IMG/VR virus record: IMGVR_UViG_3300025120_000372
Span: 1 to 28,841 of that record
Direction: 5' to 3' (one strand)
DNA length: 28,841 bases
From: a virus
Below the pieces are notes generated by a model. That model had not been told where the DNA came from and did no database searches. It was given only the letters and a program-made list of their open reading frames with translations. The translations under genes were made by a program, and so were the position numbers. Of the stretch, positions 1 through 28,841 are shown piece after piece; the stretch's first letter is position 1; the number at the start of each line of letters is the position of its first letter.

Positions 1-1
1 T

Positions 2-409
2 TCAATAACTAACCGTGATAATTAAACACGGATCTCCATACCTCTTGATTACCTTTAAATCGTACACCTGTTGGTCGTCCTCAAAAGCTACACCGTTTAA
101 GGCATCAAGCGCGATCTTTGCCACGTTATCAATGTCGGGCTTGCCTGGATTGATCTCCAGCGCCGCCGCTTGTGCTTTCTTTTTCTTTGTCCAACTCTTT
201 GGGATCTCAAACTGAGCCTTGATCAATACCTTACAAGGACATTGAATCGGATCTAACTGATTTTGAATCATCACATCAGAACCCGCAGCCGCCAGCTTCA
301 TTTCATAGTTTTTAGTTTTAGCTGGTGTATAAACCCGCCCCATCCTGGTAAACCTTGGGCGCCCCTTGCCAATCGGTTGACCTGGCAAAAAGATATGAAT
401 CTCTTTCAT
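2..409 (-). CDS. rusA: RusA-family Holliday junction resolvase
   Basis: A 135-residue protein of the RusA endodeoxyribonuclease family, which cuts four-way DNA junctions and in phages resolves recombination or replication intermediates before packaging. The N-terminus has the PxxKGRPRF strand (residues about 11-20), and the acidic core KPDIDN (residues 90-95) followed by LDALNG and EDDQ (110-113) matches the metal-binding aspartates of the family. The ATG at 409 overlaps the stop of the upstream ribbon-helix-helix gene as ATGA, so I prefer it to a TTG at 424, which would give 140 residues. The gene is complete, with its TGA at positions 4-2. It lies in a short leftward unit divergent from the recombination operon. 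Confidence 0.93.
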   Translation of the reverse strand: MKEIHIFLPGQPIGKGRPRFTRMGRVYTPAKTKNYEMKLAAAGSDVMIQNQLDPIQCPCKVLIKAQFEIPKSWTKKKKAQAAALEINPGKPDIDNVAKIALDALNGVAFEDDQQVYDLKVIKRYGDPCLIITVSY

Positions 410-648
410 ATCCGCTTTAACCAATCTTTGATATCAACCTTTTCCTCCGACTCGACTTCTTGATAAATAGCCGCTTCATCAGGTAAATTGACCACCGATT
501 GATTCAAACCCTCGTGAATAAATTCAACAGCTAAACGGCTCTGAGATATGTTTTGTTGCTTCGCTGTTATGTCTAATTGCTCTTTTAATCCCTTTGGCAA
601 TCGAACCACCAACGGCTTTTTTTCTACAGCCTTGCCTTGATACTTCAT
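406..648 (-). CDS. Small ribbon-helix-helix (CopG/Arc-like) DNA-binding protein
   Basis: An 80-residue protein. After a basic N-terminus it has a short strand of alternating residues (LVVRLPKGL, about residues 14-22) followed by two helices (KEQLDITAKQ and SQSRLAVEFIHEGL), the usual pattern of a ribbon-helix-helix domain. The C-terminal third is acidic. Such proteins usually bind operators as dimers, so it may control the adjacent divergent promoter region or its own unit; this is inference from position. I chose the ATG at 648 because AAGGA sits 7-8 bases upstream; a TTG at 672 would add eight residues without a better binding site. It is translationally coupled to rusA by a 4-base overlap. 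Confidence 0.7.
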   Translation of the reverse strand: MKYQGKAVEKKPLVVRLPKGLKEQLDITAKQQNISQSRLAVEFIHEGLNQSVVNLPDEAAIYQEVESEEKVDIKDWLKRI

Positions 649-672
649 TTTGTTTTCCTTTACTTTCAACAA

Positions 673-700
673 CTTATAACTTTTATTAATTATTTGTTAA
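673..700 (-). promoter_or_regulatory. Candidate leftward promoter for the RHH-rusA unit
   Basis: On the minus strand TTAACA (700-695) is followed after 16 bases by TATAAG (678-673), giving a predicted start near 667 and a leader of about 20 bases before the ATG at 648. The fit to sigma70 is fair, but the region is very AT-rich, so chance matches are likely. Confidence 0.4.
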
Positions 701-718
701 TTTTTATTTAAAAAGCTA

Positions 719-747
719 TTGACCTTATTGTGATATCACTTTACTAA
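719..747 (+). promoter_or_regulatory. Rightward early promoter, sigma70 type
   Basis: TTGACC (719-724) and TACTAA (742-747) are separated by exactly 17 bases, close to the bacterial sigma70 consensus. They lie about 30 bases before the first rightward gene at 781. It is the best promoter match I found in the window and would drive the whole 781-4675 operon. Confidence 0.75.
730..739. promoter_or_regulatory. Palindromic putative operator inside the early promoter
   Basis: GTGATATCAC is a perfect 10-base palindrome lying wholly in the -35/-10 spacer of the rightward promoter, where a bound dimer would block RNA polymerase. Candidate binders encoded nearby are the ribbon-helix-helix protein at 406-648 and the HTH proteins of the operon. 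The same 10-mer also occurs at 10570-10579 inside the tail fibre gene, where coding explains it. Confidence 0.5.
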
Positions 748-780
748 TTAACTTGTAACAACGCAAGAGAGGATTTTATA

Positions 781-1287
781 ATGAAACTTTTTTATGATGC
801 AAAGTGTTTTGATAGCGCCCACGTTGTCAAAGAATGGCCTTGGGGTTTTAGAATGAAAACTGAGGCAAGGTTTTGGATAGAGACTACTAAACACGGTGAT
901 CGGTTTGTTAAGCAAACTCTTAACCCCAAAAATGGCAGATGGTGCAAGCCTAAGAAAAGCACTTACGAAGCTGTTATGGTTTTGACACAAGATGATGATA
1001 ACAAGATGTCATATATCAGCATCGGTAAGTATGACTCGCAAAACTGGATGGCAGAAGCTTTAGAAATTATCGACTTTAACAAGCTTTCTGACGATCAGAA
1101 AAAACAGATCTGCACAGTTAATGCCTGGCAAAACGTTATGAAGCACGTCACCTTTCAATTACGGCCCTCTGACGATCATAGACCAGAAGCTGAGATCGAT
1201 GCAGAGCAAAGTATAATCACTCAAAAAATTACCAACGTAGCTAATGCAAAAGCAAATGAGTGCATGGCAAAAAACAATTTGATTTAA
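781..1287 (+). CDS. Hypothetical early phage protein, 168 aa
   Basis: First gene of the rightward operon, with a good Shine-Dalgarno (AGAGAGGA) about 7 bases before the ATG. I do not recognise the family. The N-terminal half is rich in aromatic and basic residues (WPWGFRMKTEARFW), the middle looks like alternating strands, and the C-terminus is helical and acidic. There is no signal peptide, membrane segment or catalytic motif that I can name. As the first gene behind the early promoter it could be a host-takeover or regulatory protein, but that rests on position only. A hairpin follows its stop codon. Confidence 0.75.
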   Translation: MKLFYDAKCFDSAHVVKEWPWGFRMKTEARFWIETTKHGDRFVKQTLNPKNGRWCKPKKSTYEAVMVLTQDDDNKMSYISIGKYDSQNWMAEALEIIDFNKLSDDQKKQICTVNAWQNVMKHVTFQLRPSDDHRPEAEIDAEQSIITQKITNVANAKANECMAKNNLI

Positions 1288-1290
1288 CAG

Positions 1291-1308
1291 TGCAGCCTAC
1301 GGGCTGCA
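1291..1308 (+). terminator. Stable stem-loop after the first early gene (possible attenuator)
   Basis: TGCAGCC / TACG / GGCTGCA forms a perfect 7-base-pair stem closed by C-G around UACG, a UNCG-type extra-stable tetraloop. It starts 3 bases after the stop codon at 1285-1287. The downstream bases are TCATTAAG, not a clear U-tract, so it may be a weak terminator, a partial attenuator or an RNA-stabilising hairpin rather than a full stop. Confidence 0.45.
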
Positions 1309-1336
1309 TCATTAAGTAAACCAAAGAGAGAGAAAC

Positions 1337-1549
1337 ATGACAAATTTTTGGGAAACAGAAAACCATGAGGTTGATTTCTACAAGGGCTTGCTTGTCATTG
1401 CAGAAATCGAAACACAAGAAAACTTTGTGGTTCAGCTTAACGACAACAACGGGCGCAACATCACACGCAAACAGTTTGCAGATTGCGTCAACTCACACGG
1501 CATAGACCGCGCTTGCGGCACATTCAAAAAACTAGCGGGAGCAAAGTAA
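1337..1549 (+). CDS. Hypothetical protein, 70 aa
   Basis: A small, probably soluble protein preceded by a purine-rich site (GAGAGAG). It has a central strand-rich part (GLLVIAEIETQENFVVQL, about residues 17-34) followed by a helical, basic C-terminus. No family was recognised. Its stop overlaps the next start by one base (TAATG), so it is coupled to the 36-residue membrane peptide downstream. Confidence 0.65.
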   Translation: MTNFWETENHEVDFYKGLLVIAEIETQENFVVQLNDNNGRNITRKQFADCVNSHGIDRACGTFKKLAGAK

Positions 1550-1659
1550 TGAAAAAGTTTTTTAAACGCCTCGAAGAAAACCCGCTTGTTGAGTTGGTGG
1601 GCATCGTTGCTTTACTAGCTGCCTTGGGTGTCTCTTTGTTTTTCGGTCAACCGATATGA
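1549..1659 (+). CDS. Small single-pass membrane peptide, 36 aa
   Basis: A short open frame beginning at the ATG that overlaps the previous stop (TAATG) and ending in an ATGA overlap with the next gene. GGGAG lies a suitable distance upstream. The peptide has a basic start (MKKFFKR), an acidic turn, and then about 19 hydrophobic residues (VGIVALLAALGVSLFF region, residues 15-33) that would span the inner membrane once. Its tight coupling on both sides supports it as a real gene. The function is unknown. Confidence 0.6.
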   Translation: MKKFFKRLEENPLVELVGIVALLAALGVSLFFGQPI

Positions 1660-1841
1660 ACGAAGTTAATCGAGCGCTGTTGATTGTAGACGATAATGCA
1701 GTTTGCAAACAATGCAAAGGCAACGGCTTCACAGCAGACTTTAACCACTTCACCGGAAAAACAGATTTTGAAGATTGTTTTTTCTGTGACAGCAGCGGCA
1801 AAGAAACAGTTTTAGTTTTTAACAAAAAGGAAACAAAATGA
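1656..1841 (+). CDS. Small zinc-ribbon protein with DnaJ-like CxxC pair, 61 aa
   Basis: It contains CKQCKGNG (C17, C20) and CFFCDSSGK (C41, C44), the CxxCxGxG...CxxCxxxG spacing of a DnaJ-type or general zinc ribbon, which suggests one structural zinc. It starts with ATGA overlap on the upstream membrane peptide and ends with ATGA overlap on the next gene, which repeats the second CxxC segment almost base for base. Phages often carry such mini zinc fingers near replication and recombination genes; the role here is unknown. Confidence 0.7.
   Translation: MNEVNRALLIVDDNAVCKQCKGNGFTADFNHFTGKTDFEDCFFCDSSGKETVLVFNKKETK
1761..1801 (+). repeat. Direct repeat copy 1 (CxxC-encoding segment)
   Basis: This 41-base segment matches 1913-1953 at 38 positions, including 31 bases with a single mismatch (1771-1801 against 1923-1953). 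It encodes TDFEDCFFCDSSGK. Both copies are read in the frame of their own gene. Confidence 0.9.
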
Positions 1842-2092
1842 CTTTAAGCAATTGGGGCCACGATGTTGACGCCCACATAACTGTAAAAATTAAAGACGTT
1901 TACGGAAATCGCACAGAATTTAAAGATTGCTTTTTCTGTGACAGCAGCGGCAAGGTCAGGCTTGTCTATCCCGTATGTGAAGACGCGCACCGCTTCGCCA
2001 AAATAGCTGGAACTAAGACGCTATCGCGCACCGTACTCTTGGCCGTAAAAGCTATGGGGTTTGACGTTAAAGTTAAAGGGGAAACATTATGA
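1838..2092 (+). CDS. Hypothetical protein sharing the CxxC segment, 84 aa
   Basis: ATGA overlap with the previous gene, and a clear AAGGA site upstream. Residues about 26-39 (TEFKDCFFCDSSGK) copy the second half of the zinc ribbon in the gene before, but the first CxxC pair is missing; only C31, C34 and an extra C47 are present. The C-terminal half (HRFAKIAGTKTLSRTVLLAVKAMGF) is helical and basic, as in a small nucleic-acid-binding domain. It may be a chimaera of an unrelated small protein with half of the neighbour's finger. Function is unknown. Confidence 0.7.
   Translation: MTLSNWGHDVDAHITVKIKDVYGNRTEFKDCFFCDSSGKVRLVYPVCEDAHRFAKIAGTKTLSRTVLLAVKAMGFDVKVKGETL
1913..1953 (+). repeat. Direct repeat copy 2 (CxxC-encoding segment)
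   Basis: Second copy of the segment at 1761-1801, offset by 152 bases, with mismatches opposite 1766, 1770 and 1778. The high identity at DNA level points to a recent duplication or gene conversion. Confidence 0.9.
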
Positions 2093-2409
2093 TTGACCAG
2101 GTAAACATAAAAAAGATGCACCACCGCAACGCCCCTGACACGGAGATTGCGGCAGCGCACAAGGTGGCCCGATCGGTTGTAGGCAGACGCCTCGAAACCT
2201 TGCAAGGACTTGCCGCTTTGGGAGGTGTAGCGGCTGGCGAACAGATAGCCCTTGCGACCGGACTGTCTTTACTTAGCATAAGACCGCGCATTTCGGAACT
2301 ATTAGAAATGAAGCTGGTTGAAGACACGTTTACAAGACACACAAACACTTACGGCAATACAGAAATAATTTGGAAACTTACGAAGAAGGGTGAAAAATAT
2401 GTACATTAA
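2089..2409 (+). CDS. Winged-helix DNA-binding protein, 106 aa
   Basis: The fold is suggested by the central region: AGEQIALATGLSLLSIRPRISELLEMKLVED (residues about 50-80) is a helix-turn-helix with a recognition helix, and the following TRHTNTYGNTEIIWKLTKKGEKY looks like the wing and final strand of a MarR/Lrp-like winged helix. The start overlaps the upstream stop (ATGA). The stop lies inside the next gene (11-base overlap). It is a plausible regulator of early genes or an initiator-like accessory protein; no specific family is assigned. Confidence 0.7.
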   Translation: MIDQVNIKKMHHRNAPDTEIAAAHKVARSVVGRRLETLQGLAALGGVAAGEQIALATGLSLLSIRPRISELLEMKLVEDTFTRHTNTYGNTEIIWKLTKKGEKYVH

Positions 2410-2884
2410 ATTTGAGGACATTCGAGAAATGGCCGACCAGATCCGGTTGCTTACGGGTGACGATCAGGACACGTTTTTAGACACGCTGGATGGCGAAACA
2501 GATGCAATGGATATTCTAGGCAAGTTAATACAAGAACGCACTGAATGTTCCATCTACGAAGCGTCAGCAAAAGAGTTAGCTGCAACATACATTGGCAGAG
2601 CAAAGCGATTGTCTGCAAAGCAAGATGCAATATCGCAAACAATGGGACAGCTTCTTGACGCAATGGATGAAAAGAAAATTCAACACGCTTTAGGAACTGT
2701 AAGTAGAACGAAAGCCAGGTGGTCAGTAAGAATTGATGATGAGGCAGAAGTTCCTTCGCAGCTTAATAAAGTAACAACAAAGCCAGACGTTGCAGCAATT
2801 AAAAGGCTAATGGACGAGGGCGAGACAGTCCCAGGCTGCTCAATCAATCCAGGCAACCCATCGATTACAGTGAGGATCAAATGA
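2399..2884 (+). CDS. Gp157-family phage protein (PF05565-like)
   Basis: About 161 residues from the ATG at 2399, which has AAGGG 8 bases upstream; a GTG at 2390 would add three residues. The pattern is that of the Siphovirus Gp157 family: a long N-terminal helical part, a coiled-coil stretch (RAKRLSAKQDAISQTMGQLLDAM), then strands ending in KVTTKPDVAAIKRLMDEGETVPG, whose KPDxxAIKxxxxxGExVPG signature is characteristic. In many phages it sits directly before a single-strand annealing or recombination gene, as here. Its biochemical role is not established; older reports link it to phage resistance in Streptococcus. ATGA overlap with the recombinase gene. Confidence 0.87.
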   Translation: MYIKFEDIREMADQIRLLTGDDQDTFLDTLDGETDAMDILGKLIQERTECSIYEASAKELAATYIGRAKRLSAKQDAISQTMGQLLDAMDEKKIQHALGTVSRTKARWSVRIDDEAEVPSQLNKVTTKPDVAAIKRLMDEGETVPGCSINPGNPSITVRIK

Positions 2885-3600
2885 GCGACCTACAAAAAGC
2901 AATGTCAGAAGTAAACGATCTGAATAGAACGCATGGAGTAACCCAGCGAGGCGGCAAAAAATACACAGAAGTATTCGTGCGCGTTGAAGCTTTCCGCAAA
3001 GCATTTGGTACAGATTATGGAATTGACACACAGATTGTTGTTGATGATGGCAAGCGCGTTGTTGTTAAAGCAGTCATTACAAACGCCGCCGGCATGACTA
3101 TCGGATCTGGAATGGCTGAAGAAATCAGGGGTGTTGGCAATGTCAATAAAACGTCAGCCCTTGAGAACGGCGAAACCAGCGCCATAGGACGCGCATTGGC
3201 TTCTTTGGGCCTACATGGTGGAACTTACGCTAGCATCAATGAGATCGATGCTGTGCCACGCAAACAGCAAGCCCAGAAAGAACAAGCCGCTGGTCCATCT
3301 ACGAAGGCGGCAGAGCCCGAAACGGTTGCATTGTTAACTCACACTGGCAAACAATTAAAAGAACTGGATCATTCAGAGTTTGCTGAAAGCCTAATTAAAA
3401 TGTTTAAAGTGTACTGCACTACGACACATGACAAAGAGGGCAATGAGGTCGAACCACGCAGACGCATGACTTTGTTACGCGAGTTAAAAGAACACAACGA
3501 AAGCTCGATTGCTTTAGTAAGTGGGCCATTAACTGAGCAGATAACAAAAGCCTACACCAAAAGCTTGCGGTCTCTGGGCGCACAGAATGGAGAAAAGTAA
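2881..3600 (+). CDS. Putative single-strand DNA annealing recombinase (Rad52/ERF type)
   Basis: A 239-residue protein. The N-terminal 120 residues carry a strand-rich core (FVRVEAFRKAFG, VVKAVITNAAG) followed by NKTSALENGETSAIGRALASLGL (about 97-119), the conserved helix seen in many phage annealing proteins of the Rad52/ERF group. A low-complexity Lys/Gln/Ala linker (about 134-155) leads to a separate helical C-terminal domain, often used to bind SSB. Such proteins anneal complementary strands in phage recombination and concatemer formation. The Gp157-like gene just upstream and RusA in the same control region support the role. The exact superfamily is uncertain without a profile search. Confidence 0.68.
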   Translation: MSDLQKAMSEVNDLNRTHGVTQRGGKKYTEVFVRVEAFRKAFGTDYGIDTQIVVDDGKRVVVKAVITNAAGMTIGSGMAEEIRGVGNVNKTSALENGETSAIGRALASLGLHGGTYASINEIDAVPRKQQAQKEQAAGPSTKAAEPETVALLTHTGKQLKELDHSEFAESLIKMFKVYCTTTHDKEGNEVEPRRRMTLLRELKEHNESSIALVSGPLTEQITKAYTKSLRSLGAQNGEK

Positions 3601-3810
3601 ATGGAAACTTGGGGAGAAATAAAAGCCAGGCAAAAAAAAGAACAGGTTGAGTTAATAAACAAAATTGCTCAAACTGAAATAACGCAAACAGAAGCAGCGA
3701 AAAAACTAGGAATATCACCACAAAATCTAAACAGTTTTATTTTAAAAAACGATATTGATTGGCCTGTTAAAAAACAGGGGAGGAGAGCAAAATGTATGGA
3801 CCAGAAGTGA
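3601..3810 (+). CDS. Small helix-turn-helix protein, 69 aa
   Basis: It begins immediately after the recombinase stop codon, with GGAG about 8 bases before the ATG. A helix-turn-helix occupies residues about 27-50 (TQTEAAKKLGISPQNLNSFILKN), resembling Psq- or XRE-type motifs, flanked by basic residues and a basic tail (KKQGRRAK). It probably binds DNA as a small regulator. It overlaps the next gene by 19 bases, and its C-terminal residues cover that gene's strong ribosome binding site. Confidence 0.68.
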   Translation: METWGEIKARQKKEQVELINKIAQTEITQTEAAKKLGISPQNLNSFILKNDIDWPVKKQGRRAKCMDQK

Positions 3811-4466
3811 GCGCAATAATTAACGGCTCTCAGCAAGGATTAACTCATAGAGAAACCGCAAATATGTTTGGGATGTCTTATTACAGAGTAAAAAAAATAT
3901 CAAAAAAACTTAAAATTGAATTTGTTTGTGCAAGGAGAAAAGCAAATGAACAGCGATTTAGAAAAAATTCTACTGAGGACAAAAAGACTTTTGAAAATAA
4001 TGACAATGAAAGCAACAAACTCCAGCCGCCCGAACCTCAAAATGGAACTGGAAGAGGTATCAGCAATGATGGAAATGATCAGCAGAAATTTGGAAAAATC
4101 AAAAAAATGATAATGGATTATGAAACAGTTTATGCCACACGTTTAATGAATTTTGAAACCAATCAGGCACGACAAAGGCTCAGGCCACCACTGCCAATAA
4201 ACTGCGATAAAATTAGAAACAGCAAAAACATAAGAATAAATCCCAGGCAAAATGCAGCTATGCAACTTAAAAGAATAATTATTATGGATCTTTTTACAAA
4301 AAACAAAAAGCTTACTTCACACGCCGTTGCTGGTTTATGTGAATTTACAACTCAATCGTCAGGTCAGATCTTAAATCTTTTGTTTCGAGAAGATAAGCTG
4401 GTAAGAGAACAAGTTTATTTCGGGCCAAATGTTAAAGACGCTGTCTACGTTTATAGCAAACCTTAA
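3792..4466 (+). CDS. Two-domain HTH protein, or fusion of two HTH genes, 224 aa
   Basis: The start has a strong site (GGGGAGGAG, 6 bases before ATG). Residues about 16-42 (LTHRETANMFGMSYYRVKKISKKLKI) form an HTH. Residues about 52-105 are polar and of low complexity and coincide with a nested frame at 3946-4110. Residues 106-224 begin at an internal in-frame ATG (4107) and end in a likely winged helix (LTSHAVAGLCEFTTQSSGQILNLLF, about 176-200). So this is either one protein with an unstructured linker, or two genes that share a frame and became fused when a stop was lost. It may also make a shorter 119-residue product from 4107. Family unknown. Confidence 0.65.
   Translation: MYGPEVSAIINGSQQGLTHRETANMFGMSYYRVKKISKKLKIEFVCARRKANEQRFRKNSTEDKKTFENNDNESNKLQPPEPQNGTGRGISNDGNDQQKFGKIKKMIMDYETVYATRLMNFETNQARQRLRPPLPINCDKIRNSKNIRINPRQNAAMQLKRIIIMDLFTKNKKLTSHAVAGLCEFTTQSSGQILNLLFREDKLVREQVYFGPNVKDAVYVYSKP
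3946..4110 (+). CDS. Nested small gene in the +1 frame, 54 aa
   Basis: Inside the 3792-4466 frame, an ATG at 3946 is preceded by AAGGAG with 8-base spacing, as good as any site in the operon. It opens a frame of 54 codons encoding an amphipathic, Leu/Met/Lys-rich helix pair (MNSDLEKILLRTKRLLKIM, ELEEVSAMMEMISRNLEK). Its TGA overlaps an ATG at 4107 in ATGA form, the coupling used throughout this phage. This product looks more protein-like than the overlapping polar stretch in the large frame. It could still be chance, as no homologue was checked. Confidence 0.5.
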   Translation: MNSDLEKILLRTKRLLKIMTMKATNSSRPNLKMELEEVSAMMEMISRNLEKSKK

Positions 4467-4675
4467 TGTATTGGGCCGTTCTTATTTTAACTTACTATGT
4501 TGAAGATCATACGATACATTCAAAAATTTACTTTAAAGATATAGCAACCTGTCACATAGCAAGTGATATCTATTACCCACTTATATCTGAGGAGTATGAA
4601 TTTTCTATGGCACGATGTAGAGAAACAGATTTATTCCACAGCGAGTTTAAACAAAGACCAAAGCTTAGACCATAA
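4466..4675 (+). CDS. Small secreted or membrane-anchored protein with two cysteines, 69 aa
   Basis: Last gene of the early operon, coupled to the previous stop by TAATG and without a clear Shine-Dalgarno. The start is hydrophobic (MYWAVLILTYYV), resembling an uncleaved signal anchor, followed by a polar part with cysteines at 29 and 51. The layout resembles the 56-residue protein at 5117-5287, also with Cys29 and a second Cys about 20 residues on. A disulfide in the periplasm is possible. Its 3' end overlaps the end of the endolysin gene on the other strand by 11 bases. Confidence 0.55.
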   Translation: MYWAVLILTYYVEDHTIHSKIYFKDIATCHIASDIYYPLISEEYEFSMARCRETDLFHSEFKQRPKLRP

Positions 4676-5120
4676 GCTCAAAGTGTGGGCCATCTATGAA
4701 TGGCCTACGCCCTTGGGTACGTCTTGTATCTATATAGCCATTCATTGCATCTTCCATCGTGCCATCGAAGTAAGCTATATTTGTTACTGTCCAGGCGGCT
4801 CCCCAACGGACGGGAACATCTATTTCCCTAGCAGACTCAGCCATTGCCGCAGCAATATCATCATATAGATTAAGCTCCCATGACGCCCTGGAACCAATGT
4901 ATGCCATGAGATCAACAGCAAGGCCATCAAGATGCTTTGACTTCATCGTTTGCGAAGCACCTTTTGCAACAAGATCCTCTTGTTCTTTTCGAGTACGCAT
5001 CCCGCAGATAACACCAAAGTCTATTTTAGATTTATGGATAGCTCCCTTTACTACAGCAGCCAGGCGTTCATCTACTCCGATCAGCCTATCTAGGCTTCGT
5101 GTTGATAATTTAAATGTCAT
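4665..5120 (-). CDS. Endolysin, M15-family zinc peptidase
   Basis: A 151-residue cell-wall peptidase related to L-alanyl-D-glutamate/D-Ala-D-Ala peptidases of the M15 group, such as the T5 endolysin. SKHLDGLAVD (residues 61-70) is the SxHxxGxAxD zinc motif with H63 and D70, and DGPHFEL (143-149) supplies the third ligand H146 and the likely catalytic D143. The H-x6-D and D-xx-H spacings match those of the T5 enzyme (His66/Asp73, Asp130/His133). There is no signal peptide, so it needs the holin for release. The ATG overlaps the upstream stop (ATGA). It is the last gene of the late operon and meets the early operon tail to tail. Confidence 0.93.
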   Translation of the reverse strand: MTFKLSTRSLDRLIGVDERLAAVVKGAIHKSKIDFGVICGMRTRKEQEDLVAKGASQTMKSKHLDGLAVDLMAYIGSRASWELNLYDDIAAAMAESAREIDVPVRWGAAWTVTNIAYFDGTMEDAMNGYIDTRRTQGRRPFIDGPHFELMV

Positions 5121-5287
5121 TTCTCTGTCCTTACGTTTAAACAGGCTACAGCAATTCCATTATGTGTTATCATAACTTCAGCGAGTTTTCTATTCTTTTC
5201 ACACTCAACGCTAGTTTCGTGCACAGCTAATTGAAAATAATCTACGGGTTGACCAGATACTAATTGAATCCAAACAAGCACCCACAT
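5117..5287 (-). CDS. Small lysis-cassette protein with N-terminal hydrophobic anchor, 56 aa
   Basis: A complete frame between the 69-residue membrane protein (TGATG overlap) and the endolysin (ATGA overlap). It starts MWVLVWIQLV, a short hydrophobic stretch like a signal anchor, then a polar domain with cysteines at positions 29 and 49. The position directly before the endolysin suits a spanin or an accessory lysis protein, but it has no lipobox and no coiled coil of Rz type, so I leave it unassigned. The same architecture appears in the early gene at 4466-4675. Confidence 0.7.
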   Translation of the reverse strand: MWVLVWIQLVSGQPVDYFQLAVHETSVECEKNRKLAEVMITHNGIAVACLNVRTEK

Positions 5288-5496
5288 CAACTAGATAACT
5301 TTTTCTTTATCCACATTACTAAGGCAAACACAGTTAACCCGTACACCGTAGCAACACCAATATCTAAAAGATGTTCACGCATATGGTAGATAAATTCAAT
5401 GCCAGCCTCAACATCACTGCCGCCACCCATGCCAATGTTAATTGTTTTAGTTCCTATCGAGCCGACCGTCTGGCTCATTTCAATATCACTGTCCAT
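5287..5496 (-). CDS. Single-TM lysis-cassette protein, 69 aa
   Basis: The N-terminus is polar and glycine-rich (NIGMGGGSD, about 21-29), followed by an amphipathic helix and a C-terminal transmembrane segment (about 46-63, IGVATVYGLTVFALVMWI) ending in KKKLSS. The gene overlaps the holin by TAATG and the 56-residue gene by TGATG. Candidate roles are a second holin, an antiholin or a spanin-like partner. The glycine-rich N-terminus with a tail-anchored helix is not typical of any of these that I know. Confidence 0.72.
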   Translation of the reverse strand: MDSDIEMSQTVGSIGTKTINIGMGGGSDVEAGIEFIYHMREHLLDIGVATVYGLTVFALVMWIKKKLSS

Positions 5497-5885
5497 TACT
5501 TTTTACCTAAAAATTGTTTAACGCCCTTCACCCCAAATGAAGCACTGATTGCAGTTAAAAGCGCCCAAAAATACCAATCTGGTGCAAGAGAAAGTTGCTC
5601 GAACCCGTGAGCAACAACACCTTCCATGCCTGGTATGAAACATAAACATAATGGTATCGCTAGGATTATTGAAAAAAACTCATCTTTCCACGAACCAGCA
5701 GAATTTTCTGCCATGATTCTTTCCCAATCCGCAGTTGACGTTTCTTTAGATAAAAGAATTTTAGCCTTACTCTCAGCTTCTACAAGTTTGAGTTGTGCCG
5801 CAGCAGCTTGCTTATCAGCTTTGCCTTGGAGCCAAGACCCTGCAAGATTAGCCACAGGTCCAATTAAGTTTGAAATAATACTCAT
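5496..5885 (-). CDS. Holin, GTA 3TM type (PF11351-like)
   Basis: A 129-residue protein with an N-terminal amphipathic helix (residues 1-20), an Ala/Lys/Glu helical region (22-50), the conserved WKDEFFSIILAIPLCLCFIP segment (about 66-85), and a second hydrophobic pair after ALLTAISASFGVKGVKQFLG. This matches the three-TM holins of phages and gene transfer agents in alphaproteobacteria, which let endolysin cross the inner membrane. GGGGAG lies 7 bases before the ATG, a strong site. ATGA overlap with the upstream EF-hand membrane protein. Confidence 0.85.
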   Translation of the reverse strand: MSIISNLIGPVANLAGSWLQGKADKQAAAAQLKLVEAESKAKILLSKETSTADWERIMAENSAGSWKDEFFSIILAIPLCLCFIPGMEGVVAHGFEQLSLAPDWYFWALLTAISASFGVKGVKQFLGKK

Positions 5886-6241
5886 TTGTTTTCTCCCCTA
5901 TCGTCAAAGCTTATCGAAGCTTTAGTCTTATCAGACTTTGCAGAGTAGGCATTGAAGCCCATGTAAGCAGCAACAACACCAGATGCAGCGATAACGTACA
6001 CACTAGCTATATCTGTAATTAAAGTAGCAGCTTTGTCAAAGCCTAGAACAGAAGCAAAAAGAATAATAAACGGATAGATCAACATACCAGCTAAAGCAAA
6101 ACCCGTAAATCTACGCTCTGCATTACGCTTTAAATCCTGGTCATGTATCTCAAGCCTACGGTCTTCGAGCGCGAGTAGGTTCCATTCGGTGCGCTCAATC
6201 GTTGAGTTATTGTTTAGATCTGCCTTATCAAACTCTGTCAT
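5882..6241 (-). CDS. EF-hand-like membrane protein, 119 aa
   Basis: Residues 8-19 (DLNNNSTIERTE) fit an EF-hand loop: D at 1, N at 3, N at 5, I at 8, E at 9 and E at 12, with Ser in place of the usual Gly at 6. A helical stretch follows (about 20-45), then two transmembrane segments (about 47-68 and 73-96) and a basic/acidic tail. AGGA sits about 6 bases before the ATG. It is the first gene of the lysis cassette after an AT-rich leader. Similar EF-hand plus two-TM proteins occur in other marine phages (from memory). A calcium-sensing role in lysis is inference only. Confidence 0.78.
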   Translation of the reverse strand: MTEFDKADLNNNSTIERTEWNLLALEDRRLEIHDQDLKRNAERRFTGFALAGMLIYPFIILFASVLGFDKAATLITDIASVYVIAASGVVAAYMGFNAYSAKSDKTKASISFDDRGENK

Positions 6242-6288
6242 AATGTGTCCTTGCGTATGCCTTTGCTATATTCCTATCACTTGTTATT

Positions 6289-6294
6289 ATTATA
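6289..6294 (-). promoter_or_regulatory. Candidate -10 element upstream of the lysis cassette
   Basis: On the minus strand a perfect TATAAT (6294-6289) lies about 50 bases before the ATG at 6241. The only -35-like hexamer, TTGTAT (6319-6314), is 19 bases away, which is too far for a good sigma70 site. The region is strongly AT-rich, so this is a weak candidate for a separate lysis transcript. Confidence 0.3.
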
Positions 6295-6309
6295 ATCCTT
6301 TTATTGCTG

Positions 6310-6324
6310 CTATATACAATATAG
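6310..6324. repeat. Inverted repeat in the lysis-cassette leader
   Basis: CTATAT-ACA-ATATAG is a perfect 6-base inverted repeat with a 3-base centre. It lies in the 109-base gap 6242-6350, which otherwise holds no gene. It may be a small hairpin or an operator next to the candidate -10 element. Confidence 0.4.
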
Positions 6325-6350
6325 TTTCTACCTCTTTTTATAAGAAACAC

Positions 6351-6827
6351 TCACCATTTACCCTGCTGCTTGCCTACAAAATATATAGCGACACCGGCCA
6401 CAGCCAGGCTAATGCTTACAATTATTGTAATTATTATTCCATTAATTAAATTATCTTTAAACTCTTGCCTAGCATAAACCAATGCTCTTTGCTGCTTACG
6501 TTGCTCGGCTTCTATCTTAAGAATTTCTTTCCATGCAGATGGACCGTAAACAAATGAAATATGATTCTGAATTTCGGATCTCATTTCCTTCAACCGCTGG
6601 CGTTTGGACCATAAGTCGAGGGCGTCAGCTTGATGGTTTGAAAAAATTTTATGGTACAGAGATGGGTTTTTTGATTTTTGTTCAAGGAAATCAATATCAC
6701 TTGAGGCTTTGGCAAACTGTGAAATGGCGCCGGTAAAAGAACTAATTTCTTTACCTACCTCTACAGCTTTTTTTATTCCATTATACGCGGCTGTCGCTGT
6801 GGCGATAGCTGAAACAGGATCTAACAT
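6351..6827 (-). CDS. Helical protein with C-terminal TM segment, 158 aa
   Basis: It begins MLDPVSAIATATAAYNGIKKAVEVG, an Ala-rich helix, continues as long charged helices probably forming coiled coils (about 60-125), and ends with one transmembrane segment (GIIITIIVSISLAVAGVAIYF, about 129-151). AGGA is 6 bases upstream of the ATG. The layout resembles virion-associated or lysis-accessory membrane proteins in marine podoviruses, but I cannot assign a function. It lies between the tail fibre accessory genes and the lysis cassette. Confidence 0.75.
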   Translation of the reverse strand: MLDPVSAIATATAAYNGIKKAVEVGKEISSFTGAISQFAKASSDIDFLEQKSKNPSLYHKIFSNHQADALDLWSKRQRLKEMRSEIQNHISFVYGPSAWKEILKIEAEQRKQQRALVYARQEFKDNLINGIIITIIVSISLAVAGVAIYFVGKQQGKW

Positions 6828-6835
6828 TCAAGATC

Positions 6836-7027
6836 CTATCCCATCATGTTTACACGCAGAAGCAGTACAATGATAAATGCAGATGCACCTATAACAATAG
6901 CCTCAATGCGTTTTACCCTATTAAACAAATCTTTAAATTGAATTTCCATCTCGGTTTTTATTGCCACGATTTCTTTCTCCAATCCGTTAATACGATCATG
7001 CGCTGAAGCTATTGTTCTTTTGTCCAT
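6836..7027 (-). CDS. Coiled-coil plus TM protein, 63 aa (XhlA-like layout)
   Basis: The N-terminal 40 residues form a heptad-like coiled coil (RINGLEKEIVAIKTEMEIQF), followed by a C-terminal transmembrane helix (AIVIGASAFIIVLLLRV, about 43-59). This is the layout of hemolysin XhlA-type proteins, which assist lysis in some phages; the sequence is too short to assign firmly. It is closely spaced with its neighbours on both sides. Confidence 0.7.
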   Translation of the reverse strand: MDKRTIASAHDRINGLEKEIVAIKTEMEIQFKDLFNRVKRIEAIVIGASAFIIVLLLRVNMMG

Positions 7028-7032
7028 TTATT

Positions 7033-7257
7033 TTAGTCCTTAGTTTCTTTTTCTGTCCCAGAGATCTCCAAAGAGTCGGCTAACATTTTACCAAACGCCT
7101 CGCTGCCTACTCGCAATTGATCTAAATTAAACTGAGCAGAAGTTATCTTTTGCTGTAAAGAATTAATGTGATTGATCATCATCTTTTGCTCATCAGTTAA
7201 ATCATCTTCTGTGTAGTCTACATCATTAATCGTAATAACCTTTTTTTCTTCAGTCAT
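7033..7257 (-). CDS. DUF6447-like small acidic protein, 74 aa
   Basis: It starts MTEEKKVITINDVDYTEDDLTDEQK and continues with a helix of coiled-coil character (NHINSLQQKITSAQFNLDQL). This pattern is familiar from small marine phage proteins filed as DUF6447; the assignment is from memory. AAGGA lies 7-8 bases upstream of the ATG. Function unknown. Downstream of the tail fibre genes, it could be a chaperone or fibre-associated factor, without direct evidence. Confidence 0.75.
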   Translation of the reverse strand: MTEEKKVITINDVDYTEDDLTDEQKMMINHINSLQQKITSAQFNLDQLRVGSEAFGKMLADSLEISGTEKETKD

Positions 7258-7277
7258 TTTGATTTCCTTCTAGGTTG

Positions 7278-7604
7278 TTACCACGGAACCCCCGTAGCTT
7301 GGGTTGGTGCTTTAAGCACCGCTATCTGGGCAGCAAGTCCTGCCTCAGTATCGTCCTTGCCAACATGAGCTTGCGCCCATGCTATGCAATTAGCTTCTGT
7401 CACACTGTCATACACAATGAAGTCAGATGCATCTGGGTCAGGTGTGCAGCCGAATGAGCCGTAGCTGCCGACTGAGTGCGTTACTGCATCATCGCCAGTG
7501 CCAACGGTTTCTGACGCACTGCAACGCCAGTGTATTGTGTCGATGCCACCAGTTGCGATTGTGTTTTCAACGGTTGGTATAGTCCAAGTATATGTGATTG
7601 CCAT
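7278..7604 (-). CDS. DUF7936-like protein, 108 aa
   Basis: A strand-rich N-terminal half (ITYTWTIPTVENTIATGG, THSVGSYGSFG) and a C-terminal helical segment (SVTEANCIAWAQAHVG). Proteins of this pattern are common in marine phages near tail or structural genes and are filed under a domain of unknown function (DUF7936, from memory). AGAGGT is the ribosome site, 6 bases before the ATG. A role as a small virion or fibre-tip protein is possible, but not shown. Confidence 0.75.
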   Translation of the reverse strand: MAITYTWTIPTVENTIATGGIDTIHWRCSASETVGTGDDAVTHSVGSYGSFGCTPDPDASDFIVYDSVTEANCIAWAQAHVGKDDTEAGLAAQIAVLKAPTQATGVPW

Positions 7605-7606
7605 GA

Positions 7607-7921
7607 TTAAACCTCTTGTGCTTCACGCATTGCTTTGTATGCAGCCTTAACATCGTCTGTCCATGCAGCGTTAGCTATAGCTTGTACACTTGCAGCTTCA
7701 CCAGAAATGTCTGTGGCTGTGTGTGTCCAATCACCATCAGCATCTACTGATGAGTTAAATGGCTGAAGAACGTGCCTGTGGAAACCACGGGATAGCTCTT
7801 TTAGAGAACCGTCTGCCTGTTCTTCCATCACGCAGTCTGCGCGGCGTACTTGTATGCTGTGTTTATTTACGATCTCGATCTTATCGTACACGCTAGTCTT
7901 AGTTAAGTCTCCGTTTGCCAT
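7607..7921 (-). CDS. Hypothetical tail-associated protein, 104 aa
   Basis: It has one of the two perfect AGGAGG ribosome sites I found in the window (7932-7927), 5 bases before the ATG, implying high expression, as for a structural protein. The sequence alternates strands (DKIEIVNKHSIQVRRADCVM) with a C-terminal helix (ASVQAIANAAW, DDVKAAYKAMREAQ). It is adjacent to the tail fibre and separated from it only by a hairpin. No family name is assigned. Confidence 0.7.
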   Translation of the reverse strand: MANGDLTKTSVYDKIEIVNKHSIQVRRADCVMEEQADGSLKELSRGFHRHVLQPFNSSVDADGDWTHTATDISGEAASVQAIANAAWTDDVKAAYKAMREAQEV

Positions 7922-7950
7922 GTTTACCTCCTATGACGTTGGACTGTCCG

Positions 7951-7969
7951 ACCCTAAGTCCATTAGGGT
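7951..7969 (-). terminator. Stem-loop between tail fibre and downstream genes
   Basis: ACCCTAA / 5-base loop / TTAGGGT is a perfect 7-base-pair stem starting 7 bases after the tail fibre stop codon. No U-tract follows in the leftward direction, so full termination is unlikely; it may attenuate transcription or protect the fibre mRNA 3' end. Confidence 0.4.
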
Positions 7970-7976
7970 TATGTTG

Positions 7977-10900
7977 TTATGCTACTTGTATAGTAATTAC
8001 ACCATCTACACGGGTGCTATTTGTGAGTAGATTAAGATTATTTACATAACTTGTTCCTTGATTTATGTATTGAAGATATGCATAAGACTGACTAACTGCT
8101 CCATTAATAGTAGCATCGGTAATTGTAACTCCAGCGTTGCTAATAAAACCTACAACGCCACCTCCCGTTGTCCCACTTATAGAAGTAAACGGAAGACCAG
8201 CTACTATACAATCTCCAGAGAGACTTCCTTTAGCTGCCAGAGTAACTGAAAATGAGGCAACTAGGGTACGACCTACCTTGGTATAAGTACCTGTTGCACT
8301 AGAATAAGACTGACCAGAAACACCACCCGTGCCTCTAAGAACAGGTGTCCAAGTCCCTTCCTCATAATGATCCAGAATTTCAGCCGTAGTAGATGCACCG
8401 CCTGCTGAAGTAGCTGTCTGTGCAGAAAAATCAATGCCCTTACCTGCTGTGCCGATTACTAGGTTTCCGTCTGGAATTAAGGCATTCCCATTACCTTGAA
8501 GTTTTAATACCTGTTTCTGTGCTGTAAACGGCGCACCACTACCATCGTGGATATTAAACGCAAGAAAGCTATTAGTAGAAGTCCCTGAGTGTGAAGACAT
8601 GATAGAGTGATACCGCACAGTTGAACTGCTACGACTAATCCTAATCTTTTCAGCCTCAGTATTATCTCCAGTGGATACTCCTAAATACAATATGTCACCA
8701 ATAACATCTAACTTACCTTGATTAGATGTAGAACCACCAATGTTGACGTTGCCTGACGAGTCGATGCGCATACGTTCTGAGCCATTAGTGTTAAAACGCA
8801 AGTCATTATCACCTGTGCCACCACCGTAACGAATAGAGCCGCCGGGAGAGCCAGCACCACCTTGGACTGTTATAGCGTGTGCAGATGAAAGTGTGCCAAT
8901 GTAAGCACCGTTTGAAATCCCAATATTTCCTGACGAGTCAATGCGCATACGTTCTGAGGTTGTACCAGCAGTAGTGCCAGTACGTAGGGCTAAAAAAGCA
9001 CCTGAACCACTTGCCGCTAATTGCACCCCACCCGAAGTTGACTGGAACTGTTCAAAGAATGAATCAGCACCCCTTGAAATTTTTAAACCATTACCGCCGC
9101 TAGTTGTGGCTGCTTCAATCCTATAGGTAGGGCTTGATACCCCAATCCCAACATTACCGCTGCTGTCGATGCGTAGTCGCTCACCAAAAGTGCCATCTTT
9201 TCTTGTGTAAAATGCTAAGTCTGCTGTTCTATTTGCAGAGGTACTAAAATCTTCAGTGGCAATAGCTGATAAATACGCACCAGCCACATTATTTGCTGGA
9301 GCAAGAATTAAATTAGCCACGTTGTTTGTGGTGGCGTTTGTATTTGTAATGTAAAAGTTTGTTGTCGTTGCATGACTACCTCTGAAAAAGTAAGAGTCAA
9401 TTGCTGATGTGGTTGCATCTATAGTTCCGCTAATATCCACATTGCCTGTAACCTGACCCGTAGTCCCATCGCTGAAAATCTGTAGATCAGAGCCAGCGCC
9501 AAAAATGGCTTTGTTATTATCTCCAAAGAGAACATTGTTAGAACCCGTTGTATTGCCAATGCCCAGAACGGTGGACAGACTTCCCGCGCCACCCCCTGCC
9601 GTAGCAGCATCAACATAAGCTTTGATTGATTGCTGGGAAGCGATCTTAGTAGCACTGTTAGAAGCAAAGTTATCTTCGTCCAAGAACGCAGATCCAGATA
9701 CACCCGTATTTAATACGGGGCTAGTTAGTGTCTTATTTGTTAATGTATCTGTAGTAGCTTTACCTACCAGTGTGTCACTAGCATCAGGGAATAGAATAGT
9801 TCTAGTAGCAGTAGGATCAACAAGACCAAGATTAGTTACATTGCTGTTTTGATAAATACCTAATGTTGGAGTAGAACTACCATTGAATTGAAAGTTACTA
9901 TTGCCATTAGGGTCTGAAATATAAACCTGACCACCATCAGCTTCTAAGAAAATGTCATTACCAGAATTAATCTTAAGGCTTGCAAGGGAAGTAATGCTTT
10001 GGGTTGCACTGTTGTTTATTGCAACCGTTAATCTAGTTACGTTATCATCTTTAAAGAAAAATGTACCACTGCTTGCATCTATAATAATATTACTGGATGA
10101 ATCTAATGTAATCCCACCACCACCATCGTTTGTAATTTTATCTAACGCAATGCTACCAACATTAGTTATGTTTACATCGCTCATATCTAAGCTGCCCGTT
10201 ATAGTGGGGCTAGTTAGAGTTTTATTTGTAAGGGTGTCGGTAGTAGCTTTACCAACCAAAGTATCACTGGCGTCTGGAAGAAGCAAAGCTCTTGTTCCAG
10301 TAGGATCAACAACACCCAATGATGTGGTGTTGCTGTTTTGATAATATACCATAGTTGCCTGGGCGTTATTAACAAACTGTATTCTTTGCTGACCACTGGT
10401 TCCAAGTATATCAACATTACCACCAGCGGGTTTAAGAGCAATATCATTAGCAGAGTTTACATTAAAACCAGAAGCAGAGTTAAGCGTGGCAGCTACAGCA
10501 CTAACTTGAAATGTAAGCCTGGTCGCTCCACCATCTTTAAAATAAATTTCACCACCGTCTGCATCTAAGGTGATATCACCAGACGAATCTATAACTACAT
10601 CGCCTGAGAAGTTTAAGTTTCCAGTAAAGGCGGGATTAGCAAGTGTCTTATTGGTTAGCGTGTCTGTTGTAGCTTTACCCACAAGAGTATCGCTTGCATC
10701 TGGAAGAAGCAGCACCCTTGAGCCAGTAGGATTAACCACGCCTAGTTTAGTTGTATTGCTATTCTGGTAATAAGTTATCGTTGAACTACCAGCAGAATTG
10801 ATCTGAACAGCTTGCGCCCCAGAGTTTTGGAGAAAATCAACAGTACCAGTTGAGGGTTTAAAAGCTATACTCCCGTTTGTAACAGCCATGATAAGTTCGG

Positions 10901-11948
10901 TTGCTGAAACAATAGATGTGCCAGCAGCGCCAAGCTCAAATGTTATTCTAAGCGTACCGCCATCTTTGAAAAATACCTGATCACCGGCGGCATCTAAAAC
11001 AATGTCACCAGCAGCATCTAAAAGAATATCGCCAGATCCAGTGAGAGTGCCTACACCTAAACTACCTGTGATAACGGGGCTTGCTAAAGTTTTATTTGTT
11101 AGCGTGTCTGTCGTGGCCTTACCGACAAGCGTATCACTAGCATCAGGAAGCAGTAACGTCCTAGTAGCAGTAGGATCAACAACCCCTAATTTTGTAACAT
11201 TACTAGCTTGAAAATACTGCATCGTTGGTTGTGCGGTATTATCAAGCGCCATTCTTTGTGCGCCTGTGCTGGCAAGAAGATTAATCTGACCGCCGCCAGG
11301 CTTAAAATCTATATCGCCAGAAGTGCTTACTATTGTAAGGTTATCAGCAGCCGTAATAAGGTCAGTAATATTGCCATTGATAACAAGTTTAGTTGCACCA
11401 GCAGAGGTTTTAATTGTTATCTTTTGTGTATCAATATCAGTTCCTACAACCTCACTAACAGGTACAGTTGTAACATTGCCGGAAGCATCAAACTTTATAA
11501 GTTCATTTGCACGATCAGCAACCAAGGGAAGGCTAAGATTAACTCCAACAAGTTTGTCGCCTGGTTGCGCTATAATCGATCTGTCAACTTTTTCATCAAG
11601 TTGCTGTGACATAACCACGTTGCTATCAAGCTGCTCATTCAATGAAGAAGCAAGGAGATCACCCGCAGTAACAAAGTCAGTTGTTCTGGAAAGCTCTCTA
11701 CCACCCATGATAATTAAAGTATCAGAGGATATAAGCGCCGTGACTAAGGAAACTGACCCCGTTCCATTTGCGTTTATTGATACGCTGTAATTCGTTGCGC
11801 CGGTTCCAATCGCTAATACCACGTTGTTTTTTAAAACAGCGATATCGGAAGCTTGTAATATGTTGAAACTAAAAGCGAATGGCCCTGTTCCAGTAGTGCC
11901 TTGAAACTGAACTCTGCGCGTAACGGGGTTAATTGCGATATCGGTCAT
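7977..11948 (-). CDS. Tail fibre protein with T7-gp17-like N-terminus, 1323 aa
   Basis: The first 130 residues (RVQFQGTTGTGPFAFSFNIL, SLNEQLDSNVVMSQQLDEKVDR) resemble the N-terminal domain of T7-group tail fibres, which attaches to the tail. Residues about 254-743 hold four copies of a repeat built around LPDASDTLVGKATTDTLTNKTL, each followed by a beta-rich FKDGG-type segment, as in long beta-helical shafts. Residues about 920-1070 hold three copies of RxRIDSSGNxxIG. The C-terminus (from about 1194, EEGTWTPVLRG) is a receptor-side domain seen in many marine phage fibres. At 1323 residues it is more than twice T7 gp17 (553). It is the last large gene of the structural operon. Confidence 0.9.
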   Translation of the reverse strand: MTDIAINPVTRRVQFQGTTGTGPFAFSFNILQASDIAVLKNNVVLAIGTGATNYSVSINANGTGSVSLVTALISSDTLIIMGGRELSRTTDFVTAGDLLASSLNEQLDSNVVMSQQLDEKVDRSIIAQPGDKLVGVNLSLPLVADRANELIKFDASGNVTTVPVSEVVGTDIDTQKITIKTSAGATKLVINGNITDLITAADNLTIVSTSGDIDFKPGGGQINLLASTGAQRMALDNTAQPTMQYFQASNVTKLGVVDPTATRTLLLPDASDTLVGKATTDTLTNKTLASPVITGSLGVGTLTGSGDILLDAAGDIVLDAAGDQVFFKDGGTLRITFELGAAGTSIVSATELIMAVTNGSIAFKPSTGTVDFLQNSGAQAVQINSAGSSTITYYQNSNTTKLGVVNPTGSRVLLLPDASDTLVGKATTDTLTNKTLANPAFTGNLNFSGDVVIDSSGDITLDADGGEIYFKDGGATRLTFQVSAVAATLNSASGFNVNSANDIALKPAGGNVDILGTSGQQRIQFVNNAQATMVYYQNSNTTSLGVVDPTGTRALLLPDASDTLVGKATTDTLTNKTLTSPTITGSLDMSDVNITNVGSIALDKITNDGGGGITLDSSSNIIIDASSGTFFFKDDNVTRLTVAINNSATQSITSLASLKINSGNDIFLEADGGQVYISDPNGNSNFQFNGSSTPTLGIYQNSNVTNLGLVDPTATRTILFPDASDTLVGKATTDTLTNKTLTSPVLNTGVSGSAFLDEDNFASNSATKIASQQSIKAYVDAATAGGGAGSLSTVLGIGNTTGSNNVLFGDNNKAIFGAGSDLQIFSDGTTGQVTGNVDISGTIDATTSAIDSYFFRGSHATTTNFYITNTNATTNNVANLILAPANNVAGAYLSAIATEDFSTSANRTADLAFYTRKDGTFGERLRIDSSGNVGIGVSSPTYRIEAATTSGGNGLKISRGADSFFEQFQSTSGGVQLAASGSGAFLALRTGTTAGTTSERMRIDSSGNIGISNGAYIGTLSSAHAITVQGGAGSPGGSIRYGGGTGDNDLRFNTNGSERMRIDSSGNVNIGGSTSNQGKLDVIGDILYLGVSTGDNTEAEKIRISRSSSTVRYHSIMSSHSGTSTNSFLAFNIHDGSGAPFTAQKQVLKLQGNGNALIPDGNLVIGTAGKGIDFSAQTATSAGGASTTAEILDHYEEGTWTPVLRGTGGVSGQSYSSATGTYTKVGRTLVASFSVTLAAKGSLSGDCIVAGLPFTSISGTTGGGVVGFISNAGVTITDATINGAVSQSYAYLQYINQGTSYVNNLNLLTNSTRVDGVITIQVA
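8752..8957. repeat. Near-identical 29-base direct repeats within the tail fibre gene
   Basis: 8752-8780 and 8929-8957 match at 28 of 29 bases and encode SERMRIDSSG; a more diverged third copy lies near 9160-9185. The high DNA identity suggests recent duplication within the distal fibre. Confidence 0.8.
9721..11190. repeat. Four tandem modules in the tail fibre shaft
   Basis: Homologous segments of about 110 bases start near 9721, 10211, 10637 and 11084, so the modules repeat every 426-490 bases (142-163 residues). Each encodes a variant of LGVVDPTxxRxLLLPDASDTLVGKATTDTLTNKTL. The copies differ at many silent sites, so the duplications are old or under selection at protein level. The different linker lengths between copies suggest expansion and loss of shaft modules. 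Confidence 0.85.
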
Positions 11949-11973
11949 GTCTACTTTCCACTTGTTTAGCTAT

Positions 11974-12003
11974 CCTATAGCAGATTTATTAATAATGTTC
12001 CAA
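11974..12003 (-). promoter_or_regulatory. Candidate promoter before the tail fibre gene
   Basis: On the minus strand TTGGAA (12003-11998) and TATAGG (11979-11974) are 18 bases apart, with TGC just before the -10, an extended -10 arrangement. This lies in the short gap (11949-12010) between the internal virion protein and the fibre gene, the largest gap in the tail block. It could give extra fibre transcript. Confidence 0.35.
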
Positions 12004-12010
12004 TAATTAG

Positions 12011-14479
12011 TTATCGAAAACCACCACCAGTTTTTACTATGCTTGATGGCGGCAACCACATATCTTTTCCAGTTTCTTTTTTCATTCTTCTTTCCCTTCT
12101 TTTAAGGTATCCAGGGTTTATAGTTTCTTGTAATTGATACCAAATCAAATAATTCATTGCTTCTTTTGTGTAAAACAAATTGCCAAATGGCACGTTGCCC
12201 TTGGCCAATCTAAGTGCGGAGCTTGCAAAGGCTACATCTTCTCCCATCAAAGAGCTTCTAGCTTTGAGAGCAAGATCAACCGCTTGGGATGCTGTACCAA
12301 TTCCAGGGCCAGCTAATGTTTGAAGTGTAGAACCGCCATAACGGTTAGCCTCACCGAACAAAAAGTCTCCATATATTCCAAGACCACCGCCTTGCAAAGC
12401 GGCAGCAATAAAAGATTCTGCGCTTGGTGGGCGCATTTCGTTTCCTTTAGCAACTTCTTTTAATTGCATAACATAATAACCAAGAACAGTTGTTCCTACG
12501 ATAGTATTGATCAGGCCCATATTAGCGCCCACACCACGTTTTAGCTGATCCCCTAGTGTTCTAGAGCCGTACCCGTACACTTGACGCCCAACTCCTTTTG
12601 TCAAAGCAGTTACCCCAAAGGATTTAAACTGGCCTATAAATCTAATAGCCTCACCCCCTGCTGTTCCTGGACGATAACCCCGCCGCATAATTGCACGTTC
12701 TCGCGCTCCTGGTGATGGAACAGAAAAATCGGCCTCCGATACAAGCAAAGCAAATACGTTCTCACGAATTGCAACATCTGGTATTTCACCTGGTATAAGA
12801 TACACCCTCCCATCAGGACCTTTCTTTGCTCCCTTTCGAGCTAGTTCCCATCCAGAGGCTTCTATTCCATAATTTTTAAGAATACGTTTTAAATCTTCTG
12901 GAAGCTTATCAAAACGCTTCGTTGCCTCACGACCAAGATCATTTGCAATCATCAAAGTAACACCACGTTTATTGCTTTCAGTCCAAGGTTGCAAAAGATT
13001 AAGCTTAAAGAAAAGAGACATCGCTTTAGCAGTCCTACCTGGAATATCATCAGCAGCGTTAAATCTGCTCATAAAATCACCTAACTGTCCCTCAAGACCT
13101 ACGCCAAGCCTGTCGGAGAACTCACGCATTTCACCTTTATTCATACCTCTAAACACAGCAGTAAGTCCGTCACTCCACGCATCAAGAAGTGATCTACCTT
13201 GATATATTCTGTTACTTGCAATAAATGCGACATCAGAAAGCGCAGACACCCATGCCCCGCCAAGCTTTGCCATAGTTTGCAAAGACCTATACCAGTGCAT
13301 TGCTCTAGCAATAGATGTATGAGATCCAATGTTTACATCACCGCTAACCTCTTTTAGAGCAGCTTTAAATGTTAATACATTTGCTTCCCGTTTAATTTTT
13401 TTAAGTTTTTTAGGATCGTTTTTATAGGTACTTTTCATGCGGTCAATAACGCGCTCAACCATTGCTTCAGGGTTAGTTCCAAACACATCCATAAGGGCGG
13501 TGGCTCTTGATGATGATTGTAAGTCTTGCATAAATGATTCGCGCAAGGATGCTTTTCCAAAACTTTGATCGTAATCGTACCAATCATTGGGGCTTTTAAA
13601 GGTAAAAACTCCTGATGCACTTTGTTTTTTAGCAATATTACCTGGCCCCTTAAAGGCTCTGCTTATTTCAGGTACATTTTCCTCACTCCTTCTTACGCCT
13701 GAAACGATAGCGTTATATGAACTTATTAAAAATTCATCTATTCTTTCGGGAGCAATGCCCATTTTTTCGTAATCTAATTTATTTTTAATTTCCTCATACC
13801 AGGCTTTATATCCAGCCTTGACTAACCTACGTGGATCGTGGCTTGCCTGGACAACTCTGCCTTCTTTTAATTTTATAAATGATCCAGCTTGGTTTTCTCT
13901 TAAAAGAGCCTGTCTTTGGTATTTAAACAATATTTTAGCTATATCTTTTGCATCTTTACTTGCGCTAGGAACTCCCTGCGGTTTCGCTCTGTTTAGATCA
14001 CCAAGAACATTTGCAACTTCTCTTTCAAATTCGCCTTTCATATTATTAAATTTTATATCAAGTTTAGATTTTTTTAAATCAGCAACTAAATTGCCTAAAT
14101 AAGAATACAATATACCGTTAGTAAGGGAATCAACAGACCGACCAGATCCGGCAAACGGAGTGTTAACTCCAACTAAAACACCTTCCAAACCCAATGAGGG
14201 ATCACCTACAATTTTATCAGCAGCCTCAACAAATGACATTATTTTTTGTTCTTTAAGAATGTTCATATATCGATTGCGTTTTTCAATCTTTGCTGAAATC
14301 TCTGCATCTTTCGCCATTGCCAAGCCTTTAGTCAAAACTTCGGCTTGCGCTTCTGCAAATAAACCTGGAATTTTTCTAGATTTTTTTTCTTCTTGTAACT
14401 CAGCAAGCATTTCTTTTAGCTGCTTTTCCGTCAAGCGGTCTTTGTTTACTAAACCTATAACTTTTAAACAATCTGCCAT
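12011..14479 (-). CDS. Internal virion/ejection protein, gp16-like second part, 822 aa
   Basis: A large, mostly helical protein starting MADCLKVIGLV and rich in Lys/Glu helices, with moderately hydrophobic C-terminal segments (LINTIVGTTVLGYYVMQL, about 650-670; AALQGGGLGIYGDFLFG). From its place between the gp15/gp16-like genes and the fibre, it is probably an internal core protein ejected with the DNA. I chose the ATG at 14479, which overlaps the upstream stop (TAATG), over a TTG at 14497. Together with the 629-residue gene upstream, its length (1451) is close to T7 gp16 (1318), so the pair may be a split gp16 equivalent. No lysozyme motif was recognised. Confidence 0.75.
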   Translation of the reverse strand: MADCLKVIGLVNKDRLTEKQLKEMLAELQEEKKSRKIPGLFAEAQAEVLTKGLAMAKDAEISAKIEKRNRYMNILKEQKIMSFVEAADKIVGDPSLGLEGVLVGVNTPFAGSGRSVDSLTNGILYSYLGNLVADLKKSKLDIKFNNMKGEFEREVANVLGDLNRAKPQGVPSASKDAKDIAKILFKYQRQALLRENQAGSFIKLKEGRVVQASHDPRRLVKAGYKAWYEEIKNKLDYEKMGIAPERIDEFLISSYNAIVSGVRRSEENVPEISRAFKGPGNIAKKQSASGVFTFKSPNDWYDYDQSFGKASLRESFMQDLQSSSRATALMDVFGTNPEAMVERVIDRMKSTYKNDPKKLKKIKREANVLTFKAALKEVSGDVNIGSHTSIARAMHWYRSLQTMAKLGGAWVSALSDVAFIASNRIYQGRSLLDAWSDGLTAVFRGMNKGEMREFSDRLGVGLEGQLGDFMSRFNAADDIPGRTAKAMSLFFKLNLLQPWTESNKRGVTLMIANDLGREATKRFDKLPEDLKRILKNYGIEASGWELARKGAKKGPDGRVYLIPGEIPDVAIRENVFALLVSEADFSVPSPGARERAIMRRGYRPGTAGGEAIRFIGQFKSFGVTALTKGVGRQVYGYGSRTLGDQLKRGVGANMGLINTIVGTTVLGYYVMQLKEVAKGNEMRPPSAESFIAAALQGGGLGIYGDFLFGEANRYGGSTLQTLAGPGIGTASQAVDLALKARSSLMGEDVAFASSALRLAKGNVPFGNLFYTKEAMNYLIWYQLQETINPGYLKRRERRMKKETGKDMWLPPSSIVKTGGGFR

Positions 14480-16368
14480 TATGACCCCGCTACGCAAGCA
14501 CTGGCGGCTTCTACGACTTCTACATAAGCTTCAGTTGTAGAAGCAATTTCTTCTAGTTCAGCTAACTGACTTAAATGATAATCAGTTAAACCATCATCTG
14601 CCCTAATTTGCTCAATCATTATTTCTTGTCTAGGTATTATGTAATCAAGTTCTGCATCTTCACCTATAGAGTCAAACTTTAAAAGATCTTCAAAATATGA
14701 ATCAGTTGGTGGGGCGTTGCCCATTACATCATCTACCGAAACACCTTCAATTTTAGTTCCATTGCGCGCTAATTTTTCAGCTTGAAGGTCTACAATCATT
14801 TTAGACAAACCACCATAAGCTTCAGCAGCACTTAAATTAAGTTCAGACATTTGATCAGAAACAATAGCCACTTCTTCATCAGATATATCTTTTACACCAT
14901 GCTCTTCTAATTCTTGGCGTATTCCATCCCGTCTTGAAATTTCTGCTTCGAAATCATTAACCGAATCATGGTAATCCCTCCAAGTCTGCGCGTCTTCTAA
15001 ATCATTTCGTGCAAAAATAAGATCGCCACGAGCTTCCTCAGAAAGAGCTTCAAGTAAAGCATCAGTATTTCTTTCTGGTAAGTACCCAGCTTCTTCAGCA
15101 AGCTCTGCCATATCGTCAAGATTTAATTTTGATTTAGTATTGTTTACCGGACTAACCGCAGTTCCTTTTTTTGTTACATAGCCAGCCTTCGGTTTAAACC
15201 CAATATTTATTAATTCTCCACGAAAGGTTGGATCTTGATCGTTTATGCCGCCTGAATTTTTAATGAATTGACTAAGGCTTACTGGTTTTTTTGGTTCTTT
15301 TGGAATAACCACATCAACCAAAACCTGTTGATCTGTTGCAAGTTGACGAACAGCAATTTCATAAGCAGTACGGAGTTTGGCGCCAGATGAAAGATCACTT
15401 GCTGTTTCCGCCTCTAATCTTTTAGTTGGCACAGTGGGCTCGGCTTCACTAACACGAACAGGAAGATCAATAGCGTCTAACTCAGTTCGAATTATACTTT
15501 CTAAGTCTTCCCCAACCGCATCTAGTATTGCTTTAGGATCTACGCGAGAACGTGCTACTGCACCCGCTACGGTTCCAATCCCACCGCCCAAGAAAAAACC
15601 AGCGCCCACATTAAGAAGTGCTTCTGACATTGTATAATCAAGCTGCTGAGATTGTGACAATGAATAATAAAAAGGCTCAAGGATTAAAGCCCCGCCAGTA
15701 CCCTCAATAGCTCCAACCCTAGCCCTTCCCGCAACCCTTCCATACCTGGCAACAGAAGCAGCTTTTGCTGTTGGTCCAACAATAGGAATAAACATTGAGG
15801 CAATTTCAAGTGGATCTGATGCAACGGCCAACATCCCACCACCAAACTTTGCTACGGTAGGAATTAAACCTGTCGGGCTTTTAGATATAATTGCGTTTCG
15901 AATTAGTTCTTCTTTTTTACCTTCAGCTAAAAGCTTGGCTTCTTCTGAAGAAGTCGGGGATTCAAACTTTAAACCAATAGAACTATACTGTTCATTTAAA
16001 TCTTCTGGGCTTTTTAACTTACCTTCTGCTAAAGCAATTTCAGTAAATTTATCTTTTACAGTTTCGGTTTGAGCATATATTTCATTGAGCCTATCGCTTA
16101 TTGTTTCTCGAGCTATAGGATTTACCTCTAAAGCTAAATCATATTCAAGATCTGCTTGAAGCTGTTCAAGCTCAAGAATTTCTAGTTTGTTTTCTTCACT
16201 AAAAACATCTGAGCTTGCACGAAACTGTTCTGCTTGCCTTGAAAGCAAGGTTCCAGCCATCGGCATAGCTGCTAACTCTGATACAGCCCGACCTAAAGAA
16301 ACGCGCAAATCATCAGCAGCGGTTATCCTATAAAGGCGATTTTCTGTATTAAGAGGACGGGGCTGCAT
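14479..16368 (-). CDS. Internal virion protein, gp16-like first part, 629 aa
   Basis: Helical N-terminus with a long acidic coiled-coil-like stretch (about 45-105), then a hydrophobic region: GGMLAVASDPLEIASMFIPIVGPT (about 174-198) and GAIEGTGGALILEPFYYSLSQSQQLDYTMSEALLNVGAGFFLGGG (about 217-262). The second segment resembles a motif I recall from large ejection proteins of podoviruses (an EGxxGxxLxEPxxY region before an SLLN...GGGI stretch), probably membrane-active during DNA delivery. The C-terminal half is acidic and helical. It is coupled to its neighbours by TAATG on both sides. It has no catalytic motif that I can identify. Confidence 0.75.
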   Translation of the reverse strand: MQPRPLNTENRLYRITAADDLRVSLGRAVSELAAMPMAGTLLSRQAEQFRASSDVFSEENKLEILELEQLQADLEYDLALEVNPIARETISDRLNEIYAQTETVKDKFTEIALAEGKLKSPEDLNEQYSSIGLKFESPTSSEEAKLLAEGKKEELIRNAIISKSPTGLIPTVAKFGGGMLAVASDPLEIASMFIPIVGPTAKAASVARYGRVAGRARVGAIEGTGGALILEPFYYSLSQSQQLDYTMSEALLNVGAGFFLGGGIGTVAGAVARSRVDPKAILDAVGEDLESIIRTELDAIDLPVRVSEAEPTVPTKRLEAETASDLSSGAKLRTAYEIAVRQLATDQQVLVDVVIPKEPKKPVSLSQFIKNSGGINDQDPTFRGELINIGFKPKAGYVTKKGTAVSPVNNTKSKLNLDDMAELAEEAGYLPERNTDALLEALSEEARGDLIFARNDLEDAQTWRDYHDSVNDFEAEISRRDGIRQELEEHGVKDISDEEVAIVSDQMSELNLSAAEAYGGLSKMIVDLQAEKLARNGTKIEGVSVDDVMGNAPPTDSYFEDLLKFDSIGEDAELDYIIPRQEIMIEQIRADDGLTDYHLSQLAELEEIASTTEAYVEVVEAASACVAGS

Positions 16369-18641
16369 TACTTGTTATACTCATCAATATATTTTTGTGA
16401 CTCTTGAGAATATCCCATTGATTCTTCAAAAACTCTTAAACCTTCGGGTGTTTGTTCATAAAGATCAGATACTATTTCTGGAAGTTCTAAAAATTTAACT
16501 TCAAAACCAGCGGGAAGCATACCTTTGCTTGTAACATAATGAAGGCTTAAACCATCTCCAGTGCTATTGTTTAAGAATTTTCCAGTAGAACTAAGGGAAG
16601 CAGCGGCAACCTCTCTATTAATAAACTCTGGAAATTCTTCTGTGTCTAATTCAACAAATGGAAGTTGTTTCATAATATCAATATCCATAAGCATTGATAC
16701 ATTTTTATCTATAACTTGTTCATCAAACTCCATTGGAACAACATATATTCCACTGCTATTAATAATTGTTTGACTGACCTCTGGTATTAAATCTTGAATA
16801 ACACCCTCTACAACTTCCGCAACGCTACCGCCCGTTTTAAGCCTTGAAATAGAAAGTTTCTCAACAGTATCAAATTGTTCATTAAATATTTGACTACCAA
16901 CTTCATCCCCACCAGTTAAGTATGCTACCCTATAGTCTTCTAAGGCAGCAACTATTTCCGCATCAACATCGTTTTTAGTTGTTGAAGGCTGACCAACGAG
17001 TAGTTCTTCCATAGTTAACTTTGAAAGATCGACTAATTCTTTTTGCACTACTACATTATCAGTGTACATTGCTCGGATGTACTCTGAATTTAATCCAGCT
17101 GATCTTAATTCTTGAATAAATTTTGGAGCATAATCTTCAAGACCTTCCCGTATTACACCAAAAGAAACAGTAGCAACATCTGAATCAAAATTCTCAATTA
17201 CACTTGCTAAACGTGCCGCCATTTGTTTTGGCATAACAGTTCTTAAATTTTGCGGAAGGTCAATTTCATCAAACCGTTTTTCCATAAAGTCTTGCAACCT
17301 TACCAAACCTTCAGAAAGACCAAGAAAATTGTTTCCCTCAATGCTTCCATTAATATCATCAACTATTCCACCAGCAACTTCATCCGTACCGACAACAAAT
17401 GCAGCAGCGTCTTTATTAAGGGCGTCACTTCTTTTATTAATAGTTTCAATCCAAAAATTTTCTCTTGCTTTAGCGTTAATAATATCTGTTGGATTGCCAT
17501 TAGCCTTTGCATCGTTAAATTCTTTTTCAAGCTCACTAGCTATTTCAAGTGTTCTGCCTATACTCATACTGTTAAGAGCGCCACGATTAGCAGCATCTTC
17601 ACTAGCATTACTCCAAGACTCAATGTATTGCTCGGCTTGTTCTTTAGGGTAAATACTTTCTATATATTCTTTATTAATTTCAAAACCAGGCGGAGGCTGA
17701 AGGGTTAAGGCCATAGCATCTATAGCTTCGGTTAAGTCTTTTGCAGCAACATTTTGCGCTCTATTTATTTCTTTATTTAAACTGTTTTCTAATTTAGTAT
17801 TGAAGGCAAGATTTGCTTCATAAGTCGCACCTGGCAATGGTGTTTTTTCATAAATTTTAAGAAGTGCTTTTTTCGTATTAATGCTACTTGCATTATCATA
17901 AGTGTAAATTCTGTTTTCTCGCACTGCTTTGCTTAACGTACTATCAGCAACCTTTTTAGCATTTTTTTCACTTACACCAAGAGCTATTAAATCATTAACA
18001 AACTTGCCAGCCGCTAGTTCAATTTTTTCTTCATTAAACCTTTCTGATAATGCCATATCGATTATTTCTTGTGCGCCAATTTCAGTAATTTCCTTTACCC
18101 GATTAGCAGCAACTACTGTTGCTTTTCTTGTAGCAATATCGGAATATCTACCTTGATAGGTCATTGCGCTATCGCTTAGTCGAGCGGAAAGAACACCAGC
18201 AGCAACAGGATCAATTTCCTGCAATGATGCAGCATACCCATTTTGAATATCAGCTATTGATTCTTGAAACACAGACATAGGCATATCGTCTTTATCAGCT
18301 TCACGAACAAGGTTTTGATAATCTTGTTTTGCAAGACTTTCTATTTCTACAACAGCAATTCTATTTGCAGCATCAAATGCGGCACGTTCCTCAATGTTAG
18401 TAGGCCCACCAGCCTCCCTAAGAGCCGTTAAGGTGGGTAAAGCGCCATCTTCGCGCACTGACTCCTGACCACGGGTTTCGGCTTCAGCAGCGGCTTGTTT
18501 AAAGGCAAAGTCAGACATACGGTCAAGTTGCTGAGAAATGTTCTGGCCGAGCCTTGCTTGCTCTCGCGCAGCAGCAAAATCCATCTGTTGGGGCTGTCGC
18601 GTTTTTAAACCAATTCTCTGATATCGTGGAAGGATTGCCAT
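16368..18641 (-). CDS. Internal virion protein, T7 gp15-like, 757 aa
   Basis: Almost entirely helical and rich in Ala, Glu and Gln, with an N-terminal signature of this class (LPRYQRIGLKTRQPQQMDFAAA). The length (757) matches T7 gp15 (747), and the position after the gp14-like gene matches the T7 order 14-15-16. In T7 these proteins form the ejection channel across the periplasm. The assignment rests on order, length and composition rather than a specific motif. The gap to the gp14-like gene is 9 bases. Confidence 0.78.
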   Translation of the reverse strand: MAILPRYQRIGLKTRQPQQMDFAAAREQARLGQNISQQLDRMSDFAFKQAAAEAETRGQESVREDGALPTLTALREAGGPTNIEERAAFDAANRIAVVEIESLAKQDYQNLVREADKDDMPMSVFQESIADIQNGYAASLQEIDPVAAGVLSARLSDSAMTYQGRYSDIATRKATVVAANRVKEITEIGAQEIIDMALSERFNEEKIELAAGKFVNDLIALGVSEKNAKKVADSTLSKAVRENRIYTYDNASSINTKKALLKIYEKTPLPGATYEANLAFNTKLENSLNKEINRAQNVAAKDLTEAIDAMALTLQPPPGFEINKEYIESIYPKEQAEQYIESWSNASEDAANRGALNSMSIGRTLEIASELEKEFNDAKANGNPTDIINAKARENFWIETINKRSDALNKDAAAFVVGTDEVAGGIVDDINGSIEGNNFLGLSEGLVRLQDFMEKRFDEIDLPQNLRTVMPKQMAARLASVIENFDSDVATVSFGVIREGLEDYAPKFIQELRSAGLNSEYIRAMYTDNVVVQKELVDLSKLTMEELLVGQPSTTKNDVDAEIVAALEDYRVAYLTGGDEVGSQIFNEQFDTVEKLSISRLKTGGSVAEVVEGVIQDLIPEVSQTIINSSGIYVVPMEFDEQVIDKNVSMLMDIDIMKQLPFVELDTEEFPEFINREVAAASLSSTGKFLNNSTGDGLSLHYVTSKGMLPAGFEVKFLELPEIVSDLYEQTPEGLRVFEESMGYSQESQKYIDEYNK

Positions 18642-18650
18642 TTTTTTACC

Positions 18651-19115
18651 TTAAATTACCTGTCCGTATCTATATGCACCAGAGCCTATTGTTCCAGCAG
18701 CAGATACATAAGAGTTTAATTGTGCAGCATTTCCAGCAGCTTGATATATACCAGCTTGTGCGCTGCCTTGCCCTAGCGCCATAACAGCATTATCGGCAGC
18801 TATATTAAATTCTCTAATACCCTCACCCATTGCAAACCTTTGTAGTGTAGCCGCAGATCCAGAAGTAGGATCAACACCGCCAGCCCCAGCCCTAGCAACA
18901 ATAGCAGATAATGTTTCATTTAATCTTCTTAATGCTTCACTGCCCTTTTGCTTATAAGCAATAGCCTGAGATCTGCCACGAAGCTCTGCTTGGGCAGCTT
19001 GTTGCTCATACTGACGCTTCTGGGCAGCACCAGCAGCTAATGTTCCAACGGCTGATATTCCAGTTGTTAATGCCATTCCCGCGCCAGACGCTAAAAATGC
19101 TCCTACTGCTGCCAT
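18651..19115 (-). CDS. Internal virion protein, T7 gp14-like, 154 aa
   Basis: It begins with a hydrophobic, Gly/Ala-rich segment (MAAVGAFLASGAGMALTTGISAVGTLAAGAA, split over residues 1-31), followed by a charged helix with QQAAQAELRGRSQA and further small-residue-rich helices. This is the layout of the gp14-type ejection protein that inserts in the outer membrane. T7 gp14 has 196 residues. It lies between the nozzle gene and the gp15-like gene, as in T7. Confidence 0.82.
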   Translation of the reverse strand: MAAVGAFLASGAGMALTTGISAVGTLAAGAAQKRQYEQQAAQAELRGRSQAIAYKQKGSEALRRLNETLSAIVARAGAGGVDPTSGSAATLQRFAMGEGIREFNIAADNAVMALGQGSAQAGIYQAAGNAAQLNSYVSAAGTIGSGAYRYGQVI

Positions 19116-19117
19116 AT

Positions 19118-21334
19118 CTAATTCCCCACGCTTAAACGATATTCAAGACCCAGAACGGTCATTTTTAATGGTACGCTCTGGCTTATTGTTATCTGTCCGG
19201 TTTGACTAAACCCTAAAAATCCATTTGCTGTTTTCATGCCAGTAAATGGAACAACCGACTTACCAAGTACATCTTCACCAAATTTTCTAAATGGAATTAA
19301 TTGTCCGTTAATTGTCATGTTCTGAGTTTCGTTTACAAGAGCATCGACTTGGATAATACGTTTTTTAAAACCTTGAACAGATCCAGAAGATAGCACTGGC
19401 TCAGAAGGCATTGTCTTAACTGTAACAGTGTAACCTAACCCAACCTCACCGCCCCTTGTTGTTGCTGGGGCCGTGGCAAAAGAAACAACTCCGTTTGGAG
19501 GAACCGTTTGATTAGGATCTACAAGACCATCACGAACTATAGAAACTGTTTCGCCTCTAAGATGTGGCATATGGATATTGGGGTCTGCACTTGTTTTGGC
19601 AGCATCGGTTGTAAAGGTATCGTCAAATTTTTCTAACGAATAACGAGGATTACCGTCTATTGTTCTTTTTACAATTACATAAACATCTGAAATTTCAACA
19701 GAGACAGCAACAAATTCTCCATCTGTTGTAAACCTACTTGGTGCAATAACATTCTGACCCACCAGGATAGAATAGACAGCCATAGAGCCATCTTCACCAT
19801 TAACAATGAATATACGGTCAGATTCATCTGTAGACGAAGCTCTACGCGCTGCCATGTCTATAGGCGTTTTTAAAAGATGAGAGCTTAGAGTGGATAAAGG
19901 CTGAACCTGGTAAGACGCTGTGTTATCTCCATACTGAAAAGCATTAAGAGATTTACCCTGTCTTTGAATAAACAGAGTTGCACCGTTTAGATCTTCAATC
20001 GGAATACCAGGTTTCGCTCCTAATCTTGTTTGAGGGCGCACGAAAAACGATGAAGGTGTGATTGGCGTATCAGTAGACTGAGTAACAGCAAACTCTGCTC
20101 CAGTAGTAAATATTCTTAAATCATTACCAGAGAATAAATTAATAATACTGTTTAATTGGTTTGTGTTTATTGTTGCTTCAACGCTTTCATCATCAAGACC
20201 AGTGCCAACATTGAAGTTAAAAAAGTCAATTACCTGGGAACCCCATATAGTGTTGATACGAGACTTAGACCCACCAAAATATAAACGTCCCTCATGGAAC
20301 GCCGCAGACTTAGCCCAGCCGCGTGTATTAGACCAAACATCTTCATACCCGTTTTCGCTTTCCCAATTTCCAGAGGTAATCGCACTACCATCAAAAAACG
20401 GAACCTCAACAACAGCCCTCATTTCTGTATTTGAAACAAACTCAACATAACGAGCGCGTCCGAATGTGCTTGTAACTTGAGCGTATGAGCCAACAGCAGC
20501 AGCTTCAAATGGTTGAACGCTATATGATGAACCGTTATTTGGCGCAGTGTCCCAAGCTGGATAAACTGTAGCAAGCTTAGAAGATCCTACATAATCTTGA
20601 ATAACTCTTGTTTGCCCAGCGCCAGTACCAGATGTAATTTTAACATACATTCCATTTGGTTGGTCATTAGCAGAAAACGAACTAGAAGATTTTAATGTAA
20701 TTGTACTTGCACCACCAGCTTGTGCTGTGCCTGTGTCGGTTGTTTGGGCGCTTGCTGTAATGGTAATGTTGCCCGTAGCGCCAGATGGTGTGATTGTAAA
20801 CGTAGGGCTATGAGTTGTTAAAGCATACGCATATTGAGGCACATTCTTTAATGGTAAGTTTTCTAATGTCCAAGATGTATCACTGTTTCTAATTAATCTT
20901 TTAGTCTGCAAATCTTCATGGCAAAGAATAAGAGTATCGACTGCCTGAGTATAATTTATTTCGTCTAACATATTGGTAGTGCTGCCCGTACCATCCGTAA
21001 TGTCAGTTGCAGTAATAAAATCATCAGTGCCGCCATTAAGGTTTTCTTGCTGAACTCCGTTTTTAAAAACAAAGATCTTTTGATGAACAAAAACTAAACT
21101 GTAACTGTCGGTAACACTAAATTCAAAAGGAATAATTTTAAAAACTTGAAACGCATTTACGAAATCATGGCAAAACTTGAGGCCAGGTCTACGTTTAAAA
21201 CCACCTTGCGGTTGAATAACTACATTTGTAGCTTCCTCTAAAGCATTTTGATATTGCTGTAAGTCAGTACGCGCACGAACCAAAGGATCAAGTTCACCCA
21301 CCGAAAAGTTGGTTTGGAATTGAACAACGCGCAT
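19118..21334 (-). CDS. Tail tubular protein B (nozzle, T7 gp12-like), 738 aa
   Basis: It starts with the well-known signature MRVVQFQTNFSVGELDP followed by RTDLQQYQNALEEATNVV and GGFKRRPGLKF, typical of gp12-type nozzles (T7 gp12 is 794 residues). The body is beta-rich with several aromatic repeats (GRLYFGGSKSRINTIWGSQV, about 350-370). It forms the distal tail tube to which fibres bind. The stop precedes the gp14-like ATG by two bases, and the ATG follows the gp11 stop closely. Confidence 0.93.
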   Translation of the reverse strand: MRVVQFQTNFSVGELDPLVRARTDLQQYQNALEEATNVVIQPQGGFKRRPGLKFCHDFVNAFQVFKIIPFEFSVTDSYSLVFVHQKIFVFKNGVQQENLNGGTDDFITATDITDGTGSTTNMLDEINYTQAVDTLILCHEDLQTKRLIRNSDTSWTLENLPLKNVPQYAYALTTHSPTFTITPSGATGNITITASAQTTDTGTAQAGGASTITLKSSSSFSANDQPNGMYVKITSGTGAGQTRVIQDYVGSSKLATVYPAWDTAPNNGSSYSVQPFEAAAVGSYAQVTSTFGRARYVEFVSNTEMRAVVEVPFFDGSAITSGNWESENGYEDVWSNTRGWAKSAAFHEGRLYFGGSKSRINTIWGSQVIDFFNFNVGTGLDDESVEATINTNQLNSIINLFSGNDLRIFTTGAEFAVTQSTDTPITPSSFFVRPQTRLGAKPGIPIEDLNGATLFIQRQGKSLNAFQYGDNTASYQVQPLSTLSSHLLKTPIDMAARRASSTDESDRIFIVNGEDGSMAVYSILVGQNVIAPSRFTTDGEFVAVSVEISDVYVIVKRTIDGNPRYSLEKFDDTFTTDAAKTSADPNIHMPHLRGETVSIVRDGLVDPNQTVPPNGVVSFATAPATTRGGEVGLGYTVTVKTMPSEPVLSSGSVQGFKKRIIQVDALVNETQNMTINGQLIPFRKFGEDVLGKSVVPFTGMKTANGFLGFSQTGQITISQSVPLKMTVLGLEYRLSVGN

Positions 21335-21335
21335 T

Positions 21336-21953
21336 TTAAGCCCTCACGTTGATTAACGAATAATCCTCAATAACTTGTGGTAAACTACCACGGCTATCAA
21401 TATTAATTGATTCACGCATTAGGCCACCACGATTTGCATCTGCCGGTGAGCCAAATGCTAACGCTCTAAAGTAATCTGATTTAGCAACTTGATCTGTAAT
21501 TACAAAACCTAACTCTGCTGCTAAAGCTGTACGAAGCAAACGCACAAAATAAACTGGCATTTTGCTTTCTAATACCGTTGCCTGGTAATCAATATATACA
21601 GTGTCAAAGTTTGTGTATAACTGATCTGCGTATATTTCCCAACCGTAGTTAGCTGGTTGTTGATTGGTTCCACTGCTAGTGAATAGTGCAACCACGCCAG
21701 AGAGCATATCGCCTGGAAGCTGATAAGCATACTTCCATTCATTAGTTGGAGCATCAGCTAGTCTAGCTAGCTGTGTTTTTTTAAGGCTCCAAGTCCACAT
21801 ATAGTTTGAAATTATATTATCGCGTAGATCTGGATATAAACGATCACAAGCAAGTGCTGCGTCTGTACCTTCTGTAAAAGATGAGATTGGTGATGCACCC
21901 AAAAGAATTAAAGCATCCGAGCAAATAGAAACAGAAGAATCGCCAACAGCCAT
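21336..21953 (-). CDS. Tail tubular protein A (adaptor, T7 gp11-like), 205 aa
   Basis: It contains the gp11 signature: SICSDALILLGASPISSFTEGTDAALACDRLYPDLRDNIIS (about 9-50), then WTWSLKKTQLARL (53-65). The length of 205 residues agrees with T7 gp11 (196). It forms the ring joining portal and nozzle. The ATG has GGAG 6 bases upstream. A GC-rich hairpin upstream separates it from the capsid genes. Confidence 0.92.
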   Translation of the reverse strand: MAVGDSSVSICSDALILLGASPISSFTEGTDAALACDRLYPDLRDNIISNYMWTWSLKKTQLARLADAPTNEWKYAYQLPGDMLSGVVALFTSSGTNQQPANYGWEIYADQLYTNFDTVYIDYQATVLESKMPVYFVRLLRTALAAELGFVITDQVAKSDYFRALAFGSPADANRGGLMRESINIDSRGSLPQVIEDYSLINVRA

Positions 21954-21976
21954 ATTTATCTCCAGAAGGTTGGAAA

Positions 21977-21994
21977 GGGGCGCCGGAGCGCCCC
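21977..21994 (-). terminator. GC-rich hairpin after the capsid block, possible partial terminator
   Basis: GGGGCGC / 4-base loop / GCGCCCC gives a perfect 7-base-pair, all-GC stem starting 7 bases after the stop codon at 22001. In the leftward direction it is followed by TTTCC, a short U-run. It sits between capsid genes and the gp11-like gene, comparable to T7 terminator T-phi just after gene 10. It probably lowers downstream transcription rather than stopping it. Confidence 0.55.
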
Positions 21995-22000
21995 AAGCCT

Positions 22001-22264
22001 TTAGGTTACACCAATTGCTGTTCCAGCAGTAACATCGACAACAGTGCCGTTGTTGCTTAAAACTATGCTTAGTGTTGCTGTAGGGGTGTTCGTATCATAA
22101 TGATAAAGAAGATCACCAACAGCAAGCGTATCAGCTAGACTGTTAAAGTAACCAGCACCCGTTACAGTTGCTTTAGCTTCTGCACTAATATAGGAATACA
22201 TACTTGGCGCGTTCCCTTTCTTAGATGCAGCTATGGTTGCAAAACCAGCTTGAGTAAATGCCAT
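22001..22264 (-). CDS. Small capsid-associated protein, 87 aa
   Basis: A short, strand-rich protein (MAFTQAGFATIAASKKGNAPSM; AGYFNSLADTLAVGDLLYHYD) without cysteines. Similar small proteins directly follow the capsid gene in other marine podoviruses, often seen as virion components. AGGGG lies 9 bases before the ATG. A head decoration role is inference from position and size; no homology search was done. Confidence 0.72.
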   Translation of the reverse strand: MAFTQAGFATIAASKKGNAPSMYSYISAEAKATVTGAGYFNSLADTLAVGDLLYHYDTNTPTATLSIVLSNNGTVVDVTAGTAIGVT

Positions 22265-22276
22265 TGAATAATACCC

Positions 22277-23110
22277 CTATTCAGTACAGTTGATTTGAAC
22301 AATGCCTTCGCCATCAATAGCAACAGATCCAGCGGAGAACATTGAGCTTACCAAGAAAGATGTTTTCTCTGGTACATAGTTCACTTCTGTTTTCTGAGAC
22401 ATTGATTCGGCGTAACCCATTGAGTCTTTATGCCAAGCAAAGCATGAACGTGTGCCTGGCTTTGGAACGCCGCCTTCGTCACGATCACCCATAGAGAGGA
22501 TAGTGAAACCCATGAACGTGTTGATTTCTCCACGAACAAGAGCCTTTACAGAAGCAAAGTCCTGGCTGGTTATCTCTGTTTCGCCCAGCAAAGCATCAAG
22601 CTGAGATGAGTTCATTAGTAGATAACGACCTTCGGCTGGAACATTTTTGGCGTTCATCGCTTTAGAAGTAGCGCGAAGCTTTTCAATGTTCATGTTTGTA
22701 TTACCACCTGGTCCCACTGTAGTAGCAACAGTTGTGCCAGCATTGCCAACAAACGCATCAATGCAAAGCTGGTCCATACGACGAGCAATAGATTTTGATA
22801 CAACTTGAACCAATTCTGAACGCTCATCAAAGTTGATGTGAGACTGTTGGAATATGTCAGAGTATTCAGCAGCAATGAAATCTGACATTGTTGCAGTGAC
22901 CTGACTATAGGTTACGTTTAATGGTGTTACGTCTGTTTGCGGTACGCGAACAGTAGCAACTCCTTTTCCAATTTTTGGAAATTTAACAGTATTACCGGCC
23001 ACGCCTGTGCGTGTACGCATTGTACCACGAAGTAGTGACTCGGCTTGATACGCTTGCTTAACCTCTGAATCGAACAGGGTAACAAACGCCGTTGTGACGT
23101 TCTGCGCCAT
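22277..23110 (-). CDS. Major capsid protein (Phage_capsid_2-like), 277 aa
   Basis: HK97-fold-type capsid by context and pattern: N-terminal helix (TTAFVTLFDSEVKQAYQAES), a GNTVKFPKIGKG segment (39-50), a long spine helix (DERSELVQVVSKSIARRMDQL, about 94-114) and MNAKNVPAEGRYLLMNSSQ (152-170). It is rather short compared with T7 gp10A (345). AGGAGG with ideal spacing and a probable dedicated promoter point to very high expression. It lies after the scaffold gene, the standard head order. Confidence 0.9.
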   Translation of the reverse strand: MAQNVTTAFVTLFDSEVKQAYQAESLLRGTMRTRTGVAGNTVKFPKIGKGVATVRVPQTDVTPLNVTYSQVTATMSDFIAAEYSDIFQQSHINFDERSELVQVVSKSIARRMDQLCIDAFVGNAGTTVATTVGPGGNTNMNIEKLRATSKAMNAKNVPAEGRYLLMNSSQLDALLGETEITSQDFASVKALVRGEINTFMGFTILSMGDRDEGGVPKPGTRSCFAWHKDSMGYAESMSQKTEVNYVPEKTSFLVSSMFSAGSVAIDGEGIVQINCTE

Positions 23111-23119
23111 TGCAGATAC

Positions 23120-23125
23120 CTCCTA
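23120..23125 (-). promoter_or_regulatory. Consensus ribosome binding site of the major capsid gene
   Basis: On the minus strand a perfect AGGAGG lies 8 bases before the ATG at 23110. It is one of only two such sites I found and fixes the capsid start. Confidence 0.8.
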
Positions 23126-23246
23126 TTGAGTTTCAACAAAACGCGATCCGTTATCCGATAGTCGGGCGATCCGCTTGCGCATCATGGCCGCGCCAGCCAG
23201 TAGATTACTACATTTAACGGGCCGGACGCGGTTAGCCGTTGAAGCT

Positions 23247-23275
23247 AAAATACACGCAAGCGATATTTATTGCAA
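23247..23275 (-). promoter_or_regulatory. Candidate promoter for the major capsid gene
   Basis: On the minus strand TTGCAA (23275-23270) and TATTTT (23252-23247) are 17 bases apart. They sit in the 168-base gap 23111-23278, the longest gap in the window, just after the scaffold stop codon. The gap also holds two direct copies of GCGATCCG (23144-23151 and 23166-23173, 22 bases apart) in the capsid 5' leader. The leader from the predicted start to the ATG would be about 130 bases, long enough for regulation or RNA processing. Confidence 0.5.
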
Positions 23276-23278
23276 CCC

Positions 23279-24043
23279 CTAAGAGTTAGCTTGCATCCAT
23301 TGGTTTTCTATTTTGGTTCGCCAAGGTGCATCTGTTTTCCATCTAGGATCAGAAATAGCTGACTCAAGATCTTCTTTTGTCATTTCTGGTTTGTTCACAA
23401 CAGGAGCTATAGGAATGTTTTCATTTGTAAGAGATTGATGATATTTTACAAACGCATTGATAGCATCAGCATTGTTTAAAGATCCAGCTAATGACTCACG
23501 CTCTGAGTTTGTTAAAGGAACTTTCATCAAGTTTCTTTCTACCATTTGGATTTTTTCTTGCGCGTTTTTACCGAGCTTTTCCATTTCAACGCGCTGATCA
23601 TACTCCATGCTTTCTTGCTCTTGCTTAGACAGAGCAAGTACACGCGAAGCCAAATCCTCGAAAGCGTCCTGGCTAATTCCATTTTCTTTAGCCCATTCCT
23701 GATATACTGAAACAGTTGGGTCTTCCGCATCCAGACCTTGATCCGAAAGGCCAGATACATCGTACTCATCTGGCGCCTTATGTTTGCCAGATTTAAATTT
23801 CTTTTCAAGTTCTGCATAACTTTTTGCAAGTTTTTCAACATCTGGCCCATCCTCATCCCAAAATTTTTCTGGATAATAATCAGGTCTTTCTAAAGGAGCA
23901 TCATCTTCCTGAGAAGCTTGAACATCTTCTTCCGGTTGTTCGTGAACCGCAATAGGCGCTTCTGCGCTTGGTGCTTCTGGTTGTGTAACATTAATCATTG
24001 GGGCATCAGCCTCAACTTCTTGTGCAGCCATTTCTTCAGCCAT
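23279..24043 (-). CDS. Scaffolding protein, 254 aa
   Basis: Very acidic, with a disordered N-terminus rich in Glu, Ala and Pro (about 1-50), followed by LERPDYYPEKFWDEDGPDVEKLAKSYAELEKKF (split over about 51-83), a signature of podovirus scaffolds, and a charged helical body. It directs capsid shell assembly around an internal core. It lies between the portal-side genes and the capsid gene, as in T7 (gene 9). It overlaps the Bbp19-like gene by 8 bases. Confidence 0.9.
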   Translation of the reverse strand: MAEEMAAQEVEADAPMINVTQPEAPSAEAPIAVHEQPEEDVQASQEDDAPLERPDYYPEKFWDEDGPDVEKLAKSYAELEKKFKSGKHKAPDEYDVSGLSDQGLDAEDPTVSVYQEWAKENGISQDAFEDLASRVLALSKQEQESMEYDQRVEMEKLGKNAQEKIQMVERNLMKVPLTNSERESLAGSLNNADAINAFVKYHQSLTNENIPIAPVVNKPEMTKEDLESAISDPRWKTDAPWRTKIENQWMQANS

Positions 24044-24293
24044 TGTTTGACCTTTCTATTCTTTTATCAATCATACGCACAATTTCAGCCATGCCTGTCC
24101 GAGCATAACCAAAACTTGCATCTTCTCCTGGGAACCAAGTGGGTTGTTCAATTGTAATACTTTTTAAATGGTTTAATACCTTTTGACCTTCAGCGCTTTT
24201 AAACACTTTGCCATAGATCATATCAATATCATCAGCCCTTGGTGTTTTAATCTCCGCTTGAATTAAACCTTCCCATCCATCGGGTGTACTCAT
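24036..24293 (-). CDS. Bbp19-like small phage protein, 85 aa
   Basis: The core VFKSAEGQKVLNHLKSITIEQPTWFPG (about 30-56) followed by a helix AEIVRMIDKRIE matches the pattern of the Bbp19 family of small podovirus proteins found next to the portal (assignment from memory). Its role in the virion or in head assembly is not known to me. It overlaps the portal stop as ATGA and ends inside the scaffold start. Confidence 0.8.
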   Translation of the reverse strand: MSTPDGWEGLIQAEIKTPRADDIDMIYGKVFKSAEGQKVLNHLKSITIEQPTWFPGEDASFGYARTGMAEIVRMIDKRIERSNNG

Positions 24294-25852
24294 TGCATCG
24301 CCTCCATTGTTGCGCCACCATCATCAGCAGTTTGTGGCCCTTGTTCGGCCATCATTGCTTGCTGCATTTGTTCAAGCATTGCTTGTTGTTCTTCTGGAGT
24401 AGTAAGCAATTCTTGATTTATATTCATTTTCTCAGCAATGTACTGAGCTATTCTAGGAATAGATAACGCTGCCTGTCCCTGTGGACCAAGAGAGTTTGCT
24501 ATCTGCATGAACTGCACAACATCATTTACTTCTTGAAGCTTCTGAGACTGAGCTAGAGGCGCTACGGGCGTTACCTTAACCTCGACACCGTTTACCTTTA
24601 GAGGTAAGTCAATATAGCCTTGCTGATCCATTATATACAAAATGCGAGAAACAAGCGGAACCATCGTTTCATTAATCAATCTACCAAAAGCAGACCCCAG
24701 GTTACTTGCTAGCTCTCTTGATCTTTCAGCAATCTCAGTTGCGGATCGCGCTGACATATTATCAGGCGGCAAAGTATCGTCCATTAAGATCTTTTTAATG
24801 TTAATACGCAAATCATTCATAACGATCTGGCTTACGTTAAAGTCACCAGTGCGAGGCAATGGCGCCAAAGACGCGCCTTGCGGTCCACCGTTACGCGCCA
24901 CGCCAATAATTGCACCTGGCTGGATCTTAATGTTTTGAGGGTTCAATATACCATCATCTGCTGCCGTATATACACCAGCAATAGCTAATGAAGCGTTTTT
25001 AAGAACTAGCTCAACAGTTTTGTTTAGGGTCTTTATATCGCTGATTGCAGTTACCAAAGGACCGCGACCATATACTTCGCCAGCAACTTTCATATAACGC
25101 GCAACGATAAACGGAGAGGAGTCCATAGTTCTGTAAACAAGCTCTTGGCGTTTGCTGGGCCAGATAACATGATAGCAAAACCGTTTTTCGTCATAGTCAT
25201 AAATTACAGCGTCAACTAAATCTATTTCTTTTGATGGAGAATTTGATATTGCTTCTTGTAGTTCCGATGTCATTTCTAGATCAGGAAACTCTTGCGGTAT
25301 CGCTTCAGCTTTCATTCTAAGCTTACGATATACGTTATCGATATTGCCAAACGTACCTTCCTCGATAGCAACCAGGTATTGAGGGATTGGTGTAAACCTA
25401 ATTGGAGTAGCTTCATCACCAGGCGTTACCATCATAACCGCAGTACCGACACATAGATCGAGCAAGAACTCGCCCATTGCCAGGTCAAAATTAGTCTGAC
25501 GCATGATTTCAAACATACGTTTTGTGTAAGCATCTAGTGCAGCTTGCGCTTGAGGCCGCTGTTCTTGTGGTATGCCAGTGCCAGCTTCTAATCGACACCA
25601 CTCTTTTTGTGGCGGGAACAAGCCAGACTGTATTCTATTAGCAAATCTTTGTGTTGCATGGATAGCTGTTGAGTCAAAAACCCTAACCATCTTGCCCTTA
25701 CCGGCAACACCACCTTCGTAGTATCCAGAATAAAGATTGCGCTGTGGTAAAGCAAATTCGTAACAGTCTTCGTAAATTGATCTCCACTCATCTTTACGAG
25801 CGTTGGCTTTAGCGTCACGTTCAATAATCTCAGTTACATTTAGCCTAGACAT
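24290..25852 (-). CDS. Portal (head-tail connector, T7 gp8-like), 520 aa
   Basis: The start RDAKANARKDEWRSIYEDCYEFALPQRN (about 13-40) and FDSTAIHATQRFANRIQSGLFPPQ are characteristic of Head-tail connector (gp8-type) portals; the length is close to T7 gp8 (536). It forms the dodecameric ring through which DNA is packaged and ejected. The central region includes YGRGP (about 260), and the C-terminus is Gln/Met-rich (EQMQQAMMAEQGPQ), as in related portals. AAGGA lies about 9 bases upstream. Confidence 0.95.
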   Translation of the reverse strand: MSRLNVTEIIERDAKANARKDEWRSIYEDCYEFALPQRNLYSGYYEGGVAGKGKMVRVFDSTAIHATQRFANRIQSGLFPPQKEWCRLEAGTGIPQEQRPQAQAALDAYTKRMFEIMRQTNFDLAMGEFLLDLCVGTAVMMVTPGDEATPIRFTPIPQYLVAIEEGTFGNIDNVYRKLRMKAEAIPQEFPDLEMTSELQEAISNSPSKEIDLVDAVIYDYDEKRFCYHVIWPSKRQELVYRTMDSSPFIVARYMKVAGEVYGRGPLVTAISDIKTLNKTVELVLKNASLAIAGVYTAADDGILNPQNIKIQPGAIIGVARNGGPQGASLAPLPRTGDFNVSQIVMNDLRINIKKILMDDTLPPDNMSARSATEIAERSRELASNLGSAFGRLINETMVPLVSRILYIMDQQGYIDLPLKVNGVEVKVTPVAPLAQSQKLQEVNDVVQFMQIANSLGPQGQAALSIPRIAQYIAEKMNINQELLTTPEEQQAMLEQMQQAMMAEQGPQTADDGGATMEAMQ

Positions 25853-25857
25853 CGTGC

Positions 25858-26112
25858 TTATCCTTTTTTGTGACGATTAGCGAAGTTACGCGCAGCCTCA
25901 ACAGATCCAAAACCCCAGGCACTTAGAGCCAATGCCTTTCGAGTAGGTTTGCCCTTTTCATCTTTCATTGGTCCTTTCATGCCAGCAAATCGTGCAGCAA
26001 AGCTGATACGCCTGGGATTAGTGCCAGTTTTTAACTTACGGCCCATTCCAAGTTTTTTTCGACCAGCTTCATTTAAGCCACCCGCTGCACTTTGAAACTT
26101 TTTTGCTACCAT
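25858..26112 (-). CDS. DUF6321-like basic protein, 84 aa
   Basis: Strongly basic. Contains SAAGGLNEAGRKKLG (about 8-22), SFAARFAGMKGPMKDEKGKPTRKALALSAWGF (split over about 37-68), a pattern I associate with DUF6321 in marine phages. It lies 5 bases before the portal gene. The many Lys and Arg residues suggest nucleic-acid binding or a packaging-stage role. The preceding gene's TAA abuts its ATG. Confidence 0.78.
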   Translation of the reverse strand: MVAKKFQSAAGGLNEAGRKKLGMGRKLKTGTNPRRISFAARFAGMKGPMKDEKGKPTRKALALSAWGFGSVEAARNFANRHKKG

Positions 26113-26289
26113 TTACTTGGCTTTTGGTTTTGCTTTGGGCTTTGGCTTTTCAACCCAAGCTTCATTTTCTGGAGTGTTGGGATCGTCACCAATAAACGAA
26201 CCGTCTTCATTACGGGCGCGAACTTTTTTAACAGGAACATCCACTTTAACTTTGTTGTGAACGCGAGGATCAGATTTAATTTGTGTCAT
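26113..26289 (-). CDS. Small basic protein with Lys-Pro-Ala tail, 58 aa
   Basis: A complete frame whose ATG (26289) overlaps the stop of the gene before it (TAATG) and whose TAA is directly followed by the next ATG. The N-terminal part is basic (KVKVDVPVKKVRARN), the middle acidic (GDDPNTPENEAW), and the tail is KPKPKAKPKAK, like a histone-H1 or topoisomerase tail. The perfect fit between its neighbours is the main evidence that it is coded. A role in DNA binding is possible. Confidence 0.75.
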   Translation of the reverse strand: MTQIKSDPRVHNKVKVDVPVKKVRARNEDGSFIGDDPNTPENEAWVEKPKPKAKPKAK

Positions 26290-26525
26290 TAGTAATCACC
26301 ACCTAATTTTGTTTGAAGTTTCTCTTGTTGTGGGCCTTCCCGTCTAGCGGGAGAAAATAAAAGCCTTAATCCACCCCTGCGCATACGGCTACGCCTTGAC
26401 TGAACGCCCTGCATCTGGGTAATTTCTTCGCTTTCGGCCCTACTAGAAGCCCTTTGACGCGCAGCAGAAGCATCAATTTCAGCTTGGCTAGGCGCTCTTG
26501 ATCTACTACCAAATAATCCAGACAT
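26289..26525 (-). CDS. Arg-rich small phage protein, 78 aa
   Basis: It starts MSGLFGSRSRAPSQAEIDAS and is rich in Arg, Ser and Gln, with RRSRMRRGGLRLLFSP (about 44-59). Similar small proteins with MSxLFG starts occur between terminase and portal in other podoviruses; they are probably minor structural or packaging proteins. The gap to the GNAT-like gene is 1 base. No enzymatic motif is visible. Confidence 0.75.
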   Translation of the reverse strand: MSGLFGSRSRAPSQAEIDASAARQRASSRAESEEITQMQGVQSRRSRMRRGGLRLLFSPARREGPQQEKLQTKLGGDY

Positions 26526-26526
26526 A

Positions 26527-27006
26527 TTAAAACCTCACCATCATGTAATAGTCAGCCCCCTCTGGGCCAAACTTTGTCATAACACTTTCTACACTAAAAT
26601 TTAGTGATTTGGCAAACCTTAAAGCAACATCGTTTTCCACTTTAACGCAAATTTGTAGTCTTTTTATTTCATAATCAAGGATTGCGGTATCGGTTATAGC
26701 CTTTGCGCCACGCACAAGTAATATCGCATTTTTATAAATGTCTTTACTGGGGATCAGCCACATCTCTGCCAGGCCATTCCATATATACCTTATACCGAAA
26801 ACAGCAATAACCTTACCTTTGCAGATTGCTGCCCAGCTAGATCCGACAACGGCATTATCCCAAATGTAATGAATATAATTAGGAATATGATTTATATATT
26901 CTTTAGTATCCTCATTGTACTGTATTCTGGTAAGATGATCATAGGTTAATGCAACGATATGTTCATCATTGCTCATTCTAAACTCTGGGATCTGAATTAA
27001 ACCCAT
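26527..27006 (-). CDS. GNAT-like protein related to T7 gp13 (DUF2833-like), 159 aa
   Basis: The middle (WAAICKGKVIAVFGIRYIW, about 58-76) has the strands of a GNAT acyltransferase fold, followed by AEMWLIPSKDIYKN, a long helix, and a C-terminal RLQICVKVENDVALRFAKSLNF segment, the usual GNAT end (an NxxAxxFxxxxGF-like pattern). T7 gp13, needed for virion assembly, is a member of this DUF2833/GNAT group. There is no clear Q/RxxGxG/A acetyl-CoA loop, so it may be catalytically inactive. It is coupled to terminase by TAATG. Confidence 0.75.
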   Translation of the reverse strand: MGLIQIPEFRMSNDEHIVALTYDHLTRIQYNEDTKEYINHIPNYIHYIWDNAVVGSSWAAICKGKVIAVFGIRYIWNGLAEMWLIPSKDIYKNAILLVRGAKAITDTAILDYEIKRLQICVKVENDVALRFAKSLNFSVESVMTKFGPEGADYYMMVRF

Positions 27007-28529
27007 TAGAAAATTTCAAAATCTGTTGTTGCTGAGTAGCTTGAGCTTGCGGCAAAGCTTGTACCATACGATCCACGGCGCAATTTACGCTGCTCACCGC
27101 CACCAAGCATTAGATATCCAAACGCATCGCCACAGTGAGAATGCTCATTCTTTACCGGCGCGTCTTTAAACCTATCTTGCCCAGCGCCCATTGAAACACG
27201 TTTAAAAAAGTAGCCACCGCTTAGAGATTTACGCAATCGTAAACATTTTTTATTTACTATCAGCCCAGGCTTGCCACTCACCAGCCGGTTCATAGGCGAA
27301 GCAGCAGCTTCACGGCGAACATTGAAAGCATTACTATCTGTTGGCTGCGCTCTAAACCCGATAGACTTCAAATGATCAAATGCGGTAACTTCATAAATCT
27401 CATCGCGCTTGTTACCCGCTGGATCACCCCAGATCATTACCTCTGCCTTGTCAAAACTTGCGGCTATCTTAGCCAGTAGCTCCTGACCAAACCGTTCGAG
27501 CCCCATATCAAACGTAACTAGCTCATCTAAGACCTTCCAGGCGCCGCCAGCAGTACGTTGTCCAAAGATGGCGGCTGGTGTTAATCCAAAGTCTACACCG
27601 ATCTGAAGCGGGTACTGAGGATCATACTGAACTTCCGCTGACATTAGCTCATCATCGTACTCAGGCCACACTGGACGCCCTTCTTGCACAAAAGTATATT
27701 TACCTTCTGCGTAACACCTGATCCAATCAGCATTTTTACCGCCAAGTAGCTGCTCATAGTACCCATCAGGAAGATGAACCTTGTTTTCCGCTGACGGGTT
27801 AACCATCCACCACTTGCCACCAGAAAAAACAAATCCGTTTGCCTCTGGGTTCTCAGGTATATCTTTAGCCCCTACCTCCAGCACACCGCCAGGTTGCCGG
27901 TGAAACTTCCAGGGAAACCGACCGCCAATAGGGTTCTTCTCTGCAAGCTCATGCCACCAGTGATCTGCATCAGGCGGGTTTGTATCCATAATAATGCCGT
28001 ACCAGGACGCTCCTCCGTCCGATTTAGTAGGGTAACGGCCTACACGATGGGTCAAACCATCGATAACAGCCTTTGGTAACTCTCTGGCTTCATTTACCCA
28101 GGCACCAGTAAGTTCCAATGAAAGCAGTTTACGCACATCTTGCGGCGTAGATAGCGCCATAAAGATAACTTCGCAGTCAATACCAGGTGCATTATCGCGG
28201 CTGGGCAGCTTCAAATGGTGTGTTATAGGCGGTTGCCACCGCATCGGACCCCAAGTTTCTTCTGGAAACAACTCCCCCCAGGTCTTAATTGTAGTTGTTC
28301 TTAGCTCTGGATAGGTATTTCTAACGACAACAAACCGAGAATATCGGATACCGTCACGCGGAGAAGGCTTTTGCTGCACAGCTTTAAGCATTATCTCAGC
28401 AGCGCACCCATATGACTTACCAGATCCAACCGGACCCATCAGGCCACGAACAAAAGATTTATCGTGTAGAAATTTCCATACAGTAGCAGACTTAGAAAAG
28501 TCTAAATCCATGCTAGGAAGATTACTCAT
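27006..28529 (-). CDS. terL: Terminase large subunit
   Basis: DNA packaging motor with both activities visible. ATPase: Walker A GPVGSGKS (residues 32-39 from the ATG at 28529), with a hydrophobic strand then NEA (E147) as the Walker B/catalytic carboxylate. Nuclease, RNase H-like: IGVDFG (D313), WGDPAG (D369) and CGDAFGYL (D468). Length is about 507 residues. I prefer the ATG at 28529, with AGG 6 bases upstream; an in-frame ATG at 28541 would add four residues. It overlaps the small subunit by 8 bases, typical for terS-terL pairs. Confidence 0.96.
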   Translation of the reverse strand: MSNLPSMDLDFSKSATVWKFLHDKSFVRGLMGPVGSGKSYGCAAEIMLKAVQQKPSPRDGIRYSRFVVVRNTYPELRTTTIKTWGELFPEETWGPMRWQPPITHHLKLPSRDNAPGIDCEVIFMALSTPQDVRKLLSLELTGAWVNEARELPKAVIDGLTHRVGRYPTKSDGGASWYGIIMDTNPPDADHWWHELAEKNPIGGRFPWKFHRQPGGVLEVGAKDIPENPEANGFVFSGGKWWMVNPSAENKVHLPDGYYEQLLGGKNADWIRCYAEGKYTFVQEGRPVWPEYDDELMSAEVQYDPQYPLQIGVDFGLTPAAIFGQRTAGGAWKVLDELVTFDMGLERFGQELLAKIAASFDKAEVMIWGDPAGNKRDEIYEVTAFDHLKSIGFRAQPTDSNAFNVRREAAASPMNRLVSGKPGLIVNKKCLRLRKSLSGGYFFKRVSMGAGQDRFKDAPVKNEHSHCGDAFGYLMLGGGEQRKLRRGSYGTSFAASSSYSATTDFEIF

Positions 28530-28841
28530 CGCCAGCCTCATAAGTCGTGGTAATCTCTGGACCCTTCATATTGATCCCAATAATCGAAGGCTTATCAACA
28601 TTTGCCTCAACATCCAGCAAACCACTAGCTTTAGCTAAAATGCGTAGAACACTCACCTTGTCAAACATCTCAATCGTTGTTCCATGCTGACCAACAGTAA
28701 CCTTCTTAATCGCCGCCAAAGCCTCATCAGGAATATCAGCAATAGGCTTTATCTCGCCCGTACTTAAATTAATGATATCGGTAATCCGAGCAGTACCCAT
28801 AGCAATCAACTCAGTAGCAACAGCTTCCTTGTTCTGAGCAA
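28522..28841 (-). CDS. terS: Terminase small subunit (5' end cut by window edge)
   Basis: The frame stays open to the right end of the window, so the true start lies outside; the visible part is 105 codons plus stop. The sequence ELIAMGTARITDIINL, IADIPDEALAAIKKVTV and FDKVSVLRILAKASGLLD is characteristic of the helical core of phage small terminases (Terminase_2-like), which recognise DNA for packaging. The N-terminal HTH would be in the missing part. The Met at 28800 or the TTG at 28809 could be mistaken for the start. Confidence 0.85.
   Translation of the reverse strand, partial: AQNKEAVATELIAMGTARITDIINLSTGEIKPIADIPDEALAAIKKVTVGQHGTTIEMFDKVSVLRILAKASGLLDVEANVDKPSIIGINMKGPEITTTYEAGDE

Follow-up and report, generated by a model that had tools for sequence, protein, structure and literature searches.

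In the window (the whole stretch of DNA analysed here, 28,841 nt from a virus), a small phage gene, gene 2, very probably became the neighbour of gene 1 and then received in frame a copied piece of it, which was tolerated in a hairpin of the recipient protein. The coordinates of both genes, of the copied segment and of the other features concerned are collected in Table 1.

Table 1. Features of gene 1, gene 2 and the insertion, in window coordinates.
Feature	Position	Strand	Basis
Gene 1, 61-aa DnaJ-like finger protein with CxxC pairs C17/C20 and C41/C44; donor	1656..1841	+	ORF; Pfam; identity to kin
Donor segment in gene 1 (second CxxC and glycine part)	1761..1801	+	Repeat comparison
Gene 1 end and gene 2 start, left cassette edge, GGAAACAAAATGA	1829..1841	+	
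Gene 2, 84-aa member of a phage family (YG-4-YP ... AGTKT), recipient; cassette flanked by gene 1 and the 2089 gene	1838..2092	+	
Native 5′ part of gene 2	1838..1912	+	Gapless alignment to L003, 84% nt
In-frame insertion, 48 nt, 16 aa, TEFKDCFFCDSSGKVR	1913..1960	+	Absent from all relatives examined
Copied segment, 38/41 identical to 1761–1801	1913..1953	+	
Codons C31-F-F-C34 supplied by the insertion	1928..1939	+	
Final 7 nt (GGTCAGG) of the insertion	1954..1960	+	Alignment to L003
Native 3′ part of gene 2	1961..2077	+	Gapless alignment to L003, 81% nt
Codons C47..H51, native and possibly completing a metal site	1976..1990	+	Family alignment
Gene 2 end and next gene start, right cassette edge, 11/13 identical to the left edge, GGAAACATTATGA	2080..2092	+	

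A direct repeat shared by gene 1 and gene 2

The two genes are neighbours on the plus strand, and each contains one copy of a 41-nt direct repeat in which 38 positions are identical, the start-to-start distance is 152 nt and the longest exact run between both copies is 23 nt. Each copy opens on a codon boundary of its own gene. This repeat had been pointed out, with its length, number of identities, distance and frame, in an earlier sequence-only reading and was reproduced here; the same applies to the distribution of the CxxC pairs, both of which are present in gene 1 (CKQC and CFFC) and only one in gene 2 (CFFC). In random sequence of the same composition, the chance expectation for pairs matching at 38 of 41 positions was 8e-11 (about 1e-10) per whole window. 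When 41-mers of gene 1 and gene 2 were compared, the best match had 38 identities, whereas 30 versions of gene 1 with shuffled codons reached 26 at most. The copy present in gene 2 is still 93% identical to the gene 1 segment. Concerning the surroundings, one 12-nt pair and no more was reported as other direct repeat between positions 1000 and 3000, and ten further direct-repeat families of at least 20 nt were reported in the whole window.

Gene 1 as the donor

The two CxxC pairs encoded by the gene 1 ORF are each followed by a trailing glycine (CKQCKGNG and CFFCDSSG). The protein aligned to positions 17–52 of the Pfam model DnaJ_CXXCXGXG (PF00684) with an E value of 0.016 and 15.9 bits, which does not reach the gathering score of 32.7, and it gave no match at E up to 1 in a sequence search of the PDB. 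DnaJ contains four CxxCxGxG repeats, of which gene 1 has two. The likeness of gene 1 to the central domain of DnaJ thus lies in the two CxxC pairs with glycines after each, while the differences are the score below the gathering value and the size of the protein, as 61 aa leave no space for a J domain.

The window has two close kin among the IMG/VR contigs, L009 and L010, with aligned blocks 87–94% identical in nucleotides, except for one L009 block with 75%. Gene 1, including the segment, is present in both, with 84% amino acid identity in each case, and the proteins scored 16.5 and 16.2 bits, respectively, with PF00684, likewise under the gathering score. In both contigs, there is a direct overlap of gene 1 with the next gene, with no gene 2 in between. 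A two-pair CxxC protein was also found at the position of gene 1, before the homologue of the next gene, in the loci L101, L102 and L104. These proteins matched PF00684 with E values of 8.8e-5, 1.5e-6 and 6.5e-7 (23.1, 28.8 and 30.0 bits, all of them sub-threshold), and BLASTP of gene 1 against the L101 protein gave no significant similarity (E 0.066).

Gene 2 and its family

The family of gene 2 (YG-4-YP ... FAxIAGTKT) comprised 518 matches in IMG/VR and five in GTDB genomes, and includes, among the loci collected here, L003, L013–L097 and L109–L111. One record of a phage collection was matched by gene 2, and four, including that one, by the family member L015; a plasmid search with the L003 protein as the query gave no match. 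The nearest relative found for gene 2 was L003, with 79% identity in the alignment. Relatives with a looser motif occur in the pelagiphages Greip and HTVC024P and in Roseobacter phage CRP-1. In the latter (L109, 1689–1859), the relative lies between gp03 and gp04, where no feature is annotated. The neighbour ORFs of the family vary, the commonest cluster being present in 18 of the 90 loci for which they were given.

Gene 2 carries AGTKT, the conserved YG and YP, and a later G (alignments A1 and A4). Its YG-to-YP spacing is 20 residues versus 4 in the family, and it was still counted as a member because this difference is exactly the insertion. So, it can be said that gene 2 shares with its family the motifs, the length and the predicted E-E-H-H-E order, and differs from it in the 16 aa inserted after YG and before YP, which were seen in the window only.

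Searches of Pfam, PHROGs and NCBIfam with 57 members yielded no explaining family, with best E values of 0.0059, 0.007 and 0.012, respectively, and no model matched by more than three members. Gene 2 of the window itself matched nothing in Pfam and one PHROG at E 0.049. PADLOC, applied to 66 members, gave no explaining system (two models with one member each, best E 0.0055), and the best hit in a sequence search of the PDB, a ryanodine receptor chimera with E 0.0083, was taken as a chance match.

Comparison of the native part of gene 2 with L003 gave a dN/dS ratio of 0.16 with a dS of 0.80. The ratio points to purifying selection on gene 2 within the window–L003 pair and is silent on the time after the insertion; for the copied stretch, the number of sites does not suffice for a dN/dS estimate. 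Given the dS value, L003 is to be considered a relative, and gene 2 as not derived from L003 itself.

The insertion in gene 2 and its direction

BLAST comparison of the window with L003 gave two blocks, 1837–1912 and 1961–2077, that join gaplessly at L003 positions 5075/5076. The 41-nt repeat of the sequence-only reading stands, but the feature to be accounted for in gene 2 is an insertion of 48 nt, 7 nt longer than the segment then described as duplicated. Gene conversion, also suggested at that time, is to be replaced by insertion, because relative to L003 no sequence was replaced. A source for the final 7 nt was looked for elsewhere, with no convincing result, and no clear microhomology was seen in the alignments at either junction. 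An Arg precedes the insertion and another ends it (GNR ... R LVYP), so that it is bordered by this residue at both sides.

Among 175 family loci, 171 inspected by script and four by eye, none has an insertion between the anchors, and all show the 4-residue spacing. The IMG/VR matches read were the 80 best out of 518 in one search and the 80 best out of 487 in another, two overlapping sets, and 111 of the 175 loci were non-redundant by containment. Moreover, CxxC was present in none of the 65 relatives of alignment A4. Two rows with CxxC, L038 and L145, which belong to the same contig, were set aside, as the motif is located in read-through upstream of the start codon and so outside the protein. 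IMG/VR was also scanned for members with 16 extra residues at the position of the insertion, with a pattern that covers 16-aa insertions only, Tyr at both anchors and AGTK. The two hits obtained were the same sequence twice and were attributed to chance: the frame is short and enclosed by stop codons, tblastx did not match it to the window, and its resemblance to the family does not go beyond the fixed residues of the pattern. The segment with its serines coded by AGY was found in a single contig, in the gene 1 of L010; L009 has another serine codon. Considering all the genomes searched, only one carries the insertion.

Given the counts of 0/65 for CxxC and 0/175 for the insertion, the idea that gene 2 is an ancient CxxC protein was rejected. 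An ancient and independent CFFC in the homologues of gene 2, named beforehand as the observation that would speak against a duplication, was sought in the 175 loci and not found. As the gene 1 of the kin has the segment and the family of gene 2 is without the insertion, the segment moved from gene 1 to gene 2. This direction, set by the relatives of each gene, is supported, and with it the idea of a segment duplication, to which the presence of the segment in L009 and L010 and the absence of the insertion from the family loci add an orientation.

Gene 2 as a probable added cassette

At a larger scale, gene 2 as a whole reads as a cassette inserted between gene 1 and the 2089 gene. When about 700 nt listed before the homologue of the latter were inspected in ten contigs, including those of L009 and L010, gene 2 was ahead of it in none (L108 is a fragment). 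In addition, tblastn of the L003 protein against the whole fetched stretches of 13 kin loci, from ten contigs, gave no hit with an E value of 1 or lower. To the left, the boundary of the cassette lies in AATGA, which is common to the start of gene 2 in L003 and to the junction of gene 1 with the next gene in L009. At the right edge, the homology with L003 stops at 2077 and that with L009 restarts at 2080, a switch suggesting that the last residues of gene 2 derive from the ribosome-binding and start sequences of the site itself. There is an ATGA overlap between gene 1 and gene 2, and the cassette keeps ATGA overlaps at both ends. The 11/13 repeat of the edges may be a reflection of ribosome-binding sites. 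A possible alternative is that, instead of a gain of gene 2 in the window, there was a loss from L009 and L010 by way of that edge repeat, but this is less likely, as gene 2 is absent from ten of ten contigs that have the next gene.

In the comparison with L009, the window stretches 738–1336 and 1838–2079 had no blastn match and were placed between conserved blocks, so the early region behaves as a zone of accessory-gene exchange.

Predicted structure and putative metal site

The L003 protein, modelled with AlphaFold2 and the family alignment, displayed the order strand-strand-helix-helix-strand, with a mean pLDDT of 90–94 for residues 11–60. The AlphaFold2 model of gene 2 of the window agreed with it in the E-E-H-H-E order and placed the insert after strand 1 and before strand 2. 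The pLDDT of the insert was low, 55 for residues 21–30 and 62 for residues 31–40, and the model thus speaks neither for nor against a given shape of the loop or a metal site in it. Compared with PDB folds, the L003 model gave no match at E up to 0.001 (best Z 3.5 over 50 residues, with MutSbeta), and the window model matched five entries with Z 2.0–2.2, by their titles no zinc finger among them; missing matches of this kind show neither a new fold nor the absence of a zinc fold. Among the viral models of BFVD, there were seven matches at E up to 0.001, all of them without a named function.

Gene 2 contains four candidate metal ligands, arranged as C31-x2-C34-x12-C47-x3-H51, of which C31 and C34 are copied, and C47 and H51 are native. 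We take the spacing C-x2-C-x12-C-x3-H to resemble that of known four-ligand fingers. In the relatives of alignment A4, C47 was present in 55/65, H51 in 8/65 and both in 7/65. Gene 2 had been considered a "half finger" from its sequence, and it holds true that the copied pair is its sole CxxC, but the native C47 and H51 had been overlooked. With C31, C34, C47 and H51 all within gene 2, a partner molecule would not be needed to explain a putative metal site.

Possible roles of the insertion

Concerning what the insertion does, the interpretation to which we incline as the most likely one is that it is a neutral passenger, a harmless and functionless loop in the hairpin turn, which may be lost. 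Its occurrence in one genome only, its position at the turn between two strands in the models, and the conserved frame, which a tolerated insertion needs, are in agreement with this. On the other hand, it is not easily reconciled with the lack of insertions at this place in the 175 family loci, which indicates that the length of the hairpin is usually constrained, nor with the fact that both cysteines and the glycine are intact despite three base differences between the copies. A serious possibility, although a clearly less probable one, is that the insertion made a complete intramolecular metal site out of C31 and C34 plus C47 and H51, which are native and stand where helix 1 starts, and so a new zinc protein in one step. 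The four possible ligands are in one chain, C47 is a common residue of the family, and in the model C47 immediately precedes helix 1 (residues 48–57), whose first turn contains H51; moreover, both copied cysteines are intact, one of them with a silent change. However, C47 is common in relatives devoid of CxxC, where it must serve otherwise, and H51, being found in eight insertion-free relatives, is not a response to the insertion. The loop, modelled with low confidence, lends a site of this kind no support.

That gene 2 is half a finger completing a zinc site with another half, for instance gene 1 or a second molecule of itself, seems improbable. Gene 1 has another CxxC alongside the copied pair, the arrangement of DnaJ-like fingers, and the ATGA overlap makes co-translation of gene 1 and gene 2 likely, but the native C47 and H51 make such a partner unnecessary. 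It is very improbable that the real gene 2 is devoid of the insertion and that the repeat arose from misjoined reads in the assembly. The insertion is indeed known from a single virus contig, but both copies differ at three sites, with a longest common exact word of 23 nt and, as there is gene 2 sequence on both sides of the copy, the artefact needs two misjoins that both keep the frame.

Proposed origin of the insertion

In the sequence of events that we propose, gene 2 would first have come to adjoin gene 1. A piece of gene 1 would then have been copied by a short templated insertion, that is, by template switching in replication, or by a local duplication that was later trimmed. Either of these routes would give the observed arrangement, and either could leave the Arg flanks of the insertion. 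The copy presumably survived because the frame was kept and the turn of the beta1–beta2 hairpin can carry an extra loop. As a weaker suggestion, the placement of a CxxC knuckle before the native C47..H51 may have allowed the protein to bind metal within one chain; otherwise, the insert would be a tolerated surface loop.

Short templated insertions and duplications, produced by template switching or illegitimate recombination, are a known type of event. The window resembles them in that a nearby sequence was copied to a new place in the same orientation, and differs from them in that the copy enters an unrelated neighbour gene, in frame and with a recognisable metal-ligand motif. No comparable phage case was met in a literature search of limited coverage, which says little about what is in print.

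Other features of the window

A second short repeat, of 33 nt (8749–8781 and 8926–8958), is located in the minus-strand gene 7977–11948. It was considered as a similar copying event and set aside, as that gene is long and repeat-rich. The product of this gene looks like a tail protein. The longest repeat family in the window consists of four copies of a 170-nt repeat at 9699–11227, with 69–72% identity to the reference copy. Also on the minus strand, 4665–5120 encodes an M15-type peptidase (Peptidase_M15_4, just under the threshold), which is probably an endolysin, and 24290–25852 a head-to-tail connecting protein (PF12236), from which we presume a podovirus-like phage.

Significance

The gain of a motif is usually inferred long afterwards. 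Here, the relatives of the donor, an insert-free recipient family and the insert-bearing recipient are all at hand, and the position of the insertion can be placed on a predicted fold. The combination of an in-frame, gene-to-gene transfer of a metal-ligand motif with event-free relatives for both partners is unusual. The insertion in gene 2 offers a clean snapshot of a protein acquiring a ready-made motif, the function of the motif being only putative. If there is no metal binding, the case would neatly illustrate a tolerated insertion within the accessory region of a phage. If the new cysteines do bind metal together with C47 and H51, the transition between a fold devoid of metal and one that binds it would be directly testable with one gene and its natural insert-free relative. 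That a single short templated copying event sufficed to make a zinc protein out of an ordinary alpha/beta phage protein is rather doubtful; if this were true, the origin of a metal site would have been caught in the act, with the state before the insertion visible for both genes.

Follow-up and report, generated by a model that had tools for sequence, protein, structure and literature searches.

A helical-hairpin gene nested in the linker of a two-domain DNA-binding-type gene is conserved in uncultured phages

When a small open reading frame (ORF) with a good ribosome site lies inside a larger gene in another frame, does the DNA encode two proteins, or is the larger frame an accident? We analyzed a 28.8-kb virus record of 28,841 nucleotides (the window), which carries a tailed-phage gene set. 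Its leftward genes encode a large terminase, a head-tail adaptor, a major head protein, tail proteins, and an endolysin. Its rightward genes ahead of the locus are Gam-like and recombination-type; the locus forms their downstream end, facing the lysis and structural genes. Here a long frame (3792 to 4466, plus strand) encodes a 224-amino-acid two-domain DNA-binding-type protein, as judged by ORF coordinates, orthologues, and AlphaFold2. Within it, on the same strand, a +1-frame gene (3946 to 4110) encodes a 54-amino-acid helical hairpin protein, recognized by profile matches, selection, and AlphaFold2. A Shine-Dalgarno sequence, AAGGAG (3932 to 3937, plus strand), stands 8 nt before its ATG. 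An initial annotation had given these two ORF coordinates exactly and left two readings, a true dual-coding segment or a first gene that lost its stop and now runs into a third.

We first consider the long protein. AlphaFold2 (mean pLDDT, 74.5) predicts a helix-turn-helix (HTH), a disordered linker, a helix, and a winged helix, which bears out the two-domain layout proposed in the annotation. The N-terminal HTH comprises residues 4 to 39 (3801 to 3908, plus strand; pLDDT about 88) and gives weak Sigma70_r4- and HTH_23-type matches. Confidence drops under 50 at residues 64 to 92, a helix follows at 94 to 127, and the C-terminal winged helix occupies residues about 151 to 222 (4242 to 4457, plus strand; pLDDT about 91), with weak matches to Zalpha, TFE, and MarR-type winged helices. 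A Foldseek search with the long protein returned weak matches, mainly to winged-helix DNA-binding proteins (best E value, 0.0025). No Pfam family was found at cutoff, family libraries gave weak HTH-type matches at most, and a layout of two domains joined by a dual-coding linker matched no family. The long protein is thus predicted to have the HTH and winged-helix folds expected of a sequence-specific transcription regulator.

The nested product is predicted with high confidence (pLDDT, 93.4) as two helices, residues 3 to 25 and 29 to 53. Family libraries searched with it gave nothing usable, and Foldseek returned chance-level matches only. A PDB sequence search with the nested profile produced TAL-repeat matches over 14 residues, which we judged to be a repeat artefact. 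The AAGGAG motif falls in Arg-Arg-Lys codons of the long frame, and its predicted duplex with the 16S tail is worth -8.5 kcal/mol versus -11.2 at the long gene's own site. The dual-coding segment (3945 to 4112, plus strand) is, in the long frame, a stop-free polar linker with little sequence constraint. The annotation had the nested ORF exactly covering the middle of the long protein; this holds only roughly, since the ORF spans residues 52 to 106. Synonymous shuffling of the long gene yields a +1 ORF of at least 54 codons in 82% of trials, so the length of the nested ORF in one sequence is no evidence for a gene.

We therefore turned to relatives. Direct searches found two close relatives only, L001 and L002. 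Using the upstream recombination-type gene (2881 to 3600) as a query led to 80 loci, among which the same arrangement recurs at low similarity. Because an all-clade nested profile was too divergent for scanning collections, clade-level profiles were used, and these brought further loci. We searched all open stretches of viral contigs with a profile of the nested protein at a cutoff E value of 1e-3 or better. Of 141 matches, 140 were wholly embedded in an open frame at a constant relative phase and one was cut by a contig edge; this near-universal embedding is partly conditional because many loci were fetched with a nested-protein query, a route that could also have picked up free-standing copies. 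Among the matches listed, open stretches in the third forward frame cover 43% at most. Distinct complete pairs number 102 and fall into 11 clades of uncultured phages. Across these clades the nested protein measures about 46 to 62 amino acids, and 29 diverse members share the invariant residues R, R, M, R, N, L, and E. INPHARED phages gave no match for P0001, for the long proteins from four groups (L081, L153, L122, and L127), or for two nested proteins; no match was found in GTDB genomes, and literature searches on phage nested or dual-coding genes turned up nothing on this pair.

We also examined the start signals of the nested gene. An ATG or GTG with a ribosome-site-like sequence ahead of it is found in the clades, and in every clade the mean predicted pairing with the 16S tail is stronger for nested starts than for control ATG/GTG triplets within these genes. 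Seven clades show a clear margin and four a modest one, with 12 to 19% of control starts in four clades equal to the nested start in strength. Weak nested ribosome sites occur in L111, L124, and L148.

We next examined selection on the two frames. In place of a full codon model, we counted substitutions on the edges of within-clade minimum-spanning trees. Change per site at long-frame codon positions 1, 2, and 3 was 0.044, 0.029, and 0.137 before the overlap, 0.068, 0.033, and 0.027 inside it, and 0.052, 0.032, and 0.167 after it. Comparing codon-position counts of the overlap with those of the flanks gave p values of 1e-64 and 1e-90, with changes treated as independent. A long-frame synonymous-rate profile, of the kind that the annotation had called for over 3946 to 4110, gives the same picture: the rate stands at about 0.2 outside, drops to 0.01 to 0.07 over most of the overlap, and is back at 0.2 right after the nested stop. 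When changes in the overlap were classed by their effect in both frames, w_nested was about 0.28 and w_long about 0.86. These substitution patterns show purifying selection on the nested frame and a long frame that, inside the overlap, is nearly free in sequence yet strictly stop-free. Changes that would create a stop in the long frame only, being silent in the nested frame, were seen 1.5 times versus about 34 expected. Holding the nested protein fixed and redrawing its codons leaves the long frame open with a probability of 0.0002 to 0.07 per clade. The joint probability over 11 clade representatives is about 1e-25, and that of the converse about 1e-6; both are guides rather than strict p values because the clades share ancestry. 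Between clades, identity is about 40% for the nested protein (24% when shuffled) and 25% for the long-frame overlap (22% when shuffled). No homologue was found that keeps the polar middle while breaking the nested frame; instead, conservation between clades lies in the nested protein, and the middle is near its shuffled control. As read from sequence comparison, selection holds both frames open, and it is the nested protein that accounts for amino-acid conservation in the overlap. Embedding in 140 of 141 matches across 11 clades, depressed synonymous change, and purifying selection on the nested frame together strongly support the annotation's first reading, a true dual-coding segment, and the comparative evidence puts the nested ORF well past what chance would give.

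The modules around the hairpin are less constant. The first HTH stands alone in L067, L069, L071, and L073, where it ends near the would-be nested start. The nested gene occurs without this HTH in L148 and the L127 clade, and in L127 (2985 to 3614), L130, L134, and L136 the long frame lacks the first HTH and has a different C-terminal part in the same relative frame. The winged helix is missing from the L017 clade. No C-terminal domain without the nested gene was found among 104 loci. Since the other modules come and go among loci, the nested gene is the constant part of the set. Codon usage, compared to ask which frame is older, did not separate the two frames (p = 0.70). Tentatively, and with more doubt than confidence, we suggest that a linker frame overprinted a small gene lying between two genes for regulators and joined these into one, and that the small gene was then retained within the linker in many phage lineages because hairpin and fused regulator cooperate and a shared mRNA stretch sets their ratio. 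An old fusion by read-through is possible as the remote evolutionary origin. A weak relative of the nested protein (E value of 5e-4 with the first profile) was seen in L016 at 5937 to 6104, where the long gene is absent; 77 nt of it overlap the tail of an HTH gene upstream, and beyond that it is free-standing. This arrangement is possibly a pre-fusion or a deletion state.

How do other readings fare against these data? The annotation's second reading was a recent read-through, in which a stopless HTH gene continues by accident across the middle gene, itself intact, and into a third, and the long frame makes no real product. The solitary HTH genes ending near the boundary, an ATGA in the window (4107 to 4110, plus strand), where the nested stop TGA (4108 to 4110) overlaps an in-frame ATG of the long frame, and a linker almost without sequence constraint all fit such an event. 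Yet the frame is single and open in all 11 clades, against the joint probability given above if it were unconstrained, stop changes are depleted about 20 times, and the C-terminal homologues never show the first and third parts as separate genes, all 140 complete embedded pairs staying one open frame. We consider a lost stop highly improbable. The ATGA had also been taken as the punctuation of three coupled genes. This reading is unsupported because the start at 4107 is limited to the window's own clade (the window, L001, and L002). It is unlikely, though less so than a lost stop, that within this clade a third product of 119 amino acids is made from ATG 4107 by coupling at the ATGA: ATGATAATG is identical across the three sequences, but three such close relatives cannot reveal selection, the start is unconserved in other clades, and its upstream site is weak (-3.3 kcal/mol).

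Two further readings concern what the overlap encodes. Programmed frameshifting could fuse the HTH to the hairpin, instead of or besides producing a free hairpin, and in the clades examined the nested frame is indeed open for some codons upstream of its start. Against this, the nested start has an ATG or GTG and a ribosome-site-like sequence in the clades, and the L127 clade and L148 keep it though no HTH precedes; frameshifting is very unlikely. RNA structure or a regulatory element without a second protein would depress synonymous change too, but the change we observe has a period of three bases and falls chiefly at position 1 of the long-frame codon, the wobble position of the nested frame, and the nested amino-acid motif persists through about 60% divergence, making an RNA element scarcely credible. 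A functional overlapping gene pair, a DNA-binding-type protein with an internally started helical hairpin wholly inside it in the +1 frame, is very probably the right explanation.

The immediate neighbors of the pair are also small genes. Upstream, gene A (3601 to 3810, plus strand) encodes a 69-amino-acid HTH protein, and its 3' end overlaps the long-gene start. The HTH of gene A is similar to the one with which the long protein begins (HTH2; hhalign probability, 94%). The window thus contains successive, seemingly related HTH parts at 3601 to 3810 and 3792 to 3950, and the codons for the basic stretch at the end of each hold the next gene's ribosome site. Downstream, another 69-amino-acid gene (4466 to 4675, plus strand) shares a TAATG overlap with the long-gene stop and has relatives in several clades; it matched no known family. 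Small cysteine-rich, zinc-ribbon-like genes lie near the pair in the window (1656 to 1841 and 1838 to 2092), in L078 (4872 to 5060), and in L153 (2620 to 2823), and the two in the window have the string DCFFCDSSGK in common. Farther away, window positions 7977 to 11948 encode a 1,323-amino-acid protein in which a segment resembling NTTKLGVVDPTGTRALLLPDASDTLVGKATTDTLTNKTL occurs several times.

Out-of-frame nested genes of phages include lambda Rz/Rz1 and phiX174 A/B and D/E. Leviviral lysis genes are a further case (PMC7693330). The present pair resembles all of these in having a small gene fully or largely embedded and served by its own ribosome site: the hairpin gene lies on the same strand, in a different frame, and wholly inside a host frame that is kept open, and it is under purifying selection. 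It differs in that the proteins are unrelated and the host gene is regulator-type. We specifically considered an Rz/Rz1 spanin pair and rejected it; no lysis family matched either protein in PHROGs or the long protein in Pfam, and the nested product, a polar helical hairpin, has no visible signal sequence. Both ordered parts of the long protein share their predicted fold with generic phage HTH and winged-helix regulators (MarR, Zalpha, TFE, and sigma-70 region 4 folds). Rop-like hairpins are likewise small two-helix proteins, and a designed Rop variant is among the chance-level Foldseek matches (E value, about 4), a likeness without demonstrated sequence similarity and no proof of kinship. By behavior, the closest analogues are overprinted linkers of other viruses. 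In the linker/movement protein overlap of apple stem grooving virus and the polymerase spacer/surface gene overlap of hepadnaviruses, one frame serves as a linker or spacer (PMC8227390). Like these, the present overlap sets a conserved protein opposite a fast-evolving linker between two domains, and the two frames evolve asymmetrically; the linker is disordered and weakly constrained and the protein opposite it is constrained. Those cases come from eukaryotic viruses and join enzyme or capsid domains, whereas here the genome is of tailed-phage type, the domains are DNA-binding-type, and the whole nested gene sits inside.

The picture we propose is that one mRNA region would be read in two frames, giving a DNA-binding-type protein, with HTH and winged helix in most clades, and a hairpin of about 46 to 62 amino acids made from its own internal ribosome site. 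In the long frame, the overlap bases serve as a stop-free, mostly disordered interdomain linker. We infer internal initiation at 3946 and DNA binding by the long protein. Least certain, the hairpin may act as a small partner to the regulator, binding or tuning it, and be made with it in a set ratio, which would come from ribosomes of both frames sharing one stretch. Because the pair ends the rightward recombination-type genes and faces the lysis and structural genes, its position suggests a role in an early-to-late switch or in host takeover. The dual-coding pair is real, conserved in uncultured phages, and an instance of a general kind already known. Where two frames overlap fully, gene callers usually keep just one, which can hide a conserved protein family; the family described here spans eleven divergent phage groups, all uncultured, and no match to it was found in isolates. 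It offers a clean natural case for examining frame seniority, the easing of overlap cost by a disordered linker, and functional coupling through overlap.
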